Shown here: piece after piece, positions 1 through 49,937 of the stretch
How the letters are laid out: each line of letters begins with the position of its first letter
Position numbering within the stretch: the first letter of the stretch is position 1
From: Candidatus Sysuiplasma acidicola
GTDB taxonomy: Archaea; Thermoplasmatota; Thermoplasmata; Sysuiplasmatales; Sysuiplasmataceae
Length of the DNA: 49,937 nucleotides
Assembly: GCA_019721035.1 (NCBI GenBank)
Contig: JAHEAA010000016.1
Location: forward strand, 1 to 49,937
Direction of reading: 5' to 3'
Made by a program: the position numbers and the translations under genes
Notes under the pieces: generated by a model
The model's input: only the letters and a program-made list of their open reading frames with translations
Databases searched by the model: none
Told to the model about the DNA's origin: nothing

Positions 1-610
1 GGCGGGGGAGCACCGCAACGGGAGTAGCGTGCGGTTCAATTGGATTCAACGCCGGACAACTCACCGGGAGCGACGGTTAGATGAAGGCCAGGCTGATGAC
101 CTTGCCAGATTTTCCGAGAGGTGTTGCATGGCCGTCGTCAGTTCGTACCGTAAGGCGTTCTCTTAAGTGAGATAACGAACGAGACCCTTGCCCTTAATTG
201 CCACCGGTTTCTCAGGAAGCCGGGCACATAACGGGGACCGCTGACGCTAAGTCAGAGGAAGGAAAGGTCGACGGTAGGTCAGTATGGCCCGAATCTCCCG
301 GGCTACACGCGCGCTACAAAGGACAGGACAATGGGCTCCGACCGCGAAAGCGGAAGGTAATCCCGAAACCTGTTCGTAGTTCGGACTGAGGGCTGTAACT
401 CGCCCTCACGAAGCTGGATTCCGTAGTAATCGCTTGTCAACATCAAGCGGTGAATATGCCCCTGCTCCTTGCACACACCGCCTGTCAAGCCATCCGAGTC
501 GGGTTCGAGTGAGGGTTCTCTTTTTGGAGAGCTCGAACTGGAGCTTGGTAAGGGGGGCTAAGTCATAACAAGGTATCTGTAGGGGAACCTGCAGATGGAT
601 CACCTCCTAA
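1..610 (+). rRNA. rrs: 16S ribosomal RNA, 3' part
   Basis: The first 610 bases are the 3' domain of a small-subunit rRNA; the 5' part lies outside the window. Visible landmarks are the universal GTTGCATGGCCGTCGTCAG stretch near 123, the GGGCTACACGCGCGCTACAA stretch near 300, the TTGCACACACCGCC stretch near 469 and the tail GGATCACCTCCT at 597-608. That tail is the anti-Shine-Dalgarno sequence and supports the GGAGG and GGTGAT start sites called below. No 23S, 5S or spacer tRNA follows; the next gene is a protein gene on the opposite strand, the unlinked rRNA layout known in Thermoplasma relatives. The exact mature end is inferred from the conserved tail. Confidence 0.97.
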
Positions 611-730
611 GTAAACGAAGTGTGCAAACGCAGAGAGTTTATCAACAACGTCAGATGAGTTAGCCAAAACGCTTTACAGCCACAGTTTTTAGCACCATGG
701 TCTTGCACAACGGTGACGTCCTCGCCTAGG

Positions 731-1468
731 CTATGGTTTGGATATCGACTTTACGGCGAGGAATCTCCTGTTTTCATAAAGGAATGTGAACGAATCCATG
801 CTGTGATTGGTAGCGCGCATCTTCATGCACCTGATGCGCCTCTGCACTTCCACATCACTTATCGCCTGTATGGATAGCGAAATCAGGCCGTCGGCCAGAT
901 AGGCCTCATCCCTGTTCTCCGAAGCCAGGTGCTCCATCGAAGACTCAGACGTGAGAATTATTGTTGCACCAAGGCCCTTCATCCATTCAAAAATATAGAA
1001 TAACTCGTCCCTCCTGCTCTGGAGGCGCGCGGCGGTTTCCAGAACGTCGAGAGAGTCGATAACTAGAAAATCGAAACCGGTGCTGTCCTTCAGATTGTTG
1101 ACATACATCTTGAAGACTTCCAGCCAGCTCCTTCTCGCGGTCAGCTGCTTCAGACTCTTTCTCACAATGCCGAAATCGAGTATTCTCAGATGCTCTCCGG
1201 CCGATTCGAATTGCATGCCGAACCGCCGTCCCTGCTGCTCCAGACTGGACCTGTTCTGTTCCAGTGTCATATAGACACCACGCGTTTCCTTCGCGATGGC
1301 GTTCCTGTAAAGCATGTTACAGGACACAGTTGACTTCATTGTTCCTGGCGTACCGGCAATGAGCACGATTGAATTTGAGGGGATGCCGCCCTCAAGCACT
1401 TCATCGAAACCTTCAATGTACGTCTTTATCCGTCTGATCCCGTCAGTTTCCCTTGCGACCGTCGACAT
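731..1468 (-). CDS. KaiC/RecA-superfamily ATPase, single domain
   Basis: A 245-residue protein with one RecA-type ATPase core. The Walker A motif GTPGTMKST is at about residues 39-47 and a Walker B strand (FDFLVIDSLDVL) lies near the middle. The N-terminal stretch around YIEGFDEVLEGGIP is the usual lead-in to KaiC-like domains. Archaeal relatives are often regulators or signal-transduction ATPases; no specific job can be assigned. A TATA-like ATAAATAT at 1503-1510 would place transcription start near 1480, favouring the ATG at 1468; an in-frame GTG at 1483 would add five residues. It stands alone between the 16S gene and glyA. Confidence 0.85.
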   Translation of the reverse strand: MSTVARETDGIRRIKTYIEGFDEVLEGGIPSNSIVLIAGTPGTMKSTVSCNMLYRNAIAKETRGVYMTLEQNRSSLEQQGRRFGMQFESAGEHLRILDFGIVRKSLKQLTARRSWLEVFKMYVNNLKDSTGFDFLVIDSLDVLETAARLQSRRDELFYIFEWMKGLGATIILTSESSMEHLASENRDEAYLADGLISLSIQAISDVEVQRRIRCMKMRATNHSMDSFTFLYENRRFLAVKSISKP

Positions 1469-1674
1469 TAGTCCACTCTGCACAAATCAAACCAATCAAT
1501 CGATATTTATTGATGACTGTGCAATTTTCACCCGATGTAAATTCGGCGCAGTGATGCGAAACACAGACGGATACGCCGAGCAGCGGTGATAAGGCAGAGA
1601 CCACGGCGCACATAAACGGATTGCATACCCGTACCGCAAAGTGTTAAATCGGGTTTCGATACTCTCCGATCGTT

Positions 1675-2964
1675 ATGTCCCGGATTTCACGAAATGCGCA
1701 ATTCATAAAAGATGCCGCGATTGAGCACAACCGATTCTTTGAAGAGTCCATACCACTCATAGCGTCAGAAAATGTGATCAGCCCGCTTCAGAGGGAGATG
1801 CTCAACTCAGACTTCAACGGAAGGTACGCCGAGGGGCTGCCAGGTCACCGGTACTACCAGGGCAATGAATTTGTAGACAAGGTTGAGGAAAAAGGAATGG
1901 AACTTGCCAGAAAGCTGTTCGGCTGCAGTTTCTCGGATCTTCGACCCATCTCGGGAACTGTTGCGAACCTCGCCGTTCTCTTCGCTCTGACGAAGCCAGG
2001 CGAAACGATAACAACTCCAGCTCTTTCTGACGGGGCACATATATCCACGGCCCGGTTCGGCGCGGTCGGTGTGAGAGGCCTGAAAACGGTCAACTATCCT
2101 TTCGATGCTGAACGAATGACACTTGACGTGGACGGGACCGCGAAGGTGCTCAGGGAAGTCAGACCGAAACTGGCGCTGTTCGGCATGTCGCTGTTTCTGT
2201 TTCCAGCACCGCTGAAAGAGCTCTCAGATGTGTTTGCCGAAACAGGCTCCACGGTCTGGTATGACGGCGCCCATGTGCTCGGCCTCATTGCAGGGAAGCA
2301 GTTCCAGGACCCTTTCAGGGAAGGTGCCCACATCATTTCAGGGAGTACACACAAGACGTTTCCGGGTCCAAATCACGGCATCATACTTGCCAATCCGGCA
2401 GACGAAGAGATGGGCAGGGCCCTGGCCAAGGGAGTCTTTCCCGGAGTAACAAGCAATCACCATCTTCACGAAATGGCTGCCCTCTGCATAGCGCTTGATG
2501 AAATGCAGAGGTTCGGAAGGCAGTACGCCAGACAGATCGTGCGGAATTCGAAGGCACTGGCGGAGAGCCTGTATGAAAAGGGTTTCGATGTGCTTGCTGC
2601 AGACTACGGCTTCACTGAGTCGCATGCACTTGCAGTCAATGTGGAAAAGCTGGGAGGAGGGAGCGAATGTGCGCTCATCCTCGAGAAGGCGAACATAATT
2701 GTGAACAAGAATCTTCTGCCGAATGACAAGAGTCCTGTACATCCTAGCGGTCTGCGGCTCGGAACGCAGGAGATAACGCATCTCGGGATGAAAAGGAACG
2801 AAATGGAGGAAATAGCCACATTCTTCGAACGGCTGCTCCTGAAGAAAGAGGATCCGATCAGAGTGAGCAGGGATGTTCGCCGCTTCAAGAAGAAGTTCGT
2901 GCGTCTGAAGTACTGCTACGGCGAAGGCTATCCCGCCTACAAATATGAAAAGTTCTTCTCGTGA
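1675..2964 (+). CDS. glyA: Serine hydroxymethyltransferase
   Basis: A full-length (429 residue) PLP enzyme of fold type I. It interconverts serine and glycine while passing a one-carbon unit to a pterin carrier, folate or an archaeal analogue. The active-site lysine is K227 in the block SGSTHKTFPGP, and the N-terminal ASENVISP and GRYAEGLPGHRYYQG blocks are typical of the family. A TATA-like TTAAATC near 1645-1651 lies about 25 bases before the ATG, so the mRNA is probably leaderless. It is transcribed alone and ends 12 bases before the convergent tRNA-thiolation gene. Confidence 0.96.
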   Translation: MSRISRNAQFIKDAAIEHNRFFEESIPLIASENVISPLQREMLNSDFNGRYAEGLPGHRYYQGNEFVDKVEEKGMELARKLFGCSFSDLRPISGTVANLAVLFALTKPGETITTPALSDGAHISTARFGAVGVRGLKTVNYPFDAERMTLDVDGTAKVLREVRPKLALFGMSLFLFPAPLKELSDVFAETGSTVWYDGAHVLGLIAGKQFQDPFREGAHIISGSTHKTFPGPNHGIILANPADEEMGRALAKGVFPGVTSNHHLHEMAALCIALDEMQRFGRQYARQIVRNSKALAESLYEKGFDVLAADYGFTESHALAVNVEKLGGGSECALILEKANIIVNKNLLPNDKSPVHPSGLRLGTQEITHLGMKRNEMEEIATFFERLLLKKEDPIRVSRDVRRFKKKFVRLKYCYGEGYPAYKYEKFFS

Positions 2965-2976
2965 AACCGGCGCACA

Positions 2977-3885
2977 TCACAGAGGAAGAGCCCGAATCTC
3001 CTGTTTCAACGTGCATGTCCTGCACACGCTTCCGGACGAAACATTGCCGCATTCGGAACACCTGCGCGCCCTGCCCCGGGGTGCTGCGGCTGAGAAGGCA
3101 CCGGCCGACCTGACGATTGAATAACGAGTGCCGGGCATCTCCTCTTCCATCCTGAGCACGATGTCCCTGAAAAGGTTCCTGGAGGCTTCCTCGGAATAAG
3201 GGCATGAGGATCTGAGGAATGGGATGCCAGACAGCATAGCAAAGAGCAGCACTTCATTTTCAGGTATCAGTCTCAGCGGCTGCACTCTGGGAACGAGTCC
3301 GTCGATTACGCCGCCGTGCGGTCCCATCATTGCCATCCTCGATGTGTCGGCCCTCGCGATGTTCATCATGACCGACTGTGCAGTATCGTCGAGATTCAAT
3401 CCGGTGGCAAGTTTTGTAGCACCCGCCTCCAGCGCCAGCGCGTTTATGAGATTGCGCCTGAATACACCGCAGTAAGCACAAGTGGTTCTCTTCCGCACCG
3501 TCGCTGCAAGACGGTCCATAGTGAAACCCGCGTCCTCACCAAATGAGCGGTGCCTCCAGTCGACTCCCAGCTTCCTGCAGTAATTCTCAATAATCTCAAG
3601 CGACTCGGATCTGTAGCCGGATATGCCCTCATCCACCGTTATGGCGATCAGCCGCGTGTCCCGCCTGGCTGCAGAGTATCGCTTGAGAAGCGTGAGTGCA
3701 GTCATGCTGTCCTTGCCTCCCGATACAGCAATGCAGACTGTCGAGTTTCTGGAGAATATATTCTGTTCCCTGATCTCCTTTTTCACACGTTTTTCCACAG
3801 ATTCCTCAAAATGACGCTTGCAGTAATGCCTGCCGTTGTACCTCGCAAAGTATACTGCCTCAGAGCCGCATGAGGTGCATGTCAC
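2977..3885 (-). CDS. ttuA: tRNA 2-thiolation protein, TtuA/Ncs6 family
   Basis: A 302-residue ATP-pyrophosphatase (PP-loop) protein that activates a tRNA uridine by adenylation so that sulfur can be inserted. Going along the protein there is an N-terminal zinc knuckle (C3, C6, C22, H25), the PP-loop SGGKDS at 55-60, a central CAYC pair plus a later SSCPY cysteine (the three iron-sulfur ligands of TtuA-type enzymes) and a C-terminal zinc site with CSEC and CRTC. The start chosen is GTG at 3885, directly before the zinc knuckle and about 25 bases after a CTATATC box; the longest frame begins at a TTG at 3927 upstream of that box. Whether it modifies U34 (Ncs6) or U54 (TtuA) is not settled. The symbol is tentative. 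Confidence 0.88.
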   Translation of the reverse strand: MTCTSCGSEAVYFARYNGRHYCKRHFEESVEKRVKKEIREQNIFSRNSTVCIAVSGGKDSMTALTLLKRYSAARRDTRLIAITVDEGISGYRSESLEIIENYCRKLGVDWRHRSFGEDAGFTMDRLAATVRKRTTCAYCGVFRRNLINALALEAGATKLATGLNLDDTAQSVMMNIARADTSRMAMMGPHGGVIDGLVPRVQPLRLIPENEVLLFAMLSGIPFLRSSCPYSEEASRNLFRDIVLRMEEEMPGTRYSIVRSAGAFSAAAPRGRARRCSECGNVSSGSVCRTCTLKQEIRALPL

Positions 3886-3908
3886 AGCTCTATCAGTGTT
3901 GCAGCTCC

Positions 3909-3960
3909 GATATAGACATTGCGACAACGCTGCAGCATGGACGGGAAATGCTTTTTAGAG
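3909..3960. promoter_or_regulatory. Divergent promoters of the tRNA thiolase and rfcS
   Basis: Two TATA-like elements lie back to back. CTATATC on the minus strand (3909-3915) is about 25 bases before the GTG at 3885, and CTTTTTAGAG on the plus strand (3950-3959) is about 28 bases before the rfcS ATG at 3986. Both spacings fit leaderless transcripts. This is inferred from spacing only. Confidence 0.5.
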
Positions 3961-3985
3961 GCAGTCCCATTGTCGCACCGTTCCG

Positions 3986-4999
3986 ATGGATGAAACAGAA
4001 ATTTGGGTTGAGAAATACAGGCCCAGGAAATTTGACGAAATCATAGGACAGGAATCGATCGTCGGCCGTCTCAGGTCTTACGTTGAGAGCAGGAATCTGC
4101 CGCACCTGCTGTTTGCCGGACCGGCCGGAACCGGAAAGACGACATGCAGCATCGTCCTGGCCAGGGAACTTTTCGGCGAATACTGGCGCGAAAATTTTAT
4201 GGAGCTGAACGCATCAGACGAGAGGGGCATCAGGGTCGTGAGGGGTGACCCCGAACACAACGTACCGAGCAAGATTAAAAATTTCGCAAGGACGGCACCG
4301 CTCGGAGGAGCTGCATTCAAGATCATATTCCTGGATGAGAGCGACGCGCTCACATCCGATGCACAGTCAGCACTCAGGAGAACCATGGAGCTCTATTCCA
4401 GAAACTGCAGATTCATCTTCTCGGCAAACTACCCCGGCAAGATCATAGATCCGATACAGTCCCGGTGTGCAGTATTCCAGTTTTCGCCTCTCCGCGATTC
4501 AGACATCCAGAAGTGTGTGGAAAACATAGTGCGTGCCGAACAGCTGACCATCACCAAAGAGGCGGTTGATTACATAGTGCGATACTCCAGAGGAGACTCA
4601 AGAAGGGCTGTGAATACACTCCAGGCAAGCGCGTTTCTCAGCAAACACATAGATCAGAACGCCGTCTACCTGGCGACATCGACGCCTGATCCCAAGGAGA
4701 TAAAGCTGATGTTTGAATATGCGCTCGACGGAAGTTTCCTGAAGGCCAGAGACATGCTGGACACGATGCTTTATGAACGGGGGATGAGCGCAACCGATCT
4801 CATTGCAGACATACACAGAGGTGTTTTTGAGATTGCCCTTTCCGACGACGCACTCCTCGATATTGTTTCACGCATTGGCGAAACAGAATACAGGATAGTG
4901 CAGGGAGGGAATGACAGGATACAGCTTGAATCGCTGCTGGCACAGATAGGACTGATTGGCAAGAGAGAGAGGAAAACAGCCAGGCAGAAGGTCCTCTGA
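3986..4999 (+). CDS. rfcS: Replication factor C small subunit
   Basis: This 337-residue AAA+ ATPase is the small subunit of the clamp loader, which opens the PCNA ring and loads it on primed DNA. It has the RFC lead-in WVEKYRPRKFDEIIGQ at 7-22, Walker A GPAGTGKTT at 45-53, Walker B with DESD at 117-120 and the SRC arginine finger motif at 159-161, followed by the helical collar domain. There is no intein, which interrupts this gene in some archaea. The ATG sits a few bases after the predicted transcription start, so it is probably leaderless. No large-subunit gene is seen in the window. Confidence 0.96.
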   Translation: MDETEIWVEKYRPRKFDEIIGQESIVGRLRSYVESRNLPHLLFAGPAGTGKTTCSIVLARELFGEYWRENFMELNASDERGIRVVRGDPEHNVPSKIKNFARTAPLGGAAFKIIFLDESDALTSDAQSALRRTMELYSRNCRFIFSANYPGKIIDPIQSRCAVFQFSPLRDSDIQKCVENIVRAEQLTITKEAVDYIVRYSRGDSRRAVNTLQASAFLSKHIDQNAVYLATSTPDPKEIKLMFEYALDGSFLKARDMLDTMLYERGMSATDLIADIHRGVFEIALSDDALLDIVSRIGETEYRIVQGGNDRIQLESLLAQIGLIGKRERKTARQKVL

Positions 5000-5034
5000 C
5001 TCGGGTCAGCAGATATCACGCGTGAGTGTGCGGA

Positions 5035-5184
5035 TCAGGCCTTGCGTATTTCCTTCGCCTTGAGACGTAGCTTTGTGTAACCGCACTTTCTGCATCGCAT
5101 AGCCCTCACAGAATTGGTGGCAGAACAGTTCATGCACACCTTTTTTGAGAGCAATCTTATCTCAGCTTCCTTGAACTTGGCCAT
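5035..5184 (-). CDS. rpl40e: Large ribosomal subunit protein L40e
   Basis: A short gene (49 residues), easily missed because of its size. The product begins [20 protein letters not shown] and is a basic zinc-ribbon protein with four cysteines, C17, C20, C31 and C34, in the CxxC-x10-CxxC spacing of L40e. Archaeal L40e stands alone without the ubiquitin fused to it in eukaryotes. The minus-strand TATA element TCTATATATGC near 5212-5222 lies about 30 bases before the ATG. It is probably monocistronic, between rfcS (opposite strand) and the thioredoxin gene. Confidence 0.93.
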
Positions 5185-5344
5185 TTGTCTTCGCTGTGGC
5201 AGAGATAGATTGCATATATAGAAATTGTGGACCGTGTCAATGCATTCATAGAAAAGTTGAAAGTGTCAAACTGCGCACAGACAGGCGCAAACTGCAGGAT
5301 CTAATTTCTCGGTGTGCCTTGCCCTGTACCCGTTCCTTCGCGAT

Positions 5345-5779
5345 TCAGACCACGAACCTGTTCAGGCGCTGGGCAATGGCGGCTTTCGGCAGTGCGCCGA
5401 CGATGGAGTCCACCGGCTTGCCGTTCCTGAAGATGAGCAGAGTGGGTATCCCCATGATGTTGAATCTGGACGAGGTAGAAGGATTCTCGTCAACGTTGAC
5501 CTTTCCGAATGCGATTCTGCCTGCATATTCTCCGGCGAGTTTCTCGACAACGGGCGATACCATCCTGCACGGGCCGCACCAGGGTGCCCAGAAATCAACT
5601 AGCGAAACACCGTTGCCTGCCACAAAGGAGTCAAAGGTTGCGTCTGTGAGTACAGTAACGCCGCCGGCGGCGTGAGGTGCCTTTCCGGGAGTCGGGGAGG
5701 CGCCGGAAATGCCGAGCAGTTCCTCCATCTTTCTCTTCCTGATCTGCTCAAGTTCATCGTTCAAATCCATTTCGCTCAT
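5345..5779 (-). CDS. trxA: Thioredoxin with basic N-terminal helix
   Basis: A 144-residue thiol-disulfide oxidoreductase. The thioredoxin fold occupies about residues 40-144 with the active site WCGPC at 67-71 and the cis-proline block GIPTLL. Residues 1-38 are an extra segment, first a charged helix ([15 protein letters not shown]) and then a Pro/Gly/Ala linker. The ATG at 5779 was chosen because the ribosome site GGTGAT ends 7 bases before it, although frames starting at GTG 5791 or ATG 5788 are open. It begins just past the stop of the upstream DUF302 gene, so the two are translationally coupled. The thioredoxin may keep the partner reduced. Confidence 0.94.
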
Positions 5780-5780
5780 C

Positions 5781-6188
5781 CTATTCATCACCTACCGACT
5801 TCATTGCCTCTGTTATCTCCTGTTCAACCTGCTCTGCGATATCGCCGAGAGTGGAATCGCCCACAAGACCAAACATTCTGCCCGGGCGTATCATAGAAAT
5901 CTTTGTCTCACTCCCGTTCTTCCTGAGGGAGAGTTTGCATGGGAGCAGGAGACCCGCTTTATCCGTCCTTTCTATTACTCTGACGGCGTGAGAAGGATTG
6001 CACACATCAAGTATCGTGAAATCGCTCACATCCCTGCCTGCTTTTTCCCTCAGCGTCTTACGGACATCTATCGTCCCGAGCACCCCGTAACCGCGCAGCT
6101 TAAGCGCTTCTGTCAGCGCGCCGACAGCATCTGCCACTGACCGGCTCGAGGAAACGCTTACCTCAAATTCATTCTTTTCAAAGACCAT
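5781..6188 (-). CDS. DUF302 family protein
   Basis: This 135-residue protein resembles the DUF302 family (alpha/beta fold, function not established): it has the [21 protein letters not shown] helix region near the start and the [12 protein letters not shown] block in the middle, where DUF302 proteins usually carry a conserved cysteine. It contains no membrane segment or signal peptide. The ATG at 6188 is preferred over one at 6209, because a minus-strand ATTTATAC box at 6221-6228 would put the transcript start near 6200. It is the first gene of a two-gene unit with thioredoxin, which hints at a redox-linked role (inference). Confidence 0.8.
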
Positions 6189-6234
6189 TGAATTCACTGT
6201 GTGGCACATTAAATGCGGCAGTATAAATATTTGA

Positions 6235-6251
6235 TGGTATTGGCCATACCA
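6235..6251. promoter_or_regulatory. Candidate operator between divergent genes
   Basis: TGGTAT-TGGCC-ATACCA is an inverted repeat with perfect 6-base arms. It sits between the minus-strand TATA box of the DUF302-thioredoxin unit (about 6221-6228) and the plus-strand TATA box of the winged-helix regulator (CTTTATAA at about 6259-6266). A dimeric regulator bound here could act on both promoters. The encoded winged-helix protein is the obvious candidate, but this is inference. Confidence 0.5.
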
Positions 6252-6311
6252 CGCAATACTTTATAACCATGTGCCGGGTTAGGAGATGTGACGATGGATG
6301 ATGGATAATAC

Positions 6312-6692
6312 ATGAAGAGCATATCCTCCCTGAGAAGCACCGGGGCCGGCTGCAGCGATCTCCTTTATTGTCTGTATGACCTGGGCGACGCTGAGGTTGA
6401 AGTACTGAGGCAACTGGCTGCTGGCAGCGAAATGACGCTTGACGAACTTGCCGAGGGGCTGGAACGCGACAGAAGCACAGTGCACAGATCGCTTTCCAGG
6501 CTTCTTTCCACAGGCATGTGCTACCGAAGGACGGCAGGACTTAAAGGTGGCGGATACTTCCACATTTACGGCATATCAGATATGGGTGTCATGAAGCGGA
6601 GGATCGAGAGCGACGTGTCCGAGATCATCGCATCTCTCATGCGTCTTTCAGAACGGTTTGAAAGCGATTTTACTGCGAGTCTGCTGAGATGA
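6312..6692 (+). CDS. Winged-helix transcriptional regulator
   Basis: A 126-residue DNA-binding protein. The central part (about residues 28-75) is a winged helix resembling TrmB, MarR and ArsR proteins: a helix-turn-helix (MTLDELAEGLERDRSTVHRS) followed by a wing with GLKGGGYFHIYGIS. The C-terminal 40 residues form an amphipathic helix probably used for dimerisation. No metal-binding cysteine set or ligand domain is visible. It is divergent from the DUF302-thioredoxin pair, with a palindrome between them, so it may regulate itself and that pair. Exact targets are unknown. Confidence 0.8.
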   Translation: MKSISSLRSTGAGCSDLLYCLYDLGDAEVEVLRQLAAGSEMTLDELAEGLERDRSTVHRSLSRLLSTGMCYRRTAGLKGGGYFHIYGISDMGVMKRRIESDVSEIIASLMRLSERFESDFTASLLR

Positions 6693-6914
6693 AGTTTATT
6701 GCCTTGCAGAGTTTACAGGCATAATATGACAGCCTGCGGTGGCATGTCAGTGACGGCGTAGCTGACCGATTGACAGGCGACGCCCGTAGCAGGGAAACTT
6801 CCCGCTGCAGATGCAGGTCACTTTTATATACAACTACCGTTTAAGAGCATTTGTCCTCATAGCGCGACCAGACGCTTCGGGCAATGCACATGCATCCCGG
6901 CAAGAGGGGTACTG
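6693..6914. other. Long leader region upstream of the ribosomal superoperon
   Basis: No convincing gene is seen in this stretch. TTTATATA at 6823-6830 is a good TATA box, probably for the L3 superoperon, and would give a leader of about 170 bases before the L3 ATG. A small hairpin (GGGA-AACT-TCCC, extendable with an AGC/GCT stem) lies near 6790-6815, just upstream of the TATA box. The leader length is unusual here because most other promoters are leaderless. Confidence 0.5.
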
Positions 6915-7082
6915 ATGCTTTCTGAATCCTTCGGTGGCGTCACGGTTGCGCTTGAACGGGGAAATGAGATTTGGTGCTGCAGCGGCCAATGCGGTCGTTG
7001 CGAGGTAAAGGTGTTAGCAGATGCCAAACAGAAGAAGGCCGAGACGCGGTTCGATGGGCTATTCGCCAAGGAAGAGAGCTAA
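6915..7082 (+). CDS. Short ORF with a ferredoxin-like CxxxxCxxC motif
   Basis: A 55-residue reading frame begins at ATG 6915, about 6 bases after GAGGGG, and ends 62 bases inside the L3 gene in another frame. Its middle reads ALERGNEIWCCSGQCGRC, matching the C-x4-C-x2-C loop of plant-type [2Fe-2S] ferredoxins, including the internal glycine. The fourth cysteine and the rest of the fold are missing because the frame stops within L3. It may be a decayed gene end, a leader peptide or chance. It is reported as possible only. Confidence 0.25.
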   Translation: MLSESFGGVTVALERGNEIWCCSGQCGRCEVKVLADAKQKKAETRFDGLFAKEES

Positions 7083-8022
7083 GAGGGAAGTGCCGAAGCT
7101 TGATTCGTGGCCCGAGTCAGCCGGAGGGCCGAAGATTCAGGGTTTTGCAGGGTACAAAGCAGGCATGACACACGCCATTCTGGTGGACTACAGGCCGACG
7201 TCCACCACGGCCGGTCAGGAGCTTCAGATACCCGTTACTGTCCTGGAGACGCCGCCGTTGAAGGTTGTTGCGGTGAGAATATATGCCGCGAGTTCAACAG
7301 GACTGAAAACAGCCGGTGAATTGTGGGCGGAAAAACTGGACAAAGATTTTTCCCGCGTACTTGTGATTAAACATCAGAGGGATTTCGCTTCGGAGCAGGA
7401 GAAATTCAGCAAGACGGAAGGAGAGGAAGTGAACATAATTGCCCACACCCAGCCTTCCCTGATTACCGGCGTCCCGAAGAAGAAACCCGAACTCATGGAA
7501 ATCAGGATAGGCGGGGGAACGTTCCAGGAACGGGTCGCCTATGCACTGTCCATCCTTGGAAAGGAAGTAAGCGTGCACGATTATCTCAAGGACGGGGATG
7601 TTGTCGACGTGATATCAGTCACTAAGGGCAAGGGGTTCCAGGGTGCGGTTAAGAGATGGGGTGTAAAATTACTGTCACACAAGAACAGCAAACACACGAG
7701 GATGATTGGAACACTGGGGCCGAAGAGACCGGGCTACATCTGGCCAACCGTTCCGCAATCCGGTCAGACAGGTTATCACCAGAGAACCGAACTCAACAAG
7801 AGAGTACTCAAGATCGGCAAGAACGGGGATGACATCACGCCAAAGGGAGGATTTCTCAATTACGGCAAGATTTCGGGCGAATATCTGCTCCTCCATGGCA
7901 GCGTGCCCGGACCGTCGAAACGACTGATCAGGCTGCGTGACACGATCAGGCCGCGCCTGGTGAAGGTGAAGGAAGCACCGACGCTGACTTACGTGTCAAC
8001 AGAATCCATGCAGGGAGTGTGA
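7021..8022 (+). CDS. rpl3: Large ribosomal subunit protein L3
   Basis: A 333-residue archaeal/eukaryotic-type L3, one of the first proteins to assemble on 23S rRNA, reaching the peptidyl transferase centre. The start RRPRRGSMGYSPRKRAKREVP is the conserved archaeal N-terminus and fixes the ATG. The KGKGFQGAVKRWG block near residues 203-215 and the HKNSKHTRMIGTLGP block are family hallmarks. It is the first gene of the superoperon, with AGGTG about 9 bases before the ATG. It is followed by L4 after 4 bases. Confidence 0.97.
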   Translation: MPNRRRPRRGSMGYSPRKRAKREVPKLDSWPESAGGPKIQGFAGYKAGMTHAILVDYRPTSTTAGQELQIPVTVLETPPLKVVAVRIYAASSTGLKTAGELWAEKLDKDFSRVLVIKHQRDFASEQEKFSKTEGEEVNIIAHTQPSLITGVPKKKPELMEIRIGGGTFQERVAYALSILGKEVSVHDYLKDGDVVDVISVTKGKGFQGAVKRWGVKLLSHKNSKHTRMIGTLGPKRPGYIWPTVPQSGQTGYHQRTELNKRVLKIGKNGDDITPKGGFLNYGKISGEYLLLHGSVPGPSKRLIRLRDTIRPRLVKVKEAPTLTYVSTESMQGV

Positions 8023-8026
8023 ATAG

Positions 8027-8833
8027 TTGACGACTCAGGAACAGGAAACAGTGTCAGAAGCGCCTTCGAATGGCCACACATTCCTGTATGGTTCAGACGG
8101 GAAGCCCAGAGAACAGCTTCTGCTTCCTCCAAACTTCTCGACGCCATACAGGCCGGACATCATCAGGAAGGATTTTCTGGCATCTGCTGCAAACAGGAGG
8201 CAGCCGTACGGCTCAATGAAGCGGGCCGGCATGCGTCATTCGGTCGAAACCTGGGGGAAAGGCAGAGGCGTCGCAAGAGTGCAGAGGATAAAGGGGCAGT
8301 CGACAGCCGCACAGTCGCCGAACAATGTAGGCGGGCGCAGGGCCCATCCTCCGAGACAGGAAAAGAGCTGGTATCTCAAAATCAATGAAAAAGAGCGTAA
8401 ATTGGCGAAGCTCTCGGCGCTCGCGGCATCGGGCAACAGGGAACTGGTCGCGAGCCGCGGGCACAGGTTCTCCGAGAATGTGCATCTTCCGGTTGTGTTT
8501 GATGACGACGTCGAAATGCTGTCGAAATCCTCCGATGTTGAGCAGGTGCTCGGCAGCCTGGGAGTCATTGATGACATTTTGCGCGTCAGGGCAGGCACGC
8601 ACATCAGAGCTGGAAGGGGGAAGATGAGGAACAGGCCGTACAGAGAGCCTGTGGGACCGCTGATTGTCGTCTCCTCCATGGACGTTCCGCTAGCAAAGAG
8701 CGCCAGGAATCTCGCAGGCGTGGCGGTTGCCACACCCGCTTCACTGAACACGGAGAAGCTCGCGCCGGGAGGCGATGCAGGCAGACTGGTGCTGTTCAGC
8801 AGGAAAGCGATAGAAATGATGAGGGGTGGTTGA
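8027..8833 (+). CDS. rpl4: Large ribosomal subunit protein L4
   Basis: This is a 268-residue L4 (eukaryotic L4e type) that binds 23S rRNA and lines the exit tunnel. The extended loop rich in Gly, Arg and Pro (SMKRAGMRHSVETWGKGRG, residues about 64-82) is typical. The start is a TTG at 8027, because the preceding in-frame codon is a TAG and no ATG or GTG is near; GGGAGTG lies just upstream. The last part (VAVATPASLNTEKLAPGG) matches the conserved C-terminal block. Confidence 0.96.
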   Translation: MTTQEQETVSEAPSNGHTFLYGSDGKPREQLLLPPNFSTPYRPDIIRKDFLASAANRRQPYGSMKRAGMRHSVETWGKGRGVARVQRIKGQSTAAQSPNNVGGRRAHPPRQEKSWYLKINEKERKLAKLSALAASGNRELVASRGHRFSENVHLPVVFDDDVEMLSKSSDVEQVLGSLGVIDDILRVRAGTHIRAGRGKMRNRPYREPVGPLIVVSSMDVPLAKSARNLAGVAVATPASLNTEKLAPGGDAGRLVLFSRKAIEMMRGG

Positions 8834-8857
8834 ACGGACAAGAAACGCGGAAATGCT

Positions 8858-9142
8858 GTGATAGACGAGTATTCTGTTCTGATTCACCCGTATGTGACAG
8901 AAAAATCCATGAACGCCATGTCAGGCACGGCGAAGCAGAAGCTGAGAGACGGCAACAGGCTCGAGTTTGTTGTGCGAATAGACGCGACGAAAGAGGATAT
9001 CAGGAAGGCGTTCGAGAAACGTTTTGAGGCCGAGGTCGAAAAGATAAATGTGAAAATACGATCGGACGGCAAGCATGCGATCATAAAGCTGAAAGAGGAA
9101 TATTCGGCTGAAGACATTGGCGTGAGAATTGGCGTTATCTGA
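8858..9142 (+). CDS. rpl23: Large ribosomal subunit protein L23
   Basis: This 94-residue L23 sits at the tunnel exit and forms the docking site for SRP and the translocon. It shows the PYVTEKSM block, the LEFVVRIDATKEDIRKAFEKRF helix and KINVKIRSDGKHAIIKL hairpin of the family. It is in the same frame as L4 and starts with GTG at 8858, 24 bases after the L4 stop; no ATG or earlier GTG is available. The ribosome site is weak. Confidence 0.95.
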   Translation: MIDEYSVLIHPYVTEKSMNAMSGTAKQKLRDGNRLEFVVRIDATKEDIRKAFEKRFEAEVEKINVKIRSDGKHAIIKLKEEYSAEDIGVRIGVI

Positions 9143-9152
9143 GGTCATTTGA

Positions 9153-9851
9153 ATGGGAAAGAGATTAAGGCATCAGAGGAGAGGGGCGGGCTCCCCGAAC
9201 TACAGATCTCCGAGCTTCAGGCACCTGACGCCCGGAAAACAGCCTGCCACCAGGGAGGGAACGGGAAAAGTCGTAGACATAGTGCATGCTCCGGGACGCA
9301 CTACACCGATGCTGGTAGTCAACTTCGGAAAAGTCGAAGAGTATATGATTGCCGCAGAAGGCAACTATGTCGATCAGACAATTACAGTAGGTCCGGGAGC
9401 ACCGCTTGAACGCGGAAACATCAGGCCACTGGGAGAGATTCCGGAAGGCACTCTCATACACAACATCGAACTGAGGCCCGGTGACAGAGGCAAACTTGTC
9501 AGAGCCGCGGGTACATCGGCTACAGTCATAAGCCACGGTACAACAACTACGATACAGCTTCCGTCTGGCAGATTCAAGAGAATCGACAACAGATGTTATG
9601 CTTCAATAGGCGTTCCGGCAGGGGGCGGTCGTGTAGACAGACCGTATGCCAAGGCAGGCAAGAAATTTCATGCCCTGCATTCCAAGGCGAAGGCGCATCT
9701 GCGCGTCAGCGGTGTTGCTATGAATCCTGTCAATCATCCCTTCGGCGGAGGGTCACATCAGCATGTCGGAAGGCCGAGTACAATTGCACGGGGCGCAAGA
9801 CCTGGACAGAAAGTGGGCAGGCTTTCCCCGCAAAAGAAGAAGGAGGCATGA
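9153..9851 (+). CDS. rpl2: Large ribosomal subunit protein L2
   Basis: A 232-residue L2, needed for subunit joining and peptidyl transfer. The conserved block AMNPVNHPFGGGSHQHVG, with histidine 195 corresponding to the functionally important His of bacterial L2, is near the C-terminus. The N-terminal GKRLRHQRRGAGSPNYRSPS is typical of archaea. The ATG lies 10 bases after L23, with GAGGTCA upstream. Confidence 0.97.
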   Translation: MGKRLRHQRRGAGSPNYRSPSFRHLTPGKQPATREGTGKVVDIVHAPGRTTPMLVVNFGKVEEYMIAAEGNYVDQTITVGPGAPLERGNIRPLGEIPEGTLIHNIELRPGDRGKLVRAAGTSATVISHGTTTTIQLPSGRFKRIDNRCYASIGVPAGGGRVDRPYAKAGKKFHALHSKAKAHLRVSGVAMNPVNHPFGGGSHQHVGRPSTIARGARPGQKVGRLSPQKKKEA

Positions 9852-9854
9852 GCG

Positions 9855-10313
9855 ATGGTAGAAGAATCACTGGAAAGCAAACTTGCAAAGAGCAGGTCAG
9901 GAAAGAGGAAAGCCAGAGTCACTGTCAGAAGAAAGAAGGAGTTCACATACAGGGGATATACACTTGAGGAGATGCTGAAAATGCCTCTGACGGATGTGCT
10001 TGCCCTTCTTCCCTCCAGGGCGCGCCGTTCATACAGAAGGGGATTGAACAGGGAACAGCAGACACTTGTGGAAAAGCTGCGCACTTCCAACGGAGAAGCT
10101 GTAAAGACTCACAGAAGAGAGATTTTCATACTTCCTGAATTCGTGGGCAAGAAAGTCTCCGTGTATAACGGAAAGGAATACAAGGAGATTGAAATCAAGG
10201 CCGAAATGATCGGCCACGCAATCGGTGAATTTGCGCCGACCAGACGTTTCACGAGACACTCTGGTCCTGGTGTTGGTGCAACGAGAGGATCGAAGTTCCT
10301 CCCGCTGAAGTGA
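9855..10313 (+). CDS. rps19: Small ribosomal subunit protein S19
   Basis: S19 (152 residues) binds the 16S rRNA head near the A site. The EFTYRGYTLEEML block and the C-terminal EFAPTRRFTRHSGPGVGATRGS block are conserved; the N-terminal 25 residues are a charged archaeal extension. AGGAGG at 9841-9846 is 8 bases before the ATG. The gene follows the L2 stop by 3 bases. Confidence 0.97.
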   Translation: MVEESLESKLAKSRSGKRKARVTVRRKKEFTYRGYTLEEMLKMPLTDVLALLPSRARRSYRRGLNREQQTLVEKLRTSNGEAVKTHRREIFILPEFVGKKVSVYNGKEYKEIEIKAEMIGHAIGEFAPTRRFTRHSGPGVGATRGSKFLPLK

Positions 10314-10323
10314 GGATGTCAAT

Positions 10324-10770
10324 ATGTCAGGTTACACGCAGGAATCAGATCCGGACACGACGGCAAGAGCCATGGTGAAGGACATGGATATTTCGCCGAA
10401 ACATGCAGTCGAGCTCTGCAGGTTCGTCCGTGGAAGGAAGGTGGATGTTGCGCTGCAATACCTGGATGAGGTCATAGCGCGCACGAGACCCGTGCCGTTC
10501 CGGAGATACAACAAGCAGGTGACTCACAAGAAGGGAACGGGTCCTGCCAGATTTCCGGTTAAGGCGGCGAAAGTTGTGAAGAAGGCGATCGAAGAGGCGC
10601 AGCACAACGCGGAGTACAAGGGACTGGACTCCGACAGCATGCGTGTACAAACAATAAGCTCGCACAGAGGTCAGGCGTACAATTTCTTCATGCCGCGGGC
10701 GTTTGGAAAGAGCGGACCGTGGAAGAGGGAGAGAGTCCATATCGAGGTCATACTGGAAGAGGTCAAGTGA
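10324..10770 (+). CDS. rpl22: Large ribosomal subunit protein L22
   Basis: This is a 148-residue L22 of the archaeal type (eukaryotic L17e), which spans the exit tunnel. It begins after TGAGGATG, and carries MDISPKHAVELCRFVRGRKV near the start and the long hairpin tip ending in the HRGQAYNFFMPRAFG region. It lies 10 bases after S19 and 9 bases before S3. Confidence 0.97.
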   Translation: MSGYTQESDPDTTARAMVKDMDISPKHAVELCRFVRGRKVDVALQYLDEVIARTRPVPFRRYNKQVTHKKGTGPARFPVKAAKVVKKAIEEAQHNAEYKGLDSDSMRVQTISSHRGQAYNFFMPRAFGKSGPWKRERVHIEVILEEVK

Positions 10771-10779
10771 GGCAATCTG

Positions 10780-11487
10780 ATGAGCGGAGAAAGGAAGTTT
10801 ATCAAAGAAAACACAAGGAGAGTCCTCCTGAAGGAATACATGATGAGAGAGGTCGACAGAGCCGGCTTCGGCGGCATCGACATACAGAGGACGCCGCTGG
10901 GAACCAGGGTGACGCTGGTCACAGAAAGACCCGGCCTGGTAATCGGAAGGAAGGGCGGAGTGATTAAATCACTCACAAGACAGATGGAGGAACTTTTCGA
11001 CTTCGACAATCCGCAGATTGAGGTGCAGGAGGATTCCAATCCAAATCTCAACCCGCAGATCATGGCAAAAAAACTCGCATTTGCACTTGAAAGGGGATGG
11101 CATTTCAGAAGGGCTGGCCACTCCACAGTAAAGAGGATCATGGATTCCGGCGCCAGGGGATGTCAGGTCGTTATATCCGGCAAATTGACCGGACAGAGAC
11201 ACAGGACTGAGAAATTCAAGGAAGGACATGTAAAGTACTGCGGCGAGCCGAAGAGGCTCTTCATAAAGGAAGGTTTTGCAGCTGCCAAATTGAAGCTTGG
11301 TATCATCGGCGTCAAGGTCCAGATCATGGCGCCTGACGCCAAACTGCCCGACGAAATTGAAATATATCAGCCGGCCAAGGTCGGACTGACTGTACCGGAG
11401 CCGCAGGAAACAGTGGCACAGCAGCCTGCGGAAGCCGAGCCAGCGGCACCCGTGGAACAGCTTGAAGACGGAGGTGACACCACCTGA
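10780..11487 (+). CDS. rps3: Small ribosomal subunit protein S3
   Basis: S3 (235 residues) is part of the mRNA entry channel. The N-terminal type II KH domain has the GLVIGRKGGVIK loop at about residues 52-63, and the C-terminal S3 domain has RGCQVVISGKLTGQRHRTEK. The last 40 residues are an acidic Pro/Ala/Glu tail, common in archaeal S3. An internal GGAGGTGA near its end serves as ribosome site for L29, whose ATG overlaps the S3 stop by one base. Confidence 0.97.
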   Translation: MSGERKFIKENTRRVLLKEYMMREVDRAGFGGIDIQRTPLGTRVTLVTERPGLVIGRKGGVIKSLTRQMEELFDFDNPQIEVQEDSNPNLNPQIMAKKLAFALERGWHFRRAGHSTVKRIMDSGARGCQVVISGKLTGQRHRTEKFKEGHVKYCGEPKRLFIKEGFAAAKLKLGIIGVKVQIMAPDAKLPDEIEIYQPAKVGLTVPEPQETVAQQPAEAEPAAPVEQLEDGGDTT

Positions 11488-11687
11488 TGACTCTCGTGAA
11501 AGCAAAGGAAGTCAGATCGATGAGAAAGGAAGAGAGAGCCGACAAGCTCAAGCAGCTCAGAGACGAACTGATGCATGAAAGAGGTCTTTCGGCGATGGGT
11601 GGTGCGCCTGCAGATCCGGGCAAAATCAGGGCGCTGAGGAAGCAGATCGCACGTATACTGACCGTGGAAAGGGAGGAAGCGCGGTAA
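11487..11687 (+). CDS. rpl29: Large ribosomal subunit protein L29
   Basis: A 66-residue two-helix protein with the expected pattern: KAKEVRSMRKEERADKLKQL in the first helix and IRALRKQIARILTV in the second. It binds next to L23 at the tunnel exit. The ATG overlaps the S3 stop by one base and its own stop abuts the aIF1 start. Length and position in the operon agree with the family. Confidence 0.95.
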   Translation: MTLVKAKEVRSMRKEERADKLKQLRDELMHERGLSAMGGAPADPGKIRALRKQIARILTVEREEAR

Positions 11688-11987
11688 ATGGCCGGAGTTT
11701 GTCCCACTTGCGGTCTGCCCGAAGAACTCTGCATGTGCGAGCAGATTGCGAGGGAACAGCAATCGATAGTGGTATACACTGACAGCAGGAGATACGGCAA
11801 GGTGGTCACGGTGGTTGAGGGGTTCAATTCATCCGACATAGACATAGATGCACTGGCCAAGAAGCTGAAAATGAAATGCGCTTCGGGCGGAACAGTGAAG
11901 GACAGCAGGATAGAACTCCAGGGAGACCACAAACGCAGAGTCAAGGAAACACTGGACGAGATGGGATTCAATGCGACGGTGAGATGA
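11688..11987 (+). CDS. Translation initiation factor aIF1 (SUI1)
   Basis: A 99-residue SUI1-fold factor that monitors start codon selection on the small subunit. An N-terminal zinc knuckle (C5, C8, C15, C17) precedes the SUI1 domain, which contains [13 protein letters not shown] and the final helix [12 protein letters not shown]. Its place between L29 and the RNase P subunit is the classical archaeal order. The start directly follows the L29 stop codon, so translation is probably coupled. Confidence 0.95.
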
Positions 11988-11990
11988 ATT

Positions 11991-12242
11991 ATGAAAGACA
12001 GGGAGTTTCTCAGGGGCGAATTCATCGGAAACAGTGTGATCGTCTGCGATAACAGGATGAAGGAGATAGCGAAAGGCAGAGTGGTGTGGGAGACCAAAAA
12101 CATGCTGCACATTGGCGAACCGGAGAAACGTTTCTCGAAGAAGGGCCATAGCTTCATATTTGAAACCGAGAACGGAAGGACGGTTGTTGAGGGAAAAAAG
12201 ATACTTTACAGACCGGAAGACAGGATAAAGAGGCTGAGATAG
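11991..12242 (+). CDS. rnp1: RNase P protein subunit Rnp1 (Pop4/Rpp29)
   Basis: An 83-residue Sm-like barrel protein that helps archaeal RNase P RNA to cut 5' leaders from pre-tRNA. The FLRGEFIGNSVIV start and the GRVVWETKNMLHI strand are family features. It is at the short end of the family, lacking the long N-terminal extension of eukaryotic Rpp29. It lies 3 bases after aIF1 and directly before S17. Confidence 0.93.
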   Translation: MKDREFLRGEFIGNSVIVCDNRMKEIAKGRVVWETKNMLHIGEPEKRFSKKGHSFIFETENGRTVVEGKKILYRPEDRIKRLR

Positions 12243-12575
12243 ATGGTCACGAGAGACATTGGAGTTACAGACAGGAAACCGGAGACTGAATGCGCAGACA
12301 GGAAGTGCCCGTACCATGGAGAACTTTCTGTTCGTGGACAGTCGATCATCGGCAGGGTTGTTTCCGCAAGAATGAAAGGCACAGTCATTGTCGAAAAGGA
12401 ACACAGGAAGCTGAATTTAAAGTATGAGCGATATGAGAGGAGAAGGAGCAGGTATCCGGCCCACCTCCCCGGCTGTATCCAGGTCGCGGAAGGCGACGAA
12501 GTCAGGATTATGGAATGCAGGCCGCTCAGCAAGACGGTCAGCTTTGTTGTGATTGAGAAGAGGGTGATCCAGTGA
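12243..12575 (+). CDS. rps17: Small ribosomal subunit protein S17
   Basis: S17 (110 residues, eukaryotic S11e type) is an OB-fold protein binding 16S rRNA. The [18 protein letters not shown] block and the [16 protein letters not shown] loop are conserved. It carries a CxxxxxC near the N-terminus ([18 protein letters not shown]) as in archaeal S17. The L14 start GTG overlaps its stop by four bases. Confidence 0.96.
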
Positions 12576-12970
12576 AGGGACTGGCGGGCAAACAGACGCG
12601 CGGCATGAACACCGGTGGAAAACTCACGGTGATAGACAACAGCGGTGCCAAGGTGGCACAGATTATTTCGGTTCCGGGTTATCACGGCACGGTCAGGCGG
12701 TATCCCAAGGCGGGCATCGGCGACATTGTTGTCGTAACAGTGAAGAAGGGATCACCCGAAGTCAGAAAACAGGTTCTCTATGCGGTGATTGTCAGGCAGC
12801 GCAGGCCATTCAGACGAGCCGACGGAACAATGGTCCAGTTTGAGGACAATGCGGCTGTCATCACAACCGAGACGGGCGAAGCCAAGGGGACGGACATAAA
12901 GGGACCGGTCGCCAGGGAAGCGGCGGAGAGATGGCCCAGAATTGCGGCCGTTGCATCAATGATAGTGTGA
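12572..12970 (+). CDS. rpl14: Large ribosomal subunit protein L14
   Basis: L14 (132 residues, eukaryotic L23e type) lies at the subunit interface, where aIF6 binds. It has [16 protein letters not shown] near the start and the [20 protein letters not shown] block. The GTG start at 12572 overlaps the S17 stop as GTGA, indicating coupled translation. AGAGGGTGAT just upstream is the ribosome site. Confidence 0.96.
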
Positions 12971-12975
12971 TATTC

Positions 12976-13332
12976 ATGACGATAAGTGCGAGAAAACAGA
13001 GGAAGGGCCTGTACCGTGCGCATCCAACGGAGCGCAGGAAGAGTATGGTAGCACCGCTGAGCAAGGAATTGAGCAAGCAGAGAAACATCAGCAGAATAGC
13101 GGTAAGGAAGGGTGATACCGTAATGGTCGTAAAGGGCGACAGGGACATAAGAGGCATAGAGGGCAAGGTATCGAGCGTCGACACTGTCAGGAGACGCGTA
13201 ATGATCGACGGAGTGACTATTCCCAAGGCGGACGGCAAGCAGACCGCCAGACCGGTTTCATTCTCAAATCTTGTCATAACAGCCCTGAACCCCGACGGGA
13301 AGAGAAAGACACAGGCGGAAGGAGGCAACTGA
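12976..13332 (+). CDS. rpl24: Large ribosomal subunit protein L24
   Basis: L24 (118 residues, eukaryotic L26 type) is an early assembly protein with a KOW motif (VRKGDTVMVVKGDRDIRGIEG). The ATG at 12976, giving MTISARKQRKGLYRAHPTER, matches the archaeal N-terminus; a longer frame from 12931 overlaps L14 and would add unrelated residues. GTGAT lies about 5 bases upstream of the ATG. Confidence 0.95.
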   Translation: MTISARKQRKGLYRAHPTERRKSMVAPLSKELSKQRNISRIAVRKGDTVMVVKGDRDIRGIEGKVSSVDTVRRRVMIDGVTIPKADGKQTARPVSFSNLVITALNPDGKRKTQAEGGN

Positions 13333-14040
13333 ATGTCGGGAAGAGTGAAGCGGATGGCGGCGCCGAGGCGCTGGCAGATAAAACGGAAGACCAGCTACTG
13401 GGCAGTCAAGACATCTCCGGGTCCCCATGAAATGGAATTCTCTGTTCCGTTGCTCCAGGTAGTCAGGGATATGCTTTCATTGTGTGAAACTTCACGTGAA
13501 GCTAAGATACTGATATCCGCCGGGCGGTTTTCGGTCGACGGCCGTGTCAGGAAGGACTACAGGTATCCGGTGGGCCTGATGGATGTGCTTAAGATTGAGG
13601 GAGAGGAGGGCGGCTACAGGATGCTCATAGACCGGAGGAACAAGATGCATCTCGTGCCGGTGCCGGCATCAGACTGCGGGTGGAAACTGTGCAGGATTGA
13701 AGGGAAGAAGGTCACGCGCGGGGGCAAGACACAGATATCGCTGCATGACGGCAGAAACATGCTGGGCAAAGTGGATGCATCGACGGGAGATGTGCTGAGA
13801 CTTGAGATACCTTCACAGAAGGTGCTTGACACGTTTAAACTCAAGGAAGGCTCAAAGGCTCTGCTCATCGGCGGTTCGCATGTCGGAGAGCTGGCTACTG
13901 TAAGCAAGTTTGAGAAATGGAGGAATCCGGCCCCGAATGTAGTCTATTTCAAGGAAGGCTTTTCCACCGTCTGGCTGAATGTGTTTGTTTCCGGTGCCGG
14001 TGAATCGTCAATAAGACTTCCGGAGGTTGCCGCAATATGA
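13333..14040 (+). CDS. rps4e: Small ribosomal subunit protein S4e
   Basis: A 235-residue archaeal/eukaryotic-specific small-subunit protein, absent from bacteria. The N-terminal KRMAAPRRWQIKRK block, an S4-like RNA-binding segment (EAKILISAGRFSVDGRVRKD) and a C-terminal KOW region are recognisable. GGAGG lies just before the ATG. The L5 ATG overlaps its stop codon (ATGA). Confidence 0.96.
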   Translation: MSGRVKRMAAPRRWQIKRKTSYWAVKTSPGPHEMEFSVPLLQVVRDMLSLCETSREAKILISAGRFSVDGRVRKDYRYPVGLMDVLKIEGEEGGYRMLIDRRNKMHLVPVPASDCGWKLCRIEGKKVTRGGKTQISLHDGRNMLGKVDASTGDVLRLEIPSQKVLDTFKLKEGSKALLIGGSHVGELATVSKFEKWRNPAPNVVYFKEGFSTVWLNVFVSGAGESSIRLPEVAAI

Positions 14041-14546
14041 ACGTTATGAGGAAACCGGTGCTTGAGAAGGTCGTTGTCAACATAGGGGCGGGCGAGGCAG
14101 GAGAGCGTCTCGTCAAGGCACAGAAGGTTCTGGAGATGCTCACGGGGCAGAAGGCGTACGTGACGCACTCGAAGAGGACCAACAGGGATTTCGGCATCAG
14201 GATGGGACAGCCCATCGGATGCAAGGTGACGCTGAGAGGCAAGAAGGCGCAGGAGTTTCTCAAGAAGGCACTCTGGGTAAAGGAAAACAGAGTCAGCCTC
14301 TATTCCTTTTCAAGGAACGGTAATTTCTCCTTCGGCATTCCGGATTACACCGACTTCGAGGGAATGAAATATGACCCTGACATCGGCGTATTCGGCATGG
14401 ATGTGAGCGTATCGCTCATGAGGAAGGGGTACAGGATAACGCGCAGACAGCTTCAACCCAGATCGCTGCCGGCAAAGCACAGGATGACGCTGACGGAGAG
14501 CGTGGCGTTCCTGAAGGAGCAGTTCGCTCTCGAGGTGGTCGAATGA
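14037..14546 (+). CDS. rpl5: Large ribosomal subunit protein L5
   Basis: L5 (169 residues) binds 5S rRNA and contacts the P-site tRNA. The [21 protein letters not shown] start and the [21 protein letters not shown] block are conserved. It overlaps S4e by four bases and S14 by four bases, both as ATGA. Confidence 0.96.
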
Positions 14547-14689
14547 AGCCGAAGAAGGAGTTCGGAAGGAAGGTAGGCTGCAGGCGTTGCGGAAGAAAAA
14601 GGGGCATTGTCAGGAGATACAGCCTGCATGTCTGCAGACAGTGCTTCAGAGAAATAGCGCCGCAGCTGGAATTCAGGAAATACTCTTGA
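14543..14689 (+). CDS. rps14: Small ribosomal subunit protein S14 (zinc type)
   Basis: A 48-residue gene. The product starts [19 protein letters not shown] and has C13, C16, C31 and C34 as a CxxC-x14-CxxC zinc ribbon, as in archaeal S14 (eukaryotic S29). It binds the head of the 30S subunit. The ATG overlaps the L5 stop; GAGGTGG lies about 9 bases upstream. Confidence 0.95.
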
Positions 14690-14698
14690 GGTGAAAGA

Positions 14699-15088
14699 AT
14701 GCAATGCGATCCACTTAATGATGCAATGTCCACCATAAAAAATGCGGAACAGAGAGGAAAAGACGAGTGCACAATACGGCCGGCCTCGAAACTCATAGGC
14801 CACGTCCTGCGCGTCATGGCGGAGAATGGCTACATAAGGCAGTTCGAGCTGCTCGACGACGGCAAGGCAGGCATGTTCAAAGTTGTACTGTCTAAAAGAA
14901 TAAACAACTGCGGTGTCGTGAAGCCGCGACATTCGGTGAGGAGATTCGACATAGAACAGTTCGAGTCGCGCTATCTGCCGGCACAGGATTTCGGCCTGCT
15001 CATAATGACGACCACGAACGGCGTGATTTCACAGTTCAGGGCAAAGGAGCTTGGCGTCGGAGGCAAGCTGCTCGCGTACGTGTATTGA
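14699..15088 (+). CDS. rps8: Small ribosomal subunit protein S8
   Basis: S8 (129 residues) is a primary 16S rRNA-binding protein. It starts DPLNDAMSTIKNAEQRG, the usual S8 opening, and ends with TTTNGVISQFRAKELGVGGKLLAYVY, the usual end of archaeal S8. GAGGTGA is directly upstream of the ATG, 9 bases after S14. Confidence 0.96.
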   Translation: MQCDPLNDAMSTIKNAEQRGKDECTIRPASKLIGHVLRVMAENGYIRQFELLDDGKAGMFKVVLSKRINNCGVVKPRHSVRRFDIEQFESRYLPAQDFGLLIMTTTNGVISQFRAKELGVGGKLLAYVY

Positions 15089-15098
15089 GGTGATGCTG

Positions 15099-15650
15099 AT
15101 GGTAGTAACAGGCATAGCAAGCAACGAGGTGAAGATACCCAAGGGCGTCAGGGTGGAGGTGAAAGGCAAGCTCGTGAACGTGAGCGGCAAGCTTGGCGCC
15201 ATATCGAAAACATTCGAATTCGGGCGCACGGTCGTTCAGACAGGCGATGCCTCCGTAAACATGGAAATCGAGCTGCCCAGGAGAGGGGAACTTGCTGAAA
15301 TCAACACTATTGCGTCTGAAATCAGGAGCATGATAGAGGGCGTGACGACGGGTTTCGAGTACAAGCTCAAGATCGTGTATGCACATTTCCCCATCAAGGT
15401 GCAGGTGAAGGGGCAGGAAGTCATAATCGAGAATTTCCTGGGGGAGAGACATCCCAGGAAAGCGCGTATAGCCGGCGCCGCCAAGGTTGCCGTATCTGGA
15501 GATCAGGTAACGGTCACATCAAACGTATTAGAGGATGCGGGCCAGACAGCGGCGAACATAGAAAGAGCAACCAGAATCAAGAATTATGACAAGCGGGTAT
15601 TCCAGGACGGCATATACATAACTTCCAAGGCAGGGATGGCGTTAATATGA
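15099..15650 (+). CDS. rpl6: Large ribosomal subunit protein L6
   Basis: L6 (183 residues) has two similar alpha/beta domains and lies near the factor-binding site. The IPKGVRVEVKGKLVNVSG opening and the ENFLGERHPRKARI block are diagnostic. The ATG at 15099 was chosen because GAGGTGAT precedes it at correct spacing; a frame from 15051 overlaps S8. L32e overlaps its stop as ATGA. Confidence 0.95.
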   Translation: MVVTGIASNEVKIPKGVRVEVKGKLVNVSGKLGAISKTFEFGRTVVQTGDASVNMEIELPRRGELAEINTIASEIRSMIEGVTTGFEYKLKIVYAHFPIKVQVKGQEVIIENFLGERHPRKARIAGAAKVAVSGDQVTVTSNVLEDAGQTAANIERATRIKNYDKRVFQDGIYITSKAGMALI

Positions 15651-16282
15651 AACTCAATGAAGTTGTCGGAGATGATGCAGAGGTTATGGAGAAGCTTTCC
15701 GCGGCAGGAATAACGGACGTCGATGCGCTCGACGCATCACTGAAGAACGACGAGAAGAGGAGTGAGCTTGAGAAGAGCGGCATCGCAGCGGAGACGCTGG
15801 ATGCGTGGAAAGCGAAGATAGAGGCCGGCGAAGAGGAACAGAAGGACGAACCGGCAGAAGAAACAGAAGACGTGCAGGGTTACACGGCGAAGCAGAAGCC
15901 CGTTCTGACGCCAGAACTCAGGAAAGCGCTGGTGTTCAGGAAGGAGCTGGAAAAGCACAGACCGGAATTTCTGCGGGCCGAGTGCTACAAGGCAGAGAGA
16001 CTGGGCCACAAATGGCGCAGGCCCAGAGGGGGTCAGGGCAAGATGCGTGTCGGTGTATATTACAGACCGAAGTCCGTGTCGATCGGATATGGTTCGCCTT
16101 CGACTGCCAGGCATCTGCACCCATCCGGTTTTGCGGAGAAGCTCGTGCACAATGCGGCGGAGCTTGACGGTGTTGACCCGAAGACAACGGCAGTGCGCGT
16201 TGCACACGCCGTAGGCACGAAGAAGAGGAAGGAGATAGCAGAGGAAGCTGCAAGACTTAATATCAGGGTACTCAACGGGTGA
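15647..16282 (+). CDS. rpl32e: Large ribosomal subunit protein L32e with N-terminal extension
   Basis: A 211-residue L32e. The L32e core is about residues 82-211 (FRKELEKHRPEFLRAECYK and KWRRPRGGQGKMR). Residues 1-80 are an acidic extension with two helical repeats (EKLSAAGITDVDALDAS; KSGIAAETLDAWKAKIEAG) that resembles a helix-hairpin-helix unit, followed by an E/D-rich linker. Such an extension occurs in some archaeal L32e proteins; its role is unknown. It starts inside the L6 stop codon. Confidence 0.95.
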   Translation: MKLNEVVGDDAEVMEKLSAAGITDVDALDASLKNDEKRSELEKSGIAAETLDAWKAKIEAGEEEQKDEPAEETEDVQGYTAKQKPVLTPELRKALVFRKELEKHRPEFLRAECYKAERLGHKWRRPRGGQGKMRVGVYYRPKSVSIGYGSPSTARHLHPSGFAEKLVHNAAELDGVDPKTTAVRVAHAVGTKKRKEIAEEAARLNIRVLNG

Positions 16283-16288
16283 TTACAA

Positions 16289-16738
16289 ATGGACCTGAAG
16301 AACCAGAAGAGAATGGCCGCAGACATAATGAAGTGCGGCAAATCGAGGGTGAAGATTAACCCGAACAGGCTCTCCGACGTCGCCGACGCCATCACGAGGG
16401 CCGATGTACGGACTGCCGTGCAGTCCGGCAGCATTTTTGCCGTGCCCAAGAAGGGTAATTCGAGGGGCCGGATAAACAGTAATCTGAAACAGAGGGCGAA
16501 GGGCAGGCAGGGCGGAGAGGGCTCAAGGAAAGGGACGCTGAACACCAGGACACCAAGGAAAGCAAGGTGGGTGAAGACAATCAGGGCACTGCGCGTCCAG
16601 CTGAAGACATACAGAGACGAAGGGAAGATAGACAGGGCAACGTACAGAAAGTTCTACAGGCTGACGAAGGGCGGCATGTTCCGCGGGAAGAGGAATCTCG
16701 AGGAGCATCTGAGGACTGAAGGGTTGCTCAGGGAGTGA
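16289..16738 (+). CDS. rpl19e: Large ribosomal subunit protein L19e
   Basis: L19e (149 residues) is an archaeal/eukaryotic protein with a long protruding helix. It opens MDLKNQKRMAADIMKCGKSR and contains the basic SRGRINSNLKQRAKGRQGGEG segment and the RTPRKARWVKTIRALR helix. GGGTGATT precedes the ATG. L18 follows after 4 bases. Confidence 0.96.
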   Translation: MDLKNQKRMAADIMKCGKSRVKINPNRLSDVADAITRADVRTAVQSGSIFAVPKKGNSRGRINSNLKQRAKGRQGGEGSRKGTLNTRTPRKARWVKTIRALRVQLKTYRDEGKIDRATYRKFYRLTKGGMFRGKRNLEEHLRTEGLLRE

Positions 16739-16742
16739 TATT

Positions 16743-17228
16743 ATGTTTGGTCCCAGATACAAAGTACCGTTCAGGAGAAGGAGAGAAGGCAATACAGATT
16801 ATTCGCACAGGCTGAAACTGCTGAAATCGGACAAGCCGAGGGCCGTTGTAAGGAAGAGCAACAAATACTACACCGTGCAGTTTGTTCGCTTTGACCCTGT
16901 CGGAGACGCTGTCATAGCGTCTGCGGGGAGCATTGAGCTGAGACGATACGGCTGGACAGGTGCGGCTTCAAACAGCGCAGCAGCATATCTCACAGGAATG
17001 CTCGCCGCATCCAGGGCGAAGAAGCAGGGCATAACTGAAGCAATACTGGATGCCGGCATCGTGAATCCAAAGAGGAACAGCGGCATTTTTGCCGCACTGA
17101 ACGGCATTGTGGAGGCCGGTCTGGATGTGCCGCACGACCCCGCAATTCTCCTGCCGAAGGAAAGGATAGAGAAGCTCGCCGCGACACACGGCAAACTCGA
17201 TGAAATTAAAACAAAGCTGGTGAACTGA
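16743..17228 (+). CDS. rpl18: Large ribosomal subunit protein L18
   Basis: L18 (161 residues, eukaryotic L5 type) binds 5S rRNA together with L5. It has [22 protein letters not shown] at the N-terminus and [20 protein letters not shown] in the middle. GGGAGTGAT precedes the ATG. Length and operon place agree with the archaeal family. Confidence 0.96.
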
Positions 17229-17229
17229 A

Positions 17230-17931
17230 GTGGCCTGGTCGCCGAAGACAAAACTTGGAAGACTCGTGAATGAAGGGAAGATAACATCCATTTCACAGGC
17301 GCTCGAATCCAAACTCCCGCTGAGGGAGCCTGAGATTGTCGACATGCTCCTGCCGGACCTGGCAGACGAAGTGGCAGATGTGAAAATGGTACAGAGAATG
17401 ACGGACAGCGGCAGACGCGTCCGTTTTGCGATTACCTGTGTCGTCGGAAACAGGGACGGCATTGTGGGTATTGGAAGGGCCAAGGGGAGAGAAGTGGGTC
17501 CGGCCATAAGGCGTGCAATACAGGACGCCAAACTCAATATAATCGAAGTCAGGCGCGGCTGCGGTTCATGGCAGTGCGGCTGCCTTACACCCCATACACT
17601 GCCCTTCAGGGTTGAGGGACGGTCCGGCTCAGTGGTGCTCTCTCTGAAGCCGGCGCCACGCGGCGTCGGTCTGGCAGTGGGCAATGTTGCCAAGAGAGTG
17701 ATGGAGCTTGCGGGCATCCACGACGCATGGGGGTTTACGAGCGGACATTCTAAGACCACACTGAATTTTACCTATGCCGCATTCAATGCGCTCAAGCAGA
17801 CAGTGAGCTACAGGGTTGCGCCGGAACAGCTTGATCGCCTCAAAATCAGATCTGGCACCGGGAAGGTTCATGTTGTTGAGAGCGATCCTGCGTTGCTGCA
17901 GGCGGAGCCACAGGCGGAGGCAGGAAAGTGA
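17230..17931 (+). CDS. rps5: Small ribosomal subunit protein S5
   Basis: S5 (233 residues, eukaryotic S2 type) helps decoding accuracy and mRNA unwinding at the entry pore. The double-stranded RNA-binding domain has the [20 protein letters not shown] loop, and the C-terminal domain has [10 protein letters not shown] followed by the ribosomal fold. The start is GTG at 17230, one base after the L18 stop; no ATG is close. It ends with an Ala/Glu tail. Confidence 0.96.
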
Positions 17932-18404
17932 TGTACGCAGTAATAAGGGTCAGAGGACATGGCAAGATCATTCGCAAGGCAGTCGAGACGATGGATCAGA
18001 TGCACCTGAACAGGGTGAATCACATGGTGCTGCTGCCTGAAACTGAAACGACAAGGAGGATGCTTCAGGTAGTCAAAGATTATGTAACATGGGGAGAGGT
18101 CTCCGAAGAGTTGCTGTCCAGGGCGCTCGAGACGGCATCGAAGCACACGGGAGAAAAACGTGTATCCGTGGCCGAACTCGGCAAAAAATACGGGCAGGAA
18201 CCGTCAGAGCTGTTGAGGGCGCTCATGGACGGAAAGACAACACTCTCCGATTTCGATATCAAGACAGTGCTGCGCCTTCATCCCCCGAGGAAGGGATGGG
18301 AAGCGATAAAGAAAAGCTACGCTACCGGCGGTTCACTCGGATACCGGGGCAGGGATATCAACGCGCTGATTGAAAAGATGCTTCCGTCGCAGGGCGGTGT
18401 GTGA
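17931..18404 (+). CDS. rpl30: Large ribosomal subunit protein L30
   Basis: L30 (157 residues, eukaryotic L7 type) is longer than bacterial L30 as expected for archaea. It opens [19 protein letters not shown] and carries RVNHMVLLPET. The ATG at 17931 shares its A with the last base of the S5 stop; a GTG three bases earlier, spaced 9 bases from GGAGG, is an equally possible start. Confidence 0.95.
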   Translation: MYAVIRVRGHGKIIRKAVETMDQMHLNRVNHMVLLPETETTRRMLQVVKDYVTWGEVSEELLSRALETASKHTGEKRVSVAELGKKYGQEPSELLRALMDGKTTLSDFDIKTVLRLHPPRKGWEAIKKSYATGGSLGYRGRDINALIEKMLPSQGGV

Positions 18405-18406
18405 GC

Positions 18407-18832
18407 ATGGTGAGCAGGACAAACAAATTCAGGGGATCTAGAACGCACGGCAGGGGAAAGAAATCCGGAAGAGGAGCAGGCATTCACGGAGGGCGCGGCA
18501 ATGCCGGTCTGCACAAACACAAGTTCATGCACATGCTGAAGTACGACCCGTACCATTTCGGACCCGGGGGGTTCAAGAGGCCGCCCAAGATCGTAGAAGA
18601 GAGACGGGGCATAACGGTCGAGTCGCTGGGAGAAGCAGTGGCGGAATTTCTCAGGCGCGGCTACGCCAGGGAGGAGGAGGGAAAGATCACTGTTGATCTA
18701 TCGGCCGCCGGTTATTACAAGCTCATTGCAAAAGGAGCACTGTCTTCTGCACTCAATGTTGTCGTGGAAAAGGCAAGTGCGCGCGCCGTGCAGGCAGTAG
18801 AGAAAGCCGGCGGAAGTGTGACACTTAAATAG
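18407..18832 (+). CDS. rpl15: Large ribosomal subunit protein L15
   Basis: L15 (141 residues, eukaryotic L27a type) is an extended protein that threads through 23S rRNA. It has the glycine-rich FRGSRTHGRGKKSGRGAG opening and a globular C-terminal part with GALSSALNVVVEKASARAVQ. ATG 18407 is preferred to GTG 18401 because GGCGGTG lies 7 bases upstream of the ATG. It is the last ribosomal protein gene before secY. Confidence 0.95.
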   Translation: MVSRTNKFRGSRTHGRGKKSGRGAGIHGGRGNAGLHKHKFMHMLKYDPYHFGPGGFKRPPKIVEERRGITVESLGEAVAEFLRRGYAREEEGKITVDLSAAGYYKLIAKGALSSALNVVVEKASARAVQAVEKAGGSVTLK

Positions 18833-18855
18833 CGTGTGAGATTTAGTGGTAAATA

Positions 18856-20478
18856 ATGCCTGATCAGGAGAAGAAGAGTCTTCTTTACAAGCTGAAGCCA
18901 TTTACCGACAGGCTTCCGGCAATAACAAAGCCCGAAGGGCACGTGCATTTCAGGACGAAAATGCTCTGGGTCATACTCATACTCTTCCTCTACTTTGTAA
19001 TGACGAACATCTACATCTATGGTCTTGACAAGGCCACCACAATCGATCTGTTTGCCCAGTACAGGGCCATAATTGCCGGGGCATCCGGTTCCATCCTGCA
19101 GCTGGGCATCGGTCCCATCGTCACAGGCTCAATAGTGATGCAGCTGTTCACCGGCGCGAAGATAATAAATCTTGACCTCAACGACGATGAGGACAAGGCC
19201 GTATATCAGAGTACACAGAAATTCGTCGTGATAGTCATGATATTCGTCGAGGCCATACCGCAGGTATTCGGATACCTGAGCCCGAGCCCGACATTCGTAC
19301 ACAACATCGGCGCACTTGCCTCGAAGGTGTCTATCTTCGGCATCTATCCGATGCTGAATAGCGGGAAGACGCTCTCTCAGCTCATCATCATTGTTCAGCT
19401 CTTCGTTGGCTCATACCTCGTTTTCCTCATGGACGAGATCGTTTCCAAATGGGGCATAGGCAGCGGCATATCGATGTTCATAGCCGCAGGTGTTTCACAG
19501 CAGATCTTCACAGGCGCGCTCAACTGGTACCCGGCTCCGACCGCGGCGAACGGTGTTGCAGCAACGGGACCGCTGGCCAATGCACCTGTCGGAACCATAC
19601 CGAAGATCATTTATGTTCTGTTTCACGTCCCTATCGGACAGCTGACAAGCAGCGGTTTCGAGACACTCATGCTCGGCCAGCCAAATCCCGTCACTGCGCT
19701 CGCAGGCACCATCGCCATATTCCTGATTGTAGCATGGACAGAATCCACCAGGATCGAACTTCCGCTGGCGCATGAGACAGCGAAGGGCGCCAGGGGCAGA
19801 TATCCGATAAAGCTCATTTACGCATCAAACATACCTGTCATACTCGTTGCCGCTCTGCTCGCGAATGTGAGCATGTTCAGCTACCTTCTGTGGACAAACC
19901 CGGCAATGATGAAGATACCGCTCATAGGCCATCAAGCCTGGCTGGGCACATATGTGGCGGGGAGCACGACGCCGACCGGCGGTATTGCATGGTACGTGAG
20001 CAACGTCAACGGCCTGTCAGACTGGCTGCTGCCAATGATCAATTCTTCATATGCGGTTGGCAATCCGCAGGTGCAGGGCCATTCGTTCCTACAGATTGCC
20101 GCCTGGATAGGCGCATTTACGCTCGTATATGTGCTGGGCGCAATACTCTTCGCAAGATTCTGGATAGAAACGACAAACATGGGGCCGAAGGCTGTGGCGG
20201 AACAGATTGAGAGCAGCGGCATGCAGATACCCGGATTCAGGCGAGATCCGCGCGTCATGAAGCGCGTCCTGGAGCGATATATTCCAACCGTCACTGTGCT
20301 TAGCGGAGCTCTCGTCGGTTTCCTTGCCGTTGGTGCAGACCTCATAGGCACCGTCGGCAACGCCACGGGCGTAGGACTGTTACTTGCCACGGGCATACTG
20401 ATACAGTTTTACGACGCGATAGGACAGGAGCAGATGATGGAGATGCACCCTGTGCTCAGACAGTTCTTCGGAGGGTGA
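18856..20478 (+). CDS. secY: Protein translocase subunit SecY
   Basis: A 540-residue channel subunit of the Sec translocon with about ten membrane segments. Recognisable parts are the first segment after KTKMLWVILILFLYF-type sequence, the plug region (GASGSILQLGIGPIVTGSIV) and the cytosolic loop with ELPLAHE. It is longer than many archaeal SecY proteins because of the external loop around residues 345-390. It is the usual downstream partner of the ribosomal cluster. SecE and Sec-beta are not in the window. Confidence 0.96.
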   Translation: MPDQEKKSLLYKLKPFTDRLPAITKPEGHVHFRTKMLWVILILFLYFVMTNIYIYGLDKATTIDLFAQYRAIIAGASGSILQLGIGPIVTGSIVMQLFTGAKIINLDLNDDEDKAVYQSTQKFVVIVMIFVEAIPQVFGYLSPSPTFVHNIGALASKVSIFGIYPMLNSGKTLSQLIIIVQLFVGSYLVFLMDEIVSKWGIGSGISMFIAAGVSQQIFTGALNWYPAPTAANGVAATGPLANAPVGTIPKIIYVLFHVPIGQLTSSGFETLMLGQPNPVTALAGTIAIFLIVAWTESTRIELPLAHETAKGARGRYPIKLIYASNIPVILVAALLANVSMFSYLLWTNPAMMKIPLIGHQAWLGTYVAGSTTPTGGIAWYVSNVNGLSDWLLPMINSSYAVGNPQVQGHSFLQIAAWIGAFTLVYVLGAILFARFWIETTNMGPKAVAEQIESSGMQIPGFRRDPRVMKRVLERYIPTVTVLSGALVGFLAVGADLIGTVGNATGVGLLLATGILIQFYDAIGQEQMMEMHPVLRQFFGG

Positions 20479-20512
20479 GCAAACGCCAAACCAGCCACCG
20501 CCGGGCCAGCAG

Positions 20513-21160
20513 ATGCCTCAGGGAACCGGGCAGATGTTCATCGTGATGATATTCATGATGGTCATGCTCTTCGCATTCCTCAATCCCGCAGTGAGGTCCA
20601 GCGTCGTCAAAGGAACGAACACCGTGCTCTCGCCGCTGATTGGCTTCGGCGGACACTTTCCGACGATCACGATACTGATCGCGGAGCTCATAGTGGTGTT
20701 CCTCGGCACGACGCTGAGGATATTCTACACGGATTTCGTGCAGCAGGCAAAGATACAGAACACGCTCAAGGCGCTGAGGCTGAAGCAGAGGGAGGCGTTC
20801 AAGACAAAGAATCAGGCGAAGATAAAGGAGCTGCAGAAGGTGCAGAGCTCATATATGATACAGAACACGCAGCTCATGAACAAGCAGTTCAAGGTTCTTC
20901 CCGTCACAATGATCGTCATATTTCCGCTCTTTGCCTGGCTGAGCGAATTCCTTCTTTCATTACCATACCCCGTTTTCTCTGTGCCATGGAACGCCTCCGT
21001 CCACTTCGGCGAAACAATCATATTTTTCCCGGCATGGGTCTTCCTTTATGGCTTTCTCGGCATCCCGTTCACGATAGTGTACCAGCGTATCCTGCGTTAC
21101 TTCATACTGCGCAGGAGACTCGAAGAGATGGACGGTGTCGCTGCGCCCCAGGCGCAGTGA
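20513..21160 (+). CDS. DUF106 membrane insertase (YidC/EMC3-like)
   Basis: This 215-residue membrane protein belongs to DUF106, archaeal relatives of YidC, EMC3 and TMCO1 that help insert membrane proteins. It has a first membrane segment at about residues 8-24, a second at about 48-68, a charged cytosolic coiled coil (residues 75-125, rich in K, Q and E) and two further segments after residue 125. It follows secY by 34 bases, a functionally sensible pairing. The adenylate kinase that often lies between them in archaea is absent. No earlier start codon is available in frame. Confidence 0.9.
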   Translation: MPQGTGQMFIVMIFMMVMLFAFLNPAVRSSVVKGTNTVLSPLIGFGGHFPTITILIAELIVVFLGTTLRIFYTDFVQQAKIQNTLKALRLKQREAFKTKNQAKIKELQKVQSSYMIQNTQLMNKQFKVLPVTMIVIFPLFAWLSEFLLSLPYPVFSVPWNASVHFGETIIFFPAWVFLYGFLGIPFTIVYQRILRYFILRRRLEEMDGVAAPQAQ

Positions 21161-21200
21161 GTTTTGGCAATATGTTTAAACACCCTGTCCCTTCAGCCAT

Positions 21201-21746
21201 GTGTTGATAATAACAATAAGTGGCCCGGCCGGGAGCGGGAAGACAACGCTGGCAAAACTGCTTTCCGCAAAACTCGGATACATGCTGATAACGACGGGAG
21301 GCATCTTCAGAGACATGGCATCTGAAAAAGGCCTCACCGTCCTGCAGTTCAACCTCATGGCTGAAAAGGCAGAGGACATAGACAGGGAACTGGACAGGAA
21401 AGTTGTTGAGAGGGCAAAACGGAGCGGAGACTGCATCGTCGAAGGAAGACTTTCGTGCCACATGCTTATGAGAGCGGGCGTCAGGCCCTTTTCTGTATGC
21501 GTTGACGCGCCGGCCGATATTCGCATCAGGCGCGTCGCAGAAAGAGAGGGACGCGATATAACCTCCGTGGCAGATGAGACATCAGGAAGAGAAGAAAGCG
21601 AACGCAGGCGTTACATGAAATTTTACGGCATCGACATAGACGACAGATCGTGTTACAGTCTGATACTCGATTCGGCGGCCTCATCGCCGGAGGAGCTTGC
21701 CGATGCTGTCATAAAGAAGCTGAACCGGGGTGCCGGCAGTGTCTGA
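21201..21746 (+). CDS. cmk: Cytidylate kinase
   Basis: A 181-residue P-loop nucleoside monophosphate kinase that phosphorylates CMP and dCMP. The P-loop GPAGSGKTT is at residues 8-16, with the TTGGIFRDMA substrate-binding part and the GREESERRRYMKFYGIDIDD lid region of archaeal CMP kinases. The start GTG at 21201 follows a TATA-like GTTTAAAC near 21173-21180 by about 25 bases, so a separate leaderless promoter is likely. It lies between the DUF106 gene and cbf5, a common archaeal order. Confidence 0.94.
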   Translation: MLIITISGPAGSGKTTLAKLLSAKLGYMLITTGGIFRDMASEKGLTVLQFNLMAEKAEDIDRELDRKVVERAKRSGDCIVEGRLSCHMLMRAGVRPFSVCVDAPADIRIRRVAEREGRDITSVADETSGREESERRRYMKFYGIDIDDRSCYSLILDSAASSPEELADAVIKKLNRGAGSV

Positions 21747-21798
21747 GCATCCGCCTGCCGCCGGAGGCGGCTATGGCGTCGGCCTGCAGGAGAGATCC

Positions 21799-22686
21799 AT
21801 GGAGGAGATGCTCGACACATCAATCATCATAATCGACAAGCCGGCCGGACCTACAAGTCATCAGGTTTCGGCATGGGTGGCAAAGATGCTCGGTGTCGAG
21901 AAAGCAGGGCACGCCGGCACTCTGGATCCGTCCGTAACAGGGGTTCTGCCGGTTGCGCTGGGCAGAGCCGCGAGGGCGCTGGATGCAATGAACTATCTGA
22001 GGAAGAGCTACATAGGCATCATCCGTTTTCACGGCGATATATCGCGTAAACAGCTGGACGAAATTCTGCCCCGATTCACAGGCAGAATCTTCCAGGTGCC
22101 GCCGGTCAGATCGGCAGTCAAGAGGGAGAGAAGGATAAGGGAGATACACGCGCTGACAGTCATGGAGCAGAGGGAACGGCTGTTCCTGTTCAATGTTGAA
22201 TGTCAGTCAGGCACGTATGTGAGGACGCTCTGCAGGGACATCGGCCTGGCGATGTGCACAGGCTCCCAGATGGAGGAACTGCGCAGGACGCGTTCCGGTC
22301 CGTTCGGCGAGGACATGGCAATCCCGCTGCAGAAACTGCAGGATGCAGTCCATTACTGGAAGAGTGGCGATGCATCTATGCTCCGCTCCGTTATGGTGCC
22401 ATACGAAAAGCTCCTGCAGAGCTTTCCGGCCGTTGAACTGAAAGACAGCGCGGTAGACAGCGTATGCCACGGGGCGAATCTGACGGTGAGAGGCGTGAAT
22501 CGCGTCGAAAGAGGCATAAAACGTGGTGCAATAATTTCGCTGTTCTCTATGAAGGGCGAGGGAGTCGCCATGGCCAGGGCACTAATGTCTTCAGAAAACA
22601 TAGAAAACGCAGCATCGGGTATTGCCTGCGACACGCTGCGTGTCTTCATGAAGCCGGGCACATACCCGCGATTCAGGAAGACGTGA
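21799..22686 (+). CDS. cbf5: Pseudouridine synthase Cbf5 (TruB family)
   Basis: A 295-residue rRNA/tRNA pseudouridine synthase, the catalytic protein of archaeal H/ACA ribonucleoproteins. The catalytic aspartate lies in HAGTLDPSVTG (about D43). The PUA domain occupies the C-terminal third (ELKDSAVDSVCHGANL onward). The ATG at 21799 was chosen because AGGAG lies 6 bases upstream; GTG codons at 21730 and 21739 would add an N-terminus rich in Pro and Gly that overlaps cmk. It ends 7 bases from a convergent nuclease gene and closes the translation cluster. Confidence 0.94.
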   Translation: MEEMLDTSIIIIDKPAGPTSHQVSAWVAKMLGVEKAGHAGTLDPSVTGVLPVALGRAARALDAMNYLRKSYIGIIRFHGDISRKQLDEILPRFTGRIFQVPPVRSAVKRERRIREIHALTVMEQRERLFLFNVECQSGTYVRTLCRDIGLAMCTGSQMEELRRTRSGPFGEDMAIPLQKLQDAVHYWKSGDASMLRSVMVPYEKLLQSFPAVELKDSAVDSVCHGANLTVRGVNRVERGIKRGAIISLFSMKGEGVAMARALMSSENIENAASGIACDTLRVFMKPGTYPRFRKT

Positions 22687-22693
22687 TAGCTGC

Positions 22694-23698
22694 TCAGAAT
22701 GCATCTATCTTCTTCTGCTTCCTGCGCGTGGCAGCCGGCCTGCCGCCTCTGTGCGCAGACAGTGCGTGTGCCTCGATCTGCAGATCGCGGCGCAGTTCTT
22801 CGGCAAACTCTTCGGCGAAACCGTGCATCGTGTAGACAATATCCGGACTGCATGCCCTGACAAACGACAGTAGAGCGTCATGATCACAATGGTCCGAGAG
22901 CGGAAACGCCTCATCAAGGCCACCGCTTCTCCTGAACTGCTCATCGACGGACCAGCCCGAAACAGTGGTGAACAGCAACCTTGACCGAAGTCCCGGCCTC
23001 AACTGAGAAAGAGAGGATCTCGAGGAGCAGACGAAGACGGATTCACTGTCTGTGGCAGCAGAAATATCGCCAATCCAGTCGCCGCAGTCACCGAAGACGA
23101 TACGGTTGTGCGCCTGGACGACTTCATCAGCGTAGAGCGGGAGACCGCGCAGAAGCGTTTCGACTTCCTGCGCTTTTCCGAGTGGATAAACGTTGAAGAA
23201 AACAGAATTGCCCATGCTCAAAGCATCAGATACCCAGTCGCGTATGACGCCAGAGAGTTCGAGCGGGTCAGGAAAAGAATATTTCGGCAGAGCGTACGTC
23301 GACTCTATAAGCAGAATGTCAGTTTTCACCGCTCTGGCAGGCTCAAGGTACACTTTTCTCTTCGTGCAGAAGTCGCCTGTGTAGAGTATCCTCTGATCGT
23401 CCTCAATCAGCGCCATCGCTGAACCGGGTATGTGGCCTGCATCCAGCAGCCTGATGTGCGCTTCCTGCGCAAGAGAGAATTTCTTTCCGGTTCTGTGCTC
23501 GGCAAGTTCCAGCGTCTTGGACGTCGACACGACGCGGCGTTCATCGCCTCCCCTTGGAAGATGATCGGTGTGAGCGTGCGAGATGAAATTAATTTCACCT
23601 GCCACCGTTCTCCTTGGATCCAGTCTGAAACTGTTTTCGTGCGTCCTGACGGCAAAACCATTTGACAGCGACACACTGATATCCAGACCATCCCTCAT
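22694..23698 (-). CDS. Beta-CASP metallo-beta-lactamase nuclease
   Basis: A 334-residue protein with the metallo-beta-lactamase fold. The zinc motif HAHTDHL lies near residue 40, a later LLDAGHIPGS supplies motif III and YTGDF the next ligand; the C-terminal half contains SDHCDHDAL and a final TMHGF. This arrangement fits the COG1236-type mRNA 3'-processing or exonuclease family rather than aCPSF1, since KH domains are absent. The last 20 residues are basic. It is convergent with cbf5. Substrate unknown. Confidence 0.88.
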   Translation of the reverse strand: MRDGLDISVSLSNGFAVRTHENSFRLDPRRTVAGEINFISHAHTDHLPRGGDERRVVSTSKTLELAEHRTGKKFSLAQEAHIRLLDAGHIPGSAMALIEDDQRILYTGDFCTKRKVYLEPARAVKTDILLIESTYALPKYSFPDPLELSGVIRDWVSDALSMGNSVFFNVYPLGKAQEVETLLRGLPLYADEVVQAHNRIVFGDCGDWIGDISAATDSESVFVCSSRSSLSQLRPGLRSRLLFTTVSGWSVDEQFRRSGGLDEAFPLSDHCDHDALLSFVRACSPDIVYTMHGFAEEFAEELRRDLQIEAHALSAHRGGRPAATRRKQKKIDAF

Positions 23699-23824
23699 GA
23701 CTTATCCGCGTGCTTAATCGGCAACAGATATTTGTCACTGTTGTCGTCAGCCCCGAAGGAATAGCGTTTGCCTGCAGTCACAGGAGCCAAAAAGGATATC
23801 GCACATTCCCTTTATCAGGCAATT

Positions 23825-24442
23825 ATGAGTCTGCGATCTGACAGGGACAACGGTCAGTTGTGGATGCCGGGCGAAGAGCGGTTCGGCCGCATCAGTTCAA
23901 GATGCTACAGCCTGGCGAGCCGCAGTCGCACGATGAAGAAGTTCCACGAATTTGTCATGGGCGATCTGCTCTCATTAGACTTTTCCACTGTTCTGGACAT
24001 CGGTTGCGGACCGGGCACGGTGCTGCTCTCTCTCGCCCAGAATCGGGAGGGTTTACTGGGATCGGGCATCGATCCGTCAATACATATGGTCCGTATCGCG
24101 TCCGGAAGGGCCCGCCGGCTGGGCCTGTTGCAACGAGTGAAATTCGCACAGGGCAGCAACAGGTACATACCGCTCGAGGACAGATTTGATGTCATTTACA
24201 CGAGTCTCTCATTCCACCACTGGAAAGATAATGCGGAGAGCATTACAGGCATAATGCAGAGACTGAAAGAGAGGGGCCGTTTCATTGTCTACGAGATCAC
24301 GGACGACGGGAGTCTGGCGAGAAAGTTTCTGAAAGCGCACCTGATGAGCAAAGAAAACTTTGAAGCAGTATCGGCAAGAACGGGTATAAAGACTGAAGTG
24401 CGTGAGGAAGAAGGATTCATAAGGGCGATATTCACAAGATGA
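23825..24442 (+). CDS. Class I SAM-dependent methyltransferase
   Basis: A Rossmann-fold methyltransferase of about 205 residues. Motif I is VLDIGCGPGTVLL, followed by an acidic GIDPSIHMV strand and the YTSLSFHHW motif common in methyltransferase type 11 and 12 groups. The target cannot be named; similar proteins methylate small molecules or lipids. The ATG at 23825 was chosen; an open frame continues to a TTG at 23768. No clear ribosome site helps. The gene appears single. Confidence 0.8.
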   Translation: MSLRSDRDNGQLWMPGEERFGRISSRCYSLASRSRTMKKFHEFVMGDLLSLDFSTVLDIGCGPGTVLLSLAQNREGLLGSGIDPSIHMVRIASGRARRLGLLQRVKFAQGSNRYIPLEDRFDVIYTSLSFHHWKDNAESITGIMQRLKERGRFIVYEITDDGSLARKFLKAHLMSKENFEAVSARTGIKTEVREEEGFIRAIFTR

Positions 24443-24634
24443 GTGCAGCATGGAAGAAAGTGTTTTATCTGAACTGAGGGGCAACGCATAAGCTGGACTT
24501 ATCACACAAAAGCATGAAACAACGCTGCCGTGGTCCTACTCCCTCTGCCTCACTATATTGATAGCATGGTGAGAAAGACATATGTAAGTATTAAGACTTG
24601 GCAAACAACATCCACTGCGGATGGAATCGGTATC

Positions 24635-25216
24635 ATGAACAGACCGCTCAAATTTATATCAGCCAGCATCGCAGCAGTGATCGTTGCAATAATTGTTGTT
24701 GTTGCGGTGCTGTCCATGAACTCTGCGCCGCATTTTGCGTTTCCCAGCTACCAGCAGGTCAACGGTGCTTCGGGCTCAAGCTACACTGCTCAGAAGTACA
24801 GTAATTCATCGTACAGCAACGGCTCAGTTGGAAACGGAGCTGTAAAGATCGAGACGATGAATTATACGTCGGCCAAGCCGTTCCTGGAAGTGGGTATCGT
24901 CCAATACAAGACTGCCGGCGATGCCGCCAACAATTATATTTCGATGAATAATTCGATTGCCAAGATCGCCGCATCTTTGCCGAATATGACGACCGCACAT
25001 GCAACGTATCGCGGGTACGCCTATGCATACGTAATAATGCCACACAATATCACAGTGTACGGCACCACACTGCACCTTGGTATCTCAATCGCAGTGTGTC
25101 ACCTCGACAACTTCATTTTCGTCATGTACTCAAACTTTGCCGGAATGAACGCCGGGAGAATGACCGGTCTGATTGACCTTCAGATAAACGTGATGACCGG
25201 CGGCTCGCTCATCTAA
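24635..25216 (+). CDS. Membrane-anchored extracytoplasmic protein, unknown function
   Basis: I do not recognise this 193-residue protein. It begins MNRPLKFISASIA and has one N-terminal membrane segment (about residues 8-28), so the remainder is probably outside the cell. The outer part is rich in Asn, Ser, Tyr and Thr with several N-glycosylation sequons (NSS, NGS, NYT, NMT, NIT), typical of surface proteins of acidophilic archaea. The frame is open upstream to 24530 but the N-terminal anchor fits the ATG at 24635. Codon use is like the neighbours. Confidence 0.7.
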   Translation: MNRPLKFISASIAAVIVAIIVVVAVLSMNSAPHFAFPSYQQVNGASGSSYTAQKYSNSSYSNGSVGNGAVKIETMNYTSAKPFLEVGIVQYKTAGDAANNYISMNNSIAKIAASLPNMTTAHATYRGYAYAYVIMPHNITVYGTTLHLGISIAVCHLDNFIFVMYSNFAGMNAGRMTGLIDLQINVMTGGSLI

Positions 25217-25266
25217 CTGATGCCGGCCATGATGTTCGGCAATTTCAGAGACGCCTGTTCAGGGTC

Positions 25267-26457
25267 TCAGACCCGTTCGAACACCATCGCGTAGCCCTGT
25301 CCTCCTCCGACACATAGCGCGGCAACCCCCGTTTCGCCCGCTCTGCCCCTCAGCATCCTTGTAAGCGTTCCGGCGATCCGTCCACCTGAAGCTCCGAGAG
25401 GATGACCGATTGCAATTGCGCCGCCCCTGCGATTGACACGATTCTGGTCGATACCCAGTTCCCTGATTGCGTTTATGACTACAACCGCGAATGCTTCGTT
25501 GATCTCCCAGATGTCAACGTCAGATGCGTCCATCTCTGCCCTGGACAGTGCCTTCCTTATGGCTGGAACGACCATTGCACCCATCAGTGAAGGATCGCCG
25601 GACGCCCACCCCATCGATGAAATTTTTGCAAGCGGCTCAAGGCCATATTCACTCAATTTTTTTCCGGACATCAGTGCAACGAGCGTCGCGCCGGCATTCA
25701 GGGGAGACGAATTGCCGGCAGTTATGAGTCCATCATTTACAAATGCAGGCAGAAGAGACGACAGCTTCTCCATCGTCGCGTCTGGCCGTATGCTCTGATC
25801 TGTCTCCACAGTCAAAGGCCCACTATCGGTGGCTACGGTGATCGGCAGTATCTCGTCGCGCAGGTAGCCCTCTTCGACCGCCGAAGCAGCTAGTCTGTGA
25901 CTCCTGAGCGCATATTCGTCCATCTCAGCGCGCGAAATGCCACGCTGTTTTGCGAGGTTCTCGGCTGTGAGCCCCATATTGTAGCCGATGTCCATGCGGT
26001 ATGAAGCATACCGTTCATCCGAAAGCAGAGGCTCGCAGAGTCTGTTGGAGAGCCTCGGTATGTGCGTCATGTGCTCCATTCCGCCGGCCAGAACGATGTC
26101 CGCATTCCCGGTCATTATTTCCATCGCACCTATCGACAGGGCATTGAGAGAGGATGAGCATGCGCGGTCAAGAACCATGGAAGGGACTTCCACAGGCATG
26201 TTTGCAAGAAAAACGGGATGTCTTCCACCGAACGTCCAGTTTTCATCCCTCTGATAAGCGCAGCCAATCACAACGTCGCCAATCTCGCCAGGCCTGATCG
26301 CCGTTTCGGCAACCGCGTCACGTATGAGCAGAGAGAGCGCATAATCCATCCTGATTGAGTTGAACACGTCCCTTTGCGGTTCAGACGGTCTCGAACGGCT
26401 GAAAGCAGTTCGTTTGTAGTGCACGACGTAGACATCCCTGTCATTCACCTGATTCAC
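25267..26457 (-). CDS. Acetyl-CoA acetyltransferase (thiolase)
   Basis: A 396-residue degradative/biosynthetic-type thiolase that joins or cleaves acyl-CoA units. The nucleophile is C100 in LDRACSSSLNAL; the other catalytic residues are His in GHPLGASGG and Cys in ALCVGGGQG. It has full family length, unlike the short archaeal thiolases tied to HMG-CoA synthase. The start is GTG at 26457, because GGGAGGA stands 5 bases upstream; the frame open to 26493 lacks such a site. It overlaps the DNA methyltransferase by 17 bases and is translated from the same mRNA. Confidence 0.92.
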   Translation of the reverse strand: MNQVNDRDVYVVHYKRTAFSRSRPSEPQRDVFNSIRMDYALSLLIRDAVAETAIRPGEIGDVVIGCAYQRDENWTFGGRHPVFLANMPVEVPSMVLDRACSSSLNALSIGAMEIMTGNADIVLAGGMEHMTHIPRLSNRLCEPLLSDERYASYRMDIGYNMGLTAENLAKQRGISRAEMDEYALRSHRLAASAVEEGYLRDEILPITVATDSGPLTVETDQSIRPDATMEKLSSLLPAFVNDGLITAGNSSPLNAGATLVALMSGKKLSEYGLEPLAKISSMGWASGDPSLMGAMVVPAIRKALSRAEMDASDVDIWEINEAFAVVVINAIRELGIDQNRVNRRGGAIAIGHPLGASGGRIAGTLTRMLRGRAGETGVAALCVGGGQGYAMVFERV

Positions 26458-27619
26458 AATATTCCTCCCGATAGATGCGCCTGCACTCGTCAAGCGGCAC
26501 TATTTTTCCCCTGAGTTTAAGCGTCCAGAAGTCCCATCCGTTTGCCCTTTCCCTTCCACATGCGCGCCCGGCAATCTCGTGTATGCTGCCGCGGACAGAG
26601 CCCATGGTGACGCTTCCGTCGGCGTTAACGCTTGCACTGAATGCACCGTCTGCTGACTTCAGCGCGGTGCCGGCGTGCAATATGCCATGCTCCAGCAGCG
26701 TGCCCATCGAGACACGCGTTTCCGCTCTTCGTGCAGGAAAGAGCTTAAACGGATCTTCGGATGAAAGCTGCGGTTTCTCAGCACTGAGATAGTTCCCAAT
26801 CCTTGAGACGGAAGCGGCCACGTAACGTTCATCTCTCTCAATGCCAATCCACCTTCTGCGGAGCATTTCCGCCGCCAGACCAGTGGTTCCGGTGCCAAGA
26901 AAAGGATCGAGGACAGTGTCGCCGGGCTTTGTGGACGAAAGTATGACTCTGTAGAGAAGGGACAGCGGCTTCTGCGTTGAATGAACCTTCAGGCCACCAT
27001 TCCTGATGCGCTCAGTACCTCCGCATATGGGGAGGAGCCAGTCGCTTCGCATCTGCTTGCCGTCGTTGAGCATTTTCATGTCCCAGTAATTGAACTGTTC
27101 GCGGGCTGAATCCTTCGATCGGCGCGCCCGGATGAGCGTCTCATGTGCGTTCGTGAAGCGTCTTCCCCTGAAGTTTGGCATCGGGTTTGTCTTCAACCAG
27201 ATGATGTCGTTTAGAATCCAGAACCCCAAATCCTGCATTATTTTGCCAATCCTGAATATATTGTGATAAGTTCCTATGACCCACATCGTTCCGTCAGCCT
27301 TCAGAATACGTCTGCATTCGGTGAGCCAGCTGGTTGTGAATGCATCGTACTCCTCAAATGAGGAAAAACTGTCCCATGCGTCATCCACGCCCGACACTTT
27401 GCTGTCATCCGGCCTTCTCAGTTCATCGCTCAACTGAAGGAAATATGGAGGATCGGCAAAGATGACGTCCACGCTGCCGTCCTCAATGTGCCTCATGGCC
27501 TCCACCGTATCCCCGCATACAATCGTACCGAGCGGAGAAGGATTGAAAATGTCGCCCTTGTGGCCGTCAGCCTTAAGGCGCCTTTTGTTTGACTCCATAA
27601 CCGGGGGAATGAATTTCAT
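26441..27619 (-). CDS. CcrM-type DNA adenine methyltransferase
   Basis: A 392-residue beta-class DNA methyltransferase. The catalytic motif DPPY is at residues 56-59 and the SAM motif DPFLGTG at 238-244. Long blocks match CcrM of alphaproteobacteria, including VIGTYHNIFRIG, LGFWILNDIIW, NPMPNF and MRSDW. Residues about 295-385 form the C-terminal DNA-binding domain of CcrM (GSIHEIAG, ANGWDFW). These enzymes methylate adenine in GANTC. No restriction endonuclease is beside it, so it looks like an orphan or regulatory enzyme. An ATG at 27598 may be the true start, given the TATA box at 27628. Confidence 0.9.
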   Translation of the reverse strand: MKFIPPVMESNKRRLKADGHKGDIFNPSPLGTIVCGDTVEAMRHIEDGSVDVIFADPPYFLQLSDELRRPDDSKVSGVDDAWDSFSSFEEYDAFTTSWLTECRRILKADGTMWVIGTYHNIFRIGKIMQDLGFWILNDIIWLKTNPMPNFRGRRFTNAHETLIRARRSKDSAREQFNYWDMKMLNDGKQMRSDWLLPICGGTERIRNGGLKVHSTQKPLSLLYRVILSSTKPGDTVLDPFLGTGTTGLAAEMLRRRWIGIERDERYVAASVSRIGNYLSAEKPQLSSEDPFKLFPARRAETRVSMGTLLEHGILHAGTALKSADGAFSASVNADGSVTMGSVRGSIHEIAGRACGRERANGWDFWTLKLRGKIVPLDECRRIYREEYCESGE

Positions 27620-27627
27620 GTAGTCGA

Positions 27628-27634
27628 TTTATAG
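27628..27634. promoter_or_regulatory. TATA box possibly shared by divergent genes
   Basis: TTTATAG (plus strand) reads CTATAAA on the minus strand. It is the only TATA-like element between the CcrM-type gene and the membrane protein gene. Counting 25 bases each way gives transcript starts near 27657 (plus, 14 bases before ATG 27671) and near 27607 (minus, 9 bases before ATG 27598). One box may therefore serve both directions. Confidence 0.45.
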
Positions 27635-27670
27635 TTGTGTGTGCATTCAAGGCAGAAAAAAGAGATAAAA

Positions 27671-29350
27671 ATGAAAGAAGACAACTGGTACGTCTATTCA
27701 CTCATCTCACTTTTCTTTGTTGCACTCATGCTTCGCCTGATCATGCCGCTGCAGTTCAGCGTATGGGGACCGGATACCGGGGAAAACTACTACATAGTGC
27801 ATTATTTCGCAGCTAACGGCAACATGCCGCAACCATACTATGGTTATGGTCGGACCTATACCGAATTCCCTGGTGTATACGAGCTCCTGGGAGCCCTGTC
27901 TGCGATTTCAGGCGTCTCGGCAGCAACGATTACCGAGCTTGCAATGCCATTCATAACGTCGGTGCTTGTATTCCCCGTCGCCTCGATTGCGAGGAGGCTG
28001 AGCGGAAACAGGCAGATTGCTCTTGCCTCTTCCCTTTTCTATTCAGCATCTGTAATAATCGTCGGCCACACATCCATAATCTCTTCTGACACAATGGGAG
28101 AAGTCCTGCTCATATTCTTTCTCTACTTCTATACCACGATGCACGAAAGCGTATTCGGTTACGCGGGCATGCTGCTGTGCATGACAGCCATGGTACCGAC
28201 GTATCACCTGGGCATGGTTTTCACGCTTGGTTTCCTGTACATCGCGCTCCTGTGCTATTCGTTTTTCAGGAGGAGCTCTATACGCGAAGTGAAATTACTG
28301 GCGATCACCCTTGCAGCAGGCATAACTGTGACGTTGACTTACTGGTTTGCCCTTGCTCCTAAATTCCTGTCTATGTTCATCCTGGGAAAAATTGATGCGC
28401 CTGCAGTCGTCATCGCACCGTATCTCCTCATTGCCGCAATATTGGTGGCTGGCAGGTATTCACCCTGGCAGGGACTGGTTGTCAGGGGAAGGACTGGAGC
28501 GCGGAGCGCAAAGTTCTACGTGCTTACGGCAGTACTCATCTCGCTTACAGGCGCTTCCATTGTTGCCATCTATGGTCTGCCCTCCATACCTGTCGAACCT
28601 GGCGCAGACGTCCTGTTGTTCGTCCCCACGCTGGCACTTTCGCTGATTGGAGGCGCCTTATACGTGCGTTTTTCGCTGATGAGATTCGAAAACGCAATAT
28701 TCGGCGCATTTGCTACCCTGATCGCATTGATCATAATTGCAGGCATGATTACTGGCGCGGCTTACCTCGTTCCATTGAGAGTGATCGAATACCTCTCGCT
28801 CATCCTGGCTTTTTTTGCCGGTTTCGGACTGGTGACTGCAATGAGTCTGTTCTTCCGGCCCGCCAGAAGGACTACTGTCTCCGTCACCATAGCATTCATC
28901 TTGATTCTTGCAGGCATGTCCGCCACTTTTTTCAACACTTCACTCTCCGTTCCATCGAAGATCGGCGCCACTCCTCCGGCGGATCTGGATGCAGCAAACT
29001 GGATTAGGTGGAACACGCAGACCAACGCCACGTTCGCAGGTGATCACAGGGTGAGCTCCATAGTCTTCGGATATGGGGACAGGAATGCCACGTGGGAGTT
29101 CGGCGGCGCGACGATTTTCGGCTCAAACACAATCGGCCAGCTGTTGAACAATCTCAACTCATCGCAGACACCGTCGGGGCTGAAACATGTGGATTACGTG
29201 ATGGTAGATGGCGAGATGATTGCTGCGGCGAACTTCTACCCCAACCAGCCTGATTATCCGTTGAATCCTGTAATGTTATCGATGCTCAAAACAGATAATT
29301 TCCTCGAGCTGTACACGAATGGTTACGCCACGGTGTACGCCTACGTCTGA
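27671..29350 (+). CDS. Multi-pass membrane protein, probable GT-C glycosyltransferase
   Basis: A 559-residue integral membrane protein with about 12-13 hydrophobic segments and a C-terminal outer domain of about 120 residues. The first loop holds GPDTGENYY, an acidic motif in the position used by GT-C glycosyltransferases such as oligosaccharyltransferase subunits, and the C-terminal domain has several N-glycosylation sites. That makes a role in surface glycan assembly plausible but not proven. The ATG at 27671 follows a purine-rich leader; the frame is open from 27635. It is divergent from the CcrM-type gene. Confidence 0.65.
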   Translation: MKEDNWYVYSLISLFFVALMLRLIMPLQFSVWGPDTGENYYIVHYFAANGNMPQPYYGYGRTYTEFPGVYELLGALSAISGVSAATITELAMPFITSVLVFPVASIARRLSGNRQIALASSLFYSASVIIVGHTSIISSDTMGEVLLIFFLYFYTTMHESVFGYAGMLLCMTAMVPTYHLGMVFTLGFLYIALLCYSFFRRSSIREVKLLAITLAAGITVTLTYWFALAPKFLSMFILGKIDAPAVVIAPYLLIAAILVAGRYSPWQGLVVRGRTGARSAKFYVLTAVLISLTGASIVAIYGLPSIPVEPGADVLLFVPTLALSLIGGALYVRFSLMRFENAIFGAFATLIALIIIAGMITGAAYLVPLRVIEYLSLILAFFAGFGLVTAMSLFFRPARRTTVSVTIAFILILAGMSATFFNTSLSVPSKIGATPPADLDAANWIRWNTQTNATFAGDHRVSSIVFGYGDRNATWEFGGATIFGSNTIGQLLNNLNSSQTPSGLKHVDYVMVDGEMIAAANFYPNQPDYPLNPVMLSMLKTDNFLELYTNGYATVYAYV

Positions 29351-29367
29351 TTTAGCCGACGCGCGGT

Positions 29368-31344
29368 TCAGCTGTACTTGACCCTCAGGTCGCGAAGAAT
29401 ATCGGCTACATCCTCGCACCTGTCCGTAACCGACTCCATGTTGTCGTAGATTTCCTTGAGCTTTACGATTTCGATCGCGTTGTCGCCCTTGAAGAGTTCC
29501 TCGAGCGACGTGCGTAGTATGGTGTCGGCATCATTCTCATACTTATTTATTTCAACGCAGCTCTTCTCAAGCCTGTCGAAACGTCTCGAATAGATGTCAT
29601 TTATATTTTCTATTCCTTCAGAAACCTCACGCACGGACAGCAGGATGGTATGCGAAAATTCTTTCATTGGAACTGTAGGTGAATTCACCCCGTACATGTG
29701 AAATCTCGCAACTGTTGCCTCCATATAGTCCATTATGTCGTCCAGCGCCTGGGCCAGTGACACTATCTCGGTCCTCTCAATCGGTGCAATGAGCTTGGTA
29801 TTGAGCCTGACAAAGATGCGATGGACGATCTCGTCGCAGTCATGCTCTATGCTCTTGATCCTCTTTGCAAATTCAATGGTATCTCCCCAGCTGCTGATGA
29901 ATTTCTCCAGTTCCCCTGCTGCAACGACAATCTGTTCTGTCAACGCATAAATCAAATCGGAGAATTCAGAATAGGTCTTCAGCAGCTTTTCCTCACCGCT
30001 GATTTCCTCGAGCCGCCTCTCCTGTCCCTCGGGTATGAACAGTGCAGTCACCGCTACGCCCATGACAGACATCACGGCCAGCCAGGAGAAAATGCCACTG
30101 AGATGTATGTAACTTAGCATGAACGGAAAGAGAAAGGCGCTCATAGCTGCACCGGATTTTCCGGCAGATGCAGCTATGCCGTGCCCGGTAGATCGAATCT
30201 GCGTGGGGAACACCTCAACCGGGACTACGAACGTTGTCGTGTTCGGACCCATATTTATGAAAAAGAAGGTGGAACCGAAAACTATGAGCAATGCTGTCAC
30301 ATTAGCCACTATCGCAGGAATCAGGGCAATGGACGCATACGCTATGGCCATAAAGATGAAACCTAGCATCTGCAGTTTCCTTCTTCCGATGTTATCTATA
30401 AGATAGACGGCAGCCCAGTAACCAGGAAAAGCGGAGAACAGGAAGATGGCTGCAGTGATCTCGGTGGATGTGAGTATAGAGACCGAGCTGACATCGTGCA
30501 CGATCGTGTTTGTAAATATGCCGGTGCCGTAGAATGCGACATCCAGCGCAAACCAACATAGAGATGTGCCGAGGATCATCGGCGCATACATGGAAAGTAT
30601 TTGTCTCTTGGGTATCTTGATCGTCTGTCTCCTCGCATCCCTGTCGTCGATGGTGCCAGCAAGAGGTATTCCGTAGGAGTCACTTCCCGTTTTCTTTCCG
30701 GAAGATGCAACGTATCTGGGCGTTTCGCTCATCCTGCTCCTGTTATACAGAACTGCCAGTGCGGGAATAGCACCCATTGCAAGGGGCAGTCTCCAGGAAA
30801 GCGACAGTGGCGCATGCAACAGCAGAGTAACCAGGGTGATCAGCGCGCCCGTCAGTTGCCCGAATCCCTGCATTGCAAACACTGATGCAACGAGTTTTCC
30901 CCTGTCCTTCCTGTTCGAGAATTCGGACATGATGGTAGCACTGATAGGATAATCAGCACCTATGCCGACACCGAGCAGGAGACGCCACAGTATGAGCTGA
31001 ACAGGGTCGGCAGAAGTCGCGGAACCGAGAGCGGCGACTATGAGGAGAACGAGGTCGAACGTGTATACTGTCTTCCTGCCGAACCGATCGGCAATGGGGC
31101 CGAAAATGAGCGGGCCAAGAATTGCGCCAAACAACGCGGAGCTGGAGATCAGCGCATAATAGAGCGCTTTGTCTGAAATGCCGAAGTATACGCCTATTAT
31201 GGGCAAAATTGCACCTATGACAAAAAGGTCGTATGCGTCAGTAAAGAATCCCATACCCGAAATCAGTAGCGTTTTGATGTGATATTTGCTGATGCTGGCT
31301 TCGTCAAGCGGCGCGAACAGCCCCGGTGTCTGGGATTGACTCAA
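29368..31344 (-). CDS. Phosphate/H+ symporter (MFS) fused to a DUF47 PhoU-like domain
   Basis: A 658-residue fusion. Residues about 20-440 are a 12-segment major facilitator of the PHO84 phosphate symporter type, shown by GFFTDAYDLF at 32-41 and the GPIADRFGRK loop at 82-91. Residues about 450-658 are a PhoU-like helical bundle of the DUF47 type with acidic metal-binding repeats EHDCDE (500-505), ALDDIMDYME (533-542), ENDAD (603-607) and DRCEDV (641-646). DUF47 proteins are usually separate partners of Pit phosphate transporters. The start is a TTG at 31344. It faces an AbrB-PhoU regulator. Confidence 0.88.
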   Translation of the reverse strand: MSQSQTPGLFAPLDEASISKYHIKTLLISGMGFFTDAYDLFVIGAILPIIGVYFGISDKALYYALISSSALFGAILGPLIFGPIADRFGRKTVYTFDLVLLIVAALGSATSADPVQLILWRLLLGVGIGADYPISATIMSEFSNRKDRGKLVASVFAMQGFGQLTGALITLVTLLLHAPLSLSWRLPLAMGAIPALAVLYNRSRMSETPRYVASSGKKTGSDSYGIPLAGTIDDRDARRQTIKIPKRQILSMYAPMILGTSLCWFALDVAFYGTGIFTNTIVHDVSSVSILTSTEITAAIFLFSAFPGYWAAVYLIDNIGRRKLQMLGFIFMAIAYASIALIPAIVANVTALLIVFGSTFFFINMGPNTTTFVVPVEVFPTQIRSTGHGIAASAGKSGAAMSAFLFPFMLSYIHLSGIFSWLAVMSVMGVAVTALFIPEGQERRLEEISGEEKLLKTYSEFSDLIYALTEQIVVAAGELEKFISSWGDTIEFAKRIKSIEHDCDEIVHRIFVRLNTKLIAPIERTEIVSLAQALDDIMDYMEATVARFHMYGVNSPTVPMKEFSHTILLSVREVSEGIENINDIYSRRFDRLEKSCVEINKYENDADTILRTSLEELFKGDNAIEIVKLKEIYDNMESVTDRCEDVADILRDLRVKYS

Positions 31345-31530
31345 TTCGAACAGTGCTCCAGGAATTTGTCTGAACGCACGACAGCCACTGATGCCGATAT
31401 GCCAAGCGCGCCGGCTGTGTGCCTTCCCGTCGACCTTCCCGTTGATTGAGATTTAAAGTGAATTTCAATATGGTGTATATAGACTAAATAGATGTACATT
31501 AAGATATATATTGCAGTGCGTACCTACTGA
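31345..31530. promoter_or_regulatory. Divergent promoter region of the phosphate genes
   Basis: This 186-base AT-rich spacer holds a plus-strand TATA box GATATATA at 31503-31510, about 25 bases before the GTG of the PhoU-type regulator, and an exact ATGTACAT palindrome at 31492-31499 beside it. Minus-strand TATA-like sequences (CTATATAC, TTTAAAT) lie at about 31450-31483, giving a leader of 80 bases or more for the transporter. The arrangement suggests shared control by the encoded regulator (inference). Confidence 0.45.
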
Positions 31531-32541
31531 GTGGCTGTCAACATGGAAACAAGAAAAGTGCAGTTTACAGGCAACTCCACATTCACAATCTCGCTGCCCA
31601 AGGACTGGGCAAAGAGCATGGGCATAAAGGCGGGTGACCTTCTGGTCCTGACGAGAGCGGATAACGGCACGCTGACAGTGAGTCCATCCCTGCCATCCGG
31701 GAGAATCGCCAGAACAAAGGAATTCCTGATTACCAAGGAAAGTCCGGTACATCTGGAAAGGATGCTGATCGGCGCATACGTGATGGGTTTTGATACTATT
31801 ACGGTGAGAGCAAAGGAAAGAATAGACAATGCTATGAAGGAAAAGATCAGGCATTTTACAAGATCCGTCACGGGTGTTGAAATTGTGGAGGAGAGTATGA
31901 ACGCCGTAGTCATAAAGGATCTCAGTGACCCCCTCGAGCTATCCCAGGAAAAAGGAGTGAGGAGACTGCACCTTATCGTGAAATCAATGCAGGAGGATTC
32001 TATAGAGTCTCTGGCAAGAGGCGATTCCTCCTTCGCTATCGACGTGATAAACAGGGATTACGATGCAGACAGAATCTACTGGATAATCATGAAAGAGCAT
32101 AACATGATGGTGAAGGACATGAGCCTCGCCGAAAAGCTCAAAATAACCATAGATGAGAGCAATGCATACTTCCAGGTAGCGAGATATCTGGAGCGCATAG
32201 GCGATCATGCGGTTCAGATAGCAAGATCCGTGACATCCATCGGCAGCTATGCGATTGATGAAAAACTGCTGGCCCAGTTCCGGAATGTGCATGCGCTGGC
32301 AATGAAGATGCTCGACGGTGCAATGAGCGCGTTCTTCAGAAGGAATGTGGAAGAGGCCAATAACGTCATAGATCAGAGGGAAAAACTCAAGACTGCGCTC
32401 GGCGAACTTTCCAGGAAAATCCAGAATCTGAAGGGCGAGGCGGCCATACAGCTTGCACTCATAGAGGAATCGGTGAGGAGGACGGCTTACTACGCCACTG
32501 ACATCTGCGAAGTCTCCATAAACTACTGCATGCTCCCCTGA
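31531..32541 (+). CDS. AbrB-PhoU phosphate uptake regulator
   Basis: This 336-residue protein has an N-terminal SpoVT-AbrB DNA-binding domain (about residues 5-50, with FTISLPKDWAKSMGIKAGD) and a PhoU domain in the C-terminal two thirds, with the acidic helical repeats YDADRIYW and YLERIGDHAVQIA. This combination is known in archaea and is taken to regulate phosphate uptake. GTG 31531 lies at the expected leaderless start; ATG 31543 is the alternative. It is divergent from the transporter-DUF47 fusion, so both gene products may act in one phosphate-sensing loop. Confidence 0.9.
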   Translation: MAVNMETRKVQFTGNSTFTISLPKDWAKSMGIKAGDLLVLTRADNGTLTVSPSLPSGRIARTKEFLITKESPVHLERMLIGAYVMGFDTITVRAKERIDNAMKEKIRHFTRSVTGVEIVEESMNAVVIKDLSDPLELSQEKGVRRLHLIVKSMQEDSIESLARGDSSFAIDVINRDYDADRIYWIIMKEHNMMVKDMSLAEKLKITIDESNAYFQVARYLERIGDHAVQIARSVTSIGSYAIDEKLLAQFRNVHALAMKMLDGAMSAFFRRNVEEANNVIDQREKLKTALGELSRKIQNLKGEAAIQLALIEESVRRTAYYATDICEVSINYCMLP

Positions 32542-32641
32542 CGATTTTGAGCACACGTGCAAGCAGACGTACACAATGCGGTGAATGGCTGGCGCGGCGT
32601 TGTAGAGTACATATATTTGAGGGCAATTAGACAGGGACGCA

Positions 32642-33340
32642 ATGGAAAAAACAGTCAACACGGAGCAGGCAGAAACAGCTTCAGGAGAGGCACATGATGG
32701 TGCTGCCGGTCACTTTCCACTGATGATATCGCTGAGAGATAAAGACATAGTGATTGTAGGCGGCGGGGAGGTTGCTTACCACAAGGCGTCATTGCTGCGC
32801 CCCTATGCCCGATCAATAACGGTGCTGAGCGAGGAGTTCTCAGAAAAATTCAACAATCTGGATGTGAAGAAGATTGTTGCGTCAGGCCGGGACATAAAAA
32901 CGCTGATGGGAAAACCGTTCCTGCTGATTTGTGCTACAGACGACCATGAGCTGAACAACGACCTGATGATGCACTGCCGCAGGAACGGCATACTGTGCAA
33001 CAATGTTGACGTGCTTGAATCCGACGTATATTTCGGTTCTATGATAAAGAGCGGCCCCCTGACCATTTCGATATCAACCAACGGCATGTCTCCTACAATG
33101 GCGAGGTTCACAAGGGAAACACTGACCGAGGCGCTAGACAGGAGTTTCTGGGAGATGCTCGGCATCCAGACTGAACTGCGGTCGAAGCTGAGGCATTCCA
33201 TACCTGAAATGAGGAGGAGAAAGGAAGTGCTTGATTCGATTGTCTACGATCCTGATATATGGGCGTTGCTTGAAGGGGGAAAAAGGAAGGAGGCCATGGA
33301 ACTCGCTGTCAGGAAGGTGAATGGCGGCAATGAAAGCTGA
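32642..33340 (+). CDS. Precorrin-2 dehydrogenase / siroheme synthase N-terminal type
   Basis: A 232-residue NAD-dependent enzyme of the Met8/SirC type that oxidises precorrin-2 to sirohydrochlorin and may insert iron. The Rossmann loop is VIVGGGEVA (about 37-45); D123 in NNVDV is at the catalytic aspartate position, and STNGMSPTMAR is the conserved tetrapyrrole-binding block. The first 22 residues are an extra acidic lead. A TATA box near 32608-32618 gives a leaderless ATG. It heads a three-gene haem operon, overlapping or abutting the AhbA-AhbB gene. Confidence 0.92.
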   Translation: MEKTVNTEQAETASGEAHDGAAGHFPLMISLRDKDIVIVGGGEVAYHKASLLRPYARSITVLSEEFSEKFNNLDVKKIVASGRDIKTLMGKPFLLICATDDHELNNDLMMHCRRNGILCNNVDVLESDVYFGSMIKSGPLTISISTNGMSPTMARFTRETLTEALDRSFWEMLGIQTELRSKLRHSIPEMRRRKEVLDSIVYDPDIWALLEGGKRKEAMELAVRKVNGGNES

Positions 33341-33350
33341 GGAGGACGTG

Positions 33351-34340
33351 GTGAACTCGGAACATGACGTGCTCATTGACGGAACAGACAGGAGGCTTCT
33401 GAACGAGATACAGTGGGAGTTCCCTCTTGTGCGGAGACCGTATCTCGCACTTGGCAGGAAGCTCGGGCTGAGCGAGGAGGTTTTGATGCAGCGCATAGAA
33501 CATCTTCGTGAGATCGGAGTAATAAGACAGATTAATGCGATTTACGACACAAGGAGGCTCGGATATTCAAGCACGCTTGTCTCTTTCTCGGTGGAAGAGG
33601 ACAGGATCGACGATGTAGCCGAAAAGATAAACGGGCATCCCGGTGTGAGTCACAATTACAGACGTGAAGGAGAATTCAACCTCTGGTTCACACTTGCGAC
33701 ACCTCCCGGAACCGATGTAGGAAGCGAGGCCGCAAGACTTGCAGCGGAAAATGGGGTTGTGAGGTGGCATCTCCTCCCAGCACTGAAACTTTACAAAATA
33801 GGTGTTAGACTCAATATGACGGGGGAGCACGTCGAAGTGCCAAAAGAGAAGAGAAAATGGGACACCCCGTTCACTGTCACCGAGGAGGACAGGAAATTCA
33901 TCCGGGCGACGCAGAAAGATCTTTCCATCTCTGCAGAACCGTTCGAATCGATGGCGGCAGAAGCCGGGATGAGCGTGGAGGAGATGTTCGATCGTTTCCG
34001 CAGCTACCATGACCTGGGAGTGATGAGGAGATTCGCGGCCATACTCAGGCACCAGAAGGCCGGCTTTGTGGCGAACGGCATGGTATGCTGGAAGGCAGAC
34101 GAAACTGTATCGCAAAAGGTGGCTGAGGCGGCGGTGGAATATAGCGAGGTGAGTCACTGCTATATGCGACCGACATACGGAGACTGGCCATACAGCACAT
34201 ATACAATGATACACGGCAGGGAGAAGAAAGAGTGCGAAAGAATAGCTGCGGAAATTTCCGCTAAGACAGGCATTACGGATTATGTTGTGCTTTACAGCAC
34301 CAGAGAGTACAAGAAAAAGAGAGTCGAATACTTCGTCTGA
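33351..34340 (+). CDS. ahbAB: Siroheme decarboxylase, AhbA-AhbB fusion
   Basis: A single chain of about 329 residues containing two Lrp/AsnC-like siroheme decarboxylase halves. The first half has VIRQINAIYDTRRLGY and SHNYRREGEFNLWFTLA, as in AhbA; the second has VMRRFAAILRHQKAGF and SHCYMRP then PYSTYTMIHG, as in AhbB. In the siroheme-dependent haem route AhbA and AhbB form a heterodimer that removes two acetate carboxyls to give didecarboxysiroheme. GTG 33351, 5 bases after GGAGG, was chosen; ATG 33321 or 33330 inside the upstream gene are alternatives. Confidence 0.92.
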   Translation: MNSEHDVLIDGTDRRLLNEIQWEFPLVRRPYLALGRKLGLSEEVLMQRIEHLREIGVIRQINAIYDTRRLGYSSTLVSFSVEEDRIDDVAEKINGHPGVSHNYRREGEFNLWFTLATPPGTDVGSEAARLAAENGVVRWHLLPALKLYKIGVRLNMTGEHVEVPKEKRKWDTPFTVTEEDRKFIRATQKDLSISAEPFESMAAEAGMSVEEMFDRFRSYHDLGVMRRFAAILRHQKAGFVANGMVCWKADETVSQKVAEAAVEYSEVSHCYMRPTYGDWPYSTYTMIHGREKKECERIAAEISAKTGITDYVVLYSTREYKKKRVEYFV

Positions 34341-34357
34341 CGGAAGGTGAAAACAGC

Positions 34358-35029
34358 ATGACGGATGTGGAAGGAAATGAGTTGCACAACTTCACGTTTT
34401 ATAAACTCGATGCGGCCGCGACAAAGAACAGCGGCGAGCAGAAAGATGCGATGAAAACTGAATTCATGAATGTGCTTGAAGGCACAGGTGTGGAACATGC
34501 CGCATACACCCTCCTCGGACTGAGAGCCGAGACGGATTTCATGATTCATTTTCGCTCTTCCGATGCAGAACTGCTTCAGAACGAAGTTGCGAAGCTGAGA
34601 AAAACCGCGATTGCGGCGTATCTGACCACACCGTACGTCTACCTCTGCACGAAACGAAAATCCGAGTACAAGGCGGAAGGGGAATCTGAAGTGCATCTTG
34701 CGAGCGGAGAAGGAAAATTCCTGTTTGTATATCCGTTCGTCAAGACGAGGGAATGGTACCTCCTTTCCTCCGGCGAAAGGAGACGCATAATGGCAGAACA
34801 CATAATGGTCGGAAGGAAATATCCCGGCGTGAGAATCAACACAGCTTACTCATTCGGCATAGGCGATCAGGATTTTCTTCTGTCGTTCGACTCCGATGAT
34901 CTTTTTTCCTTTCAGACGCTCGTAATGGATCTGAGGAATACGGAGGCGAGCAGATATACGGTCAGAGACACACCAATGTTCGTCTGCCTGAAGAAGACGA
35001 TGAGTGAGACGCTCGACCAGATGCTTTGA
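34358..35029 (+). CDS. Chlorite dismutase family protein, HemQ-like coproheme decarboxylase
   Basis: A 223-residue protein of the Cld/HemQ family. Y125 and K129 in FVYPFVKTREWY match the catalytic Tyr and Lys of coproheme decarboxylase, and H148 in RRRIMAEHIMVGR matches the proximal haem ligand. The C-terminal block SFGIGDQDF also aligns. HemQ turns iron-coproporphyrin III into haem b. It lies 17 bases after ahbAB, in the same operon, so it probably performs the last haem step in place of AhbD (inference). Chlorite dismutation is unlikely without other evidence. Confidence 0.88.
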   Translation: MTDVEGNELHNFTFYKLDAAATKNSGEQKDAMKTEFMNVLEGTGVEHAAYTLLGLRAETDFMIHFRSSDAELLQNEVAKLRKTAIAAYLTTPYVYLCTKRKSEYKAEGESEVHLASGEGKFLFVYPFVKTREWYLLSSGERRRIMAEHIMVGRKYPGVRINTAYSFGIGDQDFLLSFDSDDLFSFQTLVMDLRNTEASRYTVRDTPMFVCLKKTMSETLDQML

Positions 35030-35104
35030 CCGCAGTACACCGATGCAACCGATTAATGCCGAATGCGTAAAAAGATTGAGATAAGTGTATTCGTTGTAAC
35101 ATCC

Positions 35105-35947
35105 ATGAAATACGGCATAGCTGTACATGGTGGAGCAGGCTCGCCGGCATCACTCTCTGACGGCCCGGCAAAAGCGGTGGATGTCGGATTTGGGCTGCTT
35201 GCAGGCGGAGGACTTGCGATTGACGCTGTCACGAGAGCCGTAGTGTACATGGAAGATGATGAGAGGTTCAACGCGGGAACCGGCTCAGTGCTCAGATTTG
35301 ACGGAATTGCATACTTGGATGCCTCTGTGATGACCTCCAATGGAGAATGTGGAGCGGTTGCACACCTCACTTCGACAAAAAACCCGGTGCTCGTCGCGAG
35401 AGAAGTTCTCTCGACACCTCACATTCTGCTGGTTGCAGACGGAGCAAAGGATTTTGCACGATCGAAGGGCTTTGGCGAATATGATAACAGCACCGAGAAG
35501 ACAAAGGAGAGGCTCAGAAGGGGCTTAGACGAATACAGGAACGGAAAGAGACCCGCATGGCCCAGAAACTGGAACAGCCAGACACTCGACACCGTGGGTT
35601 CGGTTGCAATGGACAGCGACGGGAATTTTGCGGCGGCAAACTCCACCGGCGGCACGTTCCCGGCACTGAATGGAAGAGTCGGAGACGTACCGCTGATTGG
35701 ATGCGGCATATTTGCAGGACCTAAAGGAGCAGTAGCTGCCACTGGCATAGGCGAAGAGATCATAAGAAAGGTTCTGGCCAAGACGGTGTACGACAGCATA
35801 GAAGACGGAGTGCACCCACAGCAAGCTGTGGAGAAGGGTGTAGGCCTTTACGACAAGAGCGTAAGCATAGGAATCATTGCCATATCTGAAGATGGCATTG
35901 GAGAAGCGTCTACCGGAGAGATGGCCCACCATCTGAAGTCGCTGTAA
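35105..35947 (+). CDS. Isoaspartyl peptidase / L-asparaginase (Ntn hydrolase)
   Basis: A 280-residue plant-type asparaginase family proenzyme. It opens with KYGIAVHGGAGS and has the self-cleavage site before T163 in LDTVGSVAMD, which becomes the nucleophile of the beta chain; GGTFPALNGRVGDVPLIG is the substrate-binding loop. These enzymes hydrolyse isoaspartyl dipeptides and asparagine. The ATG at 35105 matches the family N-terminus; a longer frame from 35063 adds a poorly conserved lead. It sits 75 bases after the haem operon and may be separate. Confidence 0.94.
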   Translation: MKYGIAVHGGAGSPASLSDGPAKAVDVGFGLLAGGGLAIDAVTRAVVYMEDDERFNAGTGSVLRFDGIAYLDASVMTSNGECGAVAHLTSTKNPVLVAREVLSTPHILLVADGAKDFARSKGFGEYDNSTEKTKERLRRGLDEYRNGKRPAWPRNWNSQTLDTVGSVAMDSDGNFAAANSTGGTFPALNGRVGDVPLIGCGIFAGPKGAVAATGIGEEIIRKVLAKTVYDSIEDGVHPQQAVEKGVGLYDKSVSIGIIAISEDGIGEASTGEMAHHLKSL

Positions 35948-35951
35948 ACCG

Positions 35952-36269
35952 TCACTTTGTGGATTTGACTGACTTCCTCTTTTCAATCAACCATGAAACT
36001 TTTGGCCTAAGTGCCGAATGCGCTTCTTCAGAGAAATAACAGGCCGAGTCTCCTGATCTCCTGTGTGTTGTCTCATACGCCGGAACTACTGCACGGATTT
36101 CGCTCAGGCGCATCACGCCGCAGATGCCTGTAAGAACAGTGACCGCCTTGAGACCCTCCTGCGTCCTGCGCTTCAATTCCTGAGTAAACGTCTGTGTGAA
36201 AAAAGGGCAGGTGTCGCATCGTTCCGGAAGCTGATAATCTGGCAAATTTTTCACTCCTGAAATTGTCAT
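35952..36269 (-). CDS. Small cysteine-containing protein, unknown function
   Basis: I do not recognise this 105-residue protein. It has exactly four cysteines, C18, C21, C50 and C77, with the first pair as CDTCPFF and the third in GICGVMRLSEIRAVVP, a layout that could bind zinc or an iron-sulfur cluster. It contains no membrane segment. The second half is basic. It is convergent with the isoaspartyl peptidase gene, 4 bases apart, and downstream of a flavin reductase on the same strand, though 220 bases separate them. Confidence 0.6.
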   Translation of the reverse strand: MTISGVKNLPDYQLPERCDTCPFFTQTFTQELKRRTQEGLKAVTVLTGICGVMRLSEIRAVVPAYETTHRRSGDSACYFSEEAHSALRPKVSWLIEKRKSVKSTK

Positions 36270-36489
36270 TTACACATCAAACTACCAGTGTTGCAGACAC
36301 GCGTGGGTGTCTCCGCAGTCTTTCGCGGCAATATTGCTTGGATTCGACAACTCGTATATACAATATGTGGTGCCCTGTTCTGTGCCTTCGCCAGCGAGCG
36401 GCATAAACAATGCAGGATGCAGTGTTGGGGAACCATGTGCAAAGAGAATGGATCCTGCCGCCGCAAGATGCAGAACTCATAGCAGAGGT

Positions 36490-37254
36490 TCAGTCATATC
36501 TCTCGTAATAGATGTTGTTCGGGCTGACTCCGGACGCGACAGCGAGATCCTTTACCTGGTCAACCATAATCTGTAGACCGCAGATGTAAACGTCCTTCTT
36601 TGTCGGATCGCCAATATGTTTCTTCAAAGTTTCCTGGACATGACCTCTGTGCCCGGTCCATGTGTCGTCGGCCCTGCTGAGTGTAGGGCGGTAATGGAAG
36701 TTATCATACTTCTTTTCCAGATCTTCGAAATAAGACCTGTAGATTATATCCTCCGGATGCCTAGAGCCAAAGATGAGGTATATCTGTTCGCTGGCACCGT
36801 TTGCAAGAAGCGTCTCTGCCATGCTTCTGAAAGGTGCGACGCCTGTTCCGGTCGATACGAAGAATATCTCTGGAGGAATCGGTTTTCTTATTGTGAAACC
36901 GCCCATAGGTCCGATTGCATTGATCTTGTCGCCGGCTTTCAGATCGCATAGATGGTTTGACATGAATCCGCCCTCAACCCGCTTGACACACAATTCGAAA
37001 CCCTCCCTGAAGGAAGGCGGCGAAAATATCGAATAATCTCTTGCTATCCTCTTGCCGTCGGGTTTCACTGCCGAGATGGAAACAAACTGACCGGCTTCGA
37101 ATTCAAACATCTGACCATTTGTGGGTACAAAACGTATCACGTTAACTTGGGGATTCGTCTCTTCATTCTGCGCCACCACGTATTCCCCTCTGGTAACTCT
37201 GCGCCTCTGAGTGGTCTGCGCAGGAGCACCGGCCTGAACTGTTGCCTCTGCCAT
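36490..37254 (-). CDS. FAD-dependent ferredoxin/NAD(P) reductase family protein
   Basis: A 254-residue ferredoxin-NADP reductase-type enzyme. The FAD motif RDYS is at 72-75, GTGVAPFRSM at 136-145 binds the nicotinamide nucleotide, and the C-terminal part has DVYICGLQIMV and ends with an aromatic YERYD, the stacking residue region. There is no fused 2Fe-2S domain. The electron partner is unknown. A TATA box CTATTTATAA near 37304-37313 and a true ribosome site, AGGAG 9 bases before the ATG, show it has a short leader. Confidence 0.88.
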   Translation of the reverse strand: MAEATVQAGAPAQTTQRRRVTRGEYVVAQNEETNPQVNVIRFVPTNGQMFEFEAGQFVSISAVKPDGKRIARDYSIFSPPSFREGFELCVKRVEGGFMSNHLCDLKAGDKINAIGPMGGFTIRKPIPPEIFFVSTGTGVAPFRSMAETLLANGASEQIYLIFGSRHPEDIIYRSYFEDLEKKYDNFHYRPTLSRADDTWTGHRGHVQETLKKHIGDPTKKDVYICGLQIMVDQVKDLAVASGVSPNNIYYERYD

Positions 37255-37458
37255 GTTGATGTTCTCCTGAACTTCTTTACCGATCCAGCCAAAATTCAGG
37301 CATTATAAATAGGTAGTGAGACAAAACATGACGCGTCGTATACACGTCGTTCGGTGATTCAGGCTTGCCGTTGTTTCAATGCCATGACAGGATGTATGTC
37401 ATGTGCGCGAAAACAGTGCCGCTCACGTTCCGTCGCCGTGACAGTATTCCCGCGGGCA

Positions 37459-38892
37459 TCAGACTCTCTTTCCGGCACTTTTCCTGCCCATTTTTCCTTT
37501 CACGCCCGGCTCAGTCATCGAATACAGATCCAGAACGTTGTCGAGCTCATCCTTCTTCATCCAGCCCTTTTCCAGCACTATTTCCCTTATCGATTTCGAA
37601 GTTTTCAGCGATTCCTTGACGGCCTCGGCCGCCTTTGCATATCCGATGTAAGGGTTGAGAACAAGAGCTATGCCTGGAGACCGCTCCACTAGTTTGGCGC
37701 AGCGATCTTCATTGGCCGCAATACCCTCGACGAGCAGCTCCCTGAACATTCGGAGAGAGTTTCGCATAATCCTCATGGAGAAGACGATATCGAATGCAAT
37801 AAGCGGCATCATCACGTTCAGCTCCAGCTGGCCAGCCTGGGCGGCAAGCGATATGGAAAGGTCATTTCCCATACACTGAAAAGCTACCATGTTCATGCAT
37901 TCCGCAATGACAGGATTCACCTTTCCCGGCATAATCGAGGAGCCCGGCTGAACCGCAGGAAGCGTGATTTCTGCGAGACCGGTAACAGGACCTGAGTTCA
38001 TGAGCCTGAAGTCGTTGGCAATCTTGGTCAGATCGACTGACAGTGCCCGAAGGGCGCCGGAAGCATCGACAAAGTCGGCCATCGACTGAGTGAGGGCCAT
38101 GAGGTTTTCCGAATTTCTGAGTTTGAATCCGGTGATAGCCACCAGTTCCTTCACCACGTTTTCGACGTAGGATGGATCGGCATTCACACCCGTGCCGACG
38201 GCCGTAGCGCCTATGTTCAGTTCGCCCAGCACGTCAATGGAGTGTTCAAGACGCCTTAGGTCATATTCCAGCATGTCGGCGTATGCATTGAACTCCTGCC
38301 CGAGACGAACTGGAGCGGCGTCCTCCAGATGTGTCCTGCCGGACTTGACGATACCGTCAAATTCCATGCCCTTTTTTCTCAAAGAACCGATGAGGAGAGA
38401 TAGCTCACCGTTCAATTCATTCAGCAGTCGTATGGCTGCGATGCGTATTGTTGTCGGAACCGTGTCATTGGTGGATTGGGACATGTTTACATGGTCATTG
38501 GGGTGAATCACGGAATAATCGCCCTTCTTGCCGCCAAGCAGTTCGATGGCCCTGTTCGCGATGACTTCGTTTGCATTCATATTGTGCGAAGTACCGGCAC
38601 CGGCCTGAAACACATCTACAACAAACTGATCCATGAACCTGCCGGCAATGACCTCAGTAGCTGCCTTCTCTATGGCTTTGCCTTTTGCGACCTCAAGCAT
38701 CCCGGTACGCATGTTTGCCCTTGCAGCAGCCAGCTTCACAACAGCCGTTGCCCAGATGAATTCATTGAACGGCCGGAATCCGCTTATCCGGAAATTATCG
38801 ACCGCGCGCTGTGTCTGGACACCAAAATATGCTTCTTCCGGCACTGCAACCTCGCCAAGAGAATCCCTCTCCTTTCTGAATTTCATGGGCAT
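37459..38892 (-). CDS. aspA: Aspartate ammonia-lyase (aspartase/fumarase family)
   Basis: A 477-residue member of the aspartase/fumarase superfamily. The signature GSSIMPGKVNPV and the HPNDHVNMSQSTND block are present. The stretch LAAQAGQLELNVMMPLIAF and FGVQTQRAVDNF are closer to aspartases than to class II fumarases, so I prefer aspartate to fumarate plus ammonia. A fumarase role in the TCA cycle is not excluded, since the MPGKVNP glycine is fumarase-like. The ATG at 38892 or 38886 follows a minus-strand TATA-like AACTAATATG near 38923-38932. Confidence 0.85.
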   Translation of the reverse strand: MPMKFRKERDSLGEVAVPEEAYFGVQTQRAVDNFRISGFRPFNEFIWATAVVKLAAARANMRTGMLEVAKGKAIEKAATEVIAGRFMDQFVVDVFQAGAGTSHNMNANEVIANRAIELLGGKKGDYSVIHPNDHVNMSQSTNDTVPTTIRIAAIRLLNELNGELSLLIGSLRKKGMEFDGIVKSGRTHLEDAAPVRLGQEFNAYADMLEYDLRRLEHSIDVLGELNIGATAVGTGVNADPSYVENVVKELVAITGFKLRNSENLMALTQSMADFVDASGALRALSVDLTKIANDFRLMNSGPVTGLAEITLPAVQPGSSIMPGKVNPVIAECMNMVAFQCMGNDLSISLAAQAGQLELNVMMPLIAFDIVFSMRIMRNSLRMFRELLVEGIAANEDRCAKLVERSPGIALVLNPYIGYAKAAEAVKESLKTSKSIREIVLEKGWMKKDELDNVLDLYSMTEPGVKGKMGRKSAGKRV

Positions 38893-39360
38893 CAGCAGAT
38901 TAATGGAAGAGGTCACACACATATTAGTTTTTGATGCATGACTCGTTCGTCGGTTATCCGCCAGGAATGTGCAACGCCTGAAAGTGGGCCAGCCTACACC
39001 ATGCCCCGCTTTCGGAGATCAACGCGATACTGGGCTGCCTGCTCACGAGAGAGGACCGTTAGCTCATACGCCTGCTTCTCAGCAACAGATGAGGACAGAA
39101 TGGATTCGCGCGGCTGCCATCTCATTGAAAAATTGTCACCTTGCTGAAGTGTGTTAGTTCGGGTTCGGCATGCAAAAAATAATATTCAAGTAAATGCATT
39201 ATCATTAAAATCAACATGACTGCTCCAGCAGCGTACGCGGAACACGGTTCTAATGCGAGGCAACTGTAGAGGGTACCGGAGACAGATACCATTTTATTTT
39301 AAAACACAGTGTGGAATCAGATTACAAGAATATAGCTCGTATCACCGGCAGAATGATTAA
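38893..39360. other. Long intergenic region between aspA and nitroreductase
   Basis: About 470 bases without a supported gene. An open frame at 38938-39147 has no ribosome site and an unlikely composition. The plus-strand TATA-like GAATATAG at 39328-39335 lies about 28 bases before the nitroreductase ATG. A weak GGTA...TACC hairpin followed by ATTTTATTTT lies near 39273-39302. An AT-rich stretch occupies 39165-39215. I see no tRNA-like fold. Confidence 0.5.
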
Positions 39361-39876
39361 ATGGAATCTAACGAAATTTTCAAAAGCAACCACATCGCGA
39401 AGAGATTTTCGCAGACGCCGATAGACGAAACAAAGATCAAGACGCTTAACTCGGCCATACGCACATGCCATTCGATGGATAACAGGCAGCCCTGGAAGGT
39501 GATATTCGTAAGGGACGAGGAGACTAAGCGCAATATTTCCTCGGCGTGTTCAAGCAACAAACTGCTCCTTGAGGCTCCAATGGTATTGGTCGTATGCGGC
39601 ATACCGGATGACGCATACCCGACGCTTGGCGGGTATCTGAACAGTTTTTCTGTTGATGCCGGGATACTCATCGGGCGCATTGCACTCATAGCCAATCAGC
39701 TTGGCCTCCAGACAGAGTGGATGTCATCATTCAGGGAGGAGAAAATCAGGGAGATCGTAAAGGCCCCGAATGAGTGCAGGATCGTCTCACTTTCACCGCT
39801 TGGTATGCCCAGCGAACTGAGCAGCGTGCCGCCTGCAAAGCCGTTGCAGGAACTGGTAAATTACGATCGATTCTGA
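39361..39876 (+). CDS. Nitroreductase family protein
   Basis: A 171-residue flavin-dependent oxidoreductase of the nitroreductase fold. It starts with a KRFSQTPID helix, has NRQPWKVIFV (the FMN-binding N-Q-P-W segment), a dimer-core helix and SLSPLGMPSELSS near the end. It is short, as in archaeal relatives. Substrate unknown. It is probably leaderless and lies 49 bases before the leucyl-tRNA synthetase frame, so the two may be cotranscribed. Confidence 0.85.
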   Translation: MESNEIFKSNHIAKRFSQTPIDETKIKTLNSAIRTCHSMDNRQPWKVIFVRDEETKRNISSACSSNKLLLEAPMVLVVCGIPDDAYPTLGGYLNSFSVDAGILIGRIALIANQLGLQTEWMSSFREEKIREIVKAPNECRIVSLSPLGMPSELSSVPPAKPLQELVNYDRF

Positions 39877-39911
39877 AGACGCTGACAGCGAAATCGATTG
39901 TACATATCGAC

Positions 39912-39919
39912 GAGGAGGG
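39912..39919 (+). promoter_or_regulatory. Ribosome binding site of leuS
   Basis: GAGGAGGG is an excellent match to the 16S tail complement. The AGGAGG core at 39913-39918 is 7 bases upstream of an ATT codon at 39926. No ATG, GTG or TTG is in frame nearby, so this site decides the unusual start of leuS. Confidence 0.6.
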
Positions 39920-39925
39920 ATTAAC

Positions 39926-42790
39926 ATTCCAGAAGAAGACATATCTCGCATTGAGGAAAAATGGCAGAAAAGGTGGTCGGTAGCTCATCTGTTCGAAGCC
40001 GTACCGGACTGGCGCAGTAAGTTCTATGCAACCTTCCCGTACAGCTATATGAACGGCCTGCCACACGTAGGCCACGCCTTCACTGTGCTCAGAGTGGAAT
40101 TTCAATGCAGATACAGGAGGATGCGCGGTTTCAATGTGCTGTTCCCTTTCGCGTTCCACTGCACCGGCGTCCCGATTGTCGCAGCAGCCAAGAGAATCAA
40201 AGACGGTGAGTCAACCCAGATAGAAATCATGAGATCCATAGGGATAACAGACAGTGAAATGCAGAAGTTTGCCGAACCCGCATACTGGACAGAATATTTT
40301 CCAAAGAGGTGGGAGGATAGTATGCGCCGTCTGGGTATGTCAATAGACTGGAGAAGGAAGTTCATCACCACTCCGCTCAACAGCAGTTACGATTCATTTG
40401 TAAGATGGCAATTCAACGTGCTGAAAGAGAAAAACTATGTCAGGCTTGGCTCGCATGCCGTCATATGGTGCCCGAAGGATAACATACCGGTGGGCGACCA
40501 TGACAGGGTTGAAGGCGAGGGGGAGACGCCGACCGAATACACCCTGCTTAAATTCAGAACTGACGGTGGCGACATTCTTGTCACTGCCACACTCAGGCCG
40601 GAGACAGCATTCGGGCAGACGAATCTGTGGATTAACCCCGAAGCCGAATACGTGCGGGTCCGGACAGATGGTGAGGCATGGATACTCAGTAGTGAAGCGG
40701 CCGAAAAACTGAGAGAACAGGGCAGAGAACTGGCAGTGATCGGCGCACTGAAAGGGGATGAGCTCACTGGCACGTATGCATTCTCTCCGACGATGGGGAA
40801 GAGGCTCGTCGTGCTACCGGCAACCTTCGCCAACCCCTCAAAGGGAACTGGCATAGTAACGTCGGTGCCGAGCGACTCGCCTGACGATTACATCGCGCTG
40901 AAAGACCTGAAGGCAGAGGCAAAGAAGGGAACACTGAAACAGACAATATCTGACGCCGTTGAAAACATTGAACCAGTGGAGATCATAGACACACCGGGGT
41001 ACGGGACGCTGCCTGCAAAGACTGCAGTCGAACGGCTTAAAATTCAGAGCCAGAAAGACAAGGAGAAACTGGACAGGGCAAGGGAAGAGGTTTACAGAGA
41101 GGGTTACTACAAGGGCGTCATGCTGGAGCGCTGCGGGGAATACGCCGGGCTGAGAGTCGACGTTGCACGCGATGCCATAAAAGAGAAACTCATGGCGGGA
41201 GGCGATGCGGACCTGATGTACGAACCCTCCGGTGAGGTGGTATGCAGATGTCTTACACGATGCATTGTAAAAGTTGTTCACAACCAGTGGTTCCTGGCGT
41301 ACGGGGATCAGGCGTGGAAGGACGAAACTCATGAGGCGATAGCGTCGATGAAATTCTATCCGCCGCTCGTGCGGAAACAGTTTGACCATGTGGTCGACTG
41401 GCTGAAAGACTGGGCGTGTGTACACCACACGGGGCTGGGAACCACGCTTCCATGGGATGATGCGTGGAAGATTGAGTCGCTTTCTGATTCTACCATATAC
41501 ATGGCATACTACACAATAGCGCATGTTATTCAGAACGGGAAGAATAGATCAGACAGAAAACTCGGACATGCGTTCTTCGACTACGTCTTTCTGGGCAAGA
41601 GCAGTCCTGAAAAAGCATCGGCAGAAAGCGGCTTCAGCCCCGAGGAAACGAAGAAACTGAGAAATGAATTCCTGTACTGGTATCCGATGGATCTGCGCAA
41701 TTCCGGGAAGGATCTAGTTGGAAATCACCTCACATTTGCTGCATTTAACCATGTTGCGATATTTCCGCGGGAACACTGGCCGCGCTCCTACGGTGTAAAC
41801 GGCTGGATCACGGTCAGCGGTGCGAAAATGAGCAAATCCGCGGGGAATTCACTGTATCTTGATGACGCCTTAGAGCAGTTCGGCGCAGACGTGACACGAC
41901 TGACTGAGGCATACGCCGATGAAGGATTTGATGATCCAAATTTCGACAAGGATTTCGCCGAAACGGCAGGGAAAAGACTTCTTCAGATACTGGAAACAGC
42001 ACGGACACTGAACAGTTATGAAGTATCGGCGGAGGACGGCATGGATGTCTGGATGGCTTCAATGATGTCAAGACACTATCGCAGCTACATAGCTACGATG
42101 GAGGAAATGTCGTACAAGAATGCGGTAAAGAGTGCACTTATAGACATGCAGAATTCCGTCAAATGGTATATCAAGAGAAGAGGAACACCCAACAGAAGCA
42201 CAATGCGGAAATTCACAGAAATGCAGGTGATGATGCTCGCTCCGTTCGCACCGCATGCATGTGAAGAGGCGTGGGAAGCCATGGGGAATGACACATTCGT
42301 GTCCGTTAGTGTGATGCCTGAACCGTCAACAATGGTTGAGAATGAAGCGGCGATAGCCGGCGAAAGTTATCTCGAAGGCGTCATGGCCGACATTTCGGAG
42401 ATATTGAAGGTGACCGAGATCGTTCCTGGCAAAATCACAATCTATACGGCCGGACGCCTGAAGAAACAGCTTCTTGCCGCGGAAGAAGCCGGCAACAGAG
42501 ATAATGCCGCGGCAATAAGAAAACAGCTTTCATCGACCGTTTCCGCAAGGGAAATGGAAAAATTCTACAGGAACCTTTCGAAAGAGAAACAGGCAGGAAG
42601 GCTGAAGTCAGTCGCAGAGAAAGCGGACCTTCTCGACGAACATCGCCTGCTGAAGGAGAACGCGAGTTTCCTCAGACGGGAATTCGGGTGTGAAATATCG
42701 GTGCAGAGCGGCGATGCAGATGGCAGCGAGGACCGGACCGGCAGAAGGGAGAACAGTTTTCCGCTGAGACCTGCCATATACGTTGAGTAA
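39926..42790 (+). CDS. leuS: Leucyl-tRNA synthetase, apparent ATT start
   Basis: An archaeal-type class Ia synthetase of about 954 residues that charges tRNA-Leu. HVGH (HIGH motif) is at 47-50 and KMSKS at 634-638; the CP1 editing domain has the TATLRPETAFG block, and a C-terminal archaeal domain follows. The frame upstream of the first ATG (40049) codes for IEEKWQKRW and FPYSYMNGLP, which the enzyme needs, so 40049 cannot be the true start. The frame is open back to 39858 with no ATG, GTG or TTG; the ATT at 39926 stands 7 bases after AGGAGG. A sequencing error is the alternative. Confidence 0.9.
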   Translation: MPEEDISRIEEKWQKRWSVAHLFEAVPDWRSKFYATFPYSYMNGLPHVGHAFTVLRVEFQCRYRRMRGFNVLFPFAFHCTGVPIVAAAKRIKDGESTQIEIMRSIGITDSEMQKFAEPAYWTEYFPKRWEDSMRRLGMSIDWRRKFITTPLNSSYDSFVRWQFNVLKEKNYVRLGSHAVIWCPKDNIPVGDHDRVEGEGETPTEYTLLKFRTDGGDILVTATLRPETAFGQTNLWINPEAEYVRVRTDGEAWILSSEAAEKLREQGRELAVIGALKGDELTGTYAFSPTMGKRLVVLPATFANPSKGTGIVTSVPSDSPDDYIALKDLKAEAKKGTLKQTISDAVENIEPVEIIDTPGYGTLPAKTAVERLKIQSQKDKEKLDRAREEVYREGYYKGVMLERCGEYAGLRVDVARDAIKEKLMAGGDADLMYEPSGEVVCRCLTRCIVKVVHNQWFLAYGDQAWKDETHEAIASMKFYPPLVRKQFDHVVDWLKDWACVHHTGLGTTLPWDDAWKIESLSDSTIYMAYYTIAHVIQNGKNRSDRKLGHAFFDYVFLGKSSPEKASAESGFSPEETKKLRNEFLYWYPMDLRNSGKDLVGNHLTFAAFNHVAIFPREHWPRSYGVNGWITVSGAKMSKSAGNSLYLDDALEQFGADVTRLTEAYADEGFDDPNFDKDFAETAGKRLLQILETARTLNSYEVSAEDGMDVWMASMMSRHYRSYIATMEEMSYKNAVKSALIDMQNSVKWYIKRRGTPNRSTMRKFTEMQVMMLAPFAPHACEEAWEAMGNDTFVSVSVMPEPSTMVENEAAIAGESYLEGVMADISEILKVTEIVPGKITIYTAGRLKKQLLAAEEAGNRDNAAAIRKQLSSTVSAREMEKFYRNLSKEKQAGRLKSVAEKADLLDEHRLLKENASFLRREFGCEISVQSGDADGSEDRTGRRENSFPLRPAIYVE

Positions 42791-42957
42791 GCGCCGCATT
42801 CTAAGAGGAGCTGTTGGGCACCGGTGGAAACTCATTGCAGCATGTCGTTTCGTGCCTGTCGTTTGAAGGGCGCCGGGACCGTTGTGCGTAGATATCTTTA
42901 AGTAACCATTCGTTTTAAACAATTTAATAACGTAATTGACGGGCCAACGACGGCCAG

Positions 42958-42966
42958 TTTATATAT
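42958..42966 (+). promoter_or_regulatory. TATA box of the S19e operon
   Basis: TTTATATAT lies about 25 bases before the S19e ATG at 42986, giving a leaderless transcript for the S19e-PDCD5-L39e-L31e-aIF6 unit. It lies in a 195-base spacer after leuS with no other gene seen. Confidence 0.6.
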
Positions 42967-42985
42967 GAATTCATGAGGAAATCCA

Positions 42986-43462
42986 ATGACCACGGCGTAT
43001 GATGTTCCGGCCGGGCCTCTCATAGAGGCCCTCACTGCGAAATTGAAAGAGATTGAGGCCATAAAGGTTGAAGAGTGGACACACTTTGTTAAAACCGGCA
43101 GGCACAGGGAGAAGGCGCCAGCAGAATCAGACTGGTGGCACAGGAGAGTAGCTGCCGTGCTCAGAAAGGTCTACATTCTGGGTCCGATAGGCACCTCCAG
43201 ACTCTCAGCCGAGTTCGGTGGACCGTCTGACAGGGGATCCAAACCCAATGCGGCTGTCAAGGGCAGCGGATCAATCAGCAGACTCGCACTGCAGCAGCTC
43301 GAGAAGGCAGGATTCATACAAAAACAGAAGAATACAGGAAGAGTCGTTTCAGGAAAGGGCAGGGGTTTCGTAGATGCCGCAGCCCATGAAGTATTTCAGG
43401 AACTCGCAAAGACAAACGGCGAACTGGATAAGTACAAGTCAAAGGCAGAGAGTGAAGCGTGA
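42986..43462 (+). CDS. rps19e: Small ribosomal subunit protein S19e
   Basis: A 158-residue archaeal/eukaryotic S19e with a winged-helix fold, needed for 30S assembly. Conserved blocks are DVPAGPLIEAL, WWHRRVAAVLRKVYILGPIGTSRLS and SISRLALQQLEKAGFI. The first gene of a translation operon, read from a leaderless mRNA. It ends with a short charged tail. Confidence 0.96.
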   Translation: MTTAYDVPAGPLIEALTAKLKEIEAIKVEEWTHFVKTGRHREKAPAESDWWHRRVAAVLRKVYILGPIGTSRLSAEFGGPSDRGSKPNAAVKGSGSISRLALQQLEKAGFIQKQKNTGRVVSGKGRGFVDAAAHEVFQELAKTNGELDKYKSKAESEA

Positions 43463-43463
43463 T

Positions 43464-43808
43464 ATGGCCGGGGACGAAGAGCTTGAAATGCTGCGCAGGA
43501 GAAGGCTTGCCGAGCTTCAGATGCAGCTTGAAAGCGAGCAGCAGCAGAATATAGATGACGGCAGGCGCAATGCGGAAGCCCAGGCTCAACGTCAGGCCGT
43601 GCTGAGAGCCATACTCACTCCGGAGGCCAGAGAGAGACTCGCTGCTCTGCGGATGGCCAGACCGGAGCTTGTCGCAGATGTTGAGCAGCAGCTTCTCATG
43701 CTCGCTTCCCAGGGAAGGATCAACAGGCAGATAGACGACAGGACAATGAAGGACCTCCTCTTCAAGATAGCCCCGAAGAAGAGAGAGATAACAATCGAAC
43801 GGAAGTAG
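43464..43808 (+). CDS. PDCD5-family DNA-binding protein
   Basis: A 114-residue homologue of human PDCD5 (TFAR19), a compact helical protein found in all archaea and eukaryotes; the archaeal form binds DNA and its function is unsettled. It opens with EELEMLRRRRLAELQMQL, a charged helix that is flexible in known family structures, then has LTPEARERLAALRMARPE and the QGRINRQIDDRTMKDLLF block. ATG 43464 follows the S19e stop by one base. Neighbours S19e and L39e are the usual context. Confidence 0.95.
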   Translation: MAGDEELEMLRRRRLAELQMQLESEQQQNIDDGRRNAEAQAQRQAVLRAILTPEARERLAALRMARPELVADVEQQLLMLASQGRINRQIDDRTMKDLLFKIAPKKREITIERK

Positions 43809-43817
43809 GTGTTTTAG

Positions 43818-43973
43818 ATGGCAAGAAACAAACCCCTCGCAAGAAAAATCAGGCTTCTCAAGGCAGGAAGGATGAATGCAAGAGTTCCGCACTGGGTAAT
43901 GATGAAGACAAACAGGAATGTTGTGAGGCAGCCGAAGAGAAGAACGTGGAACAAAGGAAGAGCCAAACGGTGA
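43818..43973 (+). CDS. rpl39e: Large ribosomal subunit protein L39e
   Basis: A 51-residue, very basic protein lining the exit tunnel of archaeal and eukaryotic ribosomes. It begins [20 protein letters not shown] and ends with [18 protein letters not shown], matching the family along its whole length. It lies 9 bases after the PDCD5 gene and 10 bases before L31e. Confidence 0.95.
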
Positions 43974-43983
43974 GTGTTAAACA

Positions 43984-44262
43984 ATGGCAGATGATATCAG
44001 TACTGAAGAGGTTGTCTTCAACGTGAGCCTGAGGCACATTAAGGACGTGCCGAGAACAAGAAGGGCGATTGCTGCGATTTCTCAAATCAGACAGTTTGTA
44101 GTGAGGCACATGAAGGCGAGTCCCGAAGATGTCTGGATTGACGGTCATGTCGGGGAATACATCTGGTCCAGGGGGATCAGGAGTCCACCTTCGAAGATCA
44201 CCATCAGAGCGGTAAAATTTGAAGACGGTCTTGTAGAGGTCTCCTTTCCCGACGAGGTGTAG
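43984..44262 (+). CDS. rpl31e: Large ribosomal subunit protein L31e
   Basis: L31e (92 residues) is an archaeal/eukaryotic protein at the tunnel exit. It has VVFNVSLRHIKDVPRTRRA near the N-terminus and VWIDGHVGEYIWSRGIRSPP in the middle. The L39e-L31e-aIF6 order is the standard archaeal cluster. Confidence 0.96.
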   Translation: MADDISTEEVVFNVSLRHIKDVPRTRRAIAAISQIRQFVVRHMKASPEDVWIDGHVGEYIWSRGIRSPPSKITIRAVKFEDGLVEVSFPDEV

Positions 44263-44273
44263 GGAGAAGTTTA

Positions 44274-44930
44274 ATGATTGCTTTTGCTGATTTTGGCGGG
44301 AGCAATTTCCTCGGGATTTATGCCGCAGCATCGGACAAACTCGTTATCATTCCTCCGCTGACCAAGGAGCAGACATATCAGAAGATCCAGAAATTCCTGC
44401 AGGTCGAGCCGTTGCAGACAACACTCGGCGGCACGAACCTCATCGGAGCACTCGCTGCAATAAACAGCAACGGTGCGGTGCTCACTGGATTCGCGACGGC
44501 TACAGAGCTTGAGCAGATAGAGTCGAGGATACCGGCCGCCACACTCAGGGACAGATTTAATGCGGCCGGCAACAACATAGTGGCTAATGACAGGGGCGCC
44601 ATAGTAAATCCGGACATAGGAGGCAGGGCGCTGAGGCAGATTGCGGACGTTCTGGGAGTGGACGTGGAGAAGGGAACGATCGCCGGACTGAAGACAGTGG
44701 GTTCGGCATGCACGGCAAACAACTCCGGCGTGCTCTGCCACCCTGAAGTTACCGAGCAGGAATTGAGCCTTGTTAAGGATGTTCTCAAGGTCAGCGCGAA
44801 GATAGGAACGGCCAATTACGGAACTCCGCTGGTCGGCGCATGCATTCTCGCCAACACGAAGGGCGCATTGACAGGCAGCAGCACCACACCCATAGAGATA
44901 GGCAGAATAGAAGATGCTCTTTGCGTTTGA
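44274..44930 (+). CDS. Translation initiation factor aIF6
   Basis: A 218-residue pentein-fold factor that binds L14 and keeps the large subunit from joining too early. Repeats of the pentein unit are visible, with GGTNLIGALAAINSNG, NNIVANDRGAIVNPDI and NNSGVLCHPEV. TAGGGAGAAG precedes the ATG at 44274. It ends the operon; the L18a (LX) and prefoldin genes often found next in archaea are replaced by a tRNA gene. Confidence 0.95.
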   Translation: MIAFADFGGSNFLGIYAAASDKLVIIPPLTKEQTYQKIQKFLQVEPLQTTLGGTNLIGALAAINSNGAVLTGFATATELEQIESRIPAATLRDRFNAAGNNIVANDRGAIVNPDIGGRALRQIADVLGVDVEKGTIAGLKTVGSACTANNSGVLCHPEVTEQELSLVKDVLKVSAKIGTANYGTPLVGACILANTKGALTGSSTTPIEIGRIEDALCV

Positions 44931-44992
44931 AACTGCAGCGCTTATTTGCGGAACATGGAACGGCCAATGAACACGATGACGATGAAGGATAC

Positions 44993-44999
44993 TTATATG
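44993..44999 (+). promoter_or_regulatory. TATA box of tRNA-Val
   Basis: TTATATG is about 50 bases before the first base of the mature tRNA, giving a predicted transcript with a 5' leader of roughly 25 bases for RNase P to remove. Confidence 0.45.
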
Positions 45000-45048
45000 T
45001 GTTTGAATTAAAGCCATAAACGTATTTCATAGCGCTGCGTAATCGCAT

Positions 45049-45144
45049 GGGCTCATGGTCTAGTGGTTATGACGTCGCCTTGACATCCGGCACACCTGCC
45101 GGTCAGAGCGGCGGAGGTCTCCGGTTCAAATCCGGATGAGCCCA
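45049..45144 (+). tRNA. tRNA-Val (GAC) with a 23-base intron
   Basis: The acceptor arms GGGCTCA (45049-45055) and TGAGCCC (45137-45143) pair perfectly, with A73 at 45144. The T arm is TCCGG-TTCAAAT-CCGGA at 45120-45136. The anticodon GAC is at 45082-45084. An intron of 23 bases (45086-45108) follows position 37: it forms a CGGCA-CACC-TGCCG hairpin and joins the exon through TTGAC/GTCAG, flanked by three-base bulges ATC and AGC. This is a bulge-helix-bulge site for the archaeal splicing endonuclease. After splicing the anticodon stem TCGCC/GGCGG closes a seven-base loop. CCA is not encoded. Confidence 0.92.
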
Positions 45145-45167
45145 TACCTATTTGGGTTCAATATCTA

Positions 45168-45176
45168 TTTATTATA
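45168..45176 (+). promoter_or_regulatory. TATA box of the recombinase gene
   Basis: TTTATTATA is about 24 bases upstream of the recombinase ATG at 45196, between the tRNA end and the gene, so the recombinase has its own promoter and is probably leaderless. Confidence 0.5.
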
Positions 45177-45195
45177 GTAACGCATTACCTCCTGC

Positions 45196-46500
45196 ATGCC
45201 TGGCGAGCAGAAGGTCAGAGGACGCATCAAGGGTGAAGCGTCAAAGTATGCATATCTTCTTGATGATCAGGACATAAAGCGATGGTACCAGAATGTTGCC
45301 AGAGGGTCACAGATCACTGCCGACGTCTACCTCAGAAGGATGGGCAATTTCAATAATGAGATGAAACTGTCCCCCAAAGAACTCCTCAAAATGGACGACA
45401 AGGAGCTCAGCGATCTGCTCCTGGATTTTGTGGGTGAAAGGGAGGGGAAGCGTTCACCGACCTATCTCAGCGGCACACTGAGGGCGGTGAAGTCATGGCT
45501 CAATTTCATGGACAAACCGGTGAAGAGGCGGATAAAGGTGCATGGGCTGAATTCAAGGCCCACGGTTGAAAATGAGAAGGTGCCGACACAGGACGAGCTG
45601 AAGAGAATTGTGCTGGCAGCAACCCTCAGAGACAGGGTATGCGTGATCCTTATGGCACACTCCGGCGTCAGGCCGCAGGTTCTCGGCTCCTATATGGGTG
45701 ACAGCGGCCTGAGACTCGGAGATCTGCCGGATCTGAAGATAGGCCCTTCAACGGCTGAATTCGAAAAGACGCCCGCGCTTGTAAGGGTGCCGGCGTCCCT
45801 TTCGAAGGCCGGTTTCCAATACATTACATTCCTGTCGGAAGAGGGTTGTGATTACCTCAGGGAGTATCTTGAATCGAGGATGAGGGACGGAGAGAAACTG
45901 ACAAAAGATAGCCCAGTGGTAACGGCAAAGACGGCGGTGAAACCCTTCATAGCGAGCACAAACATCTCTGATGCCATACGGAAACCCATCAGGGCCGCAG
46001 GCTTTCAGTGGAGGCCCTATGTGCTGCGCGGTTATTTCGACACCCAGCTCCTTCTGGCTGAGAGCAAGGGACTCGTTGCCCATGATTACCGTGTATTCTG
46101 GATGGGGCACACAGGAAGCATGGAAGCGCGCTACACGACAAACAAGAACAGGCTACCTGCAGATATGATTGAGGATATGAGGGAAGCGTACAAGAGATGC
46201 GAGAAATATCTCGGCACGAGAATAATGGCATCCGCCGAAAGCGATACAAAGACTTACCTGAGATCGGAGTTGCTCAGCGCGGTCGGCTACAGCCAGGAAG
46301 CGCTGGACAACCTCGACATATCGTCGATGCCGGAAGAAGAGTTCCAGAAGATGCTGCGTGACAAGGTCATGGGCAACATGACAAACAACGGCCTGAAGCA
46401 GAAAGTCGTGCAGGTCGATGAGGTGGGCAGGTTCATAGAACAGGGATATGAATTCTATGCGGCACTTCCAAATGGAACTGCCATACTAAAACTGCCGTAA
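45196..46500 (+). CDS. Tyrosine recombinase / integrase
   Basis: A 434-residue tyrosine recombinase. The N-terminal SAM-like core-binding domain covers about residues 25-110. Catalytic residues are R159 (HSGVRPQVLG), K204 (SKAGFQYI), R278 in YVLRGYFDTQL, H305 in WMGHTGSMEARYT and the nucleophile Y313. In the second arginine box the usual histidine is a tyrosine (Y275). Residues 330-434 are an extra C-terminal domain with EEFQKMLRDKVMG, so it is longer than the XerA-type chromosome-dimer resolvases (about 280 residues). Lying 52 bases downstream of a tRNA gene suggests an integrated element. Confidence 0.87.
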   Translation: MPGEQKVRGRIKGEASKYAYLLDDQDIKRWYQNVARGSQITADVYLRRMGNFNNEMKLSPKELLKMDDKELSDLLLDFVGEREGKRSPTYLSGTLRAVKSWLNFMDKPVKRRIKVHGLNSRPTVENEKVPTQDELKRIVLAATLRDRVCVILMAHSGVRPQVLGSYMGDSGLRLGDLPDLKIGPSTAEFEKTPALVRVPASLSKAGFQYITFLSEEGCDYLREYLESRMRDGEKLTKDSPVVTAKTAVKPFIASTNISDAIRKPIRAAGFQWRPYVLRGYFDTQLLLAESKGLVAHDYRVFWMGHTGSMEARYTTNKNRLPADMIEDMREAYKRCEKYLGTRIMASAESDTKTYLRSELLSAVGYSQEALDNLDISSMPEEEFQKMLRDKVMGNMTNNGLKQKVVQVDEVGRFIEQGYEFYAALPNGTAILKLP

Positions 46501-46502
46501 TG

Positions 46503-46521
46503 GTTACAACGATGCTGTAAC
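46503..46521. repeat. Inverted repeat after the recombinase gene
   Basis: GTTACA-acgatgc-TGTAAC has perfect 6-base arms around a 7-base spacer and begins 3 bases after the recombinase stop codon. It could be a terminator stem, although no T-run follows, or a recombinase core-type site. Function not shown. Confidence 0.35.
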
Positions 46522-46561
46522 AAAGGAGTGATAATTATCCAGGGGTTCCACAAGCGGGCAG

Positions 46562-46575
46562 GTGAGATATCTCAC
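46562..46575. repeat. 14-base perfect palindrome
   Basis: GTGAGATATCTCAC is identical to its reverse complement. It lies between the ends of two convergent units, the recombinase gene and the three-gene minus-strand cassette, so it may be a protein-binding or terminator element. The TGA of the last cassette gene is 16 bases away. Confidence 0.35.
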
Positions 46576-46590
46576 ATGTAATTGCCTGCA

Positions 46591-46776
46591 TCAGACTTTC
46601 CGCCAGACCGGCTCTTTTCCAGCCAACTTCAGCCACACTTCGCTCTTGCCCAGGAATTCCAGTGCCGGTATCATGTCCGGCTCTGACAGTATGACCTCCC
46701 TGAGTGAGGAAGAAGGCGGCAGACTCATGGCAAACTCCTTTACGCCTTTTATGTCGATCATATTCCATTGAGCCAT
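46591..46776 (-). CDS. Small accessory protein, unknown (cassette gene 3)
   Basis: I do not recognise this 61-residue protein. It begins MAQWNMIDIKGVKEFAMSLP, has a central helix-like SLREVILSEPDMIPALEFLG and ends with WLKLAGKEPVWRKV. It has no cysteines and no membrane segment. Its ATG is 5 bases after the stop of the upstream zinc-knuckle gene, so it is the last of three tightly spaced genes. The composition is like a real protein and unlike the Ser/Pro/Arg-rich antisense frames. Confidence 0.5.
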   Translation of the reverse strand: MAQWNMIDIKGVKEFAMSLPPSSSLREVILSEPDMIPALEFLGKSEVWLKLAGKEPVWRKV

Positions 46777-46781
46777 GCCAA

Positions 46782-47063
46782 CTATCCCCAGAAATACCCG
46801 TTGTGCACTTTGTCAAAGGCAGTGGATTCAGGCGCATCCACCTCGAACCTTTCACCGCAGAACGGGCAGAACAGCACTCCCCTCAGCTTGATCCATGGTC
46901 TGTTGTCGTCCCATCCTATGTAAAAGTCAACTGCCCCGTAATCCGAAATCATTGCGGTCACTGTGTAGAGCGAAAGAGTGCGGCAGCACCACTTGTCCAG
47001 CGGGAGCAGCAGGTAAAAGGAGAGACCCCTGCCCGATTTTTCCAGGCACTTGTCGAATTTCAT
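46782..47063 (-). CDS. Small protein with one CPFCG zinc knuckle (cassette gene 2)
   Basis: This is a 93-residue protein not assigned to a family. It starts MKFDKCLEKSGRGLSFYLLL, has a WCCRTL pair in the first half, then DFYIGWDDNRPWIKL and a knuckle FCPFCGERFEV near residue 70. The pairs CC and CPFC might bind zinc together. The ATG at 47063 is preceded by GGGGGTGTGA, part of which is the stop region of the upstream gene, so the genes are coupled. A longer frame to 47138 overlaps that gene. Confidence 0.55.
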   Translation of the reverse strand: MKFDKCLEKSGRGLSFYLLLPLDKWCCRTLSLYTVTAMISDYGAVDFYIGWDDNRPWIKLRGVLFCPFCGERFEVDAPESTAFDKVHNGYFWG

Positions 47064-47068
47064 CGCAT

Positions 47069-47401
47069 TCACACCCCCCTCACAAAAGCCCTGAGATCCG
47101 GCATATATGCGAAGCCGTGAATCCTGAGCTTGAAGCACAGATCTTTGAACCTCGCTCTGTTAATCGACGCTCTCAGCGTTATCCTGTCCGGAAAGTAAGC
47201 GACGTCAAGCTGATATTCATCTTCGAGACAGATGAGCCAGGAAGGAATTTTTGTTTCACCACAAGTGGCACGCTTCCTGTCTGTGTTTCCCTGAATGCCC
47301 GCCACATTCTCAGACACTGCCTCTTTGGAAGCATGTTTCGTAAGTTGCCCTCTGTCGGCACAATTTTCGGATACTCTCCTGAATTGTCTAAGATTGCCCA
47401 T
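47069..47401 (-). CDS. Accessory protein, unknown (cassette gene 1)
   Basis: I do not recognise this 110-residue protein. The first 50 residues are polar and basic with NLRQFRRVSENCADRGQ; the second half has IPSWLICLEDEYQLDVAYF and RITLRASINRARFKDLCFKL, suggesting alternating strands and helices. It is the first gene of the minus-strand cassette. A minus-strand TATA-like AGTTAAATG near 47428-47436 puts the transcript start about 5 bases before the ATG. It faces a ribbon-helix-helix gene across an operator-like spacer. Confidence 0.55.
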   Translation of the reverse strand: MGNLRQFRRVSENCADRGQLTKHASKEAVSENVAGIQGNTDRKRATCGETKIPSWLICLEDEYQLDVAYFPDRITLRASINRARFKDLCFKLRIHGFAYMPDLRAFVRGV

Positions 47402-47413
47402 ATCTATTACCGT

Positions 47414-47462
47414 TATACCATAACACCATTTAACTATTAGAATATTGTGGTAATATGGTATA
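47414..47462. promoter_or_regulatory. Paired operator-like boxes between cassette and RHH gene
   Basis: TATACCATA at 47414-47422 recurs inverted as TATGGTATA at 47454-47462, centre to centre 40 bases, about four helical turns. The first copy is itself inside a 13-base imperfect palindrome GTTATACCATAAC (47412-47424). The boxes lie between the minus-strand promoter of the cassette and the TATA-like AATTAAATAT (about 47480-47489) of the ribbon-helix-helix gene, suiting control of both by that protein. Confidence 0.5.
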
Positions 47463-47509
47463 GAACTAATTACCGCTGAAATTAAATATCACAATTTTGA
47501 TTAAGAACC

Positions 47510-47671
47510 ATGAGCACCAAACGCAAGACTTCTGTCAACGTTGACCAGGATGTATGGACAAAGTGGAATCATTTTGTCATTGACAGGACGGGATCATCAA
47601 GAAAAGTCAGCGAAGAGCTTGAGAAAGCACTCCTGGAATATATTGAGAGGCACAGCTCAAAGAAGTCCTAA
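47510..47671 (+). CDS. Ribbon-helix-helix DNA-binding protein
   Basis: A 53-residue CopG/Arc-like protein. TKRKTSVNVDQDVWTKWNHF fits the N-terminal strand and first helix, and SRKVSEELEKALLEYIERH the second helix. Such proteins dimerise to insert a paired beta strand into the DNA major groove and commonly regulate plasmid or toxin-antitoxin genes. It is leaderless from a TATA box 25 bases upstream. It lies divergent to the three-gene cassette with paired inverted boxes between them, so autoregulation is likely. No toxin is recognised next to it. Confidence 0.75.
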   Translation: MSTKRKTSVNVDQDVWTKWNHFVIDRTGSSRKVSEELEKALLEYIERHSSKKS

Positions 47672-47709
47672 CTGATGGTGATTATCTGGAAAAGGGCATC
47701 AAAAGAAAG

Positions 47710-48387
47710 ATGAAGTTTGCCGCGGCATTTATTATTTGTGCAATAGTACTTTTTTCAGTTTATTCTGTGACGGGATTTCGTTTCGGTAATCACCATCTGC
47801 CAGAAGTCGCGAGCACAAACATCCGGAGTTACATGAACATTTCATCAACATCTGGTGGCATTGTGAACATCAGCTACATCTCTGCAACAACATATTTTGG
47901 GCTAAAGGGGTTACCCTCCAACTCGATGCTTTCCATAGGCATTAACGGATCAATTTCTGGATATTCAAATCCCCCAACAGTGGTACTAAATATCTACATC
48001 AATGGAACAGTCAATAGCACACTTCATCCACAAGGGGTAGGTCTGATATTCAATGACTTTGGTAATAATACAAACCCTGTTATGGGTGCGCGCATCTATG
48101 GTGGAAGTGAACTTAATGTTTCGTCAACCAACGTTCAAAAGCAAGCGGCCGAGACCGGTTTTTCGGGATTTGGAACCTTTTCCTTATATGGTCGGCTTAC
48201 CAATCAATCCTCGCGGTCAAGCGGTACGACAAGCAGCTTTCATTTCAGATTGGTCGCTTACATTATTGTGATGGAATCTTCTGCTTACAGTTTCCCTCAC
48301 ATCGTGCTTAATGGCATGGCCGATCTTACAGGATTCGCAAACCCGGTAACAAGCGAGATGACTTTAAACATCACCTCAAAGGCATAA
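47710..48387 (+). CDS. Secreted or anchored protein, unknown function
   Basis: I do not recognise this 225-residue protein. It starts MKFAAAFIICAIVLFSVYSV, a signal peptide or N-terminal anchor, and the outer part is rich in Asn, Ser, Gly and Thr with many glycosylation sequons (NIS, NGS, NST, NVS, NQS, NIT). Its AT-rich codons differ from the surrounding chromosome. It follows the ribbon-helix-helix gene by 38 bases and could be in the same unit. In style it resembles the protein at 24635-25216 but I see no clear homology. Confidence 0.6.
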   Translation: MKFAAAFIICAIVLFSVYSVTGFRFGNHHLPEVASTNIRSYMNISSTSGGIVNISYISATTYFGLKGLPSNSMLSIGINGSISGYSNPPTVVLNIYINGTVNSTLHPQGVGLIFNDFGNNTNPVMGARIYGGSELNVSSTNVQKQAAETGFSGFGTFSLYGRLTNQSSRSSGTTSSFHFRLVAYIIVMESSAYSFPHIVLNGMADLTGFANPVTSEMTLNITSKA

Positions 48388-48630
48388 ATAAAGGGTCGTA
48401 AAATCGATTTTTCCTTACAAAATCCAACAGCTTATGAGCGCGCATACTGTCGTTGCGTAATGCTGCATGGACCAGCATACAGACCAGTGCGGTCTTTGAC
48501 TGCGACAACCTGTCAGGCAAAAGGTGTGCACGTCATCCTGAATGCTTGTCAAGTAGAAGATATGCGCTTGGTTGAGTGCAATCGCAGGTATAGGCTTTTG
48601 TACAGGTTTTATAATTTAATCCGGACCAAT
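48388..48630. other. AT-rich spacer with promoter
   Basis: No gene is seen. A T-rich GATTTTTCCTT just after the upstream stop could end transcription. TTTTATAAT at 48607-48615 is a TATA box about 22 bases before the ATG of the truncated peptidase. Confidence 0.4.
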
Positions 48631-48909
48631 ATGAACAAGACTCGAGGAGACTCTAAAGAAGTCACCGCTTCATCGATCGGCTTTTCGCTCTCCTACATGG
48701 ACCAACCAGTGGATCTGCATGAAGACTTTTACCAGTATGCTGCCGGCCGGTGGCTAAAGTCCAACCCTGTTCCTCCCGACAAATCACGCTGGACTGCTTT
48801 TGATGAATTGTACGACAGAAATCTGATTTTACTGAAAACAATACTTGAGGAGGCGGCTGCAGACACTTCGGCTGCGATTGGTTCCACTAACTTGGATTTT
48901 CGCGCCTGA
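48631..48909 (+). pseudogene. M13 metallopeptidase, N-terminal remnant
   Basis: The 92-residue frame matches the N-terminus of M13 (neprilysin/PepO-type) zinc peptidases: DLHEDFYQYAAGRWLKSNPV, then PPDKSRWTAFDELYDRN and LLKTILEEAAADTS. Real family members have about 650 residues with HExxH near the end, none of which follows. The match stops near GSTNLDF (about 48900), where sequence belonging to a transposase element begins. The gene was therefore cut by an insertion. The promoter is still present. Confidence 0.8.
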
Positions 48910-49495
48910 ATGAGATATGACATTTCGCAGCATTTTTCACGCTATCTCGATCCTGACCGTACGGTTATGAAGCCATGGTATTTTCATGCCCTTCCACCGC
49001 TCTGCCGCCTCAAGCAGCAGCGGTGCCCTGCTGAACCTTCTGACTCGGATCACCACCTCGGTATCTGTGAGCCTGATTGTGCCCGGCCTGTCTATGAATG
49101 TTTCCCACAGTTTCTTTGCCGTTGCAGTATCATACCCCTTGAGACTGTTTGCAAACCATTTGTAGCAGCCGCTCGCAATGACGCTGAGCACTATGTCCAG
49201 GTCAACCTTGATGCGTACTGAGCTTGAGAGAGCATCGACATGGAAGAAGTGCACCTGCTCACCCAGCGAATTCTCGATGATTGTGCGCCTTGCGTATCTC
49301 GTGAGGAGTGTGGCCGCACTCCTCTTCCTGTCGTTTGTGATGAGCAGTGTTGGCTGCTCCTTTCCGTAGTCCGTGGCAGCAATCTGCCTTATGCTGCCGT
49401 AATCTGGCAGTTCAACCGTTTCGTCGAGTATGAGCGGCGTCTTCCATTTCCTGTCCTTTATGCCGAGTTCAACTCTCTCCCACGGGATTACACCG
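48900..49495 (-). mobile_element. Remnant of a DDE transposon interrupting the peptidase gene
   Basis: This stretch carries the C-terminal part of a transposase gene and directly follows the broken M13 gene. The left border is placed near 48900 where peptidase similarity ends. The other end lies beyond, or has been displaced by, the IS256-type element starting near 49496. The terminal repeats could not be identified. Borders are approximate. Confidence 0.55.
48937..49495 (-). pseudogene. DDE transposase, C-terminal fragment
   Basis: About 185 residues of a DDE-type transposase remain, probably of the IS4/IS1634 superfamily. It contains YGKEQPTLLITNDRK with a candidate catalytic aspartate, RTIIENSLGEQVHFFHVDAL with the glutamate, and a C-terminal part ending in NRTVRIEIA. 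The open frame continues to 49884, but residues encoded beyond about 49495 are the complement of the IS256-type element and are Cys/Leu/Ser-rich nonsense. The gene has therefore lost its N-terminal half. Confidence 0.65.
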
Positions 49496-49937
49496 GAAAA
49501 TTGTGTAAAGACGAAAACAGAAAAAGAGAAAGAGGAAGATAATATGTCTGACAAATGTATGACACAGGAAACATGGAGAGAGGAGTTATGAGAAGAGAGG
49601 CAAGGAACAGTACAGATACAGTGATGGAAAAGGTACAGGAGGAGGAAGAGGACAGTACTGCAGACAGCCTTACAGAGAAAACTGCAGACGAGATCTTCGC
49701 CAGGATGCAGAAGGGTGAGAACGTTTCCCTTCCAACACTCCTGGAAGGCATCGTCAACGCAGTGATGGAGAGGGAAAGGGACTATTTCCTTCAGTCGACA
49801 GAGGACTACGCCAACGGCTTCTATACGAGGAAACTGCAGATGGCAATGGGTAAGCTCAATCTGAAGGTTCCCAGGGTAAGGCACTCGAAGGGATTCAGGC
49901 CGGCACTGCTGCCCGGCAGATGGGGAAGGGTGTACGG
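49496..49937 (+). mobile_element. IS256-type insertion sequence, left part
   Basis: The element runs off the window. Its left end is estimated near 49496, where GGAAAATTGTGTAAAGACG follows the broken transposase; this is similar in style to IS256-family ends but the terminal repeat cannot be confirmed without the other end. It contains the start of an IS256 transposase on the plus strand. Confidence 0.6.
49588..49937 (+). CDS. IS256 (Mutator-type) transposase, N-terminal part
   Basis: The first 116 residues of a transposase that continues beyond the window. Diagnostic is the block DYANGFYTRKLQMAMGKLNL followed by KVPRVRHSKGFRPALLPGR, equivalent to the N-G-Y...VPR.R.G.F.P signature of the IS256 family. 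The start has an acidic, Glu-rich segment. AGAGGAG precedes the ATG at 49588. The DDE catalytic residues lie outside the window, so whether the copy is intact is unknown. Confidence 0.82.
   Translation, partial: MRREARNSTDTVMEKVQEEEEDSTADSLTEKTADEIFARMQKGENVSLPTLLEGIVNAVMERERDYFLQSTEDYANGFYTRKLQMAMGKLNLKVPRVRHSKGFRPALLPGRWGRVY

Follow-up and report, generated by a model that had tools for sequence, protein, structure and literature searches.

The gene at 29368-31344 of the window (that is, the whole stretch of DNA that was analysed, 49,937 nucleotides of contig JAHEAA010000016.1 from the uncultured archaeon Candidatus Sysuiplasma acidicola) encodes one protein in which a complete DUF47 bundle is joined by a short linker to a PHS-type symporter of the major facilitator superfamily (MFS). 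The gene and the parts of its product lie as follows:

29368..31344, minus strand: MFS-DUF47 fusion gene, one continuous frame of 658 aa with a TTG start and GGAG upstream
29998..31305, minus strand: predicted PHS-type MFS phosphate:H+ symporter domain, residues about 14-449, recognised by Sugar_tr, TIGR00887, likeness to PiPT and PHT1;11, and Pi-site residues
29965..30000, minus strand: linker of the fusion protein, residues 449-460, 12 aa
29395..29982, minus strand: DUF47 (PhoU_div/PitR) helical bundle with four acidic clusters, recognised by Pfam and by conserved residues

In Pfam, Sugar_tr matches residues 31-449 (E 3e-55) and PhoU_div/DUF47 (PF01865) matches residues 455-650 (E 1.3e-21, profile positions 7-208 of 214), the latter scoring 77.3 bits over a gathering cut-off of 24.4, which places the domain in PF01865. 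The predicted structure of the fusion protein is confident almost throughout (mean pLDDT 93.7, pTM 0.88), and in the AF2 model a helix of residues 450-483 begins two residues past the helix of residues 444-447. The context of the start, TTGAGTCAATCCCAG, is also present in the homologue at L033, which is 89% identical. For comparison, 30 distinct fused proteins were assembled, consisting of the protein of the window and of frames read from the matches of a collection scan and from sampled genomes. The linker, taken from the end of the conserved carrier tail at S449 to F461, measures 12 aa in 26 of them and 6 aa in the other 4, and no length in between was found among the 30. An earlier note on this DNA had described a phosphate symporter covalently attached to a DUF47 domain with all four acidic repeats. 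Both parts were identified correctly, as judged by Pfam and by the nearest solved relatives in sequence, and the covalent fusion is borne out by the continuous frame and the 30 distinct fused homologues, over which the four repeats are present and almost invariant.

On the regulator side, the best solved relative of residues 488-658 by sequence is 3l39, a 'Putative PhoU-like phosphate regulatory protein'. The acidic clusters of the DUF47 part are E500-D504-(H508), D535-D536-D539, E603-D607 and E637-D641-(E644)-D645; within them E500/D504, D535/D536/D539, E603/D607 and E637/D641 are invariant across the 30 homologues, and so is K630. The four clusters could be metal-binding, as the earlier note had it, and their acidic residues are putative ligands. 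The general topology of 12-helix MFS proteins would put the DUF47 part on the cytoplasmic side.

The carrier part is nearest by sequence, among solved structures, to plant PHT1;11 and fungal PiPT, and the best PDB folds for the predicted model are likewise PiPT structures and OsPHT1;11, that is, folds of the PHS family. TIGR00887, the NCBIfam Pho84 equivalog, was the best NCBIfam match, with 333.7 bits against a curated cut-off of 610.3, and a score so far under the cut-off makes this a PHS-like carrier and not a Pho84 equivalog by that test. The 'PHO84-type' of the earlier note therefore holds for a PHS-like symporter with Pi-site residues but not for the equivalog itself. All 11 of the PiPT Pi/H+ positions examined are retained in the window protein, at D36, D39, R121, D131, Y132, Q159, W264, D268, Y272, N368 and K396, which match in the same order D45, D48, R139, D149, Y150, Q177, W320, D324, Y328, N431 and K459 of PiPT. 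Y150, D324, Y328 and K459 are named in the titles of PDB entries, whereas D45, D48, R139, D149, Q177, W320 and N431 are residues which we take to be Pi/H+ positions. Over the 30 homologues the positions are invariant except for D149 (D or E), Q177 (W in 4) and K459 (R in 4). The roles of the equivalent Pho84 residues (D178/Y179/D358/K492) have been discussed (PMC5159500). Taken together, residues and predicted fold suggest that Pi would be the substrate of the fusion carrier.

The attachment of DUF47 to this carrier departs from its usual arrangement, a separate gene adjoining PiT. In a survey of 926 bacterial genomes, Vermilya and colleagues reported that 97.8% of those encoding PitR/DUF47 also encode PitA, the PitR and PitA genes being adjacent in all but one case, which agrees with the statement of the earlier note that DUF47 proteins normally partner Pit carriers; they defined three importer-regulator pairs (PhoU-Pst, PitR-Pit and NptA-PhoU domain) and concluded in 2026 that each clade of PhoU-type regulators keeps to one transporter family (PMC13170248). 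The usual arrangement is also found in the genome of the window, where a second DUF47 gene (C10:57927-58538) lies directly upstream of a PiT gene (C10:58625-59458), and this genome has an unfused PHS-type MFS paralogue on C5 as well. No PstB-level match was found in it, and PF02690 (Na_Pi_cotrans) was absent from the 16 genomes searched, this one included. Among the 16 genomes of family f9 that carry the fusion (drafts, most of them over 90% complete), 12 gave no PiT match; none of these 12 showed a DUF47 besides the fused one, and 11 keep a strong PstB-type match. DUF47 is thus left in these 12 genomes without an evident partner except the MFS domain. It appears that DUF47 has switched partners and has become part of the new one. 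The MFS-DUF47 fusion is a further pair outside the three-pair scheme, and it breaks the rule of one clade for one transporter family, with DUF47 on an MFS proton symporter and, in some lineages, no detectable Pit. Moreover, since regulator and carrier are one molecule and their stoichiometry is fixed, one could ask of the fusion directly whether DUF47 acts on the carrier, which is difficult to establish when the partners are separate.

We think it probable, although far from assured, that the protein is a proton-coupled Pi importer of the PHS branch with a PitR/DUF47 regulator of its own, attached at the C-terminus on the cytoplasmic side. In such a protein, Pi and H+ would enter via the MFS site, the short fixed linker would hold the DUF47 bundle near the inner face, and the bundle would read the cytosolic Pi (or metal-Pi) state and slow the carrier when Pi is plentiful, as is thought for the PhoU-type partners of other Pi importers; it may also report the Pi state to an AbrB/PhoU regulator, the product of the neighbouring gene. 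That DUF47 would sense a ligand, brake and signal is proposed here from the example of S. aureus. There, Pi homeostasis is under the control of both PitR and the PhoU domain at the C-terminus of NptA, each of which restrains phosphate signalling, and an NptA that lacks the PhoU domain continues to import Pi, with growth impaired when Pi is high (PMC13170248). By analogy with these two proteins, DUF47 probably brakes the carrier at high cytosolic Pi. Direct gating of uptake by a metal-phosphate sensor in the same molecule, which the earlier note had suggested, is possible. Against the reading as an importer with its own regulator we count the low TIGR00887 score, the DUF47-free paralogues, the changes in the fusions of families f26 and f31, and the absence of the regulator neighbour in some families. 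The unfused PHS paralogues of the same genome have no DUF47, so carriers of this kind do not depend on the domain.

The gene next door to the fusion gene encodes a candidate phosphate transcription regulator, as predicted from its domains, and an element in the intergenic region is a candidate operator for both genes:

31531..32541, plus strand: AbrB/MazE-like DNA-binding domain (Pfam MazE_antitoxin, residues 11-52) followed by two PhoU domains (Pfam PhoU)
31466..31491, divergent promoter: candidate shared operator, the window copy being degenerate (CTATTTAGT, 31483-31491 on the minus strand)

In family f1, to which the window belongs, the AbrB/PhoU gene is divergent to the fusion gene and shares its promoter in all loci examined, and in f9 it is convergent beside the fusion gene in 9 of 15 loci. 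In family f7, in which DUF47 is unfused, a homologue directly follows the DUF47 gene, and at L030, an f7 locus for which the carrier gene was read, it follows a PiT-DUF47 pair. No PhoU-type neighbour was seen beside the f17, f23, f26, f28 and f31 fusions examined. The element reads CTATATAGTN5TAGAC in the relatives, of which the window copy is a degenerate form, and copies lie at 31466-31491 of the window, at L034 4873, at L036 8709 and at G000:C5:79813-79831. Within 149 kb of f9 loci there are 8 copies of its palindrome, CTATATAG, all of which fall on the start of the AbrB/PhoU gene or a short way upstream of it, and 117 kb of f1 loci contain 6, all in the intergenic region that the two genes share. 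Some of the sequences in which the extended motif was counted had also served to define it, which makes the f1 counts circular in part; as support, the sites in f9 suffer less from this circularity. The extended motif has one match, allowing at most one mismatch, in the 2-Mb genome of the window, and this match is upstream of the unfused PHS paralogue. These positions suggest that the element is a phosphate operator of Thermoplasmata, a basal promoter element being the alternative candidate. It is conceivable, and we put it forward tentatively, that the fusion, the AbrB/PhoU regulator and CTATATAG make up a phosphate circuit of Thermoplasmata in which no two-component system is required. In that case the importer would be its own Pi sensor, and DUF47 would hand the signal on to a DNA-binding protein, via the PhoU domains of the latter, and that protein would control Pi symporter genes.

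The same neighbourhood bears on the alternative that survives best, although we consider it unlikely on balance, namely that DUF47 signals and does not gate. That is, it would bind or release the AbrB/PhoU protein depending on flux or on cytosolic Pi, and the importer itself would then control the transcription of phosphate genes. The divergent promoter in f1, the convergent neighbours in f9, the location of every CTATATAG site at the regulator gene or in the shared intergenic region, and the sole extended match ahead of a Pi symporter paralogue are all in line with such a role, and in S. aureus PitR and NptA-PhoU repress the PhoPR system (PMC13170248). However, the contact between the DUF47 fusion and the AbrB/PhoU protein is hypothetical, the neighbour was not seen beside the f17, f26, f28 and f31 fusions, and the palindrome may belong to the basal promoter and not be an operator.

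It seems rather improbable that the DUF47 bundle belongs constitutively to the carrier, serving folding, oligomerisation or stability with no sensing at all. The fixed short linker and the high confidence of the joint model would fit this, but the strict conservation of the acidic clusters is something that a scaffold would not need, and the unfused PHS carriers of the same genomes manage without DUF47.

We give still less credence to the idea that the carrier transports an organic acid, a sugar or another oxyanion, with DUF47 reporting on phosphate only indirectly. Substrate calls for MFS proteins are fallible, the score is below the TIGR00887 cut-off, and the fusions of f26 and f31 depart at two Pi-site positions; however, the window protein keeps 11 of 11 of the PiPT positions, and the nearest folds and sequences are those of Pi transporters. 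The fusions of f26 and f31 (L128, L129, L130 and L132) form a divergent subtype with the 6-aa linker and the changes Q159 to W and K396 to R, and three of its members have also lost H508. This subtype may differ in substrate or may be a second fusion, and its changes at Q159, K396 and H508 imply that substrate or control may vary among the fusions.

Full-length fused relatives were found by the collection scan in many metagenome bins, and in a sample of 390 genomes from the phylum the whole length of the fusion was matched in 26, which represent six families (16 genomes in f9, 4 in f31, 2 each in f1 and f26, and 1 each in f28 and f17). The fusion was also present in bins labelled TACK and Micrarchaeota (L043 and L047), labels which call for the usual caution. 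The other fused proteins are 31-89% identical to that of the window in the MFS part and 27-87% in DUF47. The domain pair, for which the earlier note had proposed a search in other genomes, therefore exists in at least six archaeal families, and what that note had named as contrary evidence was not seen: there is no frameshift, and the junction is covered by 7 distinct f1 sequences, all 7 of them fused, so that none of these close relatives has split genes. That a frameshift or misassembly unites two genes can be dismissed, since nothing in the window points to it and the fusion recurs in many independent assemblies, which rules out an artefact of this contig. DUF47 was found close to an unfused MFS gene only at L112, among about 70 loci with unfused MFS, and there the two parts are in different frames with unknown bases at the joint, probably a fusion that these bases obscure. 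In the f17 genomes checked, no adjoining unfused MFS and DUF47 genes were found. A 683-aa frame at L126 was considered as another DUF47 fusion and rejected, being an overlong open frame before an ordinary PiT-linked DUF47 gene.

As to origin, the DUF47 domains of the fused proteins group in a single clade apart from the unfused ones (98/90 support), in a tree whose unfused sample is biased to high scorers and which has several long branches. On the MFS tree four changes are required, and well-supported branches force at least two of them; the f26 and f31 members stand far out in it and are strongly separated. A single origin was therefore not taken as settled, and the fusion either arose once and then diverged or arose twice.

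Several other genes of the window may be mentioned. A DNA methylase (N6_N4_Mtase) with a C-terminal RAMA domain (26441-27619) is kept near the fusion gene in several f1 members, and a 571-aa membrane-like protein (27635-29350), which has no match in Pfam or NCBIfam, is syntenic in f1. Beyond the regulator gene, a siroheme synthase N-terminal domain gene (32642-33340) adjoins one gene (33321-34340) in which the AhbA and then the AhbB half of siroheme decarboxylase are fused (NCBIfam).

Among known systems, the PitR/DUF47-PitA pair of S. aureus and most PitR bacteria has the same domain family and presumably the same role of linking import to Pi status, but its DUF47 is a separate protein encoded beside PiT, whereas in the fusion DUF47 is a covalent part of an MFS:H+ symporter (PMC13170248). 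The best functional precedent is NptA of S. aureus, likewise a phosphate carrier with a C-terminal domain of the PhoU superfamily; its carrier is of the Na/Pi type (PF02690), whereas that of the fusion is MFS and falls outside PF02690, and its PhoU domain is short (residues 450-534 were removed in PMC13170248) compared with the full DUF47 bundle of the fusion. The Pi:H+ symporters Pho84, PiPT and PHT1 (TC 2.A.1.9) have fold, sequence and Pi/H+ residues as in the fusion but lack its DUF47 domain. To our knowledge, no PhoU-type domain occurs in these symporters. In the plant SPX-MFS carriers, the SPX domain is N-terminal and unrelated to DUF47. These carriers (PHT5/VPT), which sit in the vacuole membrane, are analogous to the fusion in design, a phosphate-status domain being fused to an MFS phosphate carrier (PMC4821872). 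A literature search that covered few subscription papers found no description of an MFS-DUF47 protein, and InterPro may list the architecture. The fusion unites two known families in a known design, that of a carrier with a phosphate-status domain.
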